Below are positions 1 through 64,000 of a DNA stretch of 64,000 nt, piece by piece. The translations under genes and the position numbers were made by a program. Positions within the stretch are counted from its first letter, which is position 1, and every line of letters starts with the position of its first letter. Source of the stretch: a virus; IMG/VR virus record IMGVR_UViG_3300025446_000004, positions 1-64,000 of that record. One strand, given 5' to 3'. Under the pieces are notes generated by a model. The model saw nothing but the letters and a program-made list of their open reading frames with translations. It searched no databases and was not told the DNA's origin.

Positions 1-560
1 CGTACAGTGTTCTTAGTCTCAGTTGCCTTAGTAACGGTAAAAGTTCCGCTTCCTGTGATTGGAGAGCCGCCTACTGAAAACTCTCCCGGCATTGACAAAG
101 CCGCGCTTGTTACTCCACCGCCCGACAAAATCTGATACTGTACACCATCACTAACAAGGGCTATAATCTGTCCAGAATGTATTTCTCCCCCAGTTAAAGG
201 AGTGGCACCACTTTTGGTAACTGCAACTGCCGGTGTACTGTTAACCGATATGGTAGTTGCACCGGTATTCGCGGCAGCAGCTTTAACAACAATTATACTA
301 CCAGCAACAATCGTCGGGGCTGGAGATTGGGACACAACCATAGCGTTAGCCACGCCAGTATCAGCAGCGTATACATACTTTTCCTGCTGAATGGCTGAAA
401 TCGTAGCCGCATCCGTTGAAGGTGTTACGTTATCCCAACTAGCACCATTATCACGAAAAATCTGAAATGTGTCATTGGTATAATATATTCTTCCCGGAAT
501 ACTGGCCGATGGTATGGCCGATTCTGCGCCGTACTCAATTACACTAGCAAGTGTGCTCAT
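1..560 (-). CDS. Tail fibre-like protein, C-terminus cut by window edge
   Basis: The open frame starts with ATG at 560, inside the TAATG junction with the preceding gene, and runs off the left window edge, so only about 186 N-terminal residues are visible. The segment around residues 75-145 (small, Thr/Val/Ala/Gly-rich beta strands, ending near GQIIALVSDGVQYQILSGG) resembles modules seen in phage tail fibre and receptor-binding proteins. Its place at the distal end of the structural operon supports a fibre role. Neither the receptor nor the full length can be told from here. Confidence 0.7.
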   Translation of the reverse strand, partial: MSTLASVIEYGAESAIPSASIPGRIYYTNDTFQIFRDNGASWDNVTPSTDAATISAIQQEKYVYAADTGVANAMVVSQSPAPTIVAGSIIVVKAAAANTGATTISVNSTPAVAVTKSGATPLTGGEIHSGQIIALVSDGVQYQILSGGGVTSAALSMPGEFSVGGSPITGSGTFTVTKATETKNTV

Positions 561-859
561 TAGTCTGGAACCCCTATCACTACTATGATGTCGCCGCCCG
601 TGGTTAGTGTGGCTGCGAATATAAAGTTAGCATTTCCGTCCGTCAAAGGCTCTGCGTGCGTATGCGTTGCAATCTCTGACAGAACCCATGCGTTAGTAGC
701 AGCATTATACTCCAACACCGCTCCATCAAAAGGAGTGCTTTTTGTAATGGGTATACTTATGATGCCAACTACTTCAACGTTTTTATTACCAGCCTGTGAC
801 TGTACATCACCCGTAAGCGGATAAATACTTGCTGCTCCTGTTGCGATTTCCCTGTTCAT
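560..859 (-). CDS. Small structural protein, possibly fibre-associated
   Basis: The product is 99 residues, beta-rich and Thr/Ala/Val-heavy, with no recognised domain. Its stop overlaps the start of the fibre-like gene (TAATG), and its start lies a few bases after the end of the 236-residue gene, so the three are probably co-translated. A small structural or adaptor role in the tail tip is an inference from position only. Confidence 0.6.
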   Translation of the reverse strand: MNREIATGAASIYPLTGDVQSQAGNKNVEVVGIISIPITKSTPFDGAVLEYNAATNAWVLSEIATHTHAEPLTDGNANFIFAATLTTGGDIIVVIGVPD

Positions 860-862
860 TGT

Positions 863-1573
863 TTAACTCTCAATAGGAACAAACTGAAATGTCACCGTGA
901 GTGCCACAGATGATGTCGCGCTTACATTAGTAATCGTAACATAAATAGCAGATGTTTGTGGATTGTCTGCATTGGCCCCAATGCGATTCTGATATGACCA
1001 TTGGTAGGGTACGGTATCAATGGACACATCTGAAATCAAGTTCTGCATCGTACCGGCAGGAGGGGGAACATCTAACGCTCTGGAAAAATCCTGTGCTTGC
1101 GCGGCTGCTGTGCCGTAAAGTTCTACCCTACACGGTGCGCTAGCTGTTACCAACAAAAGCTGAAAACTATCAGACATAGTAACAGAACTTATGAAAGTAC
1201 CTCCCGGAGGTAGCGTAGGAGTCTTTACAACGACCTGAGAAGATTTCAATAAATTGTTAGTTGAACTGCCGCCACCACTTATGGGTGACAGGCCTTCAAT
1301 AATCGTCGTCCCCGCTACAGATGCACCCCCACCCACCGGTTGTGGAGGATTAAATAGCCTAGTTTGCGGAATCTTACCACCAACATACATTTCCCTAAGT
1401 GCATCTGGGGACGGCTGCCAAATGGCCGGAAGAAGGCACCTAGTATACGCTCCTCTAACGGGCTGCAAACTTTCGTTTACACCTGTGGTAGGTGGGAATC
1501 GCGCAGCCGAAGCAGGAGAGTAACCAGACAGGTCAAGGTTCCGAATTAGCGAATCTACAAGATTTTCGGGCAT
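863..1573 (-). CDS. Tail-associated structural protein, unknown
   Basis: The product is 236 residues, with a Pro-rich N-terminal half (PQTRLFNPPQPVGGG) and a beta-rich C-terminal half ending in a run of alternating Val/Thr strands. No family is recognised. The ATG at 1573 has AGAGGAA upstream and overlaps the end of the HNH gene by 19 bases. A virion role is inferred from its place between the large tail protein and the fibre genes. Confidence 0.6.
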   Translation of the reverse strand: MPENLVDSLIRNLDLSGYSPASAARFPPTTGVNESLQPVRGAYTRCLLPAIWQPSPDALREMYVGGKIPQTRLFNPPQPVGGGASVAGTTIIEGLSPISGGGSSTNNLLKSSQVVVKTPTLPPGGTFISSVTMSDSFQLLLVTASAPCRVELYGTAAAQAQDFSRALDVPPPAGTMQNLISDVSIDTVPYQWSYQNRIGANADNPQTSAIYVTITNVSATSSVALTVTFQFVPIES

Positions 1574-2025
1574 CTGTGTTCCTCTAGGTATGACATTGCG
1601 GCCAACAAAACACTCGGACTATCGTGAAATGACCCTAGGCCAGCGTTACAACTGGTACATAAAAGGGCACGAATTTTTCCGGTAAAATGATCATGATCCA
1701 CGTGTGGCTCTTTCAACTCTTCGCCACAAATGGCGCAATACCCCCCCTGTTCGGCTAGCATTGTTTGCATATCCTCAAGGGAAATACCGTAAGCCCCCAT
1801 TAGCCAGTTATTCTTGTGATAATCCGGGTTACGTTCACGCCACTTCGCCCTATGACCGCGCATGTAAAGACGCCTAGTCTCTGTATTACGTTGTCTTGCC
1901 TCGTTCGCTCTTTTGCAGGTACGGCAAAAGCTAGAGCCAGATTTTTTGTGAAAGTAAGTGTTTTCAGGTGTAAATTCGTGCCCGCATTTGTAGGACAATT
2001 TTAATTGCGGTGAATTATTGTCCAT
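1555..2025 (-). CDS. HNH endonuclease, endonuclease VII-like
   Basis: The product is 156 residues. An N-terminal zinc-finger-like segment (CRTCKRANEARQRN) is followed by a C-terminal treble-clef nuclease: CAICGEEL, then VDHDHFTGKIRALLC, then a CNAGLG segment typical of the recombination endonuclease VII family, which cuts branched or specific DNA. It sits between structural genes with its own AAGGAA ribosome site, like a free-standing homing endonuclease. It is one of several such genes in this window and is related to the intron-encoded copy at 15,006-15,413. Confidence 0.85.
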   Translation of the reverse strand: MDNNSPQLKLSYKCGHEFTPENTYFHKKSGSSFCRTCKRANEARQRNTETRRLYMRGHRAKWRERNPDYHKNNWLMGAYGISLEDMQTMLAEQGGYCAICGEELKEPHVDHDHFTGKIRALLCTSCNAGLGSFHDSPSVLLAAMSYLEEHRCPKIL

Positions 2026-2049
2026 AAGTTCCTTATTTTCAACAACTTA

Positions 2050-5000
2050 TCAATGCTCTTGAAGATAACTACCAAAGATTGTCAAAGAAATCAACTCATT
2101 GGGTGCGTTTTCTTGCGCCCACTCTACCTTCATTTGACAATGCCGACAGGCTGCTTCGTCGTCTTGCCCGGTTAGGTCCGACATATAAAACCGTTGCGAG
2201 AAAAACGATTTACTCGTCTTTAATCCCGGAGGATCAGATTCCCAACTCTTGAGAATGTTGAACGCCCCGGTGTAATAGGGCACTGCCTCGTCCATGATGA
2301 TTCCAAGTACGAGAGGGGTGCCAACTTTTACCGAGTCTGTGGCAATGAACGAAACAACCGCAATCTGTCCGGGTTGTGCCAACACCGCAGACCCTATAAT
2401 TGCAAAGGCCGGGTACGTGCTGACGTTATCAAGGCTACTATCTAAATCTCTGGCAAGAAGCGGTCCAGTTCCGTAAGGTCCGACTATTAAGGTATGTACC
2501 CCCGGAGATGTCTCCACTGCCTTTACCGCCTTACACCCACCTACAATAGATGCAAACGGGGACCAAGTAAACCCTTGCTCTGGGGCAGGAGTTGTAATAA
2601 GTTTGTACCAACCAAACTTACCGTCAGAAACAAACCATCCCTGATCTTCTCCGTTGGTGTACCATGTAACATAAACATTAGCTGGATTCCAACTCCGTCC
2701 GGGTACTCCATTGTTGAGCCTAAATTGGTCTCCAATGTTGAATCCGGGATACTCGATCATGCCGTTGGGATTTAATATGCAGAACTGGTTATCACTTGTA
2801 AAGAACCCTATCGATGCACCATTAACCTCAAGAGCGTTGTAACTCAGTAACCCAACACCCTGCGCAAGAAGTTGAGGGTTACGAATAGGATCGTTAGTTG
2901 TACCAGACCCCTGAATAACCCAAATGTCAGACACAGTGAATATAATTGCACCAATAGCAGTCGGAACAATCCTCTTAACGAGAGAAGGAAATGGCACATA
3001 ATTGATAAGTGGCTGTGTTCCGTTCAATCCGTTTCCAGCCGGTGTAGCTGGCCCGGATGTGTAATATACCACGTTACCGACCGAGTACCACAACCTGCTT
3101 ATGTGATACGAAATATTTTGTGCCCCTATATCCGGTGGCGTATTTTCCCCTGAGAATGGGGCCTGAATCAAGTTATTCAAACCCGTGTCGGGAGTCTTGT
3201 CAACATATCCATCCGTTAGATACACAGACAACGGAAGAGTGCCCACCGCAACCGGAACTTGTCCCGGAATAAGCAACGGTATATTCTGCCCGTCTACTGT
3301 TCTAAAAATGGCTACATAATCAGCCTGTGGGTCAATCTGTGAAAGCGCAGGTAACCCGGCAGCGGGGGGAATAGTTACCCCATCGGCACCAATAAAGTTC
3401 CCAGTAGCAGCCGATAAATCAGTAGAATTTGAAACAGTGTTATCAAGCGTGTTTACAAGGGATATAACATACTTCCACCCGCCCAAGAAAGTACTTACAG
3501 TACCTATCGGCGCTGACCCCGCTGTTCCTTGGTTAATCCACGTCAAATTTGGATTGTCCAAGGTAAGGACATTTATTCCAGTAGAAAAAACAGGAGCCTT
3601 AGAGCCGCTAACGCCGGTACGATATGGTGCCTCAATGTTTCCATTCGGGTCTATAATGGTAGTAGATGGCAACGTAAATCTTGTACTAGCTGCCCAAGAA
3701 AAGTCTGTAACTGGTCCTAAATTCTCCCATGTCAACTGGCCACCGTTCTCTGTCACGGTTGGATAATTAGGAGCGAACTGCGTAGTCCAAGAAGGCCAAA
3801 CTGGTTGCACAGAGCCACTAGTTCCTGTAAGGCTTCCAGACGTAATGTTAGCCAAAGGATAGCCATTTACCAATATGTTGAACTGTTGACCAGAATGGTA
3901 CCAATAGGCATAATCAAATTCAAACGGATAAGTACCAGCAGTTTGGAACGTCACCGTAAATGTGTCAGTCCATACCGGCGATCCAGACCATGTATTAGTT
4001 CCGGCATTATAGGTGCCACCGCCCATTAGCCCTCTATTGGTTCCTCCAAAAACAGGGTAGCCCTCTGCTGCTGTTTCTGTCTGCGGAGGGGATACCGCTG
4101 TACTGTTCGTACCACTTACAAGCACCGGGGTTGACCCGCCGTTGCTGCCCATTCCCCAAATCATGCCATCATGATGATTTACAGTAAAAGTATACGTACC
4201 GGCAACAGGAACATACATGGCACCCAAAATAATAAGTGCATAAGTGTTGGTAAATGCCGGAAACGGGGCAGTCTGCCCGATGATCGTACCGGCGCCATTA
4301 ACAGTGTTCCACTTCAACGTAGCACCCACACCCAATGGTGACCCTGCAAATGAAAGGCTGTTCAAAGTTGTGTCACTCGCAAGGGCGCTTCCAATGCTTG
4401 TAGGAAATGTCTGTGTGAATACACCCACATTGCCTGACCCGTTTCCGGGAAATACATATGCGCTAACATTCCCAGTAACTGACGGTTGAACTGCTGGAAC
4501 CACTGTAAATAAACAATTGGTACCAAAAGCATTCCCTATGACAAACGAACCTTGACCCACAGCAGAAGCAGCATTGGTTTCGGCAATGGCACTAGAATTT
4601 GAAAGAGTTAACGTACTAGCAGACGATGCACTGCAAGTAAATACTCCGTTATTTCCTGTATTAGAGAAATCTGTGACTATAAAAGTCTTTCCAGCGTAAG
4701 CACTAGCTGCCCCGTTAGTAATTGCCCCCGTATATACAGCGGTGCTCCCTATAGATGCTGCTACTGATGTCAACGAAAACTGTAGCGTAGGGGTGTACGC
4801 AGTGTTAGGCTGCCAAACAAGAGAGGAAGCAGTCTGAATCATCTTCCACGTAACTGTTCCGTCTATTGTTGTAAGACCCACAGATGTAGCCCACGTGGGG
4901 GCAGTGCTATCACTTACGCCTATCCCTATGACTTGTTGCAAATTCCCATTGGTATCCACAACAACGCCCGGCAAGGAATAATAGGTGTTCGGTTGCCAAG

Positions 5001-6021
5001 CAATGTTCGACGCACCAACTATAGGCTGTAATACTCCCGTTGGCGGCTGTATGCCCCAATTTTCAACCGGTGATCCACGGTTAACCCATTGGATCATGCC
5101 GTCGATGGTAATTCCACCCTGAAAATTGTTGGACGCAGACGGCACTACCGTGCTCCAAACCGGAACAGTACCGCCAGAAATAGGATTAGCGCCGCCAGTA
5201 GTCTCCGTAGCAACGATCCCCGATTCTGAACCAGAGTAATCGTCGTTAACGAAGTTGGCGGTAAAAGTGCTTGACGTAACGCCCGTTATGGTGACTACTT
5301 GATTGTCTAAGAAAGTAGCCGCCATTCCGTTAGGAAACGTCATCTCCATGCCAGTCTCAAGAACACTCGTAAGAGGCGACTCGGAGGATGTAATTGTCAG
5401 CACATTCGACACCACAGAAACACCAGTTACAGGCACAACCGTGGCCATAAGCTGCTGGATATTTCCGTTTGGGTCAATCAAAAACGTAGTGAAGTACGGA
5501 GTCAAAGCCGTGTTCCACTGTGTATTAGCTGCCCACTTTGTCAAGGAGTCGAGATACTTTTTATTGTCAACACCATTGGCAAAAAACAGCGTATTGCCAA
5601 CCGATTGCATGAAACTCTGACCGGCACCCGTACTCTTCGTCCACAGTGTACTTTTTGTACCTTGATACAAGGTGTACAACGCATCAGCTTGGTCAACCAT
5701 CAACAAAATCTGTTCCTGAGTTGCGCTGAATGTGCGGAAACTGTAGTACGATAGCGGGGAATCATAGGAATTTGCATCGAACACGGGGTTACCGGGACGC
5801 CGCGCAAGCGTAAGCCTGTTCGTAATCTCGGTGTTGCCACCGGCAATAAGGGCATCGCCAGCTTTTCCATAAAACTTTTCCACAATACGGCTAGTCGTGG
5901 CGTCCCTTAGTGGGCTGCGATTAGTCCAAATGCCGGATGACCAACGACCAGTATAAATGGGCGCAAATCTAGTGGGAGAATTTCTATCCTGTGCCCCATT
6001 GAGTCCTAGTTCATTAGCCAT
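2050..6021 (-). CDS. Large multidomain tail protein
   Basis: The product is 1323 residues. The N-terminal part resembles phage tail assembly proteins (LGLNGAQDRNSPTRFAPIYT). The middle holds several copies of a roughly 50-60 residue module with the pattern W-x-P-N-T-x-Y ... D-x-NGN-x-Q-x-V ... VTW, one copy of a module shared with the decoration protein at 13 kb (AETNAASAVGQGSF region), and a PA14/GLEYA-like stretch (AGTYTFTVNHHDGMIWG), which in other proteins binds sugars. The C-terminal third looks propeller-like. The start at 6021 overlaps the upstream HNH stop (TAATG). The likely role is tail hub or receptor-recognition protein; the exact component is not identified. Confidence 0.75.
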   Translation of the reverse strand: MANELGLNGAQDRNSPTRFAPIYTGRWSSGIWTNRSPLRDATTSRIVEKFYGKAGDALIAGGNTEITNRLTLARRPGNPVFDANSYDSPLSYYSFRTFSATQEQILLMVDQADALYTLYQGTKSTLWTKSTGAGQSFMQSVGNTLFFANGVDNKKYLDSLTKWAANTQWNTALTPYFTTFLIDPNGNIQQLMATVVPVTGVSVVSNVLTITSSESPLTSVLETGMEMTFPNGMAATFLDNQVVTITGVTSSTFTANFVNDDYSGSESGIVATETTGGANPISGGTVPVWSTVVPSASNNFQGGITIDGMIQWVNRGSPVENWGIQPPTGVLQPIVGASNIAWQPNTYYSLPGVVVDTNGNLQQVIGIGVSDSTAPTWATSVGLTTIDGTVTWKMIQTASSLVWQPNTAYTPTLQFSLTSVAASIGSTAVYTGAITNGAASAYAGKTFIVTDFSNTGNNGVFTCSASSASTLTLSNSSAIAETNAASAVGQGSFVIGNAFGTNCLFTVVPAVQPSVTGNVSAYVFPGNGSGNVGVFTQTFPTSIGSALASDTTLNSLSFAGSPLGVGATLKWNTVNGAGTIIGQTAPFPAFTNTYALIILGAMYVPVAGTYTFTVNHHDGMIWGMGSNGGSTPVLVSGTNSTAVSPPQTETAAEGYPVFGGTNRGLMGGGTYNAGTNTWSGSPVWTDTFTVTFQTAGTYPFEFDYAYWYHSGQQFNILVNGYPLANITSGSLTGTSGSVQPVWPSWTTQFAPNYPTVTENGGQLTWENLGPVTDFSWAASTRFTLPSTTIIDPNGNIEAPYRTGVSGSKAPVFSTGINVLTLDNPNLTWINQGTAGSAPIGTVSTFLGGWKYVISLVNTLDNTVSNSTDLSAATGNFIGADGVTIPPAAGLPALSQIDPQADYVAIFRTVDGQNIPLLIPGQVPVAVGTLPLSVYLTDGYVDKTPDTGLNNLIQAPFSGENTPPDIGAQNISYHISRLWYSVGNVVYYTSGPATPAGNGLNGTQPLINYVPFPSLVKRIVPTAIGAIIFTVSDIWVIQGSGTTNDPIRNPQLLAQGVGLLSYNALEVNGASIGFFTSDNQFCILNPNGMIEYPGFNIGDQFRLNNGVPGRSWNPANVYVTWYTNGEDQGWFVSDGKFGWYKLITTPAPEQGFTWSPFASIVGGCKAVKAVETSPGVHTLIVGPYGTGPLLARDLDSSLDNVSTYPAFAIIGSAVLAQPGQIAVVSFIATDSVKVGTPLVLGIIMDEAVPYYTGAFNILKSWESDPPGLKTSKSFFSQRFYMSDLTGQDDEAACRHCQMKVEWAQENAPNELISLTIFGSYLQEH

Positions 6022-6506
6022 TACAGTGCGCCCTCAAGTATCAAAGTTTTAGCCCATTCTCCAAGAATAACTAACTCCTCCAATGAGGCGCTGTTTTTCA
6101 GCTTGTTAGCCTTGGTAGATATAACCTGTATGTTGTCCTTTGTGTACCCCCTAGTTGAGTCAATTCTGTCAATGCTAGGTGAATTATCACTGGATTGTCC
6201 ACCAACACGGTACAACCGTATTCCAAGAATAGGGCAGAATTCCGGGATAACAATATCTTTTTCGGTTATAGAAAACTCAATTCCACGCGCCTTGGCCCTT
6301 TGTTTTACAGCCCCAATCCATAATTTATCTGGATGTGACTTGCGATAAGTAGCCTGTCGAATATTGTGTTTTTTAGGGTCGCGCATTTGCCATTCCTTAA
6401 CCCTTCTTTTGCTTTCTTCCTTGTTGTCCTTATACCACTTACGTTTGGATAGTCTGTCAACTTCTTTGTGCCGCTCTTTCTTTCTTTCCTTTGATAAAAT
6501 TGACAT
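6021..6506 (-). CDS. HNH-type homing endonuclease
   Basis: The product is 161 residues. A Lys/Arg-rich N-terminus is followed by FCPILGIRL, then SPSIDRIDSTRGYTKDNIQV and an NKLKNSAS segment. This layout is common in phage free-standing HNH endonucleases, and the frameshifted gene at 62.6-63.2 kb belongs to the same family. The start has a strong GGAGGAAAA site, and the stop overlaps the start of the large tail protein, so it is inserted neatly between two structural genes. It probably spreads itself into neighbouring alleles by double-strand cutting. Confidence 0.85.
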   Translation of the reverse strand: MSILSKERKKERHKEVDRLSKRKWYKDNKEESKRRVKEWQMRDPKKHNIRQATYRKSHPDKLWIGAVKQRAKARGIEFSITEKDIVIPEFCPILGIRLYRVGGQSSDNSPSIDRIDSTRGYTKDNIQVISTKANKLKNSASLEELVILGEWAKTLILEGAL

Positions 6507-6530
6507 TTTTCCTCCAACAAGCGATGATAC

Positions 6531-7061
6531 CTATGAACCCAATGGCTTTGTGTTGCCAATGTTGATGCCCACGGATGTTTGTCCCGGAACCGTCAACAAA
6601 ATTCTGAGTCCAATAGACTCCACCACGAAAGAGCCAACATAATTGGACAATTGCAGTGTAGCTTGAAAACTGAATGCAACGGAAAATGCTTCTAAATCGG
6701 CCTGTGTATTTCCAATGCTCGGCCCTATCCACGTACCAGACGAGGGTAAGGTTGGGAAACTTCCGGGAGCAAAGAAAGCAAGCGCATCTTTGTCATCATT
6801 GCTCAACGCTCCACTATAAACTATAACAGGAACTATGGAGTCAACTGTGACACCGGCAAATAGGGTTGGCCACTGAAAACCACTCCAACCAAGAACGGTG
6901 TGAACGCCTTCAAAAAGATTAAACGGGGGAAACACACCAGATACATCCATTGATCCGCTGGTGTTTGTCGCGCTTGCAGATGCCCCGTTTGTTGGCCCAA
7001 CAGAGATAACCGCAGCATTGTTCACTGTTGCCGTAGATGTTATGGAAAGATTGCTTGACAT
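6531..7061 (-). CDS. Structural protein, unknown
   Basis: The product is 176 residues, beta-rich, with Ser/Thr/Ala/Val-heavy ends and no recognised domain. The start overlaps the stop of the 233-residue gene upstream (TAATG), which indicates translational coupling within the tail operon. It is placed just before the HNH and the large tail protein. A minor virion component is the best guess, inferred from position. Confidence 0.6.
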   Translation of the reverse strand: MSSNLSITSTATVNNAAVISVGPTNGASASATNTSGSMDVSGVFPPFNLFEGVHTVLGWSGFQWPTLFAGVTVDSIVPVIVYSGALSNDDKDALAFFAPGSFPTLPSSGTWIGPSIGNTQADLEAFSVAFSFQATLQLSNYVGSFVVESIGLRILLTVPGQTSVGINIGNTKPLGS

Positions 7062-7762
7062 TACACGACCACTCCGCTAAGTGTGACGCCAACATTAGCC
7101 AACGTCGCGTCTGGCACCGCTTGTCCAATTATCGTCAACACATCTCCGACATTGAACGCCGCGCCAACTGCCGACGCGAACACCGATGTGCCGTCAGTCG
7201 CAAAAGTCAACGTCGCCACTTGTGTTCCATTTTTCTTGATGGAAAAAACCGTGCTTGATGTGGGGTGTACGCCGCACGCTGCAACACTAGGAGCAAATGC
7301 CGGTGCAAAGCGTACTGCCCTTTCAATTGGAAGGAGCAGCACGGTTTGATTAGCTACATACTGACCCGGAAAAAACAGCCCAATGTCATAGGTCGTTACG
7401 TTTCCCTCAAGGAGATTGACCGATGATGGCACCCACACAGTAATATTATATGGGCTAGGAGAGCTAAGAACCTGCTGCGAATTCGGACCCCAAACTAGTT
7501 GACCTTTAGAAGTATATGCCGACACTGTGTAAAATGTGTTCACTGGTACAATAACATCATTGGGCCAAAGATACTGTGCAGGAGACGTAGAAACGTTACC
7601 ACTTGCGTCAAGATTTACCATAATCTCGCGTCCAGCCGCAACCTGTGATGTACCATTTACAAGCCCATCTTGGCTCAAGACAAACAGCAAGTACCCATTA
7701 ACCAAAAGATTACCGGCAGCATCTTGAAAGGCTCCACCCGTGATTTGCACTTTTGTTGACAT
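7061..7762 (-). CDS. Structural protein, probable tail component
   Basis: The product is 233 residues. It contains a prealbumin-like or fibronectin-like beta pattern (NLLVNGYLLFVLSQDGLVNG, later YTVSAYTSKGQLVWGPNSQQ). The neighbouring 94-residue gene has the same pattern (YSLTAYTSTGEMVSGPEF), so the two are probably paralogues. The start has an AAGGTGTGAAG ribosome site. The function is unknown beyond a likely tail or fibre-base role. Confidence 0.6.
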   Translation of the reverse strand: MSTKVQITGGAFQDAAGNLLVNGYLLFVLSQDGLVNGTSQVAAGREIMVNLDASGNVSTSPAQYLWPNDVIVPVNTFYTVSAYTSKGQLVWGPNSQQVLSSPSPYNITVWVPSSVNLLEGNVTTYDIGLFFPGQYVANQTVLLLPIERAVRFAPAFAPSVAACGVHPTSSTVFSIKKNGTQVATLTFATDGTSVFASAVGAAFNVGDVLTIIGQAVPDATLANVGVTLSGVVV

Positions 7763-7772
7763 TCTTCACACC

Positions 7773-8057
7773 TTAAACAACGATGAACTCAGGACCAGAT
7801 ACCATCTCACCGGTAGACGTATACGCTGTAAGCGAGTACAGCACATCATCAGGTAACAACGAGACACATGGATAAACCTGCGGGACAACTATCATTGTTC
7901 CTGTACCGTCAAGAGCAACCTTAAGAGGTAGGTTACCACAAATCTGACCATCAGGAGACAAGGCATCATCGGTAAGACTTATATAAACATATCCGTAAGC
8001 AAGGGGCGCTCCCGATGGGGCATAAAACACCGTAATTGGAAAGTCCACTCGCAGCAT
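7773..8057 (-). CDS. Small structural protein, paralogue of 7061-7762 product
   Basis: A longer frame exists upstream, but ATG at 8057 overlaps the stop of the preceding gene as TAATG, the junction style used throughout this operon, so 8057 is preferred. The 94-residue product carries GAPLAYGYVYISLTDD and YSLTAYTSTGEMVSGPEF, matching the layout of the following 233-residue protein. This suggests a duplicated beta-sandwich domain. A virion role is inferred. Confidence 0.65.
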   Translation of the reverse strand: MLRVDFPITVFYAPSGAPLAYGYVYISLTDDALSPDGQICGNLPLKVALDGTGTMIVVPQVYPCVSLLPDDVLYSLTAYTSTGEMVSGPEFIVV

Positions 8058-8992
8058 TACATACCCCGTGCCTGACCACCCTGTTGCATTCTGGCGGCAT
8101 TCTCTACCGGCTGCCCGGTAATAGCTTGCCAACCTTGCAGGAAGATATTCTTCTTCGTTTCGTCAAGTCCCTCAGCCGTAGCGAGCAACTGTGCAACGAA
8201 CTTCTGATTGGCCTGTGTAAAACGCGGATCATCGGCAAACGCCCACATAAGAGAAAGAAAGCCCCACGTGTATATTCTCTGATATTCATCTGGAATAGGC
8301 GTCCACGTTTGGTTGACGGACGTAAAGATTAGCGGCTTTTGCTGCAATGTAATAGTAACAGGGTACGCCTTATCGGGTACCGGCATCACACGGAATGTTA
8401 TGTTTCCGTTACCATCATCAGCTTGCGCTGAAACAAATCTAGGACGGCCCTGTGCAGAATCCCGCGCCAAATCCATCATGTTGGTAATCTGTACCCACTT
8501 GTTAGGCGTAGATGTAATATCCAACACTGAGGCGTGCTCAACAAATCCCATAGTGTATGTGGAAGAAACACTTATAGGCTGAGCAACAGAAGTAGCTCCC
8601 AATATGGGTCCAAGATTTGTCCACGTAACGCCGTTGTCCGTAGTAGTTCCACCAGTAGTAACGTTCCAACTTGGCAAACCACTTCCACTCGTACCAGCCG
8701 TAGTAACCTGCTGACAGTTACCATTACTGTCTACACAAAGAATTCCCTTGGCATATGCAGTAGATGCTTGCCAATTAACTATCTTGTAATCCTGCTGACC
8801 GGGAGTGCATATAAAACCTGTTACAACCCGATTCCAATACCATTCAAACGGAGGCCCAAGAACAGTCTGCATGATTAGGTTGGCACCCGTAAGCGCCGGT
8901 TCAAGAAAGTTCCCGATTGCCGATCTACGACCAAAATTAAGCCTTTTAGCCCATTCCATCGTGTTTAGCAATGTGAAACTTGAATTAGCCAT
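8057..8992 (-). CDS. Tail or neck protein with one NGN/VTW module
   Basis: The product is 311 residues. The N-terminal region (MEWAKRLNFGRRSAIGNFLE) and the aromatic segment PPFEWYWNRVV resemble the layout of the 370-residue protein at 10,020-11,132. A single module with D-SNGN-CQQVTTAGTSGSG ... GVTWTNLG matches the repeats of the 1323-residue tail protein. The C-terminal half is helical. It is probably a connector or tail-tube subunit; family membership beyond the shared module is not recognised. Confidence 0.65.
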   Translation of the reverse strand: MANSSFTLLNTMEWAKRLNFGRRSAIGNFLEPALTGANLIMQTVLGPPFEWYWNRVVTGFICTPGQQDYKIVNWQASTAYAKGILCVDSNGNCQQVTTAGTSGSGLPSWNVTTGGTTTDNGVTWTNLGPILGATSVAQPISVSSTYTMGFVEHASVLDITSTPNKWVQITNMMDLARDSAQGRPRFVSAQADDGNGNITFRVMPVPDKAYPVTITLQQKPLIFTSVNQTWTPIPDEYQRIYTWGFLSLMWAFADDPRFTQANQKFVAQLLATAEGLDETKKNIFLQGWQAITGQPVENAARMQQGGQARGM

Positions 8993-9285
8993 TACACACC
9001 TTCCTGAATAATTTCCCTAGCAGCCATGGGCCACTTTTCCTTACACACGCGCTGCACCGCATTCAACCATGCCTCTCGCTCCCCTATAAGGGATAAAGTT
9101 GCATAAAGTGTACGCTGATCACCAGAAACTATCTGCCATTCTTTGCGCTTGCCTTGCAGTACAATATTGTGCTCAATCTCTAAAATCTTTGCGTCCGGAT
9201 GTACAGCCCTGACGACTTGAATCAACACATCAGTTGGAAAGGATTTCAAAAAACTGTACACTTCTTCCCCTACGCTCTTTTTCAT
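8992..9285 (-). CDS. Small protein, unknown
   Basis: The product is 97 residues, mixed alpha/beta and moderately basic, with no recognised domain. It has an AAGGACAGGT ribosome site and touches the start of the 311-residue gene. It lies between the protease gene and the tail gene, in the same orientation and probably on the same transcript. Confidence 0.6.
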   Translation of the reverse strand: MKKSVGEEVYSFLKSFPTDVLIQVVRAVHPDAKILEIEHNIVLQGKRKEWQIVSGDQRTLYATLSLIGEREAWLNAVQRVCKEKWPMAAREIIQEGV

Positions 9286-9294
9286 TACCTGTCC

Positions 9295-9987
9295 TTATTT
9301 AACCGTTGAATACGCAACAGCTTCTTTAATTTGGTCGGGCGTAAGAGTGAACACAAGGGCATAAGACATAACAAACCTCTGCGGGTCATCTAGAGAATTT
9401 CCGTGTATATCATTACCATCAATTAAGCCAATCACGGTTCCATTCGCATCAAACATAGCTGCCCCACTGTCTCCTTCACCAGTATGTATTTCGAGAAGAA
9501 CCTCTGGTATAATACCCTCAGTAAAACCACTAAATGAGGATGATCCAGCTACATAACCCCTTCTGAATACATTGGAGAAACCATGAGGATTACCAATAAT
9601 GAACACATCCTGACCAAAATCAAACTTATGCTCAAGGTCTACCAAAGCATACGATAGAAATTTGTACCCAGAAATCAACAGTATAGTGTGATCGGAACCA
9701 TCACGAATTTGTTTATCAATAATCACTGTTATATCAGGATTATTACCTTTTCCCTGCAAAGTAAGCTGGTTACTAGGAAGCTCACAGTGCGTAGCAGTCA
9801 AAAGCGCCTGTGGTCCAATAGCCGTAGCAGAGCACAAACTTTTATCCGCCGCAGTCATTTGGGCAGTGTGATAGGTGTTATCATATGCCTTAGCAATAAC
9901 CTCTGGACTTTGCGCAGATGCAAAACCAAGGGTTCCTACTATAAAAATAGCAACCCCAAAAAGAAACTTCGTGATTAACTTCTTCAT
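9295..9987 (-). CDS. Secreted trypsin-like serine protease
   Basis: ATG at 9987 is chosen because GGAGGAGA lies about 7 bases upstream and the product then begins with a clean signal peptide (MKK, a hydrophobic core, ASA|Q near residue 25). The catalytic triad of the chymotrypsin fold is visible: H67 in LLTATHC, D99 in GSDHTILL, S174 in GEGDSGAAMFD. The product is 230 residues. An exported protease inside a tail operon is unusual. It could process virion proteins in the periplasm, act on the host envelope, or be a captured host gene. A membrane-anchored or virion-bound role cannot be excluded. Confidence 0.85.
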   Translation of the reverse strand: MKKLITKFLFGVAIFIVGTLGFASAQSPEVIAKAYDNTYHTAQMTAADKSLCSATAIGPQALLTATHCELPSNQLTLQGKGNNPDITVIIDKQIRDGSDHTILLISGYKFLSYALVDLEHKFDFGQDVFIIGNPHGFSNVFRRGYVAGSSSFSGFTEGIIPEVLLEIHTGEGDSGAAMFDANGTVIGLIDGNDIHGNSLDDPQRFVMSYALVFTLTPDQIKEAVAYSTVK

Positions 9988-10019
9988 AACCATTCTCCTC
10001 CATTTTACATCTAAGTCCT

Positions 10020-11132
10020 TTAGTTTGTATTCCATGCCCCGAACGGGTAGGCCGGGTTGATAGGATTAACAGCAATTCCAGTCTCCATAATGGACAGACC
10101 CGGATAGAAACCTACATCATCTTGCTCTTTGTCGGCCTGTTTGACAGACTTATCCAGAGCATCCAAAAATAACTGACGTTCCAATGTATACTTCGCACGT
10201 ACCCTAGCATCAGGGTTGCGACGATAGCACTCAGCAAAGAACCCCTGCTTAAAGAACGTAGCGAAATCATCCGGCACCGGTTCAAGATATTGAGTAATAG
10301 ATGTAAATCTAGGCGCTTTCCATTGACATACTGCCTGAATTAGCCAACAAATACCAGTTTGAGGAGGAATGGGATTCAATCTAAATGCCATACCAGACGG
10401 ATTGATTGCAGTCCATATACACGTACCATCAGTAACAGTGGTAGCGACCGTATTTGGACTTTGAAATGATGGATAAACAGGGGATGCGGGCCAAATAGGC
10501 TGCACACTGCCACACGTACCAAACTGTGTCAACACCCAAAGATTGCCGTTGGGGTCTTTGATGCACGTAGTAGCGTTGATTGGTTGATTTGGTATACCAA
10601 GGGGATTCGTATAAACTACATTCGGACCCGGATTCTGCAATCCGCTTGGATTAGTGCCTATAGATGTAACCGCACCGGATGGATTTAGAACAGTAGGACC
10701 AAGAGGGGCAGCACCCCACGTACCAGTCTGAGCCGTACTGTTTGGAATCCAGCAGAGCTTTCCCGGATAACCTGTCTGGTCATAGGTAATAAGAAGATCA
10801 CGATGAACTTCAAGTTGCTGCTTCTGTTTTGGAATGGATGTTTGATTGATGTTAGATGCCCATGCGCTCTCAATCCAACCAAGATTTACCAGTCCCGGTA
10901 TAAAGTTATCCTGTTGATAGCTGATAGTGGGAAACGCGGGGGCATTGAACCTATTCCACTTCCAATTATATGGAGCACCACCGGGACCACCATTAACCAT
11001 AGCTGACATTACATCAGTAGCTATAGACAATGCAGGGGCATCAGAGAGACCGCCCGTAGCAAGAGCAGGAGCAGTGTCACCCAAAGACTGAGCATCATCA
11101 ACTATATCTTGAAGTCTTATTGTGCTGTTCAT
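10020..11132 (-). CDS. Neck or tail structural protein with one NGN/VTW-like module
   Basis: The product is 370 residues. A central stretch (TTCIKDPNGNLWVLTQFGTC ... GTCIWTAINPSG) is a variant of the repeat module in the tail proteins. Flanking parts (YNWKWNRFNAPAFPTISYQQ; the helical PDDFATFFKQGFFAECYRRN) parallel the 311-residue protein at 8057-8992, so the pair look like diverged copies of one architecture. A role in the neck or connector is inferred from operon order. Confidence 0.65.
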   Translation of the reverse strand: MNSTIRLQDIVDDAQSLGDTAPALATGGLSDAPALSIATDVMSAMVNGGPGGAPYNWKWNRFNAPAFPTISYQQDNFIPGLVNLGWIESAWASNINQTSIPKQKQQLEVHRDLLITYDQTGYPGKLCWIPNSTAQTGTWGAAPLGPTVLNPSGAVTSIGTNPSGLQNPGPNVVYTNPLGIPNQPINATTCIKDPNGNLWVLTQFGTCGSVQPIWPASPVYPSFQSPNTVATTVTDGTCIWTAINPSGMAFRLNPIPPQTGICWLIQAVCQWKAPRFTSITQYLEPVPDDFATFFKQGFFAECYRRNPDARVRAKYTLERQLFLDALDKSVKQADKEQDDVGFYPGLSIMETGIAVNPINPAYPFGAWNTN

Positions 11133-11154
11133 CTACCAAACCTTTGTACAAAAA

Positions 11155-11190
11155 CGACAAAACTGGCCCCGATTTTTAGTTCAGGGCCAG
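11155..11190 (-). terminator. Probable intrinsic terminator (minus strand)
   Basis: On the minus strand CTGGCCC and GGGCCAG form a 7-bp stem (arms 11,184-11,190 and 11,163-11,169), followed by TTTTG and a later T run. It lies between the 202-residue gene and the 370-residue gene and would partly separate the capsid and tail blocks. Confidence 0.6.
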
Positions 11191-11206
11191 CATCGGAAAC
11201 ACTATG

Positions 11207-11815
11207 TTACCGTAATGTCGAGTCTTTGGTTACCTCGCGGAAGTGTTGACCACCATCCGAGAAAGCAAACGTATAGGACGAAGAGGGAGAATTGTTTGTA
11301 GGCAACATCTTTGCTGCCTCATATTCCACCACAGCCTCCTGATACTTCACGTCGCTTGGGTACGAACTACGAACCGGCGGTTTCCATGTCTTGCCACAAC
11401 GCAAGCAACGAATCCACAAGTCTCCATTCAGCATACGATGCTTCATCAGGGCGAAGTACACTGACGTACCCTGACCAGTAATAACCTCATTCATACTGTT
11501 TCCACCTTTACGGTGGTTGCATCGTCCTTGCACTTGAGCTTGATCGCGCAGGGTAACGTTAATGGTTGCCCCATTCGTAGTCGCCAACTGACGAATATTA
11601 TGACGCCTCATCTGACGCTCAGCAAGGCGCTCATTAATATCCTCAAGATTGGCTTTCTTTTCAAGAAGCTCATAACGTTTTAATTCAAGATCAAGGGCCT
11701 GTGCCTCAATTTCATCTTTAGTAAGCGTTACCTTTGATACGGGCGCTTCCACAACAGCCTCAACCGCGCCCGTAGAAACCGGGGCGACAAGTTCGGCTAC
11801 ACTTTTACCTGACAT
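11207..11815 (-). CDS. Coiled-coil protein with zinc-ribbon-like C-terminus
   Basis: The product is 202 residues. Residues about 30-75 are a charged coiled coil (LTKDEIEAQALDLELKRYEL). CNHRKGG and IRCLRCGKTW later provide four possible metal ligands. The start has a GGAGGAGAAAA site. It and the next gene upstream share a charged-helix design and sit between decoration and tail genes. Its virion or assembly role is unknown. Confidence 0.6.
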   Translation of the reverse strand: MSGKSVAELVAPVSTGAVEAVVEAPVSKVTLTKDEIEAQALDLELKRYELLEKKANLEDINERLAERQMRRHNIRQLATTNGATINVTLRDQAQVQGRCNHRKGGNSMNEVITGQGTSVYFALMKHRMLNGDLWIRCLRCGKTWKPPVRSSYPSDVKYQEAVVEYEAAKMLPTNNSPSSSYTFAFSDGGQHFREVTKDSTLR

Positions 11816-11835
11816 TTTTCTCCTCCATATCCGGC

Positions 11836-12468
11836 TTAAACTGCCTTAGCCTGTCCATTCCTTATCGCATACAATGTGGCATTGTATCGGTTGGAAGCTG
11901 GTCCGCGTGCCGGTCCAAAAGTTTTTTCTGCCAATTCTTCTGTGATAAATCCTTTTAGGATCATCTGCAAAAGAACCGTTCTCCAACCCCTCCGTCGCGT
12001 ATTTACCACGACACCCCTTTCGTCAAAGTTAACAAATTCGTACTCTGGCATGATACCATTGATTTGTACCCATGCAGCTACTTTTTCTTCGCCATGATGA
12101 ATCACATACAAAGTAGCCTTATCGGGGTGAGGATGTTGACGATAATGACAACGTACACCAGCCTTGCGAAGCTTATTAATCAAGTCAGCATGACTCATTA
12201 ATATGCCAATCCTAGCATCATGGTCTTTATACTCATCCTCGCTCAACCACTGATACTCTTTGGCAACTTCCCTATTTATCTCACGCTGCTCCGCAAGTAG
12301 CTCCTTATTCTGATTTGAAGTTTCCTCTAGCTCATAACGCCTTTCGGCATATGCATTCACCGCAGACTCAAGCTCCGGTGATAACTTCAAATCCAACTCA
12401 GAAGCATATGTTTCCCAAGGTGCCTTTTCACTAAGACGTGTGCCTTGTCCCGTCATGTTTGGTTCCAC
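11836..12468 (-). CDS. Charged helical protein, unknown; GTG start
   Basis: The GTG at 12,468 is preferred over the ATG four codons later because AAGGAGG lies 5 bases upstream of GTG. The product is 210 residues: a long Glu-rich coiled coil (about residues 35-85) and then a mixed domain with VIHHGEEKVAAWVQINGIMP. It has no recognised family. Its position next to the 202-residue coiled-coil protein suggests a shared assembly role. Confidence 0.6.
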   Translation of the reverse strand: MEPNMTGQGTRLSEKAPWETYASELDLKLSPELESAVNAYAERRYELEETSNQNKELLAEQREINREVAKEYQWLSEDEYKDHDARIGILMSHADLINKLRKAGVRCHYRQHPHPDKATLYVIHHGEEKVAAWVQINGIMPEYEFVNFDERGVVVNTRRRGWRTVLLQMILKGFITEELAEKTFGPARGPASNRYNATLYAIRNGQAKAV

Positions 12469-12587
12469 GCCAACCTCCTTGGGCGAAACACATACGACAT
12501 ACTATAATGTTCGGCCAACTAACGTTGCACATAGTATGCCGTGGACCTGTTGCGCATTCATCCTAAAATGGACACAGGGCCAATAAA

Positions 12588-12601
12588 GGTAATATATTAC
12601 C
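12588..12601. repeat. 14-bp palindrome GGTAATATATTACC in intergenic gap
   Basis: The perfect palindrome lies in the 180-base gap between the 105-residue and 210-residue genes. The gap also holds GGTAACATG, GGTGGATTACC and CATGTTAAC, so GTTACC-like half-sites occur several times. Similar GTAACGTTACC words reappear at 45.1 kb. An operator is possible. No other gene is seen in the gap. Confidence 0.45.
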
Positions 12602-12649
12602 CGTTAACATGGTAATCCACCTTATAACGGAAACATGTTACCTATAAAC

Positions 12650-12967
12650 TTATTCTGCGGTTACAGGTTGAGAGTTCGTGTGGCCTTCGATCTTATTGAG
12701 CTTTCTTACTGCCTCAATAGAACGCTCGATCATATAACTATAATCCTGTGGGCCGCAATCAAACTCGCCACTCCCCCACAGTTCCCCCATTGCCTGTTCT
12801 GCCGCAGGGTTAGTGTCACACAGGGCCAAGAATATTTCATCGGCCCGCTCATCTCCATGCCTGACACGTTTCCTCAAAAGACTAACGACACGACGCAGTA
12901 CGCGATTGTGTCTGCGTACCACGCCATGCTCGTCGTTTATTTCATCGAAACCTTTTTCATTGTCCAT
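12650..12967 (-). CDS. Small charged protein, unknown
   Basis: The product is 105 residues, highly charged and mostly helical (RRHNRVLRRVVSLLRKRVRH), with a strong GGAGGAGTGTA start site. It lies directly after the decoration-protein gene. No family is recognised. Confidence 0.6.
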   Translation of the reverse strand: MDNEKGFDEINDEHGVVRRHNRVLRRVVSLLRKRVRHGDERADEIFLALCDTNPAAEQAMGELWGSGEFDCGPQDYSYMIERSIEAVRKLNKIEGHTNSQPVTAE

Positions 12968-12995
12968 TACACTCCTCCATATAATGTTAGTGAAG

Positions 12996-13886
12996 TTAGG
13001 CTACGACTTGTACATTGACTTCCGCGTAAATCTTGTTGCTAGGAAGCCCGTTCATTGGGTTAGTTACGCCGCCTGTCTGACCAGTGCTTACAATTGCAGG
13101 AGCAGAGTTGTCAAACGCAGGATACGATACCTCCACAACCGATTCACCCTCTGCAACCGCAGTCAAGAGACCTTTAGAGCTAACTGTAGCCGCCGCAGGA
13201 CTATACGACACATAGGTAAGAGAGTTACTCTGATCCTGTAATGTCGCCAGTGCCGCAGCCGTAACAGCCACGCCGTTAGCGTTCTCAAGGGTAAGACGAG
13301 TAGTTGAAGATGCCGTGCAAATATACGTACCATTGCTGGCCGTATACGGTGCCACAAATCCGGTCACTGTATATGTTTTTCCTGCAAGTGCATTAGTAGC
13401 ACCGTTTGGAAACACACCAATGTAAACCGTTGCACCACCCGAAGCAGCGCCCGTAGTACCGGTAAGTATAAACTGTTGCTCTGCCGTCGCAGCCTTAGTC
13501 TCAGCCACGCTACTAGAATTATTAGTCGTGATAGACGTAGTGCTAGACGCCGAAACAGAAAACGTACCGTTATTTTCCGCCGTAGAAAAACCAGCGACAA
13601 CAACTTGTGTACCAACAAGACCGCTAGACCCACCATCAGGGAATGTACCGGCATAAACACCGTTACCAGTTCCAGCAGAACTTAGAGCATACACAGTACC
13701 AAGAGCAAGCTCGTTACCAGATGCATCCTTAAGATTAGGATCAAGTTGATAAGTCTCTGGATAACCACCAGCAGCCGTTAGAGACAAAACAACGTTATTA
13801 TAACCCGGAGTAACTACACCAGCATTAACGTTTCCTGCAACTGCAATCTTCGCGGCAACTCCCAAACCATCAGTTTGTTGTGCCAT
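12996..13886 (-). CDS. Probable capsid decoration protein, Big2-like C-terminus
   Basis: The product is 296 residues and follows the major capsid gene. Two tandem beta modules (GVYAGTFPDGGSSGLVGTQV ... and VYIGVFPNGATNALAGKTYT ...) with the end signature SSxxETxAAxA are the same module that occurs once in the 1323-residue tail protein. The C-terminal 80 residues fit a bacterial Ig-like group 2 fold (SPAAATVSSKGLLTAVAEGE). Such domains often decorate capsids or bind surfaces. The start has an AAAGGAGAAATAA site. Confidence 0.7.
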   Translation of the reverse strand: MAQQTDGLGVAAKIAVAGNVNAGVVTPGYNNVVLSLTAAGGYPETYQLDPNLKDASGNELALGTVYALSSAGTGNGVYAGTFPDGGSSGLVGTQVVVAGFSTAENNGTFSVSASSTTSITTNNSSSVAETKAATAEQQFILTGTTGAASGGATVYIGVFPNGATNALAGKTYTVTGFVAPYTASNGTYICTASSTTRLTLENANGVAVTAAALATLQDQSNSLTYVSYSPAAATVSSKGLLTAVAEGESVVEVSYPAFDNSAPAIVSTGQTGGVTNPMNGLPSNKIYAEVNVQVVA

Positions 13887-13906
13887 TTATTTCTCCTTTA
13901 CGCAGC

Positions 13907-13949
13907 GTAGAACCGACGCGAGAGGCTAAGCCCTTACGCGCCGGTCTAC
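13907..13949 (-). promoter_or_regulatory. Long hairpin between capsid and decoration genes
   Basis: On the minus strand GTAGACCGGCGCG pairs with CGCGTCGGTTCTAC across a 15-base loop, with one bulge and one wobble. No T run follows, so it may be a leaky terminator, an RNA-stability hairpin or a processing site that sets capsid versus decoration expression. Confidence 0.5.
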
Positions 13950-13962
13950 TCTGTTTGATTGC

Positions 13963-14970
13963 TTACGAAATTGCCGAAGCTGCGTCAATTTCACGAATAC
14001 GAACCGTAGTATCCGGTCCAAGGCTGGTCGTAAAGTGGACCTTGTAAGAAGTCCATCCGGGGATCAAACCTTCGGGATCGGCAACAGTCGGCTCAGCATT
14101 CTGCACGATGTTACAGTTGATGTTCTGCCACTCACCATCACCAAACTCGGTATCACCTTGAGCACCAAGCTTAATGCTGAAAATGCCATCGCGTCCGAAA
14201 ATGTAGGTACGCAGCGCATACAGACCAGTAATGGCACCATGAGTCCCGTCATTGTAATTCGGGGTAATGGTAACCTGATTGGTCTGGAAGAACTGAACAC
14301 CGGAACCCGGAAGCTCAATCATTTCAGTCAAGTCAGTAGACACCAAATCTTCCATTCGAGCAAGACCCACAGGGGTATGCTTCAAAATGTCGATAGGCGA
14401 ATCATTTGTCGAGTCTGACACAACATCACCAACAGCGAATGGGTGGATCACACCACAAAACATCTTTGATGCTTCGTCAAACGGACGGACAGAACGACCA
14501 GCAAGGCTCTGAACAGCATTACGGATAGCGTTAAGGCTAAGAGTCGTAAAGCTCGAAGTGCTAGTAGCGGGCAACTTCACCAACACGCTTGAATCAACAG
14601 CAGAAGCGCCATCAGCAGTTGCACGAACCAGACCACTCAGCGACTCACCAAGACGATACGACATTTCACGGGCAACGTTCTCAACCGTATTGTCAATAGC
14701 CGTAGCCAGAGACAGCGAAGAGAAGTTCGCGTAATCAGCGTATTCACCGATGGTTGCAGTCGTATTCAGGACGGACACAGAAATCGAAGTGCCCACAGTA
14801 CCTTCCGTAGTCTGAGTGGTATTAGCAATCAGCGGAACATACATGAACATCTCGTACTGGTTACCGGCATTCCTTGGCAAGTCCAGACGTTCGGAACAAG
14901 CCACGAACGGAGTCTGAGCTTTCAGGTTCTCACGAAATTTCTTCAACAATGTTATTGCCCGAAACTCGGA
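13963..14970 (-). CDS. Major capsid protein, exon 2
   Basis: This frame gives 335 residues beginning SEFRAITLLKKFREN. It has no ATG or ribosome site; an in-frame TAG lies seven codons before the assigned exon start. The sequence (ERLDLPRNAGNQYEMFMYVP ... IGEYADYANFSSLSLATAID ... HPFAVGDV) resembles HK97-fold capsid proteins of the N4 gp56-like group. Joined to exon 1 at 15,513-15,578 it gives a 357-residue capsid protein. The exon junction after the intron-terminal G at 14,971 is the in-frame choice that best joins KFYD to SEFRAIT; the alternative after GAG would remove two residues. Confidence 0.8.
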   Translation of the reverse strand, partial: SEFRAITLLKKFRENLKAQTPFVACSERLDLPRNAGNQYEMFMYVPLIANTTQTTEGTVGTSISVSVLNTTATIGEYADYANFSSLSLATAIDNTVENVAREMSYRLGESLSGLVRATADGASAVDSSVLVKLPATSTSSFTTLSLNAIRNAVQSLAGRSVRPFDEASKMFCGVIHPFAVGDVVSDSTNDSPIDILKHTPVGLARMEDLVSTDLTEMIELPGSGVQFFQTNQVTITPNYNDGTHGAITGLYALRTYIFGRDGIFSIKLGAQGDTEFGDGEWQNINCNIVQNAEPTVADPEGLIPGWTSYKVHFTTSLGPDTTVRIREIDAASAIS

Positions 14971-15512
14971 CAAAGCTAGACATTTCTGCTAACTTCATAC
15001 AGTTTTCATTCCTGTATGATCGGACTATCGCATCGCGTATCGTGAAGATTAAGATATGCATATATCTTTTCCAACAATGTTGGATGATTCTCCACTACAC
15101 CAACCAGTATATTGCAATACCAATGAACAAGTCCGCGAACTTTTTCAGAAACATGGTCATGATCCACTTGACAATTTCTGTCAAACACATCGGCCATTGG
15201 TTCGCCGCACACTGCACACAAACTTTTTTGGTCTGCATACATTTTTTCCTTGTCCGCAATCGTTATCCCATACTTGCGCTCAAGGTGTGCCGGTGCATCT
15301 CTGTGTGCATCACGGTACTTTTTGGCATACTTACGCATCTTAACCCGATTGCGTTTACGCCAATCCGCTTGATATTGTTTTATCTGTTCTGGTGTTCTTG
15401 TTTTACGCGCCATCTCATTTAGTCTCTCAGCGTGCCTTTCGGCTTCGCCCTTGTTGGCATTTCAGCTTTCAAGTCAATTAGAGGCAGTTTTACTACGACA
15501 AGATTATCGTTT
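14971..15512 (-). mobile_element. Group I intron in the major capsid gene
   Basis: P1 is visible on the minus strand: exon-end CTACGAT pairs with guide GTCGTAG (plus-strand 15,493-15,499), with the conserved U-G pair at the splice site. The R element GAGAGACTA is at 15,420-15,428 and the S element ATAGTCC at 15,022-15,028; together they form P7. A P9 hairpin CATACAG/CTGTATG lies just before the 3' splice site. The intron is 542 bases and its endonuclease frame fills the space between the two P7 strands, overlapping the S element. Self-splicing is expected but not shown. Confidence 0.85.
15006..15413 (-). CDS. Intron-encoded endonuclease VII-like HNH protein
   Basis: The product is 135 residues: an Arg/Lys-rich N-terminus (TPEQIKQYQADWRKRNRVKM), CAVCGEPM, VDHDHVSEKVRGLVHWYC and a CNILVG segment. 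It belongs to the same family as the 1555-2025 gene. The ATG lies immediately after the intron R element and the stop lies within the region just after the S element, so the frame is built into the intron core loop. It would cut intron-less capsid alleles to spread the intron. Confidence 0.85.
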   Translation of the reverse strand: MARKTRTPEQIKQYQADWRKRNRVKMRKYAKKYRDAHRDAPAHLERKYGITIADKEKMYADQKSLCAVCGEPMADVFDRNCQVDHDHVSEKVRGLVHWYCNILVGVVENHPTLLEKIYAYLNLHDTRCDSPIIQE

Positions 15513-15578
15513 ATCGTAGAACTTGACAGTAGACTGCGGAAGTTGGGCTTGGCCGTTTCCAGCAGGAGTATATGCCAT
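15513..15578 (-). CDS. Major capsid protein, exon 1
   Basis: ATG at 15,578 has GAGGAAATTCACAA upstream and codes for 22 residues: MAYTPAGNGQ, AQLPQSTVKF, then YD. The frame would reach a TAA three codons into the intron. The hydrophilic start and the VKFYD end fit the N-terminus of the capsid protein continued in exon 2. The splice site is after the GAT codon, as set by the P1 pairing. Confidence 0.8.
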
Positions 15579-15836
15579 TTGTGAATTTCCTCACACACAG
15601 GTACGCCTTAACCTTCTCCTACTCCCATAAGATAGGTAGCGTTACCGCCCTCTATGTGTGCGGCCCGTAAAGTAGTAATCCGACTACATTCGTAACCGTT
15701 TCGATCAGGGATTTGACCGAGTGTGCCTCTCACATAATTAGGGAATGCCGTACAGTAATCCGACTGCCGAATCATTCAAATCTTTCCCGATTCCCTAAAG
15801 AATCTGGACCACTATATAAATATAGTGGGATGAAAC
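15579..15836 (-). promoter_or_regulatory. Non-coding leader of the capsid gene
   Basis: There is no gene in these 258 bases. They hold two copies of a GTCGGATTACT word (minus strand), a stem-rich segment and the capsid ribosome site near the end. The length and position fit a separate promoter or a processed leader giving high capsid expression. No clear -35/-10 pair was found. Confidence 0.4.
15809..15828. repeat. 20-bp inverted repeat at the end of the scaffold gene
   Basis: CCACTATAT and ATATAGTGG flank a central AA. The AT-rich core could be a late-promoter element, an operator or an RNA hairpin between the scaffold and capsid genes. It lies just downstream of the scaffold stop codon. 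Confidence 0.5.
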
Positions 15837-16904
15837 TTATTGTTGGGCTTGCGCCCTCGCACGCCTACGAGACTCAGCCTCTTGTTCAAGCCTTGCCTCA
15901 AGCGCGACATTCTTTGGATCGCTCAAAATCCATCTACGGTATACTTCGGACGGCATGGCATTGATTGCCGACAATCCTTTGTATAACTTTTTCTCACCAC
16001 GCACCAAAACCTCATAAACAACTTCGTCATCAGAGGGTTTAATGGGCGCAGATGAATCAGAGTTTTCACGATTGAATCCAGTAGGAATATGAGCAGTACC
16101 CGGCGTAAGATCGGGAGTCTGTTCTACCACTGGTGCTGGTACTGGTGCCGCTTGCACAACAGGCTCAACAACAGGAACCGCTTGCACCGGTACAACAGGA
16201 ACCGCCTGCACTGGACGCTCATCTTCAGGAACATCCGTATAACTCACAACCAAAACACCAGACTTTTTCAACGTGTCATAAGCCAGTTGAAAATTCTCCC
16301 TTGTTGGAGCCAAATCGTAACGCACCATCCAACTTGTAATAGCCTCAAAATTGCCATTACACTTAACATAATCTGGATTGGCAGCTACAAACGCATCAGA
16401 CTCAATCTTGGCAAGAATACGAATATTCGTGCCCTGCACTTCTGCAAGAGTCTTTATAATCTTCTCAGGCTGCACACCAAATTTAGCAGTAACCAGTGCA
16501 TCACTAGCTTCGTCAAACTTTTCAGGGTCTAGCAAATCACGAGAAATCTGTATTCTCTGCTCATCAGTAAGAGTAACCGGCTTAAATGAAATAGGTTCAG
16601 CAAACTTAGCAGACTCGGCAGGAATTTCATCAGCTTCCGCAGTTCCAAGACGATTCTGGCGCGTAACAGAGCGCAACTTTCTAACCAAAAGCGTGTTCTG
16701 TTCCGCCAACTTATCTGCCAACTCTTCAGAAGTCCTATACTTGATAACCTGCTTTGCTCCGAGTGGTCTGCCTTCCTCATCTTTAGGCTGATAAACATAC
16801 CGAAGTTCAGGAAGCTCAACTGGTGCAACAGCAACGGTCTCGGCCACTACAGGCACCTGTGATTCACCGTCCTGTACGGCGTTATTATCTACGTTCTCTG
16901 CCAT
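15837..16904 (-). CDS. Probable capsid scaffold or assembly protein
   Basis: The product is 355 residues, acidic, with Val/Pro/Ala-rich low-complexity stretches (residues about 15-35 and 215-250) and helical parts (RTSEELADKLAEQNTLLVRK). It lies between portal-side genes and the capsid gene, the usual place for scaffold in podovirus-like operons. Its start at 16,904 follows GAAGGAGGAG and overlaps the preceding stop. Scaffold identity is inferred from composition and position. Confidence 0.65.
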   Translation of the reverse strand: MAENVDNNAVQDGESQVPVVAETVAVAPVELPELRYVYQPKDEEGRPLGAKQVIKYRTSEELADKLAEQNTLLVRKLRSVTRQNRLGTAEADEIPAESAKFAEPISFKPVTLTDEQRIQISRDLLDPEKFDEASDALVTAKFGVQPEKIIKTLAEVQGTNIRILAKIESDAFVAANPDYVKCNGNFEAITSWMVRYDLAPTRENFQLAYDTLKKSGVLVVSYTDVPEDERPVQAVPVVPVQAVPVVEPVVQAAPVPAPVVEQTPDLTPGTAHIPTGFNRENSDSSAPIKPSDDEVVYEVLVRGEKKLYKGLSAINAMPSEVYRRWILSDPKNVALEARLEQEAESRRRARAQAQQ

Positions 16905-17305
16905 TAAACTCCTCCTTCAATAAGCAGATCAAGTGATTCGTCACGTTCCACGTCATCTGGTGTACTAGGACGCTCACCAATATCCAACACGCCCTCAGTG
17001 TCGTCTGAGGGAGTATTAGACTTATGTTGTGCCATATACTCTTTATACGTCGCTATTTCAGAGTTCACATGATTGACCAGTGACGTAAACAATTGCGCAG
17101 CTACCTTACTCATCAAAAAACGCGCAAAAAGTAAGTCTTTGTCGTTTTCTGGCGTGTTTAACAAATAAGTAGTGTAACCATCAACTACAGATTTGAAAAT
17201 CTTATTGAAAACTACTTGACCGGGAGTTGTAATAGTTTGCATCAACTGTGCCCGTTCATCGTCTGTCAATGTGATTTCTGGAAAATATGCTTTCTCGTCC
17301 TGCAT
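16904..17305 (-). CDS. Small acidic protein downstream of portal
   Basis: The product is 133 residues and acidic, with an N-terminal helical part and a disordered acidic tail (NTPSDDTEGVLDIGERPSTP). It is coupled to the scaffold-like gene by a start-stop overlap and has a strong GGAGGAGGG site. No family is recognised; an assembly role is plausible from its place between portal and scaffold. Confidence 0.6.
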   Translation of the reverse strand: MQDEKAYFPEITLTDDERAQLMQTITTPGQVVFNKIFKSVVDGYTTYLLNTPENDKDLLFARFLMSKVAAQLFTSLVNHVNSEIATYKEYMAQHKSNTPSDDTEGVLDIGERPSTPDDVERDESLDLLIEGGV

Positions 17306-17333
17306 TTAACCTTTCCCTCCTCCGGTCAAATGA

Positions 17334-19466
17334 TTAGACCACTGAGGGCATCATACCCTCAAGTCCACCCGTAGATGGAACGCCCTCAGTAGCTTCGCTC
17401 ATTGAACTATCCCTGAATGAAGCTACAACAAGGTCGCGTTTAATTCTATCGTCAGCCGACTGCTGCTGTAAAGCAGACTTCTGTAAGAATTTCTGCTGAT
17501 TACTCTGAGCAGTGATAGCCGCTTTAGATTGCGCTTGGGCCGCTTGGGACTTCTGTTGCCTACGTTGCAACATTTCAGGCGTAAGCGGCTTGAGAATGTC
17601 TTGCTTATTTTTCCACTCAGTCGCTTCCATCCACATACTAAAGATCGGTTTGAAATCAATGTACTCGCCGTTAATGTCAGCCAGATTTTCCTGCACACCC
17701 GGATTCTCAAGAAACTGAGTAATCAACATCATTGACTGTGCCATGGTGCGCTTTGCCGCAAGGCTTGCACCAGCAAGAATCTCATACTCAACACGACCGT
17801 CATGGAATTCCTTAAAGTTGAGTTCATAATCCTTGCCCATTTCATCGCCAAGAATATTGAAAATCTCGGCATCAGAGAGATAGCAAAAAATCAAACCATC
17901 AAGAATATACATGAATGGCAAAAACACTTGGTCTATAAAATTATCTAACGGTCCATCCAAGCGAGTCGCACTAGCATTCGCCAGAATGCCAGCACCACCA
18001 GCAGTGCGGCCCATGCCGTTTCTAGGCCCGGCTGTTGATCCTTGCACAAGTGCTTGATCGGCACCAGAGGAACTTTCTGTTGCTTTCTCGGATTCTCCTA
18101 GTGCTTGCCAAATGCCATCCGGCACCTTTGGTGTCTCAAGTAACTTGTAAACCTTCGACAAATCTCCATCAGAAGGAGCATCTACCGTAAAAATCTTGCC
18201 GATACTTGTACGCATCATTTGCGTCGGTGCGTTTGAATCTCTCCTACGAAGATACACAGGGTTAATACCAAATGACAGAATTTTAAGAATAGAGTTAATT
18301 GTACCTTGGTCAACTCTTTGATTCTGTCCAACAATCAACCCAAGACCCATGCCATAAAACGCCCTTGATCTATTCCACCAATTTGCAGAAAGAAACGGAA
18401 CCTTTTTGAACTCATTATCGCCCGAGTACATAACGTGCTCTCTACTCAGAACGAAAATCTTGCGTCCCTTATCCCAATACTCAAGTAACTCTTTCTTGGT
18501 TGCCAGCATATCAGGAGTAGCCTGTACATTGGCGTCTTGAGCATGGTGAACAAACCCCTTCGCTTCGGCTGCTAACTCGACTGCCAGAGGCGCTGCCGTG
18601 GAATTCTGGTTAGGTGGAAACCACCACGACATAAGACCCTTTTCGTCCATCGGGAATCTCCAACCTTTACGGTCAGGATGATCTTCCGGTAATTCAGCGA
18701 GAGCCTTACGAATTTTATCAATGTCGTAAAAATCTACATAACGCACGTCAATTACATACCGTGCGTGACGAATGTCACCAATATAAGTTTTAGGATCAAC
18801 CAGCACCTTATCCAAAGGACGCGACTCAAAAAACGGTCTCGGCACTATGCGCGTTTTTCTGATTAACTTTGGCGGCGTATCCTTGTGAACGGTAACTTGT
18901 TCGGCAGGTGCTCCGGGAGCAGTATTACCAGTGGACGCAATAGCGGAATCTGGCTCTCTAGTTATAGTCTCTATTTCTTTATAATCAATACCCCACTTCC
19001 AAATACCTGTTCCAAACAAACCCATACACTCAAGCCCGGCGCGAACCTCAGCCTTAAAGTTGCACTCATCGAGCAACACGGATGCAAGCGTTTTCTTGGC
19101 ATCCACCACTTTCTGAGAAGTTCCCGGACGAGGGCGCGGCAGAAAAGGAGGGTCAGTATAAAAAAGACCCTTGTACAACTGCGGCACCACGGCGTTCAAA
19201 ACCTTGGCTACTGTGAATCGCTGCACATTAGGCTCAAGGATATAAGTATTTTCATATACCGTCAAAGGACGGGGCGACTGATAAAGCAAATCGGCATCAC
19301 GCCAAAGCAGGTTCCACTGCTTATTCGTAATGAATGACTCTGCCCTACGGGCAGCGCCCGTAACCAAAGCTAGGTCGGCGTCAAATGTCTTTAGGACCGC
19401 ACCGGGACCGTAGTCTTGGGGTGTTAATGACCGACCTTCGTTACCATCTTTTACCAAATCTGCCAT
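17334..19466 (-). CDS. Portal protein (head-tail connector)
   Basis: The product is 710 residues and lies directly after the large terminase. The sequence fits large podovirus-type portals: LEPNVQRFTVAKVLNAVVPQ near the start, GLFGTGIWKWG, a wing region, RVDQGTINSILKILSFGINP, a long C-terminal helical barrel and a Gln/Ala-rich segment (QRRQQKSQAAQAQSKAAITA). The dodecameric ring would form the DNA entry channel. The gene has a TAGGAAGCTAA start site. No truncation is seen. Confidence 0.8.
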   Translation of the reverse strand: MADLVKDGNEGRSLTPQDYGPGAVLKTFDADLALVTGAARRAESFITNKQWNLLWRDADLLYQSPRPLTVYENTYILEPNVQRFTVAKVLNAVVPQLYKGLFYTDPPFLPRPRPGTSQKVVDAKKTLASVLLDECNFKAEVRAGLECMGLFGTGIWKWGIDYKEIETITREPDSAIASTGNTAPGAPAEQVTVHKDTPPKLIRKTRIVPRPFFESRPLDKVLVDPKTYIGDIRHARYVIDVRYVDFYDIDKIRKALAELPEDHPDRKGWRFPMDEKGLMSWWFPPNQNSTAAPLAVELAAEAKGFVHHAQDANVQATPDMLATKKELLEYWDKGRKIFVLSREHVMYSGDNEFKKVPFLSANWWNRSRAFYGMGLGLIVGQNQRVDQGTINSILKILSFGINPVYLRRRDSNAPTQMMRTSIGKIFTVDAPSDGDLSKVYKLLETPKVPDGIWQALGESEKATESSSGADQALVQGSTAGPRNGMGRTAGGAGILANASATRLDGPLDNFIDQVFLPFMYILDGLIFCYLSDAEIFNILGDEMGKDYELNFKEFHDGRVEYEILAGASLAAKRTMAQSMMLITQFLENPGVQENLADINGEYIDFKPIFSMWMEATEWKNKQDILKPLTPEMLQRRQQKSQAAQAQSKAAITAQSNQQKFLQKSALQQQSADDRIKRDLVVASFRDSSMSEATEGVPSTGGLEGMMPSVV

Positions 19467-19474
19467 TTAGCTTC

Positions 19475-22438
19475 CTACCCCATCAAATCAGCAAACGGAT
19501 CAATGGATTCAGGCTCTTGCACAGCCTGTGCTTGTTCAACTTGAAAAGCCGTCCGTGGGTTATCGTCAGCCGCCATATTACTACTCAAATACGAATATTT
19601 TCCAGTACAGTAAACCAAATCCGAAAGCTCAGCCTCTCTCTGGTGGGCGGCATAATCTACGTTGGTTACTTCTAACCTACTACCCATATCCGCATACGCG
19701 CTAAACTGACTAACCAGTAATGACAATGCATCCACTATGTCATCATGAACGTCATCGCTAGTGCCGGTAAACTGCTCCATCTCGTTATAGATTTCTTCCA
19801 ACCCTTCGCAGGATTTAGAAAAATATAGTCGCTCATCCCCCAACAAACGAAGCACTGGTTTTGCTTTCAGTTGCTTTGATTTCGCCTTAGTACCTAACCC
19901 AAGCGACACGAACTCAACAGGAATGGAAATCTGTAGCTTCTGCATTTCCCGTCGCAACTCGGGACTAATCCACTTCACGCCCACAGAGTTTTCGATACAT
20001 ATCCTCTTAGGCTTCCACTTCAAACCAATAGCCGCGATCACAGACGGCAACTCATACTCATTAAACCGTCCCCTGACCATATTCAAGATGTAAAACCTAC
20101 CCCCATAAATCAGGGCAGTAATAATCACAGTGTAATCTGCCCATGACTTCAAAGAATACGCAGCATCTACTACCGATACAATCACTCCCTGTTGAGGAAG
20201 TTGTATCTGTGGAATTGTACGGCGCATCAAAAGTTCACGTGGAAACTTTATCTTATGCACCTGACGCGGATCATTGAGATACTTGATTGGAAAAACATCG
20301 GGGTCTTGTTCCTTCAAACCCATCAATGTATCATATGACAGAAGTTCAGGAAACCAAATAACCCAATCACTTGCTACTGTCTCTTCCTCAATCTTACCTA
20401 GTCGTTTGGCTTCATCTGTGAGCCAAAGCGCAGCACGAAGGTGTACCTTTGCCAAAACCGCACTATCAAATTGCCCGCTGTCAATAGAACCACGTATGTT
20501 GCCTTGCAAACCATGTCTTTCTGCACTTGAAATCTCTTTGGAAATCATCTGGCCGTAATAATCGTGCTCATCATACCACGTACCAATAACATCCAGAAAA
20601 CCATACGGATGCATTAGAGCTTTATTGATGCCTATTTGCCTGTTAACTTTTGCAAGTCGATCAAGGGTCAAACTGTTTTCGTTTGTAACCACGTCATCCA
20701 ACTTCATCACACAGTTATGTGTAACTGCACCAACTATGCAAATTGTTTCGTCCTCTTCTATCTGAACAGAAATAACAGAACCCACACCAACACGGTCTAC
20801 ACTTTCAACAATAGATGTGTCGCTTCCGTTTCTTGGGTTAGTTGGTTTTCCTTCATATAGTCCTACATTTCCCCATACACGCAAAGTATGATTCTCTTTA
20901 ACGGCCACGCTGCAAGACTGTTGCAAACCGAGTTTTTGCTTTATCATTAAAGCACCGGCAGCTATTTCATCTGATATGGTTGTCAGGCTACCACGGTCAT
21001 CTCCATCACCAGACCACATCCCACGAACAAGGGCCATCAATAATTCCCTTGGAGAATTTATTAACCATGCCGGTATATTTTTCCTGCATGGCCCAACATA
21101 CATTGACCGAAAAACATCAGTAAAAACTTTTGGTGCCTTTCGTATATAAAGAACAATCCCTCTATCACAAACCTGCTTTATTCTATAACTATCTGCTCCA
21201 TATGCAACAAAAAGTTTTCCTAAATTTTCAAAAACCTCAGTTTCATCGATATTGCCTGAAAATTGAACCTGATTATTACGAATAGAACCTTCTGCAATAA
21301 ACCAACCAAACATATTATAAACAGATTCTAACTGCGGTATAGGGGATGAGGGAGATTCATTTACAACAGGTCTCATAATTTTTGTTCCAATTACTAGATT
21401 TTCAGCATCTTCCCAACCCTGGTCTGTCAAAAACGGGTGGTCAACCGAACAAGTAACCGGGAACGCTCCAATCTTCTTAAACGTGATTGTTACTCTATCT
21501 GATAATCTTTCTTTTAATGCAACAACCCTCCTGTACCTTCCTTTATGAGTAAGAACTTTGTCTCCAATTTGAAAGTTCTTAACTTGCTTTACACCATCCT
21601 CGGTATAGACCCAAGTATCTGGAGAAAGACAATAGTGCGCACCAGACAAAGCTTGTTCAATAGATGCCGACCGTACTGACGGTTCCCTTATCTCACCAGC
21701 AGCAGCGGTTTGAAACTCTGTTTGAATACCTTCACCGGGAGGAATACAGTGTTCAGGAAACAAAACTTGAAAAATACTGGTCTCTTTATCTCCCGTAACG
21801 CGGTCCAAAACCTTACATGGCCTATAAATAGGCTTTTTTGTGGTTTCGTCTATGCTCCCGCTATCTTCCATCATAAAGTGCGCTCTAAGCTCCGAAATAA
21901 AATCAGTAGCGAGCTTGAACACTCCGGTCATAATGGCTATAGTTATCTCTGGATAGCAAACAATCCACTGTACACAATCAGCAATGTCAATAGAACTCTT
22001 AAATCCACCACGAGGAACCAAAAGCAAGCGACTTTTCAGGTCACCGTAACCATCTGCAAACGCACGAAACGTAGGAAGAGTGGGGTCTTTCTGCACAAAA
22101 AAACTATTGCATATATACTCATGTGCGCCTAACGTAACCTGACCGTATATAACCAACAACTTGCACATGAAATATAAATTAGTCTGCGCCAAAAAGCGCA
22201 GTCTCATCATTTCCCCGGTCGCATTAACCTGTTCCGCATGGTCACCAGATTCAGAAAGAAATTTATGCCAACTATCAAAAACTGCACACTGTTGTTCGTC
22301 TGATAACCTCTGGAAACTACGAACAGAAAGCTGCATGAATTCGCCGTCAGGTTCATTATCGTCATGAAGCCGATAATACTGATAGTGTTCATTCGCACGA
22401 CACTCTGCCGCTACCCGCCTAAGCTCCTCCAAGTTCAT
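19475..22438 (-). CDS. terL: Large terminase subunit with intein
   Basis: The reading frame gives 987 residues, of which 270-575 are an intein, leaving a 681-residue terminase. The ATPase Walker A is LLLVPRGGFKSS (about 138-149). Walker B is KLDDVV (579-584), right after the intein junction. The nuclease domain shows D758 (VVDAAYS), E816 (CIENS) and the HDDIVDAL acids near 899-903. The enzyme packages DNA through the adjacent portal. The intein sits at the ATPase core, where imprecise loss would destroy function. Confidence 0.9.
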   Translation of the reverse strand: MNLEELRRVAAECRANEHYQYYRLHDDNEPDGEFMQLSVRSFQRLSDEQQCAVFDSWHKFLSESGDHAEQVNATGEMMRLRFLAQTNLYFMCKLLVIYGQVTLGAHEYICNSFFVQKDPTLPTFRAFADGYGDLKSRLLLVPRGGFKSSIDIADCVQWIVCYPEITIAIMTGVFKLATDFISELRAHFMMEDSGSIDETTKKPIYRPCKVLDRVTGDKETSIFQVLFPEHCIPPGEGIQTEFQTAAAGEIREPSVRSASIEQALSGAHYCLSPDTWVYTEDGVKQVKNFQIGDKVLTHKGRYRRVVALKERLSDRVTITFKKIGAFPVTCSVDHPFLTDQGWEDAENLVIGTKIMRPVVNESPSSPIPQLESVYNMFGWFIAEGSIRNNQVQFSGNIDETEVFENLGKLFVAYGADSYRIKQVCDRGIVLYIRKAPKVFTDVFRSMYVGPCRKNIPAWLINSPRELLMALVRGMWSGDGDDRGSLTTISDEIAAGALMIKQKLGLQQSCSVAVKENHTLRVWGNVGLYEGKPTNPRNGSDTSIVESVDRVGVGSVISVQIEEDETICIVGAVTHNCVMKLDDVVTNENSLTLDRLAKVNRQIGINKALMHPYGFLDVIGTWYDEHDYYGQMISKEISSAERHGLQGNIRGSIDSGQFDSAVLAKVHLRAALWLTDEAKRLGKIEEETVASDWVIWFPELLSYDTLMGLKEQDPDVFPIKYLNDPRQVHKIKFPRELLMRRTIPQIQLPQQGVIVSVVDAAYSLKSWADYTVIITALIYGGRFYILNMVRGRFNEYELPSVIAAIGLKWKPKRICIENSVGVKWISPELRREMQKLQISIPVEFVSLGLGTKAKSKQLKAKPVLRLLGDERLYFSKSCEGLEEIYNEMEQFTGTSDDVHDDIVDALSLLVSQFSAYADMGSRLEVTNVDYAAHQREAELSDLVYCTGKYSYLSSNMAADDNPRTAFQVEQAQAVQEPESIDPFADLMG
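20714..21631 (-). mobile_element. Intein with LAGLIDADG-type endonuclease domain in terL
   Basis: The element is 306 residues (270-575 of the frame). Block A is CLSPDTWVYTEDG; block B contains TCSVDHPFLT; the two endonuclease motifs are FGWFIAEGSI and LVRGMWSGDGDD; the C-terminal blocks are ETICIVGAV and THN followed by Cys+1. All splicing residues (Cys1, the His of block B, the terminal His-Asn, Cys+1) are present, so splicing and homing activity are likely. It interrupts the stretch HYC-VMKLDD, which becomes the Walker B region. Confidence 0.9.
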
Positions 22439-22453
22439 GGTTTTTCCTATCAG

Positions 22454-22657
22454 TTACCCGCCGTGATGCCAACCTTTCATGTTTTTTGCCAAAACCGCCA
22501 TCGATTTTACATGCGGATTAGAACTATTGGTAGCTGCTTCTAGTTTATCTTCAGGAATTTTCTCCCCTTCAGGAACATGCAGCGCCTTATGAAGGCCGCC
22601 CTTCGCTAAGTGCATAACCACGCGGTGCTTACTAAGTTTTACTGTCTCTTCTGCCAT
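22454..22657 (-). CDS. Small protein upstream of terL
   Basis: ATG at 22,657 has GGGAGCATAAA upstream and overlaps the end of the preceding gene. The product is 67 residues, basic, beginning MAEETVKLSKHRVVMHLAKG and ending KNMKGWHHGG. No domain is recognised. A longer frame further upstream is a shadow of the His-rich protein. A small-terminase or DNA-binding role is possible from its place before terL but not supported by motifs. Confidence 0.6.
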   Translation of the reverse strand: MAEETVKLSKHRVVMHLAKGGLHKALHVPEGEKIPEDKLEAATNSSNPHVKSMAVLAKNMKGWHHGG

Positions 22658-22658
22658 T

Positions 22659-23399
22659 TTATGCTCCCATAGTAGGTCCAGCAGCAGGACTAGCAGCAGG
22701 ACTAGGACCAGCCATTGCAGCCGGTGATGCAGCAGCTTCAATAGCCGCATTCGGTGACGCGCCGGGCTGATAATTTTCCGGGGTACCAGCCTCAGCCTCG
22801 GCTTCTCCGGGATTCGGAGTACCGGCATGAGTCAACATGTGATGAACCATACCATCATCATCGGCAGCATAATGATGCTCCACCGGATGATGATCGGGAT
22901 GTGTATGATGATGCTCAAAGTGATGCCCACCACCCTGTATTTTATGATGGACGATATGGCTAATCTTTTTGGGCGGCTTCTCACCAGTCTTGCCAGCAAG
23001 GCCATCCTTGGCATTTCCTGACCAATCTTTTGCCATTTTGTTTTTTGCCTCTCTGAATTTACCTGCGTCCGCTGTGTTCAACACAGCCTCACCCTTTTTA
23101 AGAACAGCGGGGCCAGTCTCAGGAACGTAGTCGGTACCTTTGTGATACTTTTTAGGAGCCGGTGTAGTTTTCTTTACGGGTTGCACCGGTTGTGACGAAC
23201 CAGAAGAATCTTGGTCGGTCTTTACGCCAAATGATTTATTAGCTTCGCGCACCTGTTGATCATGCCAAGATGTGTCTACAGGCTTTTTTCCAGTCCAAGA
23301 ATCTGGTATAATTTTATCTACCGTGTCAATGACTGTTTTCACAGGCTTTATGAGTGTGTCTTTTAAAGTATTAGACAAGCTATCTGCGGGACCATTAGC
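22659..23399 (-). CDS. His- and Pro/Ala-rich protein, unknown
   Basis: ATG at 23,399 overlaps the phosphatase stop as ATGGCTAA, which favours this start over an upstream GTG. The product is 246 residues. A central segment (TDYVPETGPAVLKKGEAVLN) occurs in phage tail or minor structural proteins. It is followed by a very His-rich stretch (HHTHPDHHPVEHHY) that could bind metal, and by an Ala/Pro repeat tail. A minor virion protein is plausible. Confidence 0.6.
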   Translation of the reverse strand, partial: ANGPADSLSNTLKDTLIKPVKTVIDTVDKIIPDSWTGKKPVDTSWHDQQVREANKSFGVKTDQDSSGSSQPVQPVKKTTPAPKKYHKGTDYVPETGPAVLKKGEAVLNTADAGKFREAKNKMAKDWSGNAKDGLAGKTGEKPPKKISHIVHHKIQGGGHHFEHHHTHPDHHPVEHHYAADDDGMVHHMLTHAGTPNPGEAEAEAGTPENYQPGASPNAAIEAAASPAAMAGPSPAASPAAGPTMGA

Positions 23400-23931
23400 C
23401 ATTTTGTTCCACCAATCCTGTTGGGCCGCCACTTCCCCTTATCCAACAATTAAGTGTTCCCCAATGTTGTTTAGCCCATGTGTGTACCCCAATGTCGGGG
23501 TCATAATTCCGATAAAGCCCGTGGAAAATTCTCTGAGCTTGTACAAAGTTGTATGGCAACTCGCCAATACTCCTCAAGTAAAGCATCGCCATCGTAGGCC
23601 CGCGTGAACGCCCGGCGTTACACGCAACCAAAATTCTACGTCCCTCTGCTAACTGTGCATCGATAAACCGCAATCCCTTTTTTATCATTTCTTCTGGAAT
23701 ATAATTAGGATCATCGTTGTCAATATAGTTAAGAGCCATCCTGTGACCACGCACAGCCGCCAAATACTCTGGTCCCTTTGGTGCGCCACGTGTAGTGTAT
23801 CCCACTGTCTCTTTATGGCTTCCGGGACCATCCTTACAGCATCTAAGAAATGAAAAATCCGACCTACCCTTTAACTTGTTGTAGTCAGTGTCGCCGCCTA
23901 CCCACAGCTTATTGATTACTTCTTCCATCAT
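23395..23931 (-). CDS. Dual-specificity-type protein phosphatase
   Basis: The product is about 178 residues from ATG at 23,931 (GAGG upstream). The signature CNAGRSR (C104 to R110) preceded by the hydrophobic strand RRILVA matches the CX5R phosphate-binding loop of cysteine-dependent phosphatases, and upstream aspartates (71-74) could act as general acid. It may dephosphorylate host or phage proteins or RNA ends. Similar enzymes occur in large phages. The substrate is unknown. Confidence 0.75.
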   Translation of the reverse strand: MMEEVINKLWVGGDTDYNKLKGRSDFSFLRCCKDGPGSHKETVGYTTRGAPKGPEYLAAVRGHRMALNYIDNDDPNYIPEEMIKKGLRFIDAQLAEGRRILVACNAGRSRGPTMAMLYLRSIGELPYNFVQAQRIFHGLYRNYDPDIGVHTWAKQHWGTLNCWIRGSGGPTGLVEQNG

Positions 23932-24082
23932 GTGCCTCGGCAAGAAGCTTCTCTATATCATGGGTTCCATACTTTGCCACAAATGCCTTTGCATCCAAAA
24001 ATGCATAATCCCAACGAAGCTGGTCGATACGCGCCCCATCGGAAACAGCAATCTTAAACGATCGATGTGTGTAATACTTCAT
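23909..24082 (-). CDS. Small protein, unknown
   Basis: ATG at 24,082 is chosen because GGAGGAGA lies directly upstream; an earlier TTG would place the ribosome site inside the gene. The product is 57 residues (MKYYTHRSFKIAVSDGARID ...) and overlaps the start of the phosphatase gene. No domain is recognised. Confidence 0.6.
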   Translation of the reverse strand: MKYYTHRSFKIAVSDGARIDQLRWDYAFLDAKAFVAKYGTHDIEKLLAEAHDGRSNQ

Positions 24083-24102
24083 CTTCTCCTCCAAGATAAA
24101 TA

Positions 24103-24507
24103 TTAGCGAACTACATTAAACTCTCCACTAATACCACGCGGCAAAACAGCACCAGAAGTAGCCGTACCCCTTGACGCCTCATTTCCCGTGCTTCCACACG
24201 TAACCGTATATGGCGGCATAATCGGGTCACCAATATACGGAAATGGAAATGGAAATGGCTGATAAGGCGGAACTGTTGGCGCTGGAATAATAACCGGATG
24301 TGGATAAATTGGCGGTGGAACCGGCTGACCACAGTGTTTGCAGCGACCGCAATACGGACAAACGTGTTCAGGTTGGTTAACCTGAATCACTTGCCCTGTT
24401 TGCAAACCACCTGTGGTCGTACCACTCGTTTGACTGTTTGTTGCACGAGCCATAGCCGCCTTGGCTTCGTCAATGTTTTTCTTCTTTTGTGACATTCGTG
24501 TGCTCAT
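24103..24507 (-). CDS. Pro-rich protein with Cys4 zinc knuckle
   Basis: The product is 134 residues. A polar N-terminus is followed by CPYCGRCKHCG, four cysteines in CxxCxxCxxC spacing suited to metal binding, and then an extended Pro/Phe/Tyr-rich segment (PVPPPIYPHPVIIPAPTVPP). The GGAGGGAATCA start site is good. The function is unknown. Confidence 0.6.
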   Translation of the reverse strand: MSTRMSQKKKNIDEAKAAMARATNSQTSGTTTGGLQTGQVIQVNQPEHVCPYCGRCKHCGQPVPPPIYPHPVIIPAPTVPPYQPFPFPFPYIGDPIMPPYTVTCGSTGNEASRGTATSGAVLPRGISGEFNVVR

Positions 24508-24715
24508 TGATTCCCTCCGTCAGAATCTTTGGCTGCGCTTGTGAGGCTTTGATCCTATTTACAAGAGAATTCAACGTCACATTCGCAAAATCTCTTGCAA
24601 ACGTAAGGTGTACATCATCAAAGATGATGGTGATACCATTGTAATTCCACACGCGGGAAAATCCACGCGCATCCTCAAGCCCCACTTGGACTGCTTGAAT
24701 TTGTTTTGCTGGCAT
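24470..24715 (-). CDS. Small protein, unknown
   Basis: ATG at 24,715 is preceded by GGAGGAGCTAC and is preferred over an upstream in-frame start. The product is 81 residues, beginning MPAKQIQAVQVGLEDARGFS, with an amphipathic pattern and a polar tail. It overlaps both neighbours, as is typical of this compact block. Confidence 0.6.
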   Translation of the reverse strand: MPAKQIQAVQVGLEDARGFSRVWNYNGITIIFDDVHLTFARDFANVTLNSLVNRIKASQAQPKILTEGINEHTNVTKEEKH

Positions 24716-25025
24716 GTAGCTCCTCCACATGTTTAGCAACTTCGTTAATAATTCTTCGTGCTTTATCGTCGGGCGTCAACTCAGGTTCAGGTACTTCTTT
24801 ATTAAGCTTTACCCGTTCATTGTCATCAGCCTTTAACCTAGCGAAACCCTGCAACGATGATTGTGCAAAAAACAATTTTTCCTGAACATCCTCAGAAGAA
24901 AGAAATACAATCCAACCCTCAAGCATCACCCGTAATCTCGAATGAACTTTGGGGTCTTTGGCAAGTTTAATCATTCGCTTACGCGAACAACTCTTCCAAG
25001 ACTTTGCATAGGCAACGTGTGGCAT
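24675..25025 (-). CDS. Small helical protein, unknown
   Basis: The product is 116 residues and helix-rich, with a charged C-terminal half (PELTPDDKARRIINEVAKHV). The start has a GTGAGGAGAT site. It lies just downstream of the JAMM protease gene. No family is recognised. Confidence 0.6.
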   Translation of the reverse strand: MPHVAYAKSWKSCSRKRMIKLAKDPKVHSRLRVMLEGWIVFLSSEDVQEKLFFAQSSLQGFARLKADDNERVKLNKEVPEPELTPDDKARRIINEVAKHVEELHASKTNSSSPSGA

Positions 25026-25031
25026 ATCTCC

Positions 25032-25451
25032 TCACTTTATATACGACTGTTTCAACGGAACCACGTGGTCTGTACCCCAAAACCTCGCACGGGTTTTGTT
25101 GTCGTATGTGGACACAATGCCGCAAACTCTGTATCCTTCAGAGATACAGATTTTGTAATCAGCCTCAGACATTACTGAATCCCATTGTGGATGAGAATGT
25201 ATGAACCCAATTATGCGCTTTCCAGATGCTTCCGCTTTTTCCTTTACTTTCTCGTAATCAGCTTGATACCAAGCGACACTACTTTCCGACTGGTGTGCAT
25301 AATTCGTCGTGTACTCAAACGAATCTATGGTAGCAGTGGTAGGGGACAATACCTCACCAACTAAATAGGCAAGTATCTCCTCCTTTGAATCGCGTGCCAA
25401 TTTACGAAAATAGCAAAGCTGACCTTTCTTCAACTTCACTGTTCCGCGCAT
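25032..25451 (-). CDS. JAMM/MPN metalloprotease
   Basis: The product is 139 residues. The zinc signature is clear: GFIHSHPQWDSVMSEAD gives H85, H87, S95 and D98, the HxHP...SxxD pattern of the JAB1/MPN fold, with candidate glutamates at 25-33. Phage proteins of this fold act in tail-tip assembly or cut ubiquitin-like tags. Its place among lysin- and structure-linked genes favours virion maturation, but no ubiquitin-like partner is visible next door. Confidence 0.8.
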   Translation of the reverse strand: MRGTVKLKKGQLCYFRKLARDSKEEILAYLVGEVLSPTTATIDSFEYTTNYAHQSESSVAWYQADYEKVKEKAEASGKRIIGFIHSHPQWDSVMSEADYKICISEGYRVCGIVSTYDNKTRARFWGTDHVVPLKQSYIK

Positions 25452-25548
25452 AAGATTGTCCCTTCAAACTAACCCGGATAAACCGGGTCGGCTGCTCGAT
25501 TAAGTGTAAGCCATGCTCATAACAAGGCGAACAGCGGCAGCGCAAACT

Positions 25549-25788
25549 TTATATCTTAACAGGAGAAACCGCGTTGAATTCATTAACGCGCCTAACGAGT
25601 CTCAAAAATGCCTCCTGCAATTCAGCAAATTCTTTTCTCGATACATCAAAAGTATTATCTTCGTCAAGAATGTCGCCCTCATCTGTTGCAACCTCTGACG
25701 CTGGTGCTTGGTTCGCGGCAACTACCGCATCCCGATCCACACCAAAAAGATTTTCAACTGTATTTCCTGCTTCCATTGTCTCCTCCAC
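25549..25788 (-). CDS. Small acidic protein, unknown
   Basis: The product is 79 residues and strongly acidic in the middle (SEVATDEGDILDEDNTFDVS). It has a GGAGGAGACA start site and overlaps the stop of the lysin-like gene. No domain is recognised. Confidence 0.55.
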   Translation of the reverse strand: MEETMEAGNTVENLFGVDRDAVVAANQAPASEVATDEGDILDEDNTFDVSRKEFAELQEAFLRLVRRVNEFNAVSPVKI

Positions 25789-26159
25789 TACAAACCGCTA
25801 ACCACCTGAATTTGATGGTCACCAGAATTCCAAATCAACTCACGAAGCACGCGCGCCAACACAATACATCCCTCACTGGCTGTACCCGGCTCCTTAATCG
25901 AGTCCCCATGAATACGAAAATCGCCACGACCAAACATCTCATTCGATGGGTCAGGCACAAGGTTCATAGTATATGGTCCCGTCTTGGGATTCATATACGG
26001 CTCAGTGATCGTATATATTCCTACTGGAAGTGGCCCCTCATTTTTCAACTGTTCGTCAGCCGGATTGTCAACATAACCGGGCGCACCAGAGTAACCACTG
26101 CCCGCGCATGCTCCCTGACCATTAAACAACTTACCGTCACACTGTTGAAATTTCCACAT
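25788..26159 (-). CDS. DUF2778-like peptidoglycan hydrolase, lysin candidate
   Basis: The product is 123 residues. The fold signature VGIYTITEPY ... FRIHGDS ... TASEGCIVL, with H84 and C98, matches the DUF2778 / L,D-transpeptidase-like group whose known members cut or modify peptidoglycan peptides. There is no signal peptide, so a holin would be needed, or it could be virion-borne. The start has a GGGGAGAAATAA site after a strong hairpin. Confidence 0.75.
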   Translation of the reverse strand: MWKFQQCDGKLFNGQGACAGSGYSGAPGYVDNPADEQLKNEGPLPVGIYTITEPYMNPKTGPYTMNLVPDPSNEMFGRGDFRIHGDSIKEPGTASEGCIVLARVLRELIWNSGDHQIQVVSGL

Positions 26160-26169
26160 TTATTTCTCC

Positions 26170-26215
26170 CCACAAAAACACAGCCCCCGCCGGGCCAGCA
26201 GTTCCACGGCGGGGG
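26170..26215 (-). terminator. Strong hairpin with T run ahead of the lysin gene (minus)
   Basis: The minus strand gives CCCCCGCCG, a 14-base loop, then CGGCGGGGG (arms 26,207-26,215 and 26,184-26,192) and then CTGTGTTTTTG. This is a good intrinsic terminator upstream of the lysin gene. It could attenuate read-through from the leader promoter and make late gene expression depend on antitermination. Confidence 0.65.
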
Positions 26216-26469
26216 ACATTAAAAACAGGAGGGGTCGGTAGTACCAAAACCATTTCTGGCTCAAAGCACTAGGAGGAGGCCGACACCCTCCAATAGCAAT
26301 ACCGGTTTAGAGAAAAAAAGAATATATAAGAAAGGCTCTGAAACCGCTCCTCAATCTTTTTTTTCCTACTCACATAACGTTACACACGTGTCAAGTGAAT
26401 AAATTTCAACATAAAACCAATAAAATGAGACACATACACCAAAAATAACCATTTTTCATGTAATAAAAT
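26216..26469. other. AT-rich non-coding gap
   Basis: These 254 bases hold no supported gene. Two GGAGG-like words and A/T runs occur. A minus-strand TTGACA near 26,390 lacks a convincing -10 partner. Confidence 0.4.
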
Positions 26470-27042
26470 TTATTTTTTATAGTAACATTTATCACGAAGG
26501 CACCGAGTCATTTCATACCACTCATCATAAGTGAATCTATCCCCCTTACCACAATTACACCGGGCACAACACGCCACACAATTTTCTTTAGAATATCCCT
26601 TGGTATTATCCTTTCGATCCAAATTGTACGCCACAGTTCCAGAAATATGCTTATACCACACCAACTCCATTCCACAATAATGACAAAACTTCTCATTAAC
26701 AAATAATAAAAACTCTTCATATGTTAAATCAACGGGGTATCTCAATTTGTTTCTATCTTTTAATACCCGATAAACTGCCTCATATGGCCGCAATCTGGCA
26801 CTCTTTCCCCATACTTCACGAATCAAACAACCACAAGACTCTCTTCCTGCTATAAGGCCGCATCTCTTCACTTTACATAACCCACCACAATCACACTTAC
26901 AAGACCACACACTGCCGCCGCGCCTAACAGGAAAAACTCTACCTAACACAACTAATTTCCCAAACCTCATTCCTGTCAAATCCTTTGGCAATCTTCTTGG
27001 TTTTTCACTACCGTACACCGGCAACCTTGGGTTTCCCATCAT
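26470..27042 (-). CDS. HNH endonuclease, homing type
   Basis: The product is 190 residues. The N-terminal segment (LPKDLTGMRFGKLVVLGRVF ... WSCKCDCGG) is the DNA-binding module common in phage HNH proteins. The nuclease core is CHYCGMELVW ... YNLDRKDNTKGYSKENCVAC CARC. It stands alone at the promoter-proximal end of the left operon, preceded by an AT-rich leader. It is AT-richer than its neighbours, which fits recent arrival. Confidence 0.85.
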   Translation of the reverse strand: MMGNPRLPVYGSEKPRRLPKDLTGMRFGKLVVLGRVFPVRRGGSVWSCKCDCGGLCKVKRCGLIAGRESCGCLIREVWGKSARLRPYEAVYRVLKDRNKLRYPVDLTYEEFLLFVNEKFCHYCGMELVWYKHISGTVAYNLDRKDNTKGYSKENCVACCARCNCGKGDRFTYDEWYEMTRCLRDKCYYKK

Positions 27043-27558
27043 ACCTCCATAAACTTTATACTAAAACACCCGTTAAATTATTACACTTCTAGCATTCCCT
27101 CTCGTCATATCTTTATACCACACAGGCACTTATGACCCGTATAGCTACACCAGTATATAGGATATTACTGGCATATATACAACCTTTTTATTATGTGCAA
27201 CATACACACAACTTGTTGATTGTAAAAGATTTACACGGTTGCCTATCGGCGTGCGAAAAGCAGGGATTCCCCCTCTGCGACCAATCATTTTCAATTGGTC
27301 AATATAATAATCCCCCGTTGTATGGCTGTTTTTGTTCATATGACTTTGTTCGACCGGGACGTATGCTTTTTCGGCGCATCAACTAGCGCCCCGTTGCCCG
27401 GAAAACCGCCCTTGCGTGGCGGAACAGACCTTACGTTGCTCCTCACTAACTGCTGTGTTATCAGGTTTCCTCAGTATGATATAAGGTTGACTAGAACAAA
27501 TACACTGAAACTACTACGAACTGGTACATGACACACCAATACGCAAGTTTCAGTTCTT
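27043..27558 (-). promoter_or_regulatory. Non-coding leader of the left operon
   Basis: About 500 bases lie between the leftward promoter and the first left gene. They contain an inverted repeat GACCAAT/ATTGGTC (27,279-27,300) and a CCGCC ... GGCGG stem near 27,410. Frames of 60-85 codons exist on both strands but none has a good start site or a recognisable product. The leader could carry antitermination or attenuation signals. Confidence 0.45.
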
Positions 27559-27587
27559 ACTGTATCACAGTTTGTGTTATTTGTCAA
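27559..27587 (-). promoter_or_regulatory. Leftward sigma70-like promoter
   Basis: On the minus strand TTGACA (27,587-27,582), 17 bases, then TACAGT (27,564-27,559). It is back-to-back with the rightward promoter and would drive the left operon. Confidence 0.75.
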
Positions 27588-27614
27588 GTGGTGCCGATTG
27601 GACTTGACAAATAA
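27577..27614. repeat. 12-bp inverted repeat spanning the divergent -35 boxes
   Basis: TTATTTGTCAAG (27,577-27,588) and CTTGACAAATAA (27,603-27,614) are perfect inverted copies and contain the -35 boxes of the two diverging promoters. One regulator bound here could control both arms. Confidence 0.7.
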
Positions 27615-27632
27615 AGAGAGTTGTGCTACTGT
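27604..27632 (+). promoter_or_regulatory. Rightward sigma70-like promoter
   Basis: TTGACA (27,604-27,609), 17 bases, then TACTGT (27,627-27,632), with TGTGC just before the -10. The start codon of the first rightward gene is about 28 bases further on. Confidence 0.75.
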
Positions 27633-27659
27633 AAAAGAAACAGTTGAAAAGGCGCGAGT

Positions 27660-27872
27660 ATGTCTGATACAGTTCATGGGCCATTCACAACCGTCCGCGA
27701 AGCTTTAGCGAAGATTGATGAGCTAACCAGCGCTAAAAAGAAGGCATTTCTCAGCAGTAGGATGGTAAAAGGCACAGATAAGTATCACAAACGGCTTGGG
27801 TTTCTTAAATCAGGAACGTTCGAGTGGTTTGTAAAAGAAGGGAAGAAATCAAATGCGTCAGATAACACGTAA
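27660..27872 (+). CDS. Small early protein, unknown
   Basis: The product is 70 residues and basic, with helix-rich segments (FTTVREALAKIDELTSAKKK). It is the first gene after the rightward promoter, so a role in early host takeover or regulation is plausible. It overlaps the next gene by 20 bases. No family is recognised. Confidence 0.6.
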   Translation: MSDTVHGPFTTVREALAKIDELTSAKKKAFLSSRMVKGTDKYHKRLGFLKSGTFEWFVKEGKKSNASDNT

Positions 27873-28158
27873 AGCAATCGAGAAAACGTTAGCACAGTAT
27901 GAGATTAAGCCGGGCGGCAAGGAATTCATGGCTGGTGCTATATTGTTAGCAGGACTGAATGTTGGCCCCAATGTCAAGCGTGTGGCAAAGGTTCTCAAAG
28001 TCTCCCGCAAAGAAGTACAACCCTATGCACAACGTTTGCGCCAGAGTAAGATATGGAGTGGTGGTAAGATTAACTGTGGATGGTTTGAAAAAGAAACAAG
28101 CGGTATTTCATTCTTGCTTGACCTGTCTGTAGCCATGGGATTTCTACAACGCGCATAG
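27853..28158 (+). CDS. Putative winged-helix DNA-binding protein
   Basis: The product is 101 residues. VKRVAKVLKVSRKEVQPYAQ has helix-turn-helix spacing and is followed by RLRQSKIW and a Gly-rich beta turn, as in a winged helix. As the second gene after the divergent promoter, it is the best local candidate for the regulator of the inverted repeat. This is inference only. Confidence 0.55.
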   Translation: MRQITRKAIEKTLAQYEIKPGGKEFMAGAILLAGLNVGPNVKRVAKVLKVSRKEVQPYAQRLRQSKIWSGGKINCGWFEKETSGISFLLDLSVAMGFLQRA

Positions 28159-28172
28159 CCGAGGGATACCAC

Positions 28173-30854
28173 TTGGAAATCAAGCTTCTTAAAGCGGATG
28201 ATGTAAAACCGCCAATGAATATTACCACAATCACAGATATTAAACAGCTTCCGCTTCTTGTGGATTTTTTCAATAACTCTGGTGGTGTGTTTGGGTGGGA
28301 CATTGAGACAACTCCACTTAAAGATTTCTTCTATCGTCGCACTCGAACCGTTCAGTTTGGAAATCGAGAAAAACAATTTGTTGTCGATCTTCTGGCACTA
28401 TGCGACGGTGATCCTGATTTGCTCTTTGAGGCTCAAGGGAATTATGGCGCGAATCTCTACAAAGCGCCAAAACTCAAACTCTTTATGGACACCATTGCTC
28501 CGGTGCTTTGCGCTGCTGACTGTACAAAGGTTGGTGTGATGCTGAGTTTTGAGTACGAAAATTTTTACTGGCAATTCGGCCTTCGTACATGTGGATTCTT
28601 TGATTGCTCACTTGTAGAGAAAGTAATTTACGCCGGACTGCACTCATTGAAGCACTATGAGTTTTATTCCATGGAGGCCATGACTCAACGCTATTTCGCA
28701 TTCCAGATTGACAAGGGTTTGCAAACATCATTCAACCTGTCCGACCCACTCAGTGAAGACCAAATCAAATATGCAGCCCTTGATAGCCGCTTGCCGCTGG
28801 CCCTTCGTGATGCACAAATGCTTGTTCTTAAGGGCCGTACAGTAAAAGACTTGCTCGTGAAAGGAAACCCATCGGCTGCGATTCTTGCTAGATTAAACCC
28901 CCTTGTGCTTGGTGATAACCTCGTGGAGATTGCACAAATTGAAAATGATGCCATTGGCGCATTTCAAGACATGCACATTCACGGGGAGCGCATCAACTGT
29001 GAGAAGTGGCTTGCTCGATGCACCAAGCTTGAGGAAGAATTCAATAATCTGATTTTCAACGTGCTTGATCCTATATTTATACCAATTGTCGGGAACAAGA
29101 ACGATCTCATAACCGATGAATCCATTGAAACAGCAACACAGGAATGGAAGGCCCTTAACATAGTAACCGATGAGGAATTAATTCTAAAAAAGGATGCAAG
29201 GGGAGCGCGAAAACAGGGTCTACATTCTGTGGCAAGAGATTTGGAAATTAAAGCAGGAGAATTAGAAACCGCACGACGAACAAAAAAAGATGCCCTAAAA
29301 GAACAGACCAATGCACTAAAACGTACACGCACGGTACAATATGCTCTCTTGGAAAAATGTGAGGGCAATGCGCTCATCAACTATGGTTCAAACAAACAAC
29401 TGATAGCAGTAGTGCAACAGATACCGGGTCTCAAGAAAGTTAAGGATATGGAAGATGAGACCCTTGAAAAGTATTCTGTTTATGCTGTCATGCGTGCAAT
29501 TAAAGAGTATCATCGAATTTCAAAAGAACTGAGTACTTATGGCAGACCGTGGGCAACACAATGGAAAACACATGCGTGCAATGAAGAAGGATGGCTAAAT
29601 CCCGGCGATGGTCGCTTGCACTCTGTGTTCAATCAACTTGAAGCTGAAACAGGACGGTCCAGTTCTGAAAAACCAAACGGCCAGAATGTACCACAAGATA
29701 AAGAAGTACGCAGTTGTTTTATTGCTGACCCACCAAATGAAAACATCCGGATTAGTGGCTGCTGTGAGGACGACACAAGCTTTGAACCAGACGCTTTTGG
29801 AGCAAATCAGTTTTATTGTTTGAAGTGTGGGCAGCCTTGTGAAACCCACGCCGAAGAGTATGTAATCATTACTGCCGACATGTCTGGTGCCGAATTGCGC
29901 ATTATTGCTGAATGCGCCGATGATCCGTTGTGGATCATGGCATTCGCTCGTGGTAAAGATATTCACTCAGTAGGAACCGAACTTCTGTATGAAGAGAAGT
30001 GGCCCGTTCTTGCGCTGCCTGACTGTGACTACTATAAACTTCATACATGTGAATCGGTGGCGAAGAATCCGCTTTGTCAAGTTGGTGAACCACAATGCAA
30101 GAAATGTGAATGCCCTGAACACAAAGAACTTCGTGATGACAACAAGAGTACCAATTTTTTGTTAGCCTACGGGGGTGGTGCATATACGCTAGCGGCTCGC
30201 ATCAAGAAGACAGTCCGTGAAGCTAAAATCCTTATGGCCCTTCACGAACAGAAGAATCCGCGCATTTGGGAATATTTGAAAAAATCTGGTAAAATGGCCG
30301 TAAAGATCAAACGCGCATTCGACATGTTCGGACGCCGTAGATTGTTCCCAGAACCGACCATGGAACTCGCTAAGGAACGGTTCATGGAGGATCACGAAGA
30401 TAAGTTAGAAATTGAGCCGAATGAGGCCGATGAACGGATAGAAGATTTCGTTTCTACATATAAGCGAAAACCGACTGCCGAGGAAAAATGGTTCTTGACA
30501 CATCGGCTGCCAACACAGAACCAAATAAAAAGTTCTTGGAAAGGAATGCACGAGTCCATCGAACGGCAAGGCAAGAACCACTGCATTCAGGGAACCAACG
30601 CGACAATTGCAAAACTGGCTATGGGGTCTGGATGCGATAAAGATGGTAAACCATACCTATGGGTGACATTGCCACAATATCGTGCCAAGTTGGTAAAGTT
30701 CGTTCACGATGAGTTGGTGATTCAAGCACCAAAGCAATATGCTCAGATTGTGGTAGAATTGGTGGGAGACGCTTTTAAACGATCGGCGTCCACAAAGATG
30801 AAGAAGGTGGTCATGGAGTTTGATGCCCACGTTGCGGAGTATTGGAAGAAATGA
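28173..30854 (+). CDS. DNA polymerase, family A, with 3'-5' exonuclease domain
   Basis: The product is 893 residues from a TTG start preceded by GAGGGA. The exonuclease site is GWDIETTPLK (D43, E45). Polymerase motif A is ADMSGAELRIIAE (about 568), motif B is KSTNFLLAYGGG (about 658) and motif C is VKFVHDELV (about 843). Two Cys-rich insertions flank motif A: residues about 526-555 (GCCEDDTS ... CLKCGQPC) and about 620-650 (CQVGEPQCKKCECPEH). They could form zinc ribbons. The enzyme would replicate phage DNA together with the helicase and SSB candidate further right. Confidence 0.9.
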   Translation: MEIKLLKADDVKPPMNITTITDIKQLPLLVDFFNNSGGVFGWDIETTPLKDFFYRRTRTVQFGNREKQFVVDLLALCDGDPDLLFEAQGNYGANLYKAPKLKLFMDTIAPVLCAADCTKVGVMLSFEYENFYWQFGLRTCGFFDCSLVEKVIYAGLHSLKHYEFYSMEAMTQRYFAFQIDKGLQTSFNLSDPLSEDQIKYAALDSRLPLALRDAQMLVLKGRTVKDLLVKGNPSAAILARLNPLVLGDNLVEIAQIENDAIGAFQDMHIHGERINCEKWLARCTKLEEEFNNLIFNVLDPIFIPIVGNKNDLITDESIETATQEWKALNIVTDEELILKKDARGARKQGLHSVARDLEIKAGELETARRTKKDALKEQTNALKRTRTVQYALLEKCEGNALINYGSNKQLIAVVQQIPGLKKVKDMEDETLEKYSVYAVMRAIKEYHRISKELSTYGRPWATQWKTHACNEEGWLNPGDGRLHSVFNQLEAETGRSSSEKPNGQNVPQDKEVRSCFIADPPNENIRISGCCEDDTSFEPDAFGANQFYCLKCGQPCETHAEEYVIITADMSGAELRIIAECADDPLWIMAFARGKDIHSVGTELLYEEKWPVLALPDCDYYKLHTCESVAKNPLCQVGEPQCKKCECPEHKELRDDNKSTNFLLAYGGGAYTLAARIKKTVREAKILMALHEQKNPRIWEYLKKSGKMAVKIKRAFDMFGRRRLFPEPTMELAKERFMEDHEDKLEIEPNEADERIEDFVSTYKRKPTAEEKWFLTHRLPTQNQIKSSWKGMHESIERQGKNHCIQGTNATIAKLAMGSGCDKDGKPYLWVTLPQYRAKLVKFVHDELVIQAPKQYAQIVVELVGDAFKRSASTKMKKVVMEFDAHVAEYWKK

Positions 30855-31264
30855 AAAAACTTATATTGAAACGCCGAACCATTGAAGTAGTTCCATACAA
30901 CCACGATGTTACCGTAATCTTAACTACTGACATTAAACGTGCAGTATTAAAACTTAAGGGTGAACTTGGTGACGATATAATAACCCGCATAAAACCCAAC
31001 ATGCACGCCCTGACAGTCTTTTCAGATGGCAACTCTAATATATTTATATTCCTAGAAATGAAGCCGGATGTTGGCACCCTTGTGCATGAAGTTTATCATG
31101 CAGTGGATTTCATTTTACGTGATGCGGGGGTCAAAAATGATCCACACGTCAACGATGAAACGTGGGCTTACCATTTGGGCGACTTGACAAGACAAGTGGT
31201 AAAGTTTTATCATCACGCTAACAGCAAGGGAAAGTTCAGTACCAACAATCGGGCTAAGACTTGA
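30851..31264 (+). CDS. Putative zinc metallopeptidase, HExxH
   Basis: ATG at 30,851 overlaps the polymerase stop (ATGA). The product is 137 residues. GTLVHEVYHAVDFIL holds a HExxH helix and is followed by DETWAYHLGDL, where a further acidic ligand could lie. Such minimal metallopeptidase-like proteins are common in phages, with unknown targets. A second HExxH protein is encoded at 35,353. Confidence 0.65.
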   Translation: MKKLILKRRTIEVVPYNHDVTVILTTDIKRAVLKLKGELGDDIITRIKPNMHALTVFSDGNSNIFIFLEMKPDVGTLVHEVYHAVDFILRDAGVKNDPHVNDETWAYHLGDLTRQVVKFYHHANSKGKFSTNNRAKT

Positions 31265-31289
31265 CAAACGGAAAAAAGTGTGCTATAGT
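31261..31289 (+). promoter_or_regulatory. Strong sigma70-like promoter
   Basis: TTGACA (31,261-31,266), 17 bases, then TATAGT (31,284-31,289) preceded by TGTGC. The expected RNA start, near 31,296, lies just before a strongly structured segment. Confidence 0.85.
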
Positions 31290-31300
31290 CATAAAAGAAT

Positions 31301-31387
31301 GCGGCGAAGGTGAGAAAAGAGCGGGCCGGTGGTCCGGGGAGCTTGGGGAACTGCTTACGGCACCGGTCCAAAATCACGGTTCGCCGC
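31301..31387 (+). ncRNA. Structured leader or small RNA
   Basis: Outer stem GCGGCGAA (31,301-31,308) pairs with TTCGCCGC (31,380-31,387). Inner stem GGGCCGGTG (31,323-31,331) pairs with CACCGGTCC (31,361-31,369). Between the inner arms a smaller AGC/GCT pairing is possible. The fold begins a few bases after the predicted RNA start, so it is either the 5' leader of the 73-residue gene or a stand-alone RNA. No known RNA family is recognised. Confidence 0.6.
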
Positions 31388-31420
31388 ATAAGGCGTAGAA
31401 AAATTATATGGAGGAATCAA

Positions 31421-31642
31421 ATGACACTGGTATCTGATGTTGAAGCGGTGGCAAAGAAAATTGAAACAAACGTGATTGCAGACGCGAAGGCAGTTGAAGC
31501 CAAGTTGGCTGCTGCTCTTGCAAATGAGGCAACAAAGGCTAAGGCCCTTATCCTTGTAGAGGTTCAGAAGGCCAGTGTAAGCGCACAGACTTTAGCAGAG
31601 ACGCTTAAGGCCCTGTTTCTTGCTGAGCTTTCCAAGCTGTAG
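31421..31642 (+). CDS. Small Ala/Lys-rich helical protein
   Basis: ATG at 31,421 has GGAGG upstream. The product is 73 residues, almost entirely helical, Ala/Lys/Glu-rich (ADAKAVEAKLAAALANEATK), with a hydrophobic C-terminus. The strong promoter and structured leader suggest high expression. It could be a coiled-coil or DNA-associated protein. No family is recognised. Confidence 0.6.
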   Translation: MTLVSDVEAVAKKIETNVIADAKAVEAKLAAALANEATKAKALILVEVQKASVSAQTLAETLKALFLAELSKL

Positions 31643-31955
31643 TAGTTTGGGTGTACTCGCTGTTTAATAGCGGAGACAAAACAACGTGCCCTGTGCGGGC
31701 CAGTGTGGCTGATACCAACGTTGACAAATCGCTATCTCTGTCAGGGGACACCGGTGTAATTCGAATTCATCGGCGGCGAGTCGCAGCGACCGTGGGATAC
31801 GTCTAGTCGTTTCGCGTCTAGGCGTGTCTCACGGTCTAGGTTTTAAGGAGAGTTGTAATATATTTTTATAGAAAATCCGCTTTTTCCCTTTATATTACTA
31901 CGTAATATAAAGGGAAAAAGTAAAAAGAAAGCGAAAGTGGGAAGAGGAGGCGAAC
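31643..31955 (+). ncRNA. Non-coding stretch with long hairpins
   Basis: No gene is supported here. A 13-bp stem (two wobbles) joins ACCGTGGGATACG to CGTGTCTCACGGT across about 31,789-31,837, with a CTAG-rich inner loop. An ATATATTTTTATAG word follows at 31,858. The stretch lies between two small genes and ahead of the tRNA region, so it may encode a small RNA. Confidence 0.45.
31880..31920. repeat. Perfect 18-bp inverted repeat
   Basis: Arms at 31,880-31,897 and 31,903-31,920 are exact reverse complements, beginning CTTTTTCCC and ending GGGAAAAAG, with a 5-base loop CTACG. It lies 36-76 bases upstream of the next start codon. There is no T run downstream, so a terminator is unlikely; a protein-binding site, RNase III site or translation control hairpin is possible. 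Confidence 0.8.
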
Positions 31956-32147
31956 ATGGTGAAACTCTACGTGATACAACTTAAGAAATGGAAACGATGG
32001 AACAAAACCATCTGGACCCACGGCAGACATGAATATGGTGGACCGGTTTCTTTACGGTCCGCCATGAAAGCCTTGACGAAAGCACAAAAAGCATTTCCAA
32101 AAAGTGAATATCGAATTGCTGTGTATCGTCCAAGGAAAAAGAAGTGA
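31956..32147 (+). CDS. Small basic protein, unknown
   Basis: The product is 63 residues and very basic (MVKLYVIQLKKWKRWNKTIW ... YRPRKKK), with a GAGGAGGCGAAC start site. Its C-terminal layout (A-MKALTKAQKAFPKSEYRIA) resembles the product at 54,503-54,712 (RKALKEAKKTNPAGKYRLV), so the two may be paralogues. A nucleic-acid-binding role is plausible. Confidence 0.6.
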   Translation: MVKLYVIQLKKWKRWNKTIWTHGRHEYGGPVSLRSAMKALTKAQKAFPKSEYRIAVYRPRKKK

Positions 32148-32247
32148 AAGCGGGCTTTTCCACCGCAACCGGGAGAACCTAGCGGGGCTTAATGGTCCGG
32201 TCATGCAAAGGATGCACCGTTACCTGACCACGTGGAGTAACGGGATA

Positions 32248-32301
32248 GGGTACGCACAGTGTTGCACTGTGCGTGACCCGCATAGGCGGTAAAAATCCGC
32301 C
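32248..32301 (+). ncRNA. Two strong hairpins upstream of the tRNA genes
   Basis: ACGCACAGT, loop GTTGC, ACTGTGCGT (32,252-32,274) extends with GGGT/ACCC outside. GGCGG, loop TAAAAAT, CCGCC (32,285-32,301) follows. They may be processing signals or part of a small RNA between 32,148 and 32,316; no frame is supported there. Confidence 0.5.
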
Positions 32302-32316
32302 CGATGGAAAACCAAG

Positions 32317-32417
32317 AGGGTGTAGCTCAGATGGTGAGAGCACCCGACATGTTTCAGCCTTAAGGTAGACCAAAGGCACGTGCCGGGAGGCCGCAGGTTC
32401 GATTCCTGTCACCCCTT
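32317..32417 (+). tRNA. tRNA-like gene with aberrant, elongated anticodon arm
   Basis: The D arm (TAGCTCAG ... GAGC), an AGGCC variable loop and the T arm (GCAGG TTCGATT CCTGT) are standard. The acceptor pairs imperfectly (GAGGGTG against CACCCCT). In place of a 17-base anticodon arm there is a long rod: CCCGACATG pairs with CGTGCCGGG (one A-C mismatch), and GCCTT pairs with AAGGC further in, leaving a 35-base loop in the normal arm. No anticodon can be assigned, U33 is absent, and CCA is not encoded. It may be a decayed tRNA, a tRNA with an insertion, or a tRNA-like regulatory RNA. Confidence 0.6.
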
Positions 32418-32542
32418 GGATTTTGATGCCGAGAGACACTTAGTGTAGCGGCATCGGGAAACGTCTCTTGTTTGACTAGGGGAGACCATGGGCGACGTTT
32501 TGGAGAGAGTATCTTGGGTTTTGGCCGTCCACCAAAAGTTTT

Positions 32543-32617
32543 CGCGGGGTAGCTCAGTCCGGTAAGAGCGAAAGATTCATAATCTTTAGGCCACAGGTTC
32601 AAATCCTGTCCCCGCAA
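32543..32617 (+). tRNA. tRNA with CAU anticodon and C1-A72 acceptor
   Basis: The cloverleaf is complete: acceptor CGCGGGG/CCCCGCA, D stem GCTC/GAGC, anticodon stem AAAGA/TCTTT with loop TTCATAA (anticodon CAT), T stem ACAGG/CCTGT with loop TTCAAAT. The acceptor has the C1-A72 mismatch typical of bacterial initiator tRNA, but the anticodon stem lacks the three G-C pairs and the D stem has C11-G24 as in elongators. It could be elongator Met, initiator-like, or an Ile tRNA needing lysidine. CCA is not fully encoded. Confidence 0.85.
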
Positions 32618-32628
32618 CATTGGTTGCT

Positions 32629-33030
32629 ATGAACGAAAAACGTAGAGAGTATATGAAAATATATCACCACGAGTGGTATATTAATACCATGGTGAAACGA
32701 AGAGAACAGTGGTTTGTAGAAAATGGCCCATGTGTGGATTGTGGTAGAAATATAAATCTTGAAGTTGATCATATAGACCCATCCACCAAAATAAGTCACT
32801 GTGTTTGGAGTTGGTCAGAAAAGCGACGCAAAGAAGAATTAGAAAAATGTGTTGTACGCTGTAACGAATGTCATAAAATAAAAACAGCATCGGAGATTAG
32901 GGCAAAACTTTCTCGTCCCCCTGTACACGGAACAAGTTCAGGGTATATACACCACAAGTGTCGTTGTCATTTATGCAAGGATTTCCATAAAAATTATAGA
33001 CATTCCTACTATTTACAAAGTGGTAAATAG
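32629..33030 (+). CDS. HNH endonuclease next to tRNA
   Basis: ATG at 32,629 gives 133 residues; no clear ribosome site is seen. CVDCGRNINLEVDHIDP and CVVRCNECHKIKT form an HNH site with two zinc-binding Cys pairs, followed by a second Cys/His cluster (HHKCRCHLCKDFH). It starts about a dozen bases after the tRNA, so it is a likely homing gene that targets the tRNA region. Confidence 0.8.
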   Translation: MNEKRREYMKIYHHEWYINTMVKRREQWFVENGPCVDCGRNINLEVDHIDPSTKISHCVWSWSEKRRKEELEKCVVRCNECHKIKTASEIRAKLSRPPVHGTSSGYIHHKCRCHLCKDFHKNYRHSYYLQSGK

Positions 33031-33035
33031 TTTTT

Positions 33036-33602
33036 ATGAATCAAACTCATTTCACGGCTGATGAGCATATCGGTCACAAAAATATAATTATTTACTGCAA
33101 CCGCCCCTTTGCGGACATTCGTGAGATGCGCGATGAGATGATCCGTCGCCATAACGAAGTTGTCTCGGATGGTGATATAGTATATCATATCGGTGATATG
33201 TTTTGGCGTTTCAACAAGACAAAGGAAGTTTTAGACTACCTCTATTCACTCAACGGCACTCACCGATATGTTCTCGGGAACCATGAGGAAGCCATTCGAG
33301 ACCTTTTCAATAAATATCCAGACTGTGAATTCTTTGGTCCCCTATTTGAGCGCGTGTACTTAAATGGGGTGTCTACGGGAACGCCGGGCGGCATTGTGCT
33401 TGACCACTATGCCGGACGCGTGTGGCAGAACAGCAGTCACGGCTCGTGGCAATTATTTGGGCATAGTCACGCTGCACTACCTGACATTGGACTTTTACAA
33501 ATGGATGTAGGAGTTGACGCCCACAACTTCTATCCTGTATCATTGGATCAAGTAAAAGCGATCATGGCAAAGAAAATGGAGAGCCAGAGTGAGCGACCCT
33601 GA
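33036..33602 (+). CDS. Calcineurin-like metallophosphoesterase
   Basis: The product is 188 residues. Metal-binding motifs are in order: FTADEHIGHKNII (D9, H11), HIGDMFW, LGNHE, then GHSHAAL near the C-terminus. The layout matches small phage metallophosphoesterases that act on nucleotides or phosphoproteins. The substrate is unknown. The end overlaps the next gene, which starts with GTG. Confidence 0.85.
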   Translation: MNQTHFTADEHIGHKNIIIYCNRPFADIREMRDEMIRRHNEVVSDGDIVYHIGDMFWRFNKTKEVLDYLYSLNGTHRYVLGNHEEAIRDLFNKYPDCEFFGPLFERVYLNGVSTGTPGGIVLDHYAGRVWQNSSHGSWQLFGHSHAALPDIGLLQMDVGVDAHNFYPVSLDQVKAIMAKKMESQSERP

Positions 33603-34377
33603 TAAAAATATATCCCACGTCTATGAAAAAGACGAGTCTCCTTGTGAGCACAAATGGTCGCTCTATCGCCCTAGAAACAGTGGTATTGTAAAACGCTGCC
33701 TAAAATGTGGCTACATTCTTATTGAAAAAACCCCATGTCAACATCCCAATGCTTATTATATTGGCATCGATCCAGAGGCGCAGGGGCCAACATCTGTTTA
33801 CCGGTGTGAATCATGTAGAGAAGATTTTAAAAAAGAAGGCTGTTGGCACTTACACCGCGCAATAGCACGGCGAGAGCTTGAAACCAACGCAGCAGGAGAA
33901 CAACTATATTTATATTACGAAACATGTTTGGACTGTGGTGAGCGGCTTGTCAAAGCTCCGGAGCCGTATCAAGATAGTAACTGCACCAGTTGTCACCGCA
34001 GGGGCACAGTTCTATTCCATAGATTACCTAGTGGAAAAAACATTGCTCTATGTACGATGTGCGGTAAATACACCGACTTGTCAGTAAACTCCCCGGCAGC
34101 TACCATTACCACAGCAGCCCAACAATTAAACGAACAAATGACCCGCAATCGGGCAGCTAGGGATTTACTCAGAGCCAGTTTGCCCACAGATACTTTACAA
34201 GAACAAAGAATAATGCAAGGAATTGTAAATACGCAATTAGAAGCTTTAGCTAGAAATATGACCCCCGCATTTGCACGTAGCCAACCAAAAACCACGGCTA
34301 TAGTTGTAAAAAGGGAAACCACAACTCTTGTTGTGTCTACCGACCAAAGACCGCGTAAGTTCATTTGGGACGCATAG
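33589..34377 (+). CDS. Multi-zinc-ribbon protein
   Basis: GTG at 33,589 with GGAGAGCC upstream gives 262 residues. The N-terminal two thirds hold at least four Cys-Cys knuckle pairs (CLKCGY, CESCRE, CLDCGE, CTSC, CTMCGK), so several zinc ribbons are likely. A polar helical part and a beta tail follow. It could bind nucleic acid or transcription proteins. No family is recognised. Confidence 0.6.
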   Translation: MSDPDKNISHVYEKDESPCEHKWSLYRPRNSGIVKRCLKCGYILIEKTPCQHPNAYYIGIDPEAQGPTSVYRCESCREDFKKEGCWHLHRAIARRELETNAAGEQLYLYYETCLDCGERLVKAPEPYQDSNCTSCHRRGTVLFHRLPSGKNIALCTMCGKYTDLSVNSPAATITTAAQQLNEQMTRNRAARDLLRASLPTDTLQEQRIMQGIVNTQLEALARNMTPAFARSQPKTTAIVVKRETTTLVVSTDQRPRKFIWDA

Positions 34378-34385
34378 GGGGAACA

Positions 34386-34653
34386 ATGGAGTATACTCAA
34401 AAACTTGATGTACTTTGTACCGAAGTACGAAATGAAGTCACACGTGCTGTATCTCTTCATGGCGGTATGAAAAGTCAGCACGAGGCTTATGCTGTAATCC
34501 TTGAAGAACTTGATGAGTTTTGGGATTTGGTGAAAATCAACCCAAAAAAAACTTCCACCCGAGGAACAAGATAAACGGTTGGACGACATGCACGTTGAAC
34601 TCATCCAAATCGCAGCTATGGCAATCCGAACGATCTATGATCTAGCATTATAG
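34386..34653 (+). pseudogene. Small helical protein gene with frameshift at A8
   Basis: ATG at 34,386 codes for MEYTQKLDVLCTEVRNEVTR and on to DLVKINPKK, then runs out of frame (TSTRGTR stop). One frame over, the coding sense continues as LPPEEQDKRLDDMHVELIQI and ends AIRTIYDLAL at 34,653. The switch is at CCCAAAAAAAAC (about 34,541-34,549). Together they give a roughly 88-residue helical protein of a kind common in phages (ELDEFW ... IQIAAMAIR). This is a sequencing indel, a true mutation, or programmed slippage on the A run. Confidence 0.7.
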
Positions 34654-34661
34654 GAGGAAGC

Positions 34662-35123
34662 ATGAAATCACAAACCCTGCTGCAATCATTCGTTACATAC
34701 TGCCAAGACCATCCAGAGGAACGCTTCTGGCAAGCCTTGCGAAACTGGTCAAAGTGGAGTTTTATTGGTGTATCAAATGACTTGGTGAGTTGGCGAGATA
34801 CAATGTTTTGGGAGGGCCGATCAAGCTTTATTGAGGGGATCGGACCGGACCAGAAAATTAAAAGCCATAGGATTGACGTTCGACACGTCTGCGCTATCTG
34901 TGATAAGGTGTATGGAGAACATGAGGCATATAGCAACCGATGCACATATGGCCCAAAAAGTGCCGTGCTGAATGGAGTGAAATTTCTGGACACTGTGTTT
35001 GCTCCCAAGAAGGGGTGGGAACCACCGGCGGATGACTCTAATAAAATGTTAGTACAAGACAGGCTCCAAAGCAGACGTTATCAGGGTGACGAGCAAGAAA
35101 GTTCCGCAGAGAGGTTGAGCTAA
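34662..35123 (+). CDS. Phage protein of unknown function with Cys pair
   Basis: The product is 153 residues with an AGGAGGAAGC start site. The N-terminal region (HPEERFWQALRNWSKWSFIG) is a widespread phage motif of unknown role. CAICDKVYGEH suggests a metal site. The stop overlaps the next start (TAATG). Confidence 0.6.
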   Translation: MKSQTLLQSFVTYCQDHPEERFWQALRNWSKWSFIGVSNDLVSWRDTMFWEGRSSFIEGIGPDQKIKSHRIDVRHVCAICDKVYGEHEAYSNRCTYGPKSAVLNGVKFLDTVFAPKKGWEPPADDSNKMLVQDRLQSRRYQGDEQESSAERLS

Positions 35124-35353
35124 TGTATATATCTTGTTACCGAATTTACAAACTCCGTCCTGACATGAAACCTGTTTGCTGTGAATCGTGTCATACGGAT
35201 GATGAAGAATTTGGTTATGATTTATGTGCAGTTGACGGTCCAGATGGATCAATTGGTGAACATACTGGTGGAGTTTGTTGTAGAATGTCGATGCAACTTG
35301 ACGATAAACCCTTAACTGTTGAAGAATGGGAAAAACTGAAAACGGAGGAGTAA
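35123..35353 (+). CDS. Cys-rich small protein
   Basis: The product is 76 residues with paired cysteines (VCCESC, GVCCR) and an acidic tail. It is coupled by overlap to both neighbours. Metal binding is likely; the function is unknown. Confidence 0.55.
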   Translation: MYISCYRIYKLRPDMKPVCCESCHTDDEEFGYDLCAVDGPDGSIGEHTGGVCCRMSMQLDDKPLTVEEWEKLKTEE

Positions 35354-35829
35354 TGGCTAAAAAGAAATCATCCAAGCGTCCTATGAAGCCATACTGGACA
35401 TTCGTGAACGACATTACATACTATCTAAAAGACCACTTCTACCTGCACTCGTGGACTCTTCATGTTCTGCAAGTAAAGAACGACAAGACTAGCCAGAACG
35501 ATACAAATGCCGAAGTGATTGCTAGCATGGGTAGTGATGATACCTATATGGACGCGACTCTTAGTTTGTATCCTCTAGCAAAAAGAATGTGGAAAGAAAG
35601 GCGATGCAATTCCCTTGGACGTGCCATTGTACATGAATTCTGTCACGTCATAACCGATCCTCTGTACAAGATTGCTTGTAACGGGATATGTCGCCGCGAA
35701 GGTCCGGGGCTGGAACATACGCGAGAGAATACGACACAACACATATGCAACATTGTCATGCCCGGCATCGACAAAAAAATCTTCTCTCCATATAAAAATA
35801 TCAGGAGTAAACGACAATGCATACATTGA
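35353..35829 (+). CDS. Putative zinc metallopeptidase, HExxH
   Basis: ATG at 35,353 follows GGAGGAGTA and overlaps the upstream stop. The product is 158 residues. LGRAIVHEFCHVITDPL holds the HExxH helix, and NTTQHICNIVMPG further on resembles the C-terminal helix of minimal phage metallopeptidases, where a third ligand may lie. It may be functionally related to the 30,851 gene, but overall similarity is low. Confidence 0.65.
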   Translation: MAKKKSSKRPMKPYWTFVNDITYYLKDHFYLHSWTLHVLQVKNDKTSQNDTNAEVIASMGSDDTYMDATLSLYPLAKRMWKERRCNSLGRAIVHEFCHVITDPLYKIACNGICRREGPGLEHTRENTTQHICNIVMPGIDKKIFSPYKNIRSKRQCIH

Positions 35830-36080
35830 CAACGGACCAGAAAATGACAATTCGTAGAAATGCACAGCGAGCCATTGACGAATGCGACTATCGGGCATTC
35901 AGAAACAGTCTGTTATCCCCAGAGCAGATTGTCGCCCTGCTGGATGAAACAGAGGCCATAAGGAATCGTCTCTCGACCATCTACCGGGAAGATTCCTATG
36001 AAGTCAGGCGACAAGCCAATCCACCTATAATGATCTCAGCCGTATCTGCTAGACGTAAGGCGATGCAATACCCATTGTAA
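35817..36080 (+). CDS. Small protein, unknown
   Basis: The product is 87 residues and mostly helical, with the phage-typical segment LSPEQIVALLDETEAIRNRL. It has an AGGAGTAAACGACA start site and overlaps the metallopeptidase gene by 13 bases. Confidence 0.6.
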   Translation: MHTLTTDQKMTIRRNAQRAIDECDYRAFRNSLLSPEQIVALLDETEAIRNRLSTIYREDSYEVRRQANPPIMISAVSARRKAMQYPL

Positions 36081-36126
36081 TAAAAGATAAAAATATATTG
36101 GAACTAAAGGACAAGGAGGAACCACA

Positions 36127-36330
36127 ATGGTAAAGTATTCATTCAGACATACACATGGTTGGATCGTAAAAGTATTGTGGGAAGAAATCATCCAATCAAG
36201 TAACGATATATTGTTATTGAAACAAATGGCAATCGATGGCAACGACAAATTGCAAGTAGTCATCATCAACATGCAGGACCGCCGGGAGAGGATGCTAAAT
36301 CTCTACGACTTCTTTACACCAAAGGATTAG
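36127..36330 (+). CDS. Small protein, unknown; last gene before the repeat region
   Basis: The product is 67 residues with an AAGGAGGAACCACA start site. A TAAAAATATATTGGAACT word lies about 35 bases upstream and matches copies in the non-coding region beyond. No domain is recognised. A terminator follows. Confidence 0.6.
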   Translation: MVKYSFRHTHGWIVKVLWEEIIQSSNDILLLKQMAIDGNDKLQVVIINMQDRRERMLNLYDFFTPKD

Positions 36331-36356
36331 TTCAAGAAGTGCCATTTGAAATAACT

Positions 36357-36398
36357 CCTGCACAATAACTCGCCCAAAGTTATCGTGCAGGTTTTGTG
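36357..36398 (+). terminator. Intrinsic terminator
   Basis: CCTGCAC-A-ATAACT pairs with AGTTAT-C-GTGCAGG (13 bp, one mismatch) across loop CGCCCAA, followed by TTTTGTG. It closes the early operon before the repeat-rich region. Confidence 0.8.
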
Positions 36399-36564
36399 TA
36401 TTCACAAAATTTATATTAGAACACTTCTAATAACATTATATTGAAGTGACCCCCTTTTCCGCATATCTCCAACCGGCCCCCTGACACCCTTCCAGCCTTG
36501 ACACAAGCCCTTTATATCCCCATAGGCTTGACACTACCCCGTTAAGACCCCCTTCCTATACCAA

Positions 36565-36580
36565 TGTTCCACGTGGAACA
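36565..36580. promoter_or_regulatory. parS-like palindrome TGTTCCACGTGGAACA
   Basis: This perfect 16-bp palindrome closely matches the bacterial ParB-binding site (TGTTtCACGTGaAACA; some bacteria use TGTTCCACGTGGAAC). GTGTGAAACA at 36,583 and TGTTTCAT at 36,616 look like half-sites beside it. It may recruit host ParB or a phage-encoded partition protein. No ParA or ParB gene was recognised in this window. Confidence 0.7.
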
Positions 36581-38119
36581 CAGTGTGAAACATTTGATTC
36601 CATTGGGAGCGTCTGTGTTTCATGCTGCCATGCCGGGATAGCTGCGCACGCTGTTAATTATTACAACGCGCTGGATTAGTGGGGTATCCGATTTTGGCCA
36701 CACCAGCAAAAGCTGACGAACGCATACCCCTGTGGGGTCTGGCGGCACGGTCGGCCCGGTACTTCTTAACCACCCTATAACCCCTGTAAAATCTTATACA
36801 TGCGCCATGTAAACGGTTACAATGTTTCTGGGTTGCAACCTTTTACCGTTGGAATTCTGCGGCATCCGGTTTGTAACTCGTTTGGTTTTAATGGGATGGT
36901 CGCAATGTAAACAAAATCACATAATGTTGACAAATGGTCACAGGTTATCAACTAATAAATTAGTTGATGGTTTGGAAACAAGATTGTGTGACGTGGCGCA
37001 TAGTAAACGACAGGATACGGCCCATTTAATCTTTACATCCGTTCCCCTATTGAACTCGGTCCGTTCCGGGGTTCGCATCCGGCCCGGTTCTATTGCGGCC
37101 CGTTGCCGGTGTTCCTATAGTTGCTTGTGTCGATGTTCCCCGGCCCGTTTGGAGTCAACATCTGGCGGCCCGGTCGCCGGTGTTCTCGGTTGTCATGCTG
37201 CTACGTTGACCGGTTTGATTAGTTTGACCAGCGTCCCATTGCCGGGGTTATATGGTCTCAAGGTTCTATGGGGGGGTCACTGTCAATTGCCCGGCTTGGA
37301 CCATTGCCGATAAAAATATAGTGGAACTCGCACAGGGCGATTTAAGCGGTTCGGATCATTGCCGGGGTAATTCCCCATACCTGTGGTTAATACGGGCGCA
37401 GAGTGGCCCGGTTCTATTGCGGCCCGGTCGCCGGTTGCATGGCGGCCCGGTTGCTATGCTGGCATTGACCGGCAGCCCCTTGGTTCGGGGTTACTAGGGT
37501 TCTATGGTTAAGGTATAAGGTCGAAGTCAATTGCTCGGCTCGGCCCGATCCGTTGCCGATAAAAATATATTGAAACTAACGCAACGTGATTTTACCGGCG
37601 GCCCGGTTCCACGGTTGACCAATTGACCGATTGACCGGCGGCCCATATCAGGCGGCCCGGTTGCCGGATCATTGCCGGATTACTGCGGCCCGTTACGCTC
37701 GCGGTTGTCGGTTTAATCTGGCGGCCCATTGCCGGGGTTGTTAGGTATAAGGGAACGTGAGCTAAACGGGCCGGGCCGGATCATTCCCGATAACTTTATA
37801 TCGTAACTCACTGCAAGGCGATTTAAACGACCTGTACCGTTGCCGGGGATCATTCCATACTGGCGGCCCATTGAACGCATGGCGGCCCGGTTCTGATCAC
37901 TGGCGGCCCGTTGTAATTGGCGGCCCGGTTCCTGGGTTGCGTTATCGGTTGCTGATCATTTGGAGCAACCGGCGGCCCGTGGTTCTAATATTTTTTTCGT
38001 GGAATTCAACCGCTAGCACGTACAATGCCAAACGGCCCAATGTACTGTGAAAATTCCGAACGAAAGTAATACCGCTAAAATATGGCTCGGCGGCCCGGTT
38101 CGCATTGTAATGTTATAAA

Positions 38120-38254
38120 TAAATCGCTTTACTTGCGGTTTTGTAAACGATTACATTTCAGCCAATTAGTAAAGCGATTTACTAGCGGCTCTGTATGTCC
38201 TTGATTCTATTAACTAAATCGCTTTACAATCGCTTGCAAGCTAAATCAATTTAC
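38120..38254. repeat. Iteron cluster TAAATCGCTTTAC
   Basis: Copies: TAAATCGCTTTAC at 38,120; GTAAAGCGATTTA (reverse) at 38,169; TAAATCGCTTTAC at 38,215; TAAATCAATTTAC at 38,242. A weaker GTAAACGATTACA lies near 38,142. The same 13-mer returns at 44,760 and 44,809 on the far side of the island. Such spaced iterons are typical of initiator- or partition-binding sites. Confidence 0.7.
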
Positions 38255-38487
38255 CTTGCCCGGTGTTGATCCGATTTTGAAAAATGAGGTGACCGGTCAA
38301 CTCACGGCCCGGCGGCCCGTCTAGCGCGAAATACAGTTTCCCATATCAGGCGAATATTAAGAGAATATTTGCGGCCCACAGTTGGCCTGCGACTCGTATT
38401 TTGCTATTACTTTAGTTTTCTTCAATTCTTTTATTGTGTTGTAATTTTGTTCGAGCTAGCCGCATAATCAAGGGGAAAGGGGAAAAA

Positions 38488-38685
38488 ATGGAAACATACT
38501 TCATTGTCATGGCCCTGTTAGCAACCGTGGTTCTAATGTTGGCCGGTCTTGTATGGCTCAATCATTGTCACCATAAAGCAACCATGATCTGTTTACTCAT
38601 GCTCGTGTGTTGCTTTTTTCCGCCATTCCTTATCGTGGCTATTTTGATCGTGATGTGCGGTCAAGGAAAGGGGGAACCCCAATGA
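38488..38685 (+). CDS. Small membrane protein, two TM segments
   Basis: ATG at 38,488 follows AAGGGGAAAGGGG. The product is 65 residues with two hydrophobic spans (VMALLATVVLMLAGLVWL and MICLLMLVCC ... VAILIVMC) separated by a His-rich turn. A holin or other membrane role is possible. The stop overlaps the next start. Confidence 0.6.
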   Translation: METYFIVMALLATVVLMLAGLVWLNHCHHKATMICLLMLVCCFFPPFLIVAILIVMCGQGKGEPQ

Positions 38686-38972
38686 TGTACAAAGTGAACC
38701 TCAAGGGTTACAACGGCAACCGCAATAAATCAGTTCTGGTGTTAGCTCCCGATAAAAATGCAGCGATTAGCATCGCCTTACACGAGTCTGGTTTTTTCAG
38801 TGTCGAATCCGTTCAACCGGAACCGGTCGAATTTGGTTTTGACTATAAGCATCAAGCTTGGGTCCGAAACAACCGATACGTTGGATGCGGCCACACGAAC
38901 CGGCCCACGTGCGGTTGCTTTGGCTCACTTCATGCCGGGGAACCGGTTCGGGCCGATGCGGAGTTTAAGTAA
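38682..38972 (+). CDS. Small protein, unknown
   Basis: ATG at 38,682 overlaps the upstream stop and is preferred over a longer frame. The product is 96 residues: an N-terminal alpha/beta segment (LVLAPDKNAAISIALHESGF) and a Cys/His cluster (CGHTNRPTCGCFG) that may bind metal. It is the second gene of the island. Confidence 0.55.
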   Translation: MMYKVNLKGYNGNRNKSVLVLAPDKNAAISIALHESGFFSVESVQPEPVEFGFDYKHQAWVRNNRYVGCGHTNRPTCGCFGSLHAGEPVRADAEFK

Positions 38973-38978
38973 AAATAT

Positions 38979-39158
38979 ATGGAAACTGCATTGCACCTTG
39001 ACAGAATACCGGCAAACGTTTGGCGCGAGTACGTGCAAGCGATACAGCGCACCGGGTTAACTCATCCGCTCAATGTCGCACTTGACCGGTTGCAGTTTTT
39101 ATTTTCACTTTCCCCGGTTGACGTGGAAAAATATTTTCAAGAGAGGAGGAGCGCATGA
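38979..39158 (+). CDS. Small protein starting inside a TAAAAATATATGG word
   Basis: The 59-residue frame begins at ATG within GTAAAAATATATGG and has no ribosome site, which suggests a leaderless or coupled start, or that the true start is different. The product is helical (IPANVWREYVQAIQRTGLTH) and ends KYFQERRSA. The stop overlaps the next small gene. Confidence 0.45.
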   Translation: METALHLDRIPANVWREYVQAIQRTGLTHPLNVALDRLQFLFSLSPVDVEKYFQERRSA

Positions 39159-39253
39159 TCCAAATGGTAGAAAGCTTTTTCCTGCTTTACACCGCGGCAG
39201 TGAGCGTGGTGTTGATCCTTGGCGCAATAGCTGTCAAGAACTCGGACCGATAA
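39155..39253 (+). CDS. Single-span membrane peptide
   Basis: ATG at 39,155 has GAGGAGGAGCGC directly upstream. The 32-residue product is mostly one hydrophobic span (FFLLYTAAVSVVLILGAIAV) with a charged end. It is too short for most gene finders but has one of the best ribosome sites in the island. Confidence 0.55.
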   Translation: MIQMVESFFLLYTAAVSVVLILGAIAVKNSDR

Positions 39254-39283
39254 CGCAACACTAACCAGAAAGGAAAAACTCGA

Positions 39284-39529
39284 ATGTTTAATCTTTACAA
39301 ATTCGTGTTTGTTTCAAAATCGCATGACGGAAAAAGGGCCGAAATACGGCGAGTAAACAAGTACACCGGCGCAACGAAAACTTTCCACGGTGTGAAATGC
39401 GGAGACGGGTTCCAAATCATTACCGGTTCGCGTGGTTTTTTTGACAACGGAAAAACGGTAACACTTCCGGTTTACACCTTGCTTAAGGCGAGCGAAATTG
39501 AATCGTCCCCGGCAACCGAAACGTTGTAA
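39284..39529 (+). CDS. Small protein, unknown
   Basis: The product is 81 residues, beta-rich and basic (FVFVSKSHDGKRAEIRRVNK). Its start site AGAAAGGAAAAACTCGA is the style used by the other island genes. No domain is recognised. Confidence 0.55.
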   Translation: MFNLYKFVFVSKSHDGKRAEIRRVNKYTGATKTFHGVKCGDGFQIITGSRGFFDNGKTVTLPVYTLLKASEIESSPATETL

Positions 39530-39558
39530 TAACATTTTCAAGAAAGTGTATCAAAGCA

Positions 39559-39720
39559 ATGCAAAGTTTAGTTATTGGACGTGCCAGCGATTGTGACTGT
39601 AACTTGTGCCGTGGGTATGGCTGGCACATTTTCGCACCTTGGACAGTCCGAATGTGGCATAAGGTTTCCCGATTTTTCATTGAGAGTTATCAACAACATT
39701 TCAACCAGAAACGAGGATGA
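39559..39720 (+). CDS. Small Cys/Trp-containing protein
   Basis: The 53-residue frame begins MQSLVIGRASDCDCNLCRGY, where CDCNLC may bind metal, and ends HFNQKRG. The start site is weak (GAAAGTGTATCAAAGC). Small proteins with SDCDCxLC followed by GW occur in phages. It is tentative. Confidence 0.45.
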   Translation: MQSLVIGRASDCDCNLCRGYGWHIFAPWTVRMWHKVSRFFIESYQQHFNQKRG

Positions 39721-39724
39721 AAAA

Positions 39725-39940
39725 ATGATTGTCACGGAAACAATATCCTATAGGGTCTCAGGTATAGGGAAAACGTGGGAGGGGTTTAACATCACTTTTT
39801 CTCGTGAGTTTGACTATTTTCCGAGTTTGGATAATGTTCTCAAAACAACCGGAGACTTTGAGACAATTGATCATATTAAGGTGCATTGCGTGCACACTGT
39901 AACGTGTGAAGAAACCACTAAGTGTGCATTGGCTTTGTAA
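39725..39940 (+). CDS. Small protein, unknown
   Basis: ATG at 39,725 follows ACGAGGATGAAAAA. The product is 71 residues (MIVTETISYRVSGIGKTWEG ...) with a polar beta pattern and two late cysteines. It immediately precedes the AAA gene. No family is recognised. Confidence 0.5.
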   Translation: MIVTETISYRVSGIGKTWEGFNITFSREFDYFPSLDNVLKTTGDFETIDHIKVHCVHTVTCEETTKCALAL

Positions 39941-39977
39941 ATATTATGAATTCAACCCGAAACGAGGATTTTGACCT

Positions 39978-41528
39978 ATGGATTTTGTAACGCAATACCG
40001 GGCGGCCCGGCGAGTATCAACACCGCTGCTAGTCGTCCGCACATTTGACAGTAATTCAACCATCCGAACGATACGCGCAACTATCGGGGAAAAAATTGAG
40101 GATGTTGCGCTTATTCGTTGGGATATTTGCCACGGTTGCGAACCATTAACCAAACGGGCCGGGATCGAATTAAACGAAATGCTAGCGGGGGAAGAACCCG
40201 ATATTACCCTGTCACTAGAAAACACTTTGAGGCTAGCAGAAAAACAGGCACACTCTGACCAGTCAACCATGGTCACATTGTTTATTTGTAACGCTCATTT
40301 GTTCTGGCGTGATAATCCGCAAGTGATTCAAGGAATTTGGAATTTGCGCGATCTTTACAAGTCAAACGCTAACATGCTGGTGTTACTTACTTCCCCCGGT
40401 CAAACGGTACCGGCAGAATTGTCGAACGATGTTCTTGTGTTAGATGAACCGCTCCCCACACGTTCCGAACTCGGAAAAATCATTACTGATACTTTCCACT
40501 TTGCAAAATGGACTGCCCCAACTGGTGACCCACTAGAGCGGGCAGTTGATGCATTAGTGGGAGTGCCGGCTTTCGCAGCAGAGCAAAGTACCGCGATGAG
40601 TCTTGAAAGCAAAACTCAAGATTTAAATCTAAGCTCACTGTGGCAACACAAGCGAACTATTATTGCTCAGACTCCGGGGTTATCGTTATTTGACGGCGAC
40701 GATACGCTTGACAACATCGGAGGATTGGACAGTATCAAGTCATTCATTAGTTGTTTAATGAATGGGAAGCTTCCCCCGGCAGTGATCCTGTTTTCAGATG
40801 AAATTGAAAAAGGGTATGCCGGTACCGGAACCGATTTGAGCGGCACTAAAACGGAATTGACCGGCGGCACACTCACATGGACTGAGGAAAAAGGAATTGA
40901 CGGTATCCTATTACTTGGAGTACCCGGTGTGGGAAAATCGGCAATTATTAAGGCCATGGGTGGAACGTACAATCGGCCCGTTATCGGGTTCGATGTTGGA
41001 GCAATGCAGGGTTCGCTCGTGGGTCAATCAGGCGCAAACTTCCGCACTGCTACAAAAACGGTTGACGCAATTTCGGACGGAAAAATCCTGTGGGTCGCAA
41101 CATGTAACAGTGTTAATGCACTGCCTCCGGAGTTACGCTCACGATTCAAATTAGGCACTTTCTTTTTTGATGTTCCAACTGAAACGGAACGGGCCGCGAT
41201 TTGGAACATATACCGGGCAAAGTATGAAATACCGACGAATGATCCTACTCCGGATTGTACGGGGTGGACAGGCCGCGAAATTCGAGAGTGTGCATATAAG
41301 GCATACAGGTTTGGTATCACACTCAAGGAGGCGGCCCGGTACGTTGTTCCGGTAACCATTTCGAGTAAAGAACAAATTCAAGGCTTGAGGCTAGCAAGCT
41401 CTGGGAAGTATCTTTCGGCTAGTTACCCCGGTCTGTTCAATTGCCGGGGAGAGTTACCAGCAGCGAACATTGCAACCGTACCGGTTCTCCGTGCGGCCCG
41501 GTCACTCCAATTTGATGAGGAAAGGTAA
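39978..41528 (+). CDS. Ycf46-like AAA ATPase, Walker B region missing
   Basis: The product is 516 residues. The N-terminal half matches the degenerate ATPase-like part of Ycf46 (LLVLLTSPGQTVPAELSNDV followed by LDEPLP). The C-terminal half has GLDSIKSFI, Walker A GVPGVGKSA (about 314-322), GSLVGQSGANFRTA and ATCNSVNALPPELRSRF with FFFDVPTETERAAIW. In ordinary Ycf46 proteins a Walker B IDEIDK segment stands between the last two; here they are only about 20 residues apart. The gene leads a block with DUF1257, DUF2997 and a radical SAM gene, as ycf46 and ycf35 relatives do elsewhere. Confidence 0.75.
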   Translation: MDFVTQYRAARRVSTPLLVVRTFDSNSTIRTIRATIGEKIEDVALIRWDICHGCEPLTKRAGIELNEMLAGEEPDITLSLENTLRLAEKQAHSDQSTMVTLFICNAHLFWRDNPQVIQGIWNLRDLYKSNANMLVLLTSPGQTVPAELSNDVLVLDEPLPTRSELGKIITDTFHFAKWTAPTGDPLERAVDALVGVPAFAAEQSTAMSLESKTQDLNLSSLWQHKRTIIAQTPGLSLFDGDDTLDNIGGLDSIKSFISCLMNGKLPPAVILFSDEIEKGYAGTGTDLSGTKTELTGGTLTWTEEKGIDGILLLGVPGVGKSAIIKAMGGTYNRPVIGFDVGAMQGSLVGQSGANFRTATKTVDAISDGKILWVATCNSVNALPPELRSRFKLGTFFFDVPTETERAAIWNIYRAKYEIPTNDPTPDCTGWTGREIRECAYKAYRFGITLKEAARYVVPVTISSKEQIQGLRLASSGKYLSASYPGLFNCRGELPAANIATVPVLRAARSLQFDEER

Positions 41529-41532
41529 ACCG

Positions 41533-41916
41533 ATGAGTGCATATTCTGAATTCCCAATGTCCGAGTTTAAAGACTGTAACCTCTTGATCGAGGCAATGGA
41601 AAAAATGGGATACAGTCAAATCAGCCTCGACAAAACGAACTATGAATTGAGGCCAATGCAACCCGATTTAGTGTTTCGTAAAAATGGCGCATACGCTAGC
41701 ACGTGGAACGATGTAGGCTTCAAGCGTACCCCGAACGGCACTTATAGTGCTATGTTCTCGGATTACGCAACCGGCAATACTCAAACATGGGTGCAAAAAC
41801 TCAAAGGCGAGTACATCGAATGCGGTGTGATTCTCCAAGCCAAGAAAATGGGATTGCGGCCTGTGGGTCGCACTGAGAAAAATGGTAAGGTAACGCTCGT
41901 TTATCAGCGTGCATAA
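41533..41916 (+). CDS. DUF1257 (Ycf35-like) protein
   Basis: ATG at 41,533 follows GAGGAAAGGTAAACCG, five bases after the AAA gene. The product is 127 residues: an LIEAMEKMGY start, a central sheet (ELRPMQPDLVFRKNGAYAST) and a C-terminal helix-strand pattern matching the small DUF1257 family that includes plastid Ycf35. The biochemical role of the family is not established. Tight coupling to the Ycf46-like gene supports a joint function. Confidence 0.7.
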   Translation: MSAYSEFPMSEFKDCNLLIEAMEKMGYSQISLDKTNYELRPMQPDLVFRKNGAYASTWNDVGFKRTPNGTYSAMFSDYATGNTQTWVQKLKGEYIECGVILQAKKMGLRPVGRTEKNGKVTLVYQRA

Positions 41917-41951
41917 CGCAAGCGCAACCGAAAGGAAAAGGTAAAAATATC

Positions 41952-42149
41952 ATGGCGAAAACGAAACTTGTAACCATTACGATTGACAAAGAAGCCGGCG
42001 GAGGATTCACATGCGATACAACCGGTTTCGAGGGCAAAGGGTGTGCCGATATTCACAGGATGTTTGAGTCTATTGGCGGCCCCGGCAAAACGGATCATAA
42101 GCCAGAGTGGAACCAAATACAACGGTTGAACGTTACGGCGGGGAGGTAA
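41952..42149 (+). CDS. DUF2997-like small protein
   Basis: The product is 65 residues: VTITIDKEAGGGFTCDTTGF followed by GKGCADIHRMFE. This fits the short DUF2997 pattern (strand, G-F-x-G-xx-C, helix), a family usually found next to DUF1257. The conserved Cys in KGC could carry a modification or ligand. The start is preceded by AAAGGAAAAGGTAAAAATATC, which contains a TAAAAATAT word. Confidence 0.7.
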   Translation: MAKTKLVTITIDKEAGGGFTCDTTGFEGKGCADIHRMFESIGGPGKTDHKPEWNQIQRLNVTAGR

Positions 42150-42152
42150 TCT

Positions 42153-42791
42153 ATGTTAGTTCATGCACGTATCGATAGCTCACAAGTCAATGGGCCGGGG
42201 AACCGGGCAGTGCTATGGTTTCAAGGTTGTTCCCTTAACTGCCTCGGATGTTGGAATGAGGGCACTCACCCATTTGATTTTGCTTATCACGTAGAATGGG
42301 GAACCATTCAAACATGGTTGATGAATTTACCGGCAGATGTAACAGGGTTGACCCTATCAGGGGGAGAGCCATTGCAGCACTCGTTTGACGTGCTAGCAAT
42401 AGCCGATTTTTTGAGCCTAGTACGGCCCGGTTTTTCCATTGGCTTATTCACGGGGTACACTCTGCCAGAGTTACGGGCCGGTCGATTCCAAACTATCGAC
42501 CAAACCGGAACCCGTTTGATACTCGGGGAACCGGAATTATGGGCCGCGATTGAAAACAGAATCGATTTTGCAGTAATGGGCCGGTTTAATCCGGGATTAG
42601 TAACCATTAAAAAACCGTTATGCGGTTCCGATAACCAAAGGGTTGTTCTATTCTCGAACCGCCATAAGCTTGCGGATTTTGACGGGCAAGCTTGCGAGAT
42701 TACAATTGGGGAACATGAGGGCCAGATGTGCGCAACTATGACGGGGTTCCCCGGTTCTGAATTCATTACCAGCATCAAAACTGCCCTATAA
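42153..42791 (+). CDS. Radical SAM activase-like 4Fe-4S protein
   Basis: The product is 212 residues. LWFQGCSLNCLGCWN gives C26, C30 and C33 (CX3CX2C), and LTLSGGEPLQH is the SAM-binding GGE motif. The overall layout is close to NrdG-type activating enzymes, but no anaerobic ribonucleotide reductase is present in the window. Its partner is more likely one of the island proteins. It is four bases downstream of the DUF2997 gene. Confidence 0.8.
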   Translation: MLVHARIDSSQVNGPGNRAVLWFQGCSLNCLGCWNEGTHPFDFAYHVEWGTIQTWLMNLPADVTGLTLSGGEPLQHSFDVLAIADFLSLVRPGFSIGLFTGYTLPELRAGRFQTIDQTGTRLILGEPELWAAIENRIDFAVMGRFNPGLVTIKKPLCGSDNQRVVLFSNRHKLADFDGQACEITIGEHEGQMCATMTGFPGSEFITSIKTAL

Positions 42792-42818
42792 CGGGGTAAC
42801 GAAAAGGAAGGTTAGAAC

Positions 42819-43748
42819 ATGGCTGAAAGCAACATTCAGACAATAACATTCAACGATGTAAGCGGGTTATCATCTCAAGTGATGTTTTTACAATTGCGGG
42901 CCGGTTTACTCGGGAACTCTCGAAAAATGGGAGGCGATATTTTCAACACTCCGGGAACCGATGTTGCATGGTTATCCGCAAACAAAAAACTCCTTGAGTC
43001 ACCGCAATTGGACGCGATACGCAAAGCAGACATGCGCATACGTCAGTGGTTATATAACTCAAAGGGACCAGCGTTACCTTGCAGCTTTGATGCGTTTACA
43101 ATTCCTAATGGTTCCGTTGTTTCAGTACGGAACAAGCTTGAGGAATTTAAAACGGAACGGGCCGGGTTGGTTGATGAATTCATGGCGGTGTACGTGGAAC
43201 AATCAAGGGAAGCAAGGGAAAAACTCGGCCCGCAATGGAATCCACACGAGTACTTGACCCCCGAACGTGTTCGAGCGAAATTTTACTTTGAGTATTCCTT
43301 TTATGGTTTCGGAGTCTCCGAAACACTTAAAGAAATTTCGCAAGAACTCTACGATGAACAAAAAAACAAAATCGAATCGGATTTTCGCAATGCAGCGGAC
43401 GAGATCACCGCAGTGATGCGGGAAACTGCTTTCGGGTTACTGCAAAACTTGCAAGAACAATTGACCCCGGACGATACCACGGGCAAAGCTAAAAAACTTC
43501 ATCCGGCGGCCCTTGCGAACGTTAAAAACTTTCTTGAAAGTTTCAGCATCAAGAATGTTACAAATGACAATGAACTCTCAAACATTCTCGCGCAAGTGAA
43601 AACACTGGTGACCGGGGTCGATACAAAAACCATTAAGGCCAGCGAGTCATTTAAAACAAACATGCGCGATAAACTCGCAGAGATTACCGGGAAACTTTCG
43701 ACCATGGTCGAGGAAAAATCGGGCCGCAAGTTTCTATTCGATGAGTGA
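42819..43748 (+). CDS. Island protein, possibly DUF3150-like
   Basis: The product is 309 residues and largely helical, with long charged helices (KNKIESDFRNAADEITAVMR ... ILAQVKTLVTGVDTKTIKAS). It resembles helical proteins found beside MoxR or Ycf46-type ATPases in phages, but the family call is weak. It has a GAAAAGGAAGG start site. It may be the substrate or scaffold of the ATPase; this is inference from order. Confidence 0.5.
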   Translation: MAESNIQTITFNDVSGLSSQVMFLQLRAGLLGNSRKMGGDIFNTPGTDVAWLSANKKLLESPQLDAIRKADMRIRQWLYNSKGPALPCSFDAFTIPNGSVVSVRNKLEEFKTERAGLVDEFMAVYVEQSREAREKLGPQWNPHEYLTPERVRAKFYFEYSFYGFGVSETLKEISQELYDEQKNKIESDFRNAADEITAVMRETAFGLLQNLQEQLTPDDTTGKAKKLHPAALANVKNFLESFSIKNVTNDNELSNILAQVKTLVTGVDTKTIKASESFKTNMRDKLAEITGKLSTMVEEKSGRKFLFDE

Positions 43749-43814
43749 CAGAACCGGGCCGGGCAACCGGCCCACGGTTCCTTAACACGTTTTTTCAAGA
43801 AAGGAAAAAACCAA

Positions 43815-44480
43815 ATGATTGGAATTACGAAAACTGAACTACAAACCCTGTTTGATGCGATCAAAATTCAAGACAAATTTGACCGCAAAGAGTTTGTGCA
43901 TCTTCTTGTATTGTGCCGTTTGGCGATGCGAACCGGAACAGAAAAGCAATTGTTCGCAGCAGTCGAAGACGTAAACTGGGAACTCGGAATCGAGCAATCG
44001 GAACCGGCGCCCCCGGAACATGATCCACTCGAAAACATGATCGGGAATACGTTACGTGACTATCGGGCCGCCGGTTTACCTAATCCGGTTGAGCCAAGAA
44101 TCCACGAGGTAACCCCGGCAGTACCGGACCCAGCTCCGGAACCTGTGCCAGCTTCGGAACCCGATCTCAATCCCGCAATCACGGAAGCTTTGAACAGTAT
44201 GCGGGGAGAGTCGATCACCCTAGCAGATGGTATCGCCGTTTCGTTTCTTGGAACCGGCCCGATTCCTCTTGGGGTTGCATTGGACGTGGAACCGCGCATT
44301 GAACAATCGGCAAACTATCCTCGCATTATGCGCCGTTTACAAATCGCGCAAGAATTACTCTCAGGTTACTGTCACCAGTACCGCGAAACCGGAACTTTTA
44401 CTCCGGAATATGTCGGGCAAACGTTCCGGGAAAAATGTATTGCAATTCTGCGTTATGTAGTCAACTTGCTAAAAAACTAG
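43815..44480 (+). CDS. Island protein, unknown, Pro/Glu-rich middle
   Basis: The product is 221 residues. Helical ends enclose a Pro/Glu-rich central linker (VPDPAPEPVPASEPDLNPAI). It has an AAGAAAGGAAAAAACCAA start site. It is the last gene of the island and is followed by a strong terminator. No family is recognised. Confidence 0.55.
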   Translation: MIGITKTELQTLFDAIKIQDKFDRKEFVHLLVLCRLAMRTGTEKQLFAAVEDVNWELGIEQSEPAPPEHDPLENMIGNTLRDYRAAGLPNPVEPRIHEVTPAVPDPAPEPVPASEPDLNPAITEALNSMRGESITLADGIAVSFLGTGPIPLGVALDVEPRIEQSANYPRIMRRLQIAQELLSGYCHQYRETGTFTPEYVGQTFREKCIAILRYVVNLLKN

Positions 44481-44517
44481 CCTCGCATTTGACCTATAAC
44501 GGGCCGATGTGAATACT

Positions 44518-44566
44518 CCGGGCCAGTACCATGGCAGAAATGCCGGATACTGGCCCGGTTCTTTTT
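44518..44566 (+). terminator. Intrinsic terminator closing the island operon
   Basis: CCGGGCCAGTA pairs with TACTGGCCCGG (11 bp) and is followed by TTCTTTTTT. It lies 38 bases after the last island gene. Confidence 0.85.
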
Positions 44567-44759
44567 TGACGGCTCCGGCCCGGCCCGGCGGCCCGTTCCC
44601 ATATAAAAATATATTGAACTTCGACGGCCCGGTAAACGGATCATATGGTCCGGAACCATAGAACCGGCCCTGTAAACTACGGCCCGGCGGCCCACGGTTG
44701 ACTTGTATGGCTCATATACAGTTTTCGTGACCCTATACCCTCAAAAAAATATTTATAAG

Positions 44760-44821
44760 GTAAACCGATTTACTTTCAAGTTTGAAAAACATTTTACCAC
44801 GGTCAAAGTAAATCGCTTTAC
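44760..44821. repeat. Iteron pair matching the 38.1-kb cluster
   Basis: GTAAACCGATTTA at 44,760 and TAAATCGCTTTAC at 44,809 face each other across 36 bases. The second is identical to the copies at 38,120 and 38,215. Confidence 0.7.
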
Positions 44822-45322
44822 CTATAATTTTATATAAGGGTACGGTACCATCCCCCGGCGGCCCGGCGGCCCATGGGGGAACACTGGCGGCCCATGGCGG
44901 CCCGATCTCGTGAGTGACCGGCAACCCCGGCGGCCCGGTACCGGCGGCCCACGTGGCAACCGGCGGCCCGGCGGCCCGGTTCTACAGGCGGCCCCGGTAC
45001 CCTGGTTCTAATATATCTATTGAAATAGTAACATTTTGGTTACACGTTACTAGAGTAATACACCCTACCAATTACATATTACTAAAGTAACTGTATACAA
45101 TTGGCAACAGTAACGTTACCTTAGTCATCATAGTAACGTTACCAAAGTAACAACCGCTCCGGGCGGCCCTTTGGTGGGGTTCGATCTCTTCTAGCAGGAA
45201 AAATCCGAGCAAAATCACTTAGGTACTTGATGATTCCGGTCGTCTCTTCTAGTAATAAAACTTTCGCGGAATTCTCTTAGGTACTTAGGTAATTTGATTT
45301 TACAAGGTGTTGCTTTTTTAGC

Positions 45323-45351
45323 TTGACGTGTTTTTAGGGGCATGATACTTT
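45323..45351 (+). promoter_or_regulatory. Sigma70-like promoter after the island
   Basis: TTGACG (45,323-45,328), 17 bases, then TACTTT (45,346-45,351). It would drive the small-gene block from 45.4 kb. Confidence 0.6.
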
Positions 45352-45398
45352 AGGCTTGACCCGCAGAGTGGAAACATGAAACGGGATTATTAAATGGG

Positions 45399-45608
45399 AT
45401 GGTCACCATGCCAGAACCAATCAAAAATGAACTCTCGCAAGTCATGGCCGCTATGCGGGCGCGGATTGATTCAACTGACAAGATAGCGCGTGTTACCCGG
45501 CGACCAAAGCCAAGATGCAAGCATCCTCATATAAATTTAGCGCATCGTTACCGCACAGCAGCACAACTGGCGCGTAAGGCAACGAAACCCAACGGGGCGC
45601 CAGTATGA
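45399..45608 (+). CDS. Small basic protein, unknown
   Basis: The product is 69 residues and basic (IARVTRRPKPRCKHPHINLA), with ATG at 45,399 or 45,408; neither has a strong ribosome site. The stop overlaps the next start (ATGA). A nucleic-acid-binding role is possible. Confidence 0.5.
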   Translation: MVTMPEPIKNELSQVMAAMRARIDSTDKIARVTRRPKPRCKHPHINLAHRYRTAAQLARKATKPNGAPV

Positions 45609-45823
45609 CACAAGAGGAATACGAACGTAAGCGGTACTTTGTCCGCCTTGTTTTTCCAGTATTCAAAATGGAATTCCGATTCAAAGGATGCACTCATTGG
45701 TGGACAGAGTATTTTGATTCTAGCCAATATTGCAATAAATCGGGAAGCTTCAGGGCAGCATTATCACCGTTTTGTGAAATGAGGGAGTTGCAGCCCATAC
45801 TTGAGGAAGGCGGCCAGAAATGA
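45605..45823 (+). CDS. Small aromatic-rich protein, unknown
   Basis: The product is 72 residues, starting MTQEEYERKRYFVRLVFPVF, with WW and several Cys residues. It is coupled to both neighbours by ATGA overlaps. No domain is recognised. Confidence 0.5.
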   Translation: MTQEEYERKRYFVRLVFPVFKMEFRFKGCTHWWTEYFDSSQYCNKSGSFRAALSPFCEMRELQPILEEGGQK

Positions 45824-45906
45824 CACGCTGGAATTGTTATATATTTTTACTGAATGTGTGGTCGTTCATCATAAACTACGCGGCCTACATTCCGCTATTT
45901 TTTTAA
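45820..45906 (+). CDS. 28-residue membrane peptide
   Basis: ATG at 45,820 overlaps the previous stop (ATGA). The product MTRWNCYIFLLNVWSFIINY plus AAYIPLFF is one hydrophobic span. It contains a TATATTTTTA word in its DNA. It is tentative because of its size. Confidence 0.4.
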   Translation: MTRWNCYIFLLNVWSFIINYAAYIPLFF

Positions 45907-45915
45907 GGAGACAAC

Positions 45916-46374
45916 ATGGCCTACAGTCCGTGTCCGAAGTGCCAAACGAAAGAAGAGTTTGATAACTTTTTTGCCACAATGCCCGAGGCGGAAGCAATCG
46001 AGTCCGCTGGATTCGCAGTCATGGAACCGGGATTCCGGTTGAAATGCAATCGAAATCCTGACCATCATTGGGAAACCTCAGAGGGCCTACACAGAGACCT
46101 TGCAGCAGCCGGGCATACAGGCCGCCGGGCGTTGAACGTTATGGAACTACCGGGGACAGCACCCAAGCGTAAACCAGTGCGCTATGAGCGAGGGCCGATT
46201 GGACTCTTGTTCGATATATTGTTTCCAGAATCCGAGGGCTTTCGGTGTAAACTTTTACCGGAAGCCAAGCACTGCCTCCATCGGGCGATGTGCCACTTGC
46301 GCGGTGATTTAAAAAATACATATCCGTCTACCAAGGATGGTGTTCCGGTACCCGGAGTCGTTTGGAACGATTAG
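45916..46374 (+). CDS. Zinc-finger-containing protein, unknown
   Basis: The product is 152 residues with an AAGGAGACAAC start site. N-terminal CPKC and central CNRNPDHHWET suggest a zinc ribbon. The C-terminal half has paired Cys/His (CKLLPEAKHCLHRAMCHLRG). Its function is unknown. Confidence 0.55.
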   Translation: MAYSPCPKCQTKEEFDNFFATMPEAEAIESAGFAVMEPGFRLKCNRNPDHHWETSEGLHRDLAAAGHTGRRALNVMELPGTAPKRKPVRYERGPIGLLFDILFPESEGFRCKLLPEAKHCLHRAMCHLRGDLKNTYPSTKDGVPVPGVVWND

Positions 46375-46407
46375 TTACTTTGGTGACGAGACGTTTTGTT
46401 TTGGTAC

Positions 46408-46435
46408 TTGACAGGTTTAGGTGCAGTGTTACACT
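46408..46435 (+). promoter_or_regulatory. Sigma70-like promoter, possibly leaderless transcript
   Basis: TTGACA (46,408-46,413), 16 bases, then TACACT (46,430-46,435). The ATG at 46,445 lies about where transcription should begin, so the mRNA may be nearly leaderless. Confidence 0.6.
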
Positions 46436-46444
46436 AAGGGTGCA

Positions 46445-46900
46445 ATGAAAAATACAACACAAACCGAGTCTTTGGCGTTTCCAAGTGAGCATTGGGCGGT
46501 GTTTAATCTCCATGTTAACAATGCCGGGAAGCGTGCGATTCGAGTGACCGAACGGGAATTTGGAGCAACGAACAAAAAATATATAAAGCTCAAGAACTTG
46601 TTTGAGTTGCACGAAATCATGGCGATCTTTGGGGAGAAGCCCAACCGAGTGACCAAGTTTTTCGCCCATATGGTATATATATTTGCCAATGGGTTTGATG
46701 TGGCTCCGCGCAACACCACCGGACCAACCGACGATGGTATCGTCTATGCGGAAGGCAAGCTCCCAGACAATCGTTTGGTAACATTTTTTTTAAACCGCGA
46801 CACTGGACTTGTAACGGTGGAACTTACAACCAACAAGGGCAATGGCGTGACAACTTTATTGAAAAAGCAGGTTTACAATGGCCGCCAAAAAGCAAGTTGA
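46445..46900 (+). CDS. Tandem paralogue A, unknown
   Basis: The product is 151 residues. The C-terminal 45 residues (GKLPDNRLVTFFLNRDTGLV) match the same region of the next gene (IKLPDGRNVLLFVNRENGLV), so the two arose by duplication. The N-terminus is extra here. It overlaps the next gene by 22 bases. No known family. Confidence 0.6.
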   Translation: MKNTTQTESLAFPSEHWAVFNLHVNNAGKRAIRVTEREFGATNKKYIKLKNLFELHEIMAIFGEKPNRVTKFFAHMVYIFANGFDVAPRNTTGPTDDGIVYAEGKLPDNRLVTFFLNRDTGLVTVELTTNKGNGVTTLLKKQVYNGRQKAS

Positions 46901-47168
46901 GCCGACCCATCTTGGGCCAATAGTCCAATCAGTGACCACTAAGGGCGGTTCAGTAATGTTCAACGAGGCTCACGGCGTGTGGGCATCCTACGCAGTAGCC
47001 GGATGTGGCGATGAGGAACCCCGATTGGAACTGTTCTATGCTGGTATAAAGTTACCAGATGGGCGCAATGTTTTACTGTTTGTCAATCGGGAGAATGGTC
47101 TTGTAGTTGTCGATGTAGTAAATAAAGATCAGCACGGCGGAATCGAAATTTTCCGAAAGAAGGTGTAA
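46878..47168 (+). CDS. Tandem paralogue B, unknown
   Basis: The product is 96 residues, homologous over its C-terminal half to the preceding product, ending FRKKV. Its predicted two-stranded turn with L-P-D-x-R and N-R-x-x-G-L-V is the shared core. It follows its paralogue with overlap, suggesting joint expression. Confidence 0.6.
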   Translation: MAAKKQVEPTHLGPIVQSVTTKGGSVMFNEAHGVWASYAVAGCGDEEPRLELFYAGIKLPDGRNVLLFVNRENGLVVVDVVNKDQHGGIEIFRKKV

Positions 47169-47169
47169 T

Positions 47170-47298
47170 GTGAAATCAGTCACGACAGGCGGCAAGTCGC
47201 TCAAACGCAACGTGAAGAATCCAAAGGCACACGAAGTGTGGATACAGCGCAAGCGCGAACGCAACGCGCAGAAGGTGAATCCACAGAAGAAGGGGTAA
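47170..47298 (+). CDS. 42-residue basic peptide
   Basis: GTG at 47,170 follows AAGAAGGTGTAAT. The product is very basic (KSVTTGGKSLKRNVKNPKAH ... NPQKKG). It could bind nucleic acid. It sits tightly between two genes with no spare space, which supports it. Confidence 0.5.
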   Translation: MKSVTTGGKSLKRNVKNPKAHEVWIQRKRERNAQKVNPQKKG

Positions 47299-47300
47299 CC

Positions 47301-47744
47301 ATGACACCGGTTAATTCAAAGCGATGTAAGATCAAGCGCATGGTTCATAATACCGTGCCTTTAATCAATCACCCGATACGTGAGGGATTTTGTGTGGTTG
47401 ATGGGAAAAAAATATATCCGAACATCAAGGCCGGATGGAGCGCAATAAACTATATCAGGGCGAACGGCAATGATACGCGGCCCCGTAATGATATGCGTCC
47501 ATACCTCAGTGAATCGTGCGGACATATTCACATCGGGCACTACAAGTCTCAGCAGCAAGAGGTAACACCGAGCACCGGGGTTGAGCACGGTGCTCCGAGC
47601 ACGGTGCTCAGTGGACCGAACTACACCGAGCACGGGCCGAGCACCAAGGCACCGGTTAATGCGCGGGGGTTCCAGCATCGGGGGCGCACGATCCGACGCA
47701 AGACGGAACCACCCGCGCACGTGAGTCAAGAAAGGATAAACTAA
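47301..47744 (+). CDS. Small basic protein, unknown
   Basis: ATG at 47,301 follows AGAAGGGGTAACC and is preferred over a longer upstream frame. The product is 147 residues: a beta-rich N-terminal half with H/C residues (SESCGHIHIGHY) and a disordered basic tail. In the tail the DNA carries tandem GAGCACGGTGCTC palindromes (47,583 and 47,597). Confidence 0.5.
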   Translation: MTPVNSKRCKIKRMVHNTVPLINHPIREGFCVVDGKKIYPNIKAGWSAINYIRANGNDTRPRNDMRPYLSESCGHIHIGHYKSQQQEVTPSTGVEHGAPSTVLSGPNYTEHGPSTKAPVNARGFQHRGRTIRRKTEPPAHVSQERIN

Positions 47745-47900
47745 TATATGGCCGTTTGCACTATAAAGTTATCCGGGCGGCGATGTCCAAGACCACAGTA
47801 GGGTAACATAATAGGAGGCCATTGCTTATAAAGGGGCGTGCCGGGCCAAAACAAGTTGGTACTCTATATCTTTTTATCAAACTTGAAAGGAGAAAAGAAC

Positions 47901-48089
47901 GTGGGCAAAGCAAACGTGATCCTAGTGAAAGAGTTTTTGAATCTCAACACAAACTGACCAGTACCACTCACCGAAATGAACGAGTTCTGGAAATCATGTT
48001 CCATGGAGGAACGCGAACAGTACGCGGCGGAGGTTCGCAAACTGGTTCCGGAACTTGACGGCGCAACGACTGCGGCTGTACCGGCATAA
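47901..48089 (+). pseudogene. 62-codon frame interrupted by one TGA
   Basis: GTG at 47,901 with AGGAGA upstream encodes 18 residues (GKANVILVKEFLNLNTN), then TGA at 47,955-47,957, then coding continues in frame as PVPLTEMNEFWKSCSMEERE and ends AVPA at 48,089. The parts on both sides of the stop read as one protein of a familiar phage type (KEFL ... EFWKSxSxEER). A point mutation, a sequencing error or stop readthrough would explain it. Reinitiation at ATG 47,976 is also possible. Confidence 0.65.
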
Positions 48090-48095
48090 CTCCGT

Positions 48096-48131
48096 TGTCA
48101 CACTGCGCTATTAAATATGCAGTGTGACTCC
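48096..48131 (+). terminator. Strong hairpin, weak T run
   Basis: GTCACACTGC and GCAGTGTGAC form a perfect 10-bp stem with a 13-base loop. The downstream sequence TCCGGTTTG is a poor T run, so this may instead be an mRNA-stabilising hairpin. Confidence 0.5.
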
Positions 48132-48167
48132 GGTTTGTTGTAAATTCAACACTGAAAGGAGCATGAA

Positions 48168-48908
48168 ATGTGCAATTTCGCATCATCCGTTATCACCGCT
48201 GACAGAGAATTTTTTCTGCCTACTGAGGATTCTCACAGTACTATTATTCGCCATTTCGGCCTACACGAATGGGGAACTCATGACCCAAACATCGTGAAGG
48301 TTGAAATTACTCCCAATAAAAATATGACCGTGTTCCCAAGTTTGGACACATGGACATATCGTGTGGATCAGGATAAGTTTCCTGAATGGCATACTGCCAA
48401 TCCAGCGGACACTGAGAGACGCGCAAGAGCGGCACTTAAGCTGCGTGCCAAACGTGGATTCAAGGTTGTCGAGTTGAATGGAACTGACAAACTTGTATCG
48501 CTTACTCTTCCAAAAAGAATCGCACGGTTAAACGTTAACGGGGCGCGGCTCCTCAAGAGTGTTGTAGCTCCGGGTGCCAAACAGGTGTCCCTCTACGGCG
48601 TGCCGAATCTGGAAAAACTTACCGTACCAAATGCCACAAAGTATGTGAGTATCGTAAGTTCGAAAAAGTTAACCAAACTGGCACTCCCTAAAGCCGATAC
48701 TGTCGAAGCCAGAGGTAACCCTAACCTACAGTATTTGTCTGCTGCGGTTGCCAACTGTGTTGATGCCCGAAACAATAAAAATCTCGCCAAAATCTATGCG
48801 CCAAAGGCAACGCGAGTGTATGTGACTGGTTGCCTGAAGAACGTCAAGATCAAGGCGAAAAAGGGCGCGTCCATTTATCGTGGGACTGGCACCGCATATG
48901 CCAAGTAA
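48168..48908 (+). CDS. MCKFAS-type protein with LRR-like solenoid
   Basis: The product is 246 residues. The N-terminal domain (MCNFASSVITADREFF ... LHEWGTHDPNIVKVEITP ... TYRVDQDKFPEW) is shared with the 50,941 product. The C-terminal part is a repetitive solenoid (VVAPGAKQVSLYGVPNLEKL ... ) ending LKNVKIKAKKGASIYRG. Such proteins are common in phages and usually carry varying numbers of repeats; their role is unknown. It has a GAAAGGAGC start site. Confidence 0.65.
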   Translation: MCNFASSVITADREFFLPTEDSHSTIIRHFGLHEWGTHDPNIVKVEITPNKNMTVFPSLDTWTYRVDQDKFPEWHTANPADTERRARAALKLRAKRGFKVVELNGTDKLVSLTLPKRIARLNVNGARLLKSVVAPGAKQVSLYGVPNLEKLTVPNATKYVSIVSSKKLTKLALPKADTVEARGNPNLQYLSAAVANCVDARNNKNLAKIYAPKATRVYVTGCLKNVKIKAKKGASIYRGTGTAYAK

Positions 48909-48966
48909 CCCCAACCCGTATATTTATATACGGAACTCCCGAGAGGGAGATTTTGGAGAAAAATAC

Positions 48967-49275
48967 ATGGAAAGCAATGACGTAAACACACTCGCAGGAG
49001 CAATAACCGGAATGGACCTAACAGGCAAGGTTGTAGTCATTAAGGCTAGCGAATTGATATACCCATGGAACATTGGTGACCGGCGAGTTCTTATTCAAGG
49101 TGGGTTTGGTTGCAACCCACTTTTCTCGGGGTCCACAGTGTTAGGTATATTTTTTGCCGATGGTAACTCTAGTCGATTCCAGAGAGACAACATTGCGGGA
49201 TTGGCCGCCAATACTGAATTGACCCCGGCAGCACAGGAAACATTGGATAAAGAAAAGGCTAAATTTGGCAAGTAA
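48967..49275 (+). CDS. Small protein, unknown
   Basis: ATG at 48,967 follows GGAGAAAAATAC and is preferred over a longer frame. The product is 102 residues with a beta-rich core (LTGKVVVIKASELIYPWNIG) and a helical tail. No family is recognised. Confidence 0.55.
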   Translation: MESNDVNTLAGAITGMDLTGKVVVIKASELIYPWNIGDRRVLIQGGFGCNPLFSGSTVLGIFFADGNSSRFQRDNIAGLAANTELTPAAQETLDKEKAKFGK

Positions 49276-49286
49276 CTTTAGTAATC

Positions 49287-49315
49287 TTGACGAATTTTGA
49301 AAATCGTGATAAGGT
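49287..49315 (+). promoter_or_regulatory. Sigma70-like promoter, possibly leaderless transcript
   Basis: TTGACG (49,287-49,292), 17 bases, then TAAGGT (49,310-49,315). The ATG at 49,323 is about 8 bases after the -10 box, so the mRNA may begin at or next to the start codon. Confidence 0.55.
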
Positions 49316-49322
49316 CAACATC

Positions 49323-49541
49323 ATGGTAAAATCAAGCAAACCCGAAAAGAAACTTAGGCGTACTGGCCCAAGATTCTTTTTTGTATTTGATTTTAATTTA
49401 CAATGGTTAGCCCCTAAGTTTTCATATGGACAGAAACTTGGATATATTCATATGGGGTGGTTATCGTTGATGTTTGGATTCGGCATAGCACGGGATACTT
49501 TTTTTGATACACTCGATAAAGGGCTCTGGGGCGCATTGTGA
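49323..49541 (+). CDS. Small, partly hydrophobic protein, unknown
   Basis: ATG at 49,323 gives 72 residues; a basic start (MVKSSKPEKKLRRTGPRFFF) and one hydrophobic stretch (MGWLSLMFGFGIA) suggest membrane association. No ribosome site is seen; see the promoter entry. The stop overlaps the next start (GTGA). Confidence 0.5.
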   Translation: MVKSSKPEKKLRRTGPRFFFVFDFNLQWLAPKFSYGQKLGYIHMGWLSLMFGFGIARDTFFDTLDKGLWGAL

Positions 49542-50179
49542 ATAGAGCGAAATCAAACCGAGTGGTAAGGCTCATGAACAAGTGGTGGGCCGCAACGAAG
49601 AAAGCTGACGCTATCAAGCGTCAACTGAATGCCCAAATGATTACACAGCCAAACATGGGCAACGGTGTGCCGTGTACCGTCCACTATTCAGCGGGTGATG
49701 AAGGGCAGCCATGGGTACACCCGTCATGGGGAAGCCGCCCAGAGCCGCCAGCACCGGAGAAGTTTGATATAAAGTTTAACGAAGAGACGGCACATCGGGC
49801 AAAAATTATCACGGACAACCTGAAATCTTTACAGGCGAAACTCGAAGGGTTGTCCAATGGTACTTTACGTCCTAACAAGGGTGTTTTCAAAGACTTAACA
49901 AATAGCGTTGAGTCTGCCCGGATGCAAATCGAGAACAACATTCCTTACATCCAACAGTGCGCTGCTGAGGAACTGGAAAAAAAGGTAGGGGCAGCCGTAA
50001 TGGAATTTGAGGCGTACATGACTCGAAGCTGTGAAGCTAGAGGGTTAGCAGCGATGCGCTCCGGGGCACCTGTATTGGCCCTACAAGCGTCTACTGGCCC
50101 GGATAGGGTCGATGTACCCCAACTGACAGATGGCGCGTCTGAAGACGAATCTGAGCCACTAGAAGGGCATGGGGTATAA
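49538..50179 (+). CDS. Helical protein, unknown
   Basis: GTG at 49,538 overlaps the previous stop. The product is 213 residues and mostly helical, with a Pro-rich segment (SWGSRPEPPAPEKFDIKFNE), a long coiled coil and an acidic C-terminus. No family is recognised. Confidence 0.55.
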   Translation: MNRAKSNRVVRLMNKWWAATKKADAIKRQLNAQMITQPNMGNGVPCTVHYSAGDEGQPWVHPSWGSRPEPPAPEKFDIKFNEETAHRAKIITDNLKSLQAKLEGLSNGTLRPNKGVFKDLTNSVESARMQIENNIPYIQQCAAEELEKKVGAAVMEFEAYMTRSCEARGLAAMRSGAPVLALQASTGPDRVDVPQLTDGASEDESEPLEGHGV

Positions 50180-50180
50180 T

Positions 50181-50531
50181 ATGGAAATCACCAAGCTACA
50201 AAGTGGATTTGCTCAGCATGTATCTCATATTGAGCGCGATAATGAGATACATGCCCAATATTATTCAACCATGTTCGAGCAGTTTGTTGATATAAATATA
50301 TTACATAAACCAGAACGCGATATGGGTACAGCGCAGAAAGCCATAGAAGAATACAAAAAACAGTATCCATCGCAGATAAGGTTTCGCATTGTTTTGACCG
50401 ATAAATCCAGTATGGTCATTGATGTAACGTATCCGAAGGAAACAACTGGTACAGTTTGTCCACATTACCATCGGGACGGTCACGTAGCCGGTTATTGCCC
50501 GGCCTTGACAAGAGAAGATCACATAGGATAA
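50181..50531 (+). CDS. Small protein with Cys/His cluster, unknown
   Basis: ATG at 50,181 gives 116 residues. The body is alpha/beta; the end holds CPHYHRDGHVAGYCPALTRE, a possible metal site. The tmRNA promoter lies inside its last codons. Confidence 0.5.
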   Translation: MEITKLQSGFAQHVSHIERDNEIHAQYYSTMFEQFVDINILHKPERDMGTAQKAIEEYKKQYPSQIRFRIVLTDKSSMVIDVTYPKETTGTVCPHYHRDGHVAGYCPALTREDHIG

Positions 50532-50534
50532 AGT
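50505..50534 (+). promoter_or_regulatory. Promoter of the tmRNA gene
   Basis: TTGACA (50,505-50,510), 18 bases, then TAAAGT (50,529-50,534). The expected start near 50,541 is just before the first hairpin of the tmRNA precursor. Confidence 0.65.
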
Positions 50535-50540
50535 AGAGTC

Positions 50541-50912
50541 ATGGTCCCGGTACCTGTATCTACCGGGTGGTGGAGGGCCGTTGGGTGCCCCTCGTAGCAG
50601 TCAGTCGTAAGGCTGCTACGTTTTAAGCATGTAGAAAGGTGCGGAATACAATTTCGGACACGGGTTCGACTCCCGTCGCTTCCACCATAAAAATATATGG
50701 GAGCGTCACGGTTTCGACGGAATTGAAACATGCAAGCTAGTTCATGCCGGGATTGGTGCTCACCGTGACGAGAACTAAACACAAACTGCCACACTGCGTG
50801 ACGGTTGGAATAGGCTTAAGGCGGCGTTCTTCGGAACGTTTGCGTTTAGTCCTGTTCTTGCGACTGCTTAACCGTAGTCAAGGGTTTCCCGTGTCCTTAA
50901 CCAATCACGGGA
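50541..50912 (+). ncRNA. ssrA: Circularly permuted tmRNA gene
   Basis: The 3' (acceptor) half comes first: AAGCATGTAG ... GAATACAATTTCGGAC, T arm ACGGG-TTCGACT-CCCGT, acceptor CGCTTCC, A, CCA ending at 50,687. After 11 bases (TAAAAATATAT) the 5' half begins: GGGAGCG (50,699) pairs with CGCTTCC to make a 7-bp acceptor stem, followed by the D-loop signature GGTTTCGACGG and CATGCCGGG, which pairs with GCATG of the first half. One possible tag frame starts with GCC at 50,788, the same distance from the 5' end as in E. coli, and ends ...SPVLATA TAA at 50,871; a shorter frame ends at a TGA near 50,798. A TCCCGTG/CACGGGA hairpin closes the gene. Confidence 0.9.
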
Positions 50913-50940
50913 TTTGTAATATGTTTTTAGGAGGAATATC

Positions 50941-51417
50941 ATGTGTAAGTTCGCAAGCTTTGTTCTAACAAAGGATCAAGAGTTTTATGACGAAACTGGA
51001 GATTTGCACAGCGAAATTATCTCTCAAAACAATCTTCACGAATGGGGAACTCATGGCCCAAACATCGTCAAGGTTGAAATCACTCCCGTTGACAAAATCA
51101 AAAAATGGCCATCGTTAAAAGCATGGGTATTTAAAATAGATCAAGACATTTTGCCGAATTGGGCTGACGCCGAAACTTGTGAAAAACGTACACGGGCAGC
51201 GTTAGCGAGAAGAAGCAAAAAAGGTTTCAAAACAGTGGACGCAAGGGGTTGCACAGCTTTGACGGAACTCAAGGCGGGCGCAGCTACGTATGTGGACGCA
51301 AGGGGTTGCACAGCTTTGACGGAACTCAAGGCGGACGCAGCTACGTCTGTGGACGCAAGAGGTTGCAATACAAATCTTAAGATCAAAGCTAAAAAAGGTG
51401 CAACAATTTATCGCTAA
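50941..51417 (+). CDS. MCKFAS-type protein with 19-residue repeats
   Basis: The product is 158 residues, sharing its N-terminal domain (LHEWGTHGPNIVKVEITP) and C-terminal KIKAKKGATIYR with the 48,168 gene. The middle holds two complete repeats and one partial repeat of VDARGCTALTELKAxAATx, encoded by near-identical 57-bp DNA units. It starts right after the tmRNA, with an AGGAGGAATATC site. Confidence 0.7.
   Translation: MCKFASFVLTKDQEFYDETGDLHSEIISQNNLHEWGTHGPNIVKVEITPVDKIKKWPSLKAWVFKIDQDILPNWADAETCEKRTRAALARRSKKGFKTVDARGCTALTELKAGAATYVDARGCTALTELKADAATSVDARGCNTNLKIKAKKGATIYR
51235..51368. repeat. 57-bp tandem coding repeat
   Basis: Units at 51,235-51,291 and 51,292-51,348 differ at two positions, and a third partial unit follows. 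Near-identity at DNA level implies recent slippage-type expansion, so copy number is expected to vary among relatives. Confidence 0.9.
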
Positions 51418-51443
51418 TGCTACCTTAATTGAGGATATACTTG

Positions 51444-51992
51444 ATCGTGAAATATTTAACCATTGACGAGCTACAACGACTATTGGCAGCGGTGGATAAT
51501 CCACGCCATAAGTTGATGCTCAAGGTTGCGTTTCTTCACGGTCTCAGGGTCTCGGAGTTGATCGGGCTTACCACTAAAAATATACAGGGAGACTATTTGA
51601 CAGTACAACGACTCAAAGGGTCTCGTAAAACATCGCAACCGCTGGCCGGTGATCCGGACCAACCGTTATTTAATGAGGTTGTAGAGCTAAATGAGTTGGT
51701 ACTCAAGCTAAACCCCGGAGATCGGTTGTTTCCCATAACCCGCTTTGGAGTCTATAACCTCATTCGCAGAGCCGGAAAGAAAGCCGGGATAAACGAGACG
51801 AAATTGTTCCCACACGCGCTTAAGCATTCGATTGCAATGAGTGCGATCAATACGTCGGGTATTCAATTCGTTAGGCAATGGCTAGGGCACAAGTCAATTG
51901 CTAGCACCGGCTACTATTTGGAAGCAACAGATGACGAAGCGGCTAAATCGATTTATAGGGCGCTGCATGTAGCCGGGGAGACAAAGCTATGA
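51444..51992 (+). CDS. Tyrosine recombinase, catalytic domain only
   Basis: GTG at 51,444 gives 182 residues. HGLRVSELIGL carries the first Arg, FPHALKHSIAM the HxxK-type second box, and GHKSIASTGYYLE the His and the Tyr nucleophile. The HxLKHS variant occurs in a phage integrase subgroup. The N-terminal arm-binding domain is absent, as in small recombinases of the Xer/invertase kind. It may resolve dimers, invert DNA or integrate; its closeness to the tmRNA gene, a frequent attachment site, is suggestive. Confidence 0.8.
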   Translation: MVKYLTIDELQRLLAAVDNPRHKLMLKVAFLHGLRVSELIGLTTKNIQGDYLTVQRLKGSRKTSQPLAGDPDQPLFNEVVELNELVLKLNPGDRLFPITRFGVYNLIRRAGKKAGINETKLFPHALKHSIAMSAINTSGIQFVRQWLGHKSIASTGYYLEATDDEAAKSIYRALHVAGETKL

Positions 51993-52315
51993 AATACATT
52001 GGCAAGATGGACCCCGAATGCATCCCTTTATGTGATGCCATGAATGCTCTGCCCGGCATCAAGACATTTGAATCGTGTTGCGGACACGGTAAACATGCAT
52101 TTATTGTGTTTTTTAAAGCACCCTCATTTAACGCCATTAAACCCATCATAGCGGCAGCGGAGATTTGGTATTGGACAGTTCGAGTAAAGTGTTCCAGTGT
52201 TACTGATGAAATGTACTTTATATTAGAATCACCAGAACCAGACAGTAATTGGAAATTTGACACCATTCTCAGCACAGTAGAGGATATTACAAAAATTTTG
52301 GGAGAAAAAAGATGA
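51989..52315 (+). CDS. CGHG-motif phage protein, unknown
   Basis: The product is 108 residues, starting MKYIGKMDPECIPLCDAMNA with the phage-typical motif IKTFESCCGHGKHAF, which suggests a metal or ligand site. It overlaps the recombinase stop. No function is established for the family. Confidence 0.6.
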   Translation: MKYIGKMDPECIPLCDAMNALPGIKTFESCCGHGKHAFIVFFKAPSFNAIKPIIAAAEIWYWTVRVKCSSVTDEMYFILESPEPDSNWKFDTILSTVEDITKILGEKR

Positions 52316-52665
52316 AACTTCGTGTGTGGTGGATTCCTCAAGTCCCCGGTAAGCGGTTTTTTGTTCCAGTAGAAGGGTTCGTACAGGCTAAACTTATATT
52401 AAAAGTCTTAGCCGAGTATGACTTGTTCCAACTGGCGAACAATATCAAAATCAAACCAGACTACTACAACATTGGTGGTCTTGAGGTTTATAATGAATGC
52501 GCGGAAGATGGTGAAGTTATCGGATGGGAGGCTTGGAACGATTATGACCAAGAGGATTCATGCTGCACCTATGGTACTATTGACGATGTAGACTTTGAGC
52601 GGGCAGTGGAACTAGACCGGCGCAGTGGCATCATCAATCATATAATCGAAGGAGATGAGGTTTGA
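52312..52665 (+). CDS. Acidic protein, unknown
   Basis: The product is 117 residues, acidic in its C-terminal half (GTIDDVDFERAVELDRRSGI), with a segment (VEGFVQAKLILKVLAEYDLF, then GGLEVYNE) found in many phage proteins of unknown role. It overlaps its neighbours. Confidence 0.6.
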   Translation: MKLRVWWIPQVPGKRFFVPVEGFVQAKLILKVLAEYDLFQLANNIKIKPDYYNIGGLEVYNECAEDGEVIGWEAWNDYDQEDSCCTYGTIDDVDFERAVELDRRSGIINHIIEGDEV

Positions 52666-52666
52666 G

Positions 52667-52909
52667 ATGGAGCAGCGGGAATCAGGGCTTAACATTACGA
52701 TGAAATTGGCGCATAGTCGGTTGAACAATTGGGAAGGAAAAAAGTTGCGCCCGTTGTGTTTGAACTGTGGTGAGAAGGCGACCAATGAGTTGCCGTCTTG
52801 CAGTAACCCGAAATGCATTCGGATTGTGCGACCAATCTATCGATGGGCTGTCCGTGTTGCGAAGTGGGCGACAACCAAAGCCGTTAAACCAGCAAAGGCA
52901 ACACTATGA
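52667..52909 (+). CDS. Small zinc-ribbon protein
   Basis: ATG at 52,667 has GATGAGG six bases upstream. The product is 80 residues with CLNCGEKATNELPSCSNPKC (four Cys), a zinc ribbon, and a basic helical tail. The stop overlaps the radical SAM start. Confidence 0.55.
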   Translation: MEQRESGLNITMKLAHSRLNNWEGKKLRPLCLNCGEKATNELPSCSNPKCIRIVRPIYRWAVRVAKWATTKAVKPAKATL

Positions 52910-53463
52910 TCGACACCATATGTGCTCTCGTGGATTGGAAATGTAATCTCAAGTGTAGCTATTGCTGCAATGAGATTCCACGGTTCCGCAATCAGATTAA
53001 ACCGATTGCCTTTGCCGATATTGATTGGAAGAAGTATCCCAACGTGTGCATCAGCGGCGGGGAGCCTTTGCTTTTTCCTGAGCGAGTCAAGCGCATCTGT
53101 GTGGCAGCACTGGATGCTTATAAAATTTTATATACTAACGGAGTTTTTCTGACCGAGGGTATGGCTGACGATCTTAGCAGATGGGGCATCGCGGCTGTAA
53201 ATGTTGGCCTACACGTAGAAAAAAGTTTCGATGTGTTGATAAAGCGTATTTGCTATAATGTTCGTTACCAAAATTTCAACACCCGATTCCATGTACGGAA
53301 CATTTATAGACCGTTGGTTTATAAGTGGGAGGCCCAAGGGATTAACTTTAGGTACTGGAAGATGGGTGACTGTGACCGACCGAACGAAGATCGAGTCATT
53401 ATTACAGACCGGAACAAATTGGAGGGAACCGAATGTCCGTTACCGTTATTGACACAGGTGTAA
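52906..53463 (+). CDS. Radical SAM protein
   Basis: The product is 185 residues. WKCNLKCSYCCNE gives C13, C17 and C20 (CX3CX2C), and VCISGGEPLLFPE is the SAM-binding motif. The C-terminal part is shorter than in most family members. It differs from the island activase. The substrate is unknown; a role in modifying a phage or host peptide or nucleotide is possible. Confidence 0.75.
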   Translation: MIDTICALVDWKCNLKCSYCCNEIPRFRNQIKPIAFADIDWKKYPNVCISGGEPLLFPERVKRICVAALDAYKILYTNGVFLTEGMADDLSRWGIAAVNVGLHVEKSFDVLIKRICYNVRYQNFNTRFHVRNIYRPLVYKWEAQGINFRYWKMGDCDRPNEDRVIITDRNKLEGTECPLPLLTQV

Positions 53464-53681
53464 ACACACCAAAGAAGCGGCGTCACAGAATACGTGTCCG
53501 CAATCATGTGATCCAGAATATTCTTGGTTCACTCTTTGGGGCGTCGGCTATTGCCGCGATTAGCACATTTTCACCGTTCGCTGCTATCATTGCCGTAGGG
53601 TCACTTATTGGCATGATTATGGCCGACCGTGTGGATATTGAAGAGGAAGAGGAACTGTCTGATGAAGCCAAGTCTAGCTAA
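53433..53681 (+). CDS. Membrane protein, holin candidate
   Basis: The product is 82 residues with a GGAGGGAACCGA start site. A basic N-terminus (KKRRHRIRVRNHV) is followed by two close hydrophobic spans (NILGSLFGASAIAAIS, FAAIIAVGSLIGMIMA) and an acidic tail. The next gene encodes a lipoprotein, so a lysis pair is plausible. Confidence 0.55.
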   Translation: MSVTVIDTGVNTPKKRRHRIRVRNHVIQNILGSLFGASAIAAISTFSPFAAIIAVGSLIGMIMADRVDIEEEEELSDEAKSS

Positions 53682-53868
53682 AATTATATTAGCTTCGTGC
53701 TTCCTTCTGGCGGCTTGCGGGCACCAACCAGCACGGGTTGTGTTCCTTGACAATCAAGGTGCGCCCGTGCTTATATGTAAGTATGATGCGGCAACTGATT
53801 TGGTACTTAGTTGTCATTTGAAAGGCCGCAAGGCGCTGGATAGATTCGCCAATCGGCACATGAGGTAG
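53662..53868 (+). CDS. Small lipoprotein, outer-membrane spanin candidate
   Basis: ATG at 53,662 gives 68 residues beginning MKPSLAKIILASCFLLAACG, a signal peptide with lipobox LAAC. It overlaps the end of the holin-like gene. Overlap with a membrane gene and small size fit an o-spanin, although no Pro-rich segment is present. It implies a Gram-negative-type export path. Confidence 0.6.
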   Translation: MKPSLAKIILASCFLLAACGHQPARVVFLDNQGAPVLICKYDAATDLVLSCHLKGRKALDRFANRHMR

Positions 53869-53872
53869 ACAA

Positions 53873-54238
53873 ATGCTCAACACGACGCTTGCATCAATCG
53901 CAGAAATGAGTGAACAAGAGTTGACTGAAATGCTCGAAGGTCTAGTCGAAAAAATTGGACTTGAGATAAACCAGCCAATGCATCAAATATTTGTGTCATT
54001 TCACCGTGATGCCAACAAGAGTAGTAATTTTGATATAGGCAAAGAAGGTTGGCCTGGAGGCGTTGTGGTTATTGCCCGTGGGCCGATAGATGCGGCCTTA
54101 CAGTTATTTGACCGGAATCTTTATCCCGGCGGTACTGCTGCGTTCTATGATGTTCCTGTGTATGCGGAGGTTGATGAGTCTGATAGATATAGGGCGCTGA
54201 ACAAAAATGATCTCATACGCTTTGCAGCAGAGGTATAA
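53873..54238 (+). CDS. Protein of unknown function
   Basis: The product is 121 residues: a helical N-terminus (MSEQELTEMLEGLVEKIG) and a mixed C-terminal domain (WPGGVVVIARGPIDAALQLF). It lies between the lipoprotein and a membrane gene. No family is recognised. Confidence 0.55.
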   Translation: MLNTTLASIAEMSEQELTEMLEGLVEKIGLEINQPMHQIFVSFHRDANKSSNFDIGKEGWPGGVVVIARGPIDAALQLFDRNLYPGGTAAFYDVPVYAEVDESDRYRALNKNDLIRFAAEV

Positions 54239-54239
54239 T

Positions 54240-54488
54240 ATGTTTTTATGGGTGTTGTTGTGGTTGCTGGTTTGTTCTCCGATTGGTCTATTGCTGGCCG
54301 GGTTTTTATATGGCCCGTACTATTATCACCCGGCGATTGGAACACACGGTAACATGCTGAAAGTCATCCGCTGGAACTGTATCGCAATGGGCATTGTATT
54401 AGGTTTGCTGATCGTAGTTCCCGTGCTATTTTTTTATACAGACAATGCCGACACGGTGAAAAAAGCCCGTTGGAAGTCCGTATTTTGA
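54240..54488 (+). CDS. Two-span membrane protein
   Basis: ATG at 54,240 gives 82 residues with two long hydrophobic spans (FLWVLLWLLVCSPIGLLLAG; IAMGIVLGLLIVVPVLFFY). It is an alternative holin candidate to the 53,433 gene. Confidence 0.55.
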   Translation: MFLWVLLWLLVCSPIGLLLAGFLYGPYYYHPAIGTHGNMLKVIRWNCIAMGIVLGLLIVVPVLFFYTDNADTVKKARWKSVF

Positions 54489-54502
54489 CAGGAGGATTAA
54501 CA

Positions 54503-54712
54503 ATGAAGAGTGTAGTCATGGATCAATGGTACTCAATTGAGCATCAATTTAGAGGAAAAGGGGCATGGTCTCCAAGTGTACTCCAAGCGGACAAATACAT
54601 TACCCGAAAAGAAGGGCGCAAGGCGCTCAAAGAAGCCAAGAAAACCAATCCAGCAGGGAAATATCGCCTTGTGAAAACAACCGTGCTGACGCGAACCAAG
54701 GTAGTTCGGTAG
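54503..54712 (+). CDS. Small basic protein, possible paralogue of 31,956 gene
   Basis: ATG at 54,503 follows ACAGGAGGATTAACA. The product is 69 residues; its C-terminal layout (GRKALKEAKKTNPAGKYRLV) matches that of the 31,956 product. Its function is unknown. Confidence 0.55.
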   Translation: MKSVVMDQWYSIEHQFRGKGAWSPSVLQADKYITRKEGRKALKEAKKTNPAGKYRLVKTTVLTRTKVVR

Positions 54713-54716
54713 CAAT

Positions 54717-54745
54717 TTGACAAATGAACGAAAATGTGCTATGTT
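54717..54745 (+). promoter_or_regulatory. Sigma70-like promoter
   Basis: TTGACA (54,717-54,722), 17 bases, then TATGTT (54,740-54,745), with TGTGC before the -10. The motif TGTGCTAT is shared with the 31,261 promoter. It drives the phosphoribosyltransferase gene block. Confidence 0.75.
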
Positions 54746-54770
54746 ATAATTAGCACAGTGGAAACATGTC

Positions 54771-55457
54771 ATGCCAGAAAATATCGCAGTGCCGACACTC
54801 GGCCATGATTATTCGTTGATAGCTAATGCGGAATCACCGTTTGGTTTTATACCATTTATGTCACCTACCCCGACACCGGACAGCACTGTGCGTGTACGCT
54901 ATTGGGAAATGCCCCCAGAGATGAAACCGGTGCAAACAGAGTTTGAGTTTCCTCCTATAATTATGGACAAATGGAAAGACCTGAACACAAGCAGTCATAT
55001 GCGCCCATATTTGACTGCTGAAAGTTTACAGCAAAGGTTGGATTTAGCCGAACGGGCATTACGGATGTGTCTCCATAAGTTCGACGCCATTGCGTTCCAA
55101 GGCATGTCAGGGGCTTTTCTTGGGCCGCCGCTGGCCATGCGACTGCACAAAGATATGATTCTTGTCCGCAAGGATTGTGACGATTCTCATTCGGGACTGT
55201 CCTTTGAAGGTGTAAAATCATGCAGTCAATATGTAATTGTAGATGATTTTGCAAGTACAAAGAATACGATTCGACACATTGTAACAACTATATATAAACA
55301 TATGGGACCAGAGGTTAACTGTGCCGGTTTAATTCAAGTTGAGTACCTAAACGAAAATATTCTAAGGGACATTGCAATTGGGATATGCGATCCTTTTGAG
55401 TACACTAAAGATGTGAATGAAATTCTCGCTAACCTGAAATGCGGCATTGAGCCATGA
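54771..55457 (+). CDS. Phosphoribosyltransferase-like protein
   Basis: The product is 228 residues. FDAIAFQGMSGAFLGPPLAM and YVIVDDFASTKNTI (about 154-167) fit the type I PRTase fold and its PRPP-binding VxVDDxxxT loop. An unusual N-terminal 75 residues precede the domain. It may salvage nucleobases or act on a phage-specific base. The substrate is not predicted. Confidence 0.75.
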   Translation: MPENIAVPTLGHDYSLIANAESPFGFIPFMSPTPTPDSTVRVRYWEMPPEMKPVQTEFEFPPIIMDKWKDLNTSSHMRPYLTAESLQQRLDLAERALRMCLHKFDAIAFQGMSGAFLGPPLAMRLHKDMILVRKDCDDSHSGLSFEGVKSCSQYVIVDDFASTKNTIRHIVTTIYKHMGPEVNCAGLIQVEYLNENILRDIAIGICDPFEYTKDVNEILANLKCGIEP

Positions 55458-55702
55458 AAAAGAAAAAAGTTGTTGAAATTCCGCCTGAAATTCCGCAAGT
55501 GGGAGAGCTAGTTCGGTATTTTACCGAACAGGGTTGGCATATAGGAACGCTAGTTAAAAAGGTTGGCAAACGGTTTGTGATCAGTCCTGTTGCGGCGTAT
55601 CATAAAGTCAAAGGCAAGCGTTGGAATGTGTGGGTGCCATTGACAGATGTACAAAAATTACCGCCTCGTATGGCAAACTACAATACACCCGTGGAGTTGT
55701 AA
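55454..55702 (+). CDS. Small basic protein, unknown
   Basis: The product is 82 residues: a basic start (MKKKKVVEIPPEIPQVGELV) and a beta-barrel-like pattern (GWHIGTLVKKVGKRFVISPV). An SH3-like or KOW-like fold is possible. It overlaps the PRTase stop and abuts the nuclease gene. Confidence 0.5.
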   Translation: MKKKKVVEIPPEIPQVGELVRYFTEQGWHIGTLVKKVGKRFVISPVAAYHKVKGKRWNVWVPLTDVQKLPPRMANYNTPVEL

Positions 55703-56986
55703 ATGAACGACCTTGACCAATTTGTTGACCGATTCTCTGGACTCTCAGAGGAATATAAGTTTTATGGCGGTACTGTCACGCTCCAATATGAGCCGAAGAG
55801 TCACACCTATTTTCTTGTGCGCCCGAATGGTGAGCTTGAGCCACAACAGGGTGTAACGTCTGTCTGCCATATTATCGACAAGAGTAAGCAGCTAATCCCG
55901 TGGGGCTGCAAGATGATGGCTGCTAAATTGTTAGCCAATATCCCAACCCAAGCTGTAACGGTTGGCTTGGGGAAAGAATTAGTCGATGGTGGTATAATTG
56001 TTCCTTCTATAGATTTTGCCGACTTTGAGCATTTGGTACTCGATGCTAAGACGGCCCATAAAGAAAAGTTGGAAGAGGCCGCTGAGCTTGGAAGCTTTGC
56101 TCATTCATGGGTAGAACGGTACATCAAATCTATCCTTGCAAACGGCCCGGACTCTGAAATCACACAAGAAATTCTTTCAAATTTCCCATTTGATGACCGA
56201 GTTAAGAATTGCTGCTATGCCGCGTTAGACTGGATGCGGAAACACAATGTCCGTTGGCTCAGTGCCGAACGGAAGATTTATAGCCGCAAGCATAAGTATG
56301 CTGGAACGGCTGACGGCTTTGCACTGGTTGATTCGTGCGATGATCCTGCGTGTTGCCCGGTAAAGTTCAAAGATCGATTCTCGAATGTCGATTGGAAATC
56401 ATCAAACTATCTTTATATTGAGTACATCCTCCAAGGGGCGGCGTATACAGCGGCCTATAACGAAGAATCATTATCTGATTACCTTGCGGCTGTAAACGGA
56501 TCACCAATCAATAGTTATATCGAGACACCATCGATGATTACAGATCGATGGGTAATCCGTCTTGGCAAAGAGGATGCCGAATTTGACCCGTGGCACTGTG
56601 AAGAGGGGACGTTTAAGGCCGACCTTAACGCCTTCCTAGAGGCGCTGGCTCTTAAGAATAGTGTGGAAGCCATTGAGAAACGCATGGACGCCTATACGAC
56701 CCTGCGGCGTGAGGCCAAGAAGCAAGCTAAGAAGGCCGCTACAGCAGCCGATAAGCAAAAAGCTAAAGAAGAAAAGGCTGCCAAGAAAACAGAAGCCAAG
56801 GCAAAGGCCAAAGAGGATTTAAAGATCAAATGCAAAGGTGCTGACCGGTATCGGGGCGTCAGGCGACCAACCTGTAATGACGGCAAAGGTTGTCAAACTT
56901 GTATAACAATATATCAGAATGCTCAGGCGGCTAAAAAAGTATCACAACATGCTGCTGCATCCAGTCTGTTGAGCCTATTGAAATGA
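55703..56986 (+). CDS. PD-(D/E)XK nuclease, RecB/Cas4-like
   Basis: The product is 427 residues. The active-site order is H (about 132, in GSFAHSWVE), GTADGF (D204), VDWKSS (D230, K232) and LQGAAYTAAY, as in the RecB/Cas4 nuclease family used by phages as recombination exonucleases. After residue about 330 there is a very Lys/Ala-rich coiled region and a C-terminal Cys cluster (CNDGKGCQTC). It probably acts with the SSB candidate in recombination. Confidence 0.8.
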   Translation: MNDLDQFVDRFSGLSEEYKFYGGTVTLQYEPKSHTYFLVRPNGELEPQQGVTSVCHIIDKSKQLIPWGCKMMAAKLLANIPTQAVTVGLGKELVDGGIIVPSIDFADFEHLVLDAKTAHKEKLEEAAELGSFAHSWVERYIKSILANGPDSEITQEILSNFPFDDRVKNCCYAALDWMRKHNVRWLSAERKIYSRKHKYAGTADGFALVDSCDDPACCPVKFKDRFSNVDWKSSNYLYIEYILQGAAYTAAYNEESLSDYLAAVNGSPINSYIETPSMITDRWVIRLGKEDAEFDPWHCEEGTFKADLNAFLEALALKNSVEAIEKRMDAYTTLRREAKKQAKKAATAADKQKAKEEKAAKKTEAKAKAKEDLKIKCKGADRYRGVRRPTCNDGKGCQTCITIYQNAQAAKKVSQHAAASSLLSLLK

Positions 56987-57273
56987 GTTACATGCACGAG
57001 CAAGTTGGGCGATGTGATCCGGGTCGCTTGGCTCGATGGGCCAAAAAGCGTCGTGTCACTAGGTGCCTTTTTAATTTCTTTTTTGGAATTGAATCAGAAA
57101 TACCGTTGTGTTGTGTCATTGAGTATACTATACGAAATGCTGGGCATCCAATTAAAAGTTTTTGTGTAGGAAATAACGCATGTCATGCAAATTTTGCACA
57201 CTGTTGGTTCCACAGAAGATATGAGCATTTTCACGTGGTCCCGCGAGATTATGTAACTTCTTCTATGCTTTAA
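56983..57273 (+). CDS. Cys/His-rich protein, unknown
   Basis: The product is 96 residues, with basic N-terminal and several Cys/His residues (CHANFAHCWFHRRYEHFHVV). The start overlaps the nuclease stop (ATGA). No family is recognised. Confidence 0.5.
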   Translation: MSYMHEQVGRCDPGRLARWAKKRRVTRCLFNFFFGIESEIPLCCVIEYTIRNAGHPIKSFCVGNNACHANFAHCWFHRRYEHFHVVPRDYVTSSML

Positions 57274-57294
57274 CCATAACAAATGGAGGAACAA

Positions 57295-57453
57295 ATGTTC
57301 ATGCTCTGGAACTTCTTAGGTAATCTGGCTGCACAGGTATTATATGTGGTCCTGTTAATCATTGCGTCCCTAGTCGGGATTGCCATCTGCATTGCGTTTC
57401 CGTTCCTTATTATGGTAATTCTATTGGTTTTATTCGTGTTCCATAGGGAGTAG
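57295..57453 (+). CDS. 52-residue membrane protein
   Basis: ATG at 57,295 has GGAGGAACAA upstream. The product is almost entirely hydrophobic (AQVLYVVLLIIASLVGIAIC and FPFLIMVILLVLFVF), with two spans. Its function is unknown. Confidence 0.6.
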   Translation: MFMLWNFLGNLAAQVLYVVLLIIASLVGIAICIAFPFLIMVILLVLFVFHRE

Positions 57454-57458
57454 AAAAA

Positions 57459-57614
57459 ATGCAGGAACGATGGGTACGCACAGAGGATTTAAGAATCGTG
57501 GCTAGAAAGCGTAAATGGGTACCTGCATGGTTGTGGATAAACATTATAGCTTTCTACAAGTTGTATGAAATATGGCCGCTTGGTTGGATGTGCTGCTGCA
57601 TCCGAAATTGGTAA
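57459..57614 (+). CDS. 51-residue Trp-rich protein
   Basis: ATG at 57,459 gives a product with seven Trp residues and a CCC cluster near the end (WPLGWMCCCIRNW). It directly follows the membrane gene. The ribosome site is weak (TAGGGAGTAGAAAAA). It may associate with the membrane. Confidence 0.5.
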   Translation: MQERWVRTEDLRIVARKRKWVPAWLWINIIAFYKLYEIWPLGWMCCCIRNW

Positions 57615-57622
57615 TTCTTAAC

Positions 57623-57651
57623 TTGACAACCGACCTGAAATGTGTTATAGT
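57623..57651 (+). promoter_or_regulatory. Strong sigma70-like promoter
   Basis: TTGACA (57,623-57,628), 17 bases, then TATAGT (57,646-57,651). It drives the SSB-like gene. Confidence 0.85.
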
Positions 57652-57712
57652 AATGCTGTATAGTGGAAAAAGGCAGGTACTCAGTGCCTAGCCTGTGGAA
57701 GCAAGGAGAAAC

Positions 57713-58570
57713 ATGAGCACTGCTCTTACAATCCCGAGTGGGGATACCGCGCTGGCTACCGTTCAAGAAGGGGGCCGTGGTATTGACTTCGGCGCGAGGA
57801 TTTTCAAACTTCGGCCATCAACATTAACAATTGTTCAACCAAACAGTCAAGCCGAAGGTGCAATCAAGGGCAAGCTTCGTATCTCTCAGACCGGTGACCA
57901 GTACGATGAATTGGAAATGGTTCTTCTGAGTATGCCTGTTGAGCGTCGAGCCTACTACTTCGGCAAGCCGGGAGAGCTAAACCGGACTCCTGAGAACCTT
58001 ATGTGCGCTTGTTCCTTGGTGATCCGTGATCGGAATGGTAAGGAACTGAGCGGCCCGGATGAGGGCGTTCGTGTTCCGGGGGCACTGAAATGCGCTAGTT
58101 GCCCCAAGGGTGACTGGTCCAAGTACCGGCAGACACATGAGCGCGAGGATATTCCACCTTGTGACCTGTTCTATCGTGGACTCTTCCTTGATACACAGTA
58201 CCAACTACCGCTGCAATGGTATCTCCGCAGTACGGCTAAGACAGCGTTCGAGGGAGGCATGGCTAACCTATCACGCAAGTTTGTCATGATGAAGGCTAAG
58301 GGTCTGAACCCAAACATCTACGATGTGAGCTTCAAGGTCACAACGAAGAAACAGCAAAAAGGCAATCTGCTTACCTATGTGCCGGTATTCAGTGACTTCA
58401 CCCTGTTGTCACCAGAATCAATCGAAAAGTTCGGTGAAGTCTATCAGCAATTTGTTGGTTTCGCTGAGAGCGCGGACGATGGTGATGTAGTGGACCCGGT
58501 AGCACAAACTGAAACGGCTATAAACGATCAAGTGGGTGGGGAAGATTCAAGCGCACCCATTGAAATCTAA
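57713..58570 (+). CDS. Candidate ssDNA-binding or recombination protein
   Basis: ATG at 57,713 follows AGCAAGGAGAAAC. The product is 285 residues: a beta-rich body (RPSTLTIVQPNSQAEGAIKG), a Cys cluster (CACSLVI ... CASCPKGDW ... PPCDLFYR) that could bind zinc, and an acidic C-terminal tail, as in SSB proteins. Its strong promoter and the terminators after it fit an abundant protein. The functional call is by analogy only. Confidence 0.55.
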   Translation: MSTALTIPSGDTALATVQEGGRGIDFGARIFKLRPSTLTIVQPNSQAEGAIKGKLRISQTGDQYDELEMVLLSMPVERRAYYFGKPGELNRTPENLMCACSLVIRDRNGKELSGPDEGVRVPGALKCASCPKGDWSKYRQTHEREDIPPCDLFYRGLFLDTQYQLPLQWYLRSTAKTAFEGGMANLSRKFVMMKAKGLNPNIYDVSFKVTTKKQQKGNLLTYVPVFSDFTLLSPESIEKFGEVYQQFVGFAESADDGDVVDPVAQTETAINDQVGGEDSSAPIEI

Positions 58571-58698
58571 CGGAAGTGATGGGTTGCGTTGGCGCATCCC
58601 TTAACGGCTGACCTAATACTTAGGGAACTCATGGCACCAAAAACCTGTAGTGGAATCGCCATTGTAGAAATGCCGGTGTAACAGTTGGGCCAATGACT

Positions 58699-58723
58699 GC
58701 CGGGAAAGACCGGCGCTTTTTCC
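58699..58723 (+). terminator. Intrinsic terminator
   Basis: GCCGG, loop GAAAGA, CCGGC, then GCTTTTTCCC. Confidence 0.7.
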
Positions 58724-58778
58724 CATGTGTAGCGGCTGTGGTAAGCATGGGTTTATGGCGCAGCCTCCGGGATCGTAG

Positions 58779-58817
58779 GAACCGTAGCGATCAGGACATA
58801 CCCACGGTTCCTTTTTG
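58779..58817 (+). terminator. Intrinsic terminator
   Basis: GGAACCGT and ACGGTTCC form an 8-bp stem followed by TTTTTG, ahead of the RNA ligase gene. Confidence 0.75.
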
Positions 58818-58834
58818 TTAGACTAGGGGGAGCT

Positions 58835-60016
58835 TTGCACCTATATTCTTATCTGGATATTGCCAAACTGGAACGGCACATTAAAGACGGCCTGGTGACA
58901 GTGAATCACCACAAGACACTACCTCTCCGTCAATTCACATACACCCGTGCAACAATTTTAGAAAACAAGTGGGACGATGTGACCACTAAGTGCCGTGGTC
59001 TGATTGTTGGGCCGAATCAAAAAATCATTGCACGTCCATTTGAGAAGTTTTTCAATTTCCAGACAAGTTATCGACCTGAGACGCATCTTGCCAATATGCC
59101 AAAAACACTACCCATTGTTACAGAAAAAATCGATGGTAGTCTTGGCATATTATATCATTTTCCAGAGACATTTTATTGGAAGATAGAGAATGGAAAAGAG
59201 CCAACAAAAATTGGCGATAATTATACAGGCATTGCTACCAAAGGATCATTTCATTCTGACCATGCGGTATGGGCAACTCTTCATTACTTGAGCCAATATA
59301 AATATGCAAAATGGCCCGTAGGATACACACCACTTTTTGAGATTATCAACGAACAGATACAGCACCACATTATCCACTATGGTTGTCCCGGTAAGCTCGT
59401 GTTGATTGGATTGGTTAACAACGAAACCGGGGAAGAGGCTGACTACAACACGTGCTATTTTTGGGCCAAGCGCAACGGCATGGAGCTTGTAGATATTTAT
59501 GGAAAAACTGTGGAAGAGGTTTGTACAGAAGATCGAATCAACCATGAAGGCTATGTTTTGACATGGACGAGAACCGGCGAGTCACCACTTAAACTCAAGG
59601 TCAAGCATGAGAATTTTTTAGCTATGCAAGCAATCGTTCACAATGCTACTCCCAAGGCTATTCTAGCGGCCCTTGAGGATGAGAGATACGAACAGATCAA
59701 AGAGTGGACCACAACAGTAACGGGACCAGTGACGAATTGGATTCAAGGTTGGGTAACCCGGCTGACAGAAGCATTCAATACAACTTACGCCAAAGCGTAT
59801 CATCTGTATTTAGACACAGGGTACGTAGCACGAATTCGTAAAGAGTTTGCTGAAATCGTGATCGGAAAAGCGCCAGAATTGGCAAACATTTGTTTTGCCC
59901 TTCTTGACCGAAAAAAGTATAAAACAGCAGTCTGGAAAGTTGTCAAAGAACAGTTTAAAAACCAACTGGCGCAGCCATTCACCACGAGTACAGAAGTAGA
60001 CGAGGAGTTGGAATAG
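58835..60016 (+). CDS. RNA ligase, T4 Rnl1-like
   Basis: The TTG start at 58,835 follows AGGGGGAGC. The product is 393 residues. The nucleotidyltransferase motif TEKIDGSLG gives adenylated K98; other motifs are CRGLIVG, LFEIIN, EGYVL and LKLKVKH. The C-terminal 120 residues are helical, as in Rnl1, which seals broken tRNA anticodon loops. No polynucleotide kinase is recognised in this window. Repair of cleaved tRNA, or joining of the phage's unusual RNAs, are possible roles. Confidence 0.85.
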   Translation: MHLYSYLDIAKLERHIKDGLVTVNHHKTLPLRQFTYTRATILENKWDDVTTKCRGLIVGPNQKIIARPFEKFFNFQTSYRPETHLANMPKTLPIVTEKIDGSLGILYHFPETFYWKIENGKEPTKIGDNYTGIATKGSFHSDHAVWATLHYLSQYKYAKWPVGYTPLFEIINEQIQHHIIHYGCPGKLVLIGLVNNETGEEADYNTCYFWAKRNGMELVDIYGKTVEEVCTEDRINHEGYVLTWTRTGESPLKLKVKHENFLAMQAIVHNATPKAILAALEDERYEQIKEWTTTVTGPVTNWIQGWVTRLTEAFNTTYAKAYHLYLDTGYVARIRKEFAEIVIGKAPELANICFALLDRKKYKTAVWKVVKEQFKNQLAQPFTTSTEVDEELE

Positions 60017-60424
60017 ATGCTAAAAGTTTATTTGGCAGCGCGGTATGACCGTAAAGAGGAAATGAAGGCTTATCGTGAGATTTTACAACGTGACCACAAT
60101 GTAAAGGTTACCTCAAACTGGCTCGATGAGCCAACTAGTCCAAGCAGCAACATGGGAGAAGAGACAGATATATTCTATACTATGACAGCCTGTAAAGACC
60201 TTATGGACGTTGATGCTGCTCATGTGGTGATCTTCTTTAGTGAAAACCCATTGCAAAGATGGAAGCGCGGTGGGCGACACGTTGAGTTTGGTTATGCACT
60301 GCGGGCTGACAAAACTATTTGGGTAGTAGGTCCAAAGGAAAATGTTTTCCACTATCGACCACGAGTGCATCATTTTGAAACTTTTGAAGAATTAGTAGAA
60401 AAAAAGTTATCGAGGAAGAAATAA
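60017..60424 (+). CDS. Nucleoside 2-deoxyribosyltransferase-like protein
   Basis: The product is 135 residues. VYLAARYDRKEEM, a DLMDVDAAHVVIFF strand and GGRHVEFGYALRADKTIWVV match the small nucleoside deoxyribosyltransferase / TIR-like nucleotide hydrolase group; the catalytic Glu is probably in GGRHVEFG. The role could be nucleotide salvage or removal of a signalling nucleotide. It starts directly after the RNA ligase. Confidence 0.8.
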   Translation: MLKVYLAARYDRKEEMKAYREILQRDHNVKVTSNWLDEPTSPSSNMGEETDIFYTMTACKDLMDVDAAHVVIFFSENPLQRWKRGGRHVEFGYALRADKTIWVVGPKENVFHYRPRVHHFETFEELVEKKLSRKK

Positions 60425-61131
60425 TGGACGAAATTGTTTTGGTAGGCGAGGCTGTAGCCGGTGAGTCAGCAGCGGCCCGAAAGAAACTTGAATCCCTGAT
60501 TAACGCTGCAACTCAAAATCTGTTCGATATTGGCGAACAATTTTTTAAAGTAAAAGACGGCAAGCTGTACCAGCCTGAGTTCAATACCTTTAGAGATTAT
60601 ATTCGCAGTTTGAAATTCAAGGAGAGCCGGGCACGGTATCTTGTGCGCATCTTTGAAGTTACCAAAGAACTTAAGATACCGAAATGCAAGTATGAACCCT
60701 TGGGTACTACGCGCATGAGGGAGATCACATCGCTGGACCCCAAGGGCGAATGGATCAATCCGGAGAACGGTGACAAGTACGCCATCAAGGACTTCATCTT
60801 GAAGTTTATTCAGGCCGGTGAAACCATTTCAATAGACGACTTGCGCCGTCACGTCCGAACACTTAAAGGTTTGATTGGCGAGAACGATTTGATGCATATA
60901 ACGTTCACACTTAAGCGCATTGGGTATGAAAATAATCTTCGCCCGGCGCTTGAAAAAGTGAAGCTACTCATGGGCACGAAGCCCAAAGACGAAGAGGGCA
61001 ATGCAGAGCTACCGAGTGATGGGGCTGCTCTTGAAATCATGGCAATTATCATCAACGCTGACGAAACACTGACACTTGAAAAGTTTGAAACGTTACCGGA
61101 CCCGGAGGAGAAAAATGAAGCGACTGTTTAA
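60424..61131 (+). CDS. Helical protein, possibly DNA-binding
   Basis: The product is 235 residues and helical, with a region (FNTFRDYIRSLKFKESRARY) reminiscent of DUF3102- or KorB-like DNA-binding proteins and an acidic C-terminus. It is coupled to the deoxyribosyltransferase gene by an overlap. It is one of the few candidates for a partition-type protein, but the resemblance is weak. Confidence 0.5.
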   Translation: MDEIVLVGEAVAGESAAARKKLESLINAATQNLFDIGEQFFKVKDGKLYQPEFNTFRDYIRSLKFKESRARYLVRIFEVTKELKIPKCKYEPLGTTRMREITSLDPKGEWINPENGDKYAIKDFILKFIQAGETISIDDLRRHVRTLKGLIGENDLMHITFTLKRIGYENNLRPALEKVKLLMGTKPKDEEGNAELPSDGAALEIMAIIINADETLTLEKFETLPDPEEKNEATV

Positions 61132-61324
61132 AAATTTCATCAAAACCTTTATTGCCAAACATACCGGGTTCATTTATAATGGACCCGATGTTCACAACAA
61201 CAAAGGGGGCTTTGGCTTTTTGTTCTATTCGGTTGATAGCCCATCGGTCTATGATCCTGCCCGTATAGCTAAAACGCTGGCATGGATTATTGTCGGGAGT
61301 CACGTCTACAAGTTTAGCAAGTAG
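61115..61324 (+). CDS. Small protein, unknown
   Basis: ATG at 61,115 has GGAGGAGAAAA upstream. The product is 69 residues, with a basic start (MKRLFKNFIKTFIAKHTGFI) and a mostly polar end. It overlaps the previous gene. Confidence 0.55.
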   Translation: MKRLFKNFIKTFIAKHTGFIYNGPDVHNNKGGFGFLFYSVDSPSVYDPARIAKTLAWIIVGSHVYKFSK

Positions 61325-61330
61325 GGACAA

Positions 61331-61513
61331 ATGAGACACCAGCTTAATATATTGTTATGGAAACTAGGCGGTGCGTTTGTTCCCTTCATGGCGTTGTTGG
61401 TGGTGCCTGTCTATGGAAGCATGATCCTGAATATAGGATTGATTGCTTCGGTAATCATTTGGGCCAATACTGCCGGATATTTGGAGGGCAGAAATGCCGA
61501 AAAGAAAAATTGA
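61331..61513 (+). CDS. Membrane protein, 60 residues
   Basis: Two hydrophobic spans (GGAFVPFMALLVVPVYGSMI; GLIASVIIWANTAGYLE) with a short basic start. It overlaps the next gene by 20 bases. Its function is unknown. Confidence 0.55.
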   Translation: MRHQLNILLWKLGGAFVPFMALLVVPVYGSMILNIGLIASVIIWANTAGYLEGRNAEKKN

Positions 61514-61781
61514 ACCATTGGGTTATCATCTTCTTGGAAACCTAGTCGATGCAAATAATATCCGTATGGCTGTCCTTGAAGTTGAACCAGATTTGACCGA
61601 TGTAATTCCACGTGTACCTGCAGCTGTACGCGATGATTTTGGCCGTGTAGGGGTTTTAATGAGCACTGCTCCAATTACTTATCGATGGGTTGGAAAAGTG
61701 ACAAAAGCAAAAGCAATTGAGTGTTTTGCACCAAAGGGAAAAAAAGTTTCCGCTGCTGTTGCGAAAAAGAAAATGGCATAG
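61494..61781 (+). CDS. Small protein, unknown
   Basis: The product is 95 residues: a mixed core (LLGNLVDANNIRMAVLEVEP) and a basic tail ending AAVAKKKMA. It has a GGAGGGCAGAA start site. No family is recognised. Confidence 0.55.
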   Translation: MPKRKIEPLGYHLLGNLVDANNIRMAVLEVEPDLTDVIPRVPAAVRDDFGRVGVLMSTAPITYRWVGKVTKAKAIECFAPKGKKVSAAVAKKKMA

Positions 61782-61797
61782 TGGACAGGAGGAACAA

Positions 61798-61944
61798 ATG
61801 CCGTTACTTAAAGGTAAGTCGCGTGGCGTAATGAGCCACAACTACAAGGTCGAGCGGGCCGCTGGCAAGCCAAAAAGGCAAGCCATTGCGATCATGCTTA
61901 ACAAAGCTGGCGTCAAAAAGGCAAAGAAAAAGAAGAGGCGCTAA
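61798..61944 (+). CDS. Small basic phage protein (LLKGKS family)
   Basis: ATG at 61,798 follows ACAGGAGGAACAA. The 48-residue product (MPLLKGKSRGVMSHNYKVER ... KPKRQAIAIMLNKA) belongs to a widespread phage and prophage family with the signature SHN ... AGKPxxQAIAIAL. It is likely to be nucleic-acid-binding; the function is unknown. Confidence 0.7.
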   Translation: MPLLKGKSRGVMSHNYKVERAAGKPKRQAIAIMLNKAGVKKAKKKKRR

Positions 61945-62408
61945 TGAATCCATGGTACGGATTTGACCTAGATGGAACCCTTGCAACCTATGATGGATGG
62001 AAGGGTCCGCATCATATTGGAGAACCAATTCCGACTACAATTGCCCGACTTAAGGAACGTCTTAGGTTAGGTCAGGAAGTCCGTATTTTTACGGCTCGCG
62101 TAGCACCGCCTGATCCAATACTATCTTCGGAACAGTTCGCTCGTCGTTCGGAAGAGGTAAAAATAGCGTACTATGAAATTAAAAAGTGGTGCCTCAAGTA
62201 CATTGGAAAGGTGCTGCCAATTACTTACCAAAAGGACTTTGGCATGGTGAACCTTGAAGATGATCGCTGCACCCAACTTGAACCCAATACTGGCCGTTTA
62301 GCTACAGAGGTTTCCTATCTCAAGGGCTTCGGTGATGGTATGTTAGCAGCACAAAATACGGAACAATTACACCATGACTTTGAAGAGGCAGTTAGGATTG
62401 CCGACTGA
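61944..62408 (+). CDS. HAD-superfamily phosphatase-like protein
   Basis: The product is 154 residues. FDLDGTLATYDGW gives the nucleophile D8 and acid D10; VRIFTARV and VNLEDDRCTQ carry the later HAD motifs. It resembles small phage HAD proteins that may dephosphorylate nucleotides or DNA ends. The C-terminus overlaps the HNH gene. Confidence 0.75.
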   Translation: MNPWYGFDLDGTLATYDGWKGPHHIGEPIPTTIARLKERLRLGQEVRIFTARVAPPDPILSSEQFARRSEEVKIAYYEIKKWCLKYIGKVLPITYQKDFGMVNLEDDRCTQLEPNTGRLATEVSYLKGFGDGMLAAQNTEQLHHDFEEAVRIAD

Positions 62409-62658
62409 GCTATCTACAGCATGTTTTAAACGGGATGGGTATCGTTGCCGACACTGTGGGGATTCAAATGGGCTGCATCCGCACCATGTGATCTATAGAA
62501 GTCATGGCGGTGCAGATGAACTAAACAACTTACTCACACTCTGTTGGAGTTGCCACAGAGGTACTCACGATGGGAGCCTGAAAATTGAAGTTTTGTCTTT
62601 ACTGGAAACTAATTTGGTAGTAAAATTCACACGGATTGGAAAATGGATACCAAAATAA
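62374..62658 (+). CDS. HNH endonuclease, short
   Basis: The product is 94 residues. ACFKRDGYRCRHCGDSNGLH, HHVIYRSHGGADELNNL and LCWSCHRGTHDG form a classical HNH domain with zinc cysteines. It overlaps the HAD gene and is followed by another homing gene fragment. Confidence 0.85.
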   Translation: MTLKRQLGLPTELSTACFKRDGYRCRHCGDSNGLHPHHVIYRSHGGADELNNLLTLCWSCHRGTHDGSLKIEVLSLLETNLVVKFTRIGKWIPK

Positions 62659-63173
62659 AAACATGCACTAGGTGCAAAAATCTAAGAAATTTTCACAATT
62701 TTACAAGTATACCGGGAGCACTGCGAGGCGCTCAATTTGCAAGAACTGTTACAAAAAACTCAATAAATTGTGGAGAAAAAAGAATCGAAAACAAAGATTG
62801 CTGTATGACAGGCAATACAGACGAGCACACAGCAACCGGATAAATGAAACACGTCGTATACGAGATGCCAACAATCCAGCACAAAAAATGCTTATATGGG
62901 CTAAACGTAGGGCAAAAAAAAATTGGCGTTTCATTTTCTCTAACGAGTGGTGATATTTTTATACCAAAAGTTTGCCCGGTCCTTGGTATACCTTTATTTG
63001 TTGGAAAAGGAAAGCAAGGTCCAAATTCTCCTAGTCTTGACCGTATTGATTCAAAATTAGGATACATGTCGGATAACGTTATGGTAATATCGTATAAAGC
63101 AAACGCGATGAAGCAAAACGCTAGTAAAGAAGAGTTGCTTTTATTTGCTGATTGGGTATACCAGAATGTTTGA
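62643..63173 (+). pseudogene. Frameshifted HNH homing endonuclease
   Basis: Three frames together restore one protein: MDTKIKTCTRCKNLR (frame from 62,643), then KFSQFYKYTGSTARRSICKN ... RAKKNW (frame of 62,672), then IGVSFSLTSGDIFIPKVCP ... SPSLDRIDSKLGYMSDNVMV (frame of 62,844). The final part matches the 6021-6506 endonuclease. Breaks fall near AAATTTT at about 62,690 and in a run of nine A at about 62,914-62,922. Either it is a decayed gene or the sequence has indel errors. Confidence 0.75.
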
Positions 63174-64000
63174 GGATCGTCCATATCAAACAGAGGCAAA
63201 AGATGCCGTATACTCCGGTGTCAAGGCTGGTGTGTTTAAACAACTTGTCGAAATGGCTACCGGTACTGGCAAAACTATTGTATTTGCAAAGCTTTATGAA
63301 CATTTAAAGCCGTTGCTTCCCGGTAAAATGTTGGTGTTGGCCCACCGAGAAGAGTTGATCGACCAGAACATTGAGAAACTAAGGCTAACCAACCCATCCC
63401 TCCGAGTAGACAAAGAGAAAGCAGAGCATCACGCAGACCCGGCCAACGCTGACATTGTAGTGGCTTCTGTGGCGACGTTAGGGCGTAAGGGTACCAAGAG
63501 GCTGGAATCCTACGACTGGTCGCAATTTGACAAGATTGTGGTCGATGAGGCTCATCATTCTACAGCCCCTAGCTATACAAATATCCTTGAGGCGATTGGA
63601 GTCTTAGCGGACGACAATAAACGACTGCTTTTAGGGGTCACGGCAACTGGTCGAAGGGGCGACGGGCAACCTTTAGCGAAGGTTTACAAGAAGATAACCT
63701 ATCACTATCCGCTACGGAAAGCCATTGAAGATGGTTGGCTAGTTGAACTTCGTGGATATAAAGTTAGTACAACTGCTTCCTTAGATGGTATTAAGATTGT
63801 AGCCGGTGATTATGACCAAAGAGAACTGGCAAACACTGTTGACACCCCCGAACGCAACCAGACAGTTTTAGATGCATGGCTTAAATATGGGGAAAATCGG
63901 CAGACCATAGGGTTTACGGTGAGTATAGAACATGCCAAGAATCTTGCGGCCATGTTCCAGCAACACAGCGTAAAAGCCGAGGCTATTTGGGGTGATGATC
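63166..64000 (+). CDS. SF2 helicase (DEAD/ResIII-type), cut by window end
   Basis: ATG at 63,166 overlaps the previous frame. About 278 residues are seen. Q-like motif RPYQTEAKDAV, Walker A MATGTGKTIV, motif Ia VLAHREELI, motif II VDEAHH and motif III GVTATG are present, and the second RecA lobe begins (NRQTIGFTVSIEHAKNLAAM). It probably unwinds DNA at the replication fork or in recombination with the 55,703 nuclease. Confidence 0.85.
   Translation, partial: MFEDRPYQTEAKDAVYSGVKAGVFKQLVEMATGTGKTIVFAKLYEHLKPLLPGKMLVLAHREELIDQNIEKLRLTNPSLRVDKEKAEHHADPANADIVVASVATLGRKGTKRLESYDWSQFDKIVVDEAHHSTAPSYTNILEAIGVLADDNKRLLLGVTATGRRGDGQPLAKVYKKITYHYPLRKAIEDGWLVELRGYKVSTTASLDGIKIVAGDYDQRELANTVDTPERNQTVLDAWLKYGENRQTIGFTVSIEHAKNLAAMFQQHSVKAEAIWGDD

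What the first reader, a model, noticed from the sequence alone, without database searches (positions are those of the whole stretch)
50541..50912. Circularly permuted tmRNA gene in a phage, with an 11-base spacer
The acceptor half (T arm and CCA) precedes the half with the 5' end, D-loop signature and tag region, and the two pair into a 7-bp acceptor stem and a CATGC/GCATG helix. The halves are split only by TAAAAATATAT. A sigma70-like promoter lies just upstream. Phage-borne permuted tmRNA would re-route stalled host ribosomes with a phage-chosen tag. The apparent tag (possibly ending VLATA) is not a standard one, and which frame is used is open.
Basis: partly seen in the sequence, partly recalled or inferred. 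Interest (0 to 1): 0.88.

Follow-up and report, generated by a model that had tools for sequence, protein, structure and literature searches.

The report
Two-piece tmRNA gene in soil phage
A soil virus, probably of Acidobacteria, carries its own rearranged (two-piece) copy of the bacterial RNA that frees stuck ribosomes, with a tag about three times longer than that of Acidobacteriaceae bacteria, whose own version is one-piece; such phage genes were already known, but not, in the papers I could search, from phages of this bacterial group.

Summary
Rfam's permuted-tmRNA model matches window 50627-50819 (79.2 bits, cut-off 47, E 1.6e-13). The 3' half (T arm, CCA) precedes the 5' half across an 11-nt spacer. 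The helices joining the halves (acceptor stem 7/7, P2) covary across related phage genes (97% of cells paired, 0/500 shuffles); the G3-U70 alanine determinant is invariant. The tag frame can be settled: resume codon GCC at 50788, tag ATLRDGWNRLKAAFFGTFAFSPVLATA (27 aa). Phage-borne two-piece tmRNA is already published (Melnitz and about 50 other phage genes), so the kind is known. New, as far as the tools show: the phage's nearest isolated relatives are Tunturiibacter (Acidobacteriota) phages; three of five isolates carry a permuted tmRNA not reported in their paper, with 29-34-aa tags. In 120 Acidobacteriaceae genomes the tmRNA is one-piece (103 over cut-off, none permuted), with 9-10-aa tags in the 20 read. 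So phage and host gene forms differ. Whether the phage form is an independent permutation is open: TLD and resume codon look host-like, the 3' tail looks like other permuted genes, and an AU test cannot decide. Function (trans-translation with host SmpB) is inferred, not shown.

The parts
50627..50687 (+). Acceptor piece of tmRNA: P2 3' strands, T arm, 3' acceptor strand, encoded CCA (5' end of the mature piece not determined)
   Evidence: RF04321 alignment; covarying helices
50688..50698 (+). Intervening spacer TAAAAATATAT between the two halves
   Evidence: sequence; other phage genes have spacers of 5-35 nt within the searched range, Tunturi_4 154 nt
50699..50787 (+). Start of coding piece: 5' acceptor strand, D-loop signature, P2 5' strands, P3/PK1 region, single-stranded run before the resume codon
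   Evidence: RF04321 alignment; alignment with relatives
50627..50631 (+). P2 outer helix, strand 1 (GCATG)
   Evidence: pairs with 50743-50747; 100% paired, two pairs with double changes in six phages
50743..50747 (+). P2 outer helix, strand 2 (CATGC)
   Evidence: as above
50788..50871 (+). Tag reading frame, GCC resume codon to TAA: ATLRDGWNRLKAAFFGTFAFSPVLATA
   Evidence: same ..AACT|GCC context in L033, Tunturi_4 and Tunturi_5; GCC resume codon in Acidobacteriaceae one-piece genes
50888..50911 (+). 3' tail hairpin CCCGTG-TCCTTAACCAAT-CACGGG closing the coding piece; resembles the stem-CCUUGnnACnnAA-stem tail of other permuted tmRNAs
   Evidence: sequence and fold; motif in other permuted genes; the motif scan did not itself pick out this hairpin, the match is by eye
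50593..50620 (+). 10-bp hairpin just upstream of the acceptor piece, possibly part of the precursor leader; read by ARAGORN as half of a tRNA-Leu
   Evidence: folds, ARAGORN
50505..50534 (+). sigma70-like promoter string, not above chance

Best explanation
A working two-piece tmRNA gene carried by a tailed phage that most likely infects Acidobacteriaceae. One transcript is made; host tRNA-processing enzymes remove the 11-nt spacer and leave an acceptor piece and a coding piece held together by the acceptor stem and P2. Host alanyl-tRNA synthetase charges it (G3-U70 present), host SmpB takes it into ribosomes stalled during infection, and translation resumes at GCC to add a 27-residue tag and end at a proper stop codon. 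Shown: gene structure, covariation, conservation in other phages, no SmpB found in the phage. Inferred: host, processing, charging, tagging and its benefit (recycling ribosomes stalled when host and phage mRNAs are cut, with a tag that differs from the host's).
For: RF04321 79.2 bits, E 1.6e-13. Covariation across six phage genes, 0/500 shuffles, invariant G3-U70. Open tags of 23-34 aa in all seven genes of the set, four sharing the AACT|GCC context. TerL 46% and DNA polymerase 51% identical to Tunturi_3, polymerase 40% to Tunturi_4. Permuted tmRNA over cut-off in Tunturi_3, Tunturi_4 and Tunturi_5. No SmpB found in the phages; an RF-1/GGQ rescue-factor-like gene in Tunturi_3 and Tunturi_4, in the latter ending directly upstream of the tmRNA.
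Against: No expression data. The window tag ends LATA rather than the usual ALAA-like end. Position -5 before the resume codon is A, which in E. coli (U85A) lowers activity and raises -1 frame use (PMC2481249). 27 open codons alone are unremarkable (chance about 0.29). The host of this phage is inferred from relatives 46-51% identical. No RF-1 gene was found in this record.
Confidence: 0.8

Rival explanations
1. The RNA is a decoy: its tRNA-like part ties up host SmpB or competes with host tmRNA, and the tag matters little, as proposed for the TLD-only form of mycobacteriophage DS6A.
For: No SmpB found in the phage, so it must compete for the host's; DS6A precedent (PMC4131195, PMC11915505); host relatives have their own one-piece tmRNA.
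Against: Resume context and open tag kept in seven phage genes, with a shared tag motif AKVLxF in three of them; DS6A lacks a tag altogether.
Confidence: 0.12
2. Remnants of host ssrA picked up at an attachment site of the integrase at 51429-51992.
For: A tyrosine recombinase (PF00589) lies about 500 bp downstream; tmRNA genes are common integration sites.
Against: Both halves complete and covarying across phages; sampled host relatives have one-piece genes, so an attP fragment would not hold a permuted order; differences from the host in the acceptor and T stems keep the pairs.
Confidence: 0.03
3. False permuted hit: a tRNA gene followed by the 5' half of a one-piece tmRNA.
For: This artefact is real: 13 of 396 Acidobacteriota genomes score over the RF04321 cut-off; ARAGORN finds a one-piece tmRNA in 12 of the 13 loci, with a tRNA-Asp beside it in 11. 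ARAGORN calls a tRNA-Leu at 50593-50687.
Against: The putative tRNA-Leu acceptor pairs at only 4 of 7 positions while the tmRNA acceptor pairs at 7 of 7 (read); P2 joins the two halves and covaries; no tmRNA 3' half lies downstream.
Confidence: 0.02
4. The tag is read in another frame, from an upstream resume codon: ACA AAC TGC CAC ACT GCG TGA = TNCHTA, behind a canonical UAAAC.
For: UAAAC|ACAAAC resembles the usual UAAAU|GCAAAC; A at -4 is present for both candidates.
Against: L033, Tunturi_4 and Tunturi_5 share the ..AACT|GCC context and open long frames, L004 and L052 have GCC at the same place, and Acidobacteriaceae hosts resume at GCC.
Confidence: 0.12

Closest known systems
Two-piece tmRNA of marine phages (Methylophilales phage Melnitz and others; PMC9004378)
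   Same: Complete permuted ssrA in a tailed phage, tag encoded.
   Different: Melnitz infects a bacterium of a lineage with two-piece tmRNA; here the inferred host family has one-piece tmRNA. No riboswitch was found by Rfam in the window.
Permuted tmRNA of Alpha-, Betaproteobacteria and Cyanobacteria (RF01849, RF01850, RF01851, merged in RF04321)
   Same: Gene order, spacer, TLD helices, 3' tail hairpin with a CCUUGnnAC-like loop.
   Different: P2 and P3 carry the CATGCCGGG form of one-piece genes instead of GGCAACCCG; resume codon GCC with AACU before it; tag 27 aa.
One-piece tmRNA of Acidobacteriaceae (RF00023)
   Same: TLD core 89% identical, nearer than any other permuted gene compared (80%); GACGGAATTG, CATGCCGGG, GCC resume codon.
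   Different: Not permuted; tags of 9-10 aa in the 20 genes read.
One-piece tmRNA of mycobacteriophages (Bxz1, Wildcat) and Bacillus phage G; TLD-only form of DS6A (PMC4131195)
   Same: Phage-borne ssrA.
   Different: Those are one-piece or tagless.

Membership tests
tmRNA, permuted (RF04321) | Covariance-model match over curated cut-off | tested here: met
   79.2 bits against 47
tmRNA, permuted (RF04321) | 3' half upstream of 5' half with a short spacer; acceptor stem formed across the spacer | tested here: met
   7/7 pairs, covarying in relatives
tmRNA, permuted (RF04321) | G3-U70 alanine identity pair and CCA end | tested here: met
   U-G at columns 65/74 in 6/6; CCACCA encoded
tmRNA, permuted (RF04321) | Long P2 helix linking TLD to the coding region, no anticodon arm | tested here: met
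   outer P2 100% paired with double changes; inner P2 87%
tmRNA, permuted (RF04321) | Tag frame with A at -4 of the resume codon, ending in a stop | tested here: met
   GCC at 50788, A at -4, TAA at 50869; same place in relatives
tmRNA, permuted (RF04321) | PK1 between TLD and resume codon | tested here: inconclusive
   possible UUGGU/ACUAA pseudoknot by eye only; not tested by covariation
tmRNA, permuted (RF04321) | Mature RNA in two pieces, charged with alanine, works with SmpB | not testable with these tools
   needs RNA and biochemistry
Betaproteobacterial permuted tmRNA (RF01850) | Score over its cut-off | tested here: not met
   51.1 bits against 84
One-piece tmRNA (RF00023) | 5' half upstream of 3' half in one gene | tested here: not met
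   no 3' half downstream
Phage attachment-site remnant | Only a fragment identical to the host gene, next to an integrase | tested here: not met
   both halves present, pair-keeping differences from host relatives

The most novel reading that the evidence does not exclude
Phages of Acidobacteriota made their two-piece tmRNA by an independent circular permutation of their hosts' one-piece gene, a further origin beside the alpha, beta, cyanobacterial and mitochondrial ones, and replaced the short host tag with a long phage tag.
Probability: 0.2. Interest if true: 0.75.

Novelty: new variant of a known kind. Interest (0 to 1): 0.5.

Why it matters
It puts two-piece tmRNA into phages whose sampled host family has only the one-piece form, so phage and host RNAs can be told apart by length and by tag in the same infected cell. 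Culturable pairs exist (Tunturi phages 3, 4 and 5 on Tunturiibacter), which makes the open question of what a phage gains from its own tmRNA directly testable. The long tags (23-34 aa against 9-10 aa in the host genes read) and, in Tunturi_4, a rescue-factor-like gene abutting the tmRNA suggest a phage ribosome-rescue cassette. It also shows a pitfall: RF04321 gives over-cut-off hits where a tRNA gene precedes a one-piece tmRNA.

Tried and rejected
blastn of the gene against 50,697 phage records: no match. A first pattern scan of viral contigs gave three further loci (L003, L005, L006) with no permuted-tmRNA match over the Rfam cut-off. Phages related through the downstream gene (L008-L010) have no tmRNA in the records held. 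Near relatives by DNA polymerase (L143, 100% identical; L144, 53%) are fragments without this region. Genome pattern scan for GGGAGCGT-type permuted genes: none. Another viral pattern for GGCTTCGAC-type genes: none. No viral relative was found of the ORF at 49538-50179. Independent permutation was tested by tree: the best tree puts the phage genes with one-piece genes (support 78/54), but holding all permuted genes together costs only 1.4 log units, p-AU 0.46; not shown. In the first tree Tunturi_3's gene fell apart from the other phage genes, on a very long branch; it and two other long rows were left out of the test. My first structure string had one helix out of register; corrected. The 2004 paper on two-piece lineages was not held.

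Full report
Check of the observation. The sequence shows the order described: T arm and CCA (to 50687), spacer TAAAAATATAT (50688-50698), then GGGAGCG and the D-loop signature. Rfam's permuted-tmRNA model matches 50627-50819 with 79.2 bits, E 1.6e-13 for the window, against a cut-off of 47. The older betaproteobacterial model scores 51 bits, below its own cut-off. ARAGORN does not call a tmRNA, only a tRNA-Leu over the acceptor piece; that tRNA's acceptor pairs at 4 of 7 positions, the tmRNA's at 7 of 7 (read).

More than chance. Related genes were found by pattern in viral contigs and by model in isolated phages. On an alignment of the window gene with L004, L033, L052, Tunturi_4 and Tunturi_5, the acceptor stem, T stem and outer P2 are 100% paired, inner P2 87%; 10 of 23 pairs have changes on both sides; covariation 0.487 against 0.157 in shuffles, 0 of 500 as high; slid structures pair at 34-52%. 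An alignment with Tunturi_3 in place of Tunturi_5 gives the same picture (92% paired). The third acceptor pair is G-U in all of them, the alanine determinant (established knowledge of AlaRS).

The phage. The record has 89,756 bases, linear. TerL (with an intein-like insert) and DNA polymerase are nearest to Tunturiibacter phage Tunturi_3 (46% and 51%); polymerase is 40% identical to Tunturi_4. The integrase is also nearest to Tunturi_3, 37%. A host in the Acidobacteriaceae is therefore likely, not shown.

The same gene in isolates. Permuted tmRNA over the Rfam cut-off lies in Tunturi_3 (88172-88396, minus), Tunturi_4 (43532-43941, minus) and Tunturi_5 (157899-158195, minus), not in Tunturi_1 and Tunturi_2. 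The feature tables of the stretches around the gene in Tunturi_3 and Tunturi_4 list no such gene; Tunturi_5's table there was not opened. The paper that describes these phages does not contain the word tmRNA. Tunturi_3 and Tunturi_4 also carry a short RF-1-domain protein with GGQ; in Tunturi_4 its stop codon lies about 5 bases before the tmRNA match. No such protein was found in the window's record. No SmpB was found in ten phage records including the window's, Tunturi_3 and Tunturi_4.

The host form. In 120 genomes of the family of a Terriglobus MAG (reached through a Granulicella plasmid protein), one-piece tmRNA is over the cut-off in 103 and permuted tmRNA in none. Completeness values are not shown for these genomes, and the 17 without a one-piece call are unexplained. 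In a phylum-wide draw of 396 genomes, 13 pass the permuted cut-off. ARAGORN finds a one-piece tmRNA in 12 of those 13 loci, 11 of these with tRNA-Asp (and tRNA-Val) beside it, one (L126) without a tRNA call, and none in the thirteenth (L132), which has the same tRNA pair. A tRNA followed by a one-piece tmRNA imitates a permuted gene, so I read most of these as false; L126 and L132 I did not resolve.

The tag. Host tags read by ARAGORN in 20 Acidobacteriaceae loci are 9-10 aa (ANTNQLAYAA, ANNNLALAA and the like); in the phylum-wide loci most are 8-9 aa, while two long calls there (L130, L135) look like misreadings. Phage tags: Tunturi_4 ANTVTSTIRNVASVRTGFFRSAEPITNRYAVAA (33), L033 ANTVVSFARKAKVLAFPAMRPVNAGTVGLAMAA (33), L052 ATEGVNGTKIYTYPVKVRELVLA (23), all also called by ARAGORN; L004 ATSSVSAKTAKVLAFPARPAALQMAA (26), Tunturi_3 VNKIDRSVVAVVPASRKVRVAQFATMLAA (29) and Tunturi_5 AKNSPVVRGTAKVLSFARKFVPAVSSTRAFAMAA (34), translated by me. 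Tunturi_5, L033 and L004 share AKVLxF. By the same alignment the window's resume codon is GCC at 50788 and its tag ATLRDGWNRLKAAFFGTFAFSPVLATA. The context AACT|GCC is identical in the window, L033, Tunturi_4 and Tunturi_5. The rival frame TNCHTA is disfavoured. Long tags also occur in other viral permuted genes, such as L055 with 30 aa, so length alone is not special to this group. Work on E. coli tmRNA found A at -4 (A86) to matter most (PMC2481249); it is A here.

Origin. TLD core identity is highest to Acidobacteriaceae one-piece genes (89%) and 80% to the nearest permuted gene; P2/P3 carry the one-piece form CATGCCGGG. Against this, the 3' tail hairpin with a CCUUGnnACnnAA-like loop occurs in most permuted genes scanned and was not found in eight Acidobacteriota one-piece genes; in the window gene I recognise it by eye only. 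The best tree places the phage genes beside one-piece genes with weak support, and the AU test does not reject one permuted group, p 0.46. The host-like TLD may reflect adaptation to host SmpB and AlaRS. Independent permutation stays a possibility.

What is known. Two-piece tmRNA in phages was reported in 2022: 53 of 133 distinct phage tmRNA genes, mostly marine or aquatic (PMC9004378). The 2025 tmRNA database paper covers RefSeq viruses to October 2023 and describes RF04321 (PMC11915505). I found no paper in the library on tmRNA of Acidobacteriota phages; the library is partial.

Judgement. The gene is real and very probably a functional two-piece tmRNA. It is a new variant of a known kind: known in form, new in its host setting and tags. 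Function in infection is untested.

Noticed in passing
Tunturi_3 PP885686 88172-88396 (-); Tunturi_4 PP885687 43532-43941 (-); Tunturi_5 PP885688 157899-158195 (-): Permuted tmRNA genes in isolated Acidobacteriota phages; for Tunturi_3 and Tunturi_4 the annotation tables of the stretch list none (Tunturi_5's table at that place was not opened).
   Followed up: yes
PP885687 43946-44293 (-), PP885686 82469-82807 (-): Short RF-1-domain GGQ proteins (rescue-factor-like); the Tunturi_4 one ends directly before the tmRNA acceptor piece.
   Followed up: partly
L124-L136: Over-cut-off RF04321 hits in Acidobacteriota genomes where, in most loci, a tRNA-Asp gene lies next to a one-piece tmRNA: an artefact to watch for; L126 and L132 unresolved.
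   Followed up: partly
window 32316-32417: tRNA-like gene (RF00005, 44 bits) with about 37 bases in place of the usual 9 in the anticodon region, not called by ARAGORN.
   Followed up: partly
window 19475-22438 (-): Terminase large subunit interrupted by an intein-like Hint domain (below Pfam's cut-off).
   Followed up: no
window 50941-51417 and 48168-48908: Two related proteins starting MCxFAS flank the tmRNA region; the first carries tandem repeats of VDARGCTALTELKA type; no Pfam or PHROGs match for the first, no Pfam match for the second.
   Followed up: no
window 51429-51992: Short tyrosine recombinase (PF00589) about 500 bp downstream of the tmRNA.
   Followed up: partly
L048, L053: Viral permuted tmRNA whose tag, read from the GCG resume codon, seems to end ELVNVS, not a usual degron; ARAGORN calls another frame.
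   Followed up: no
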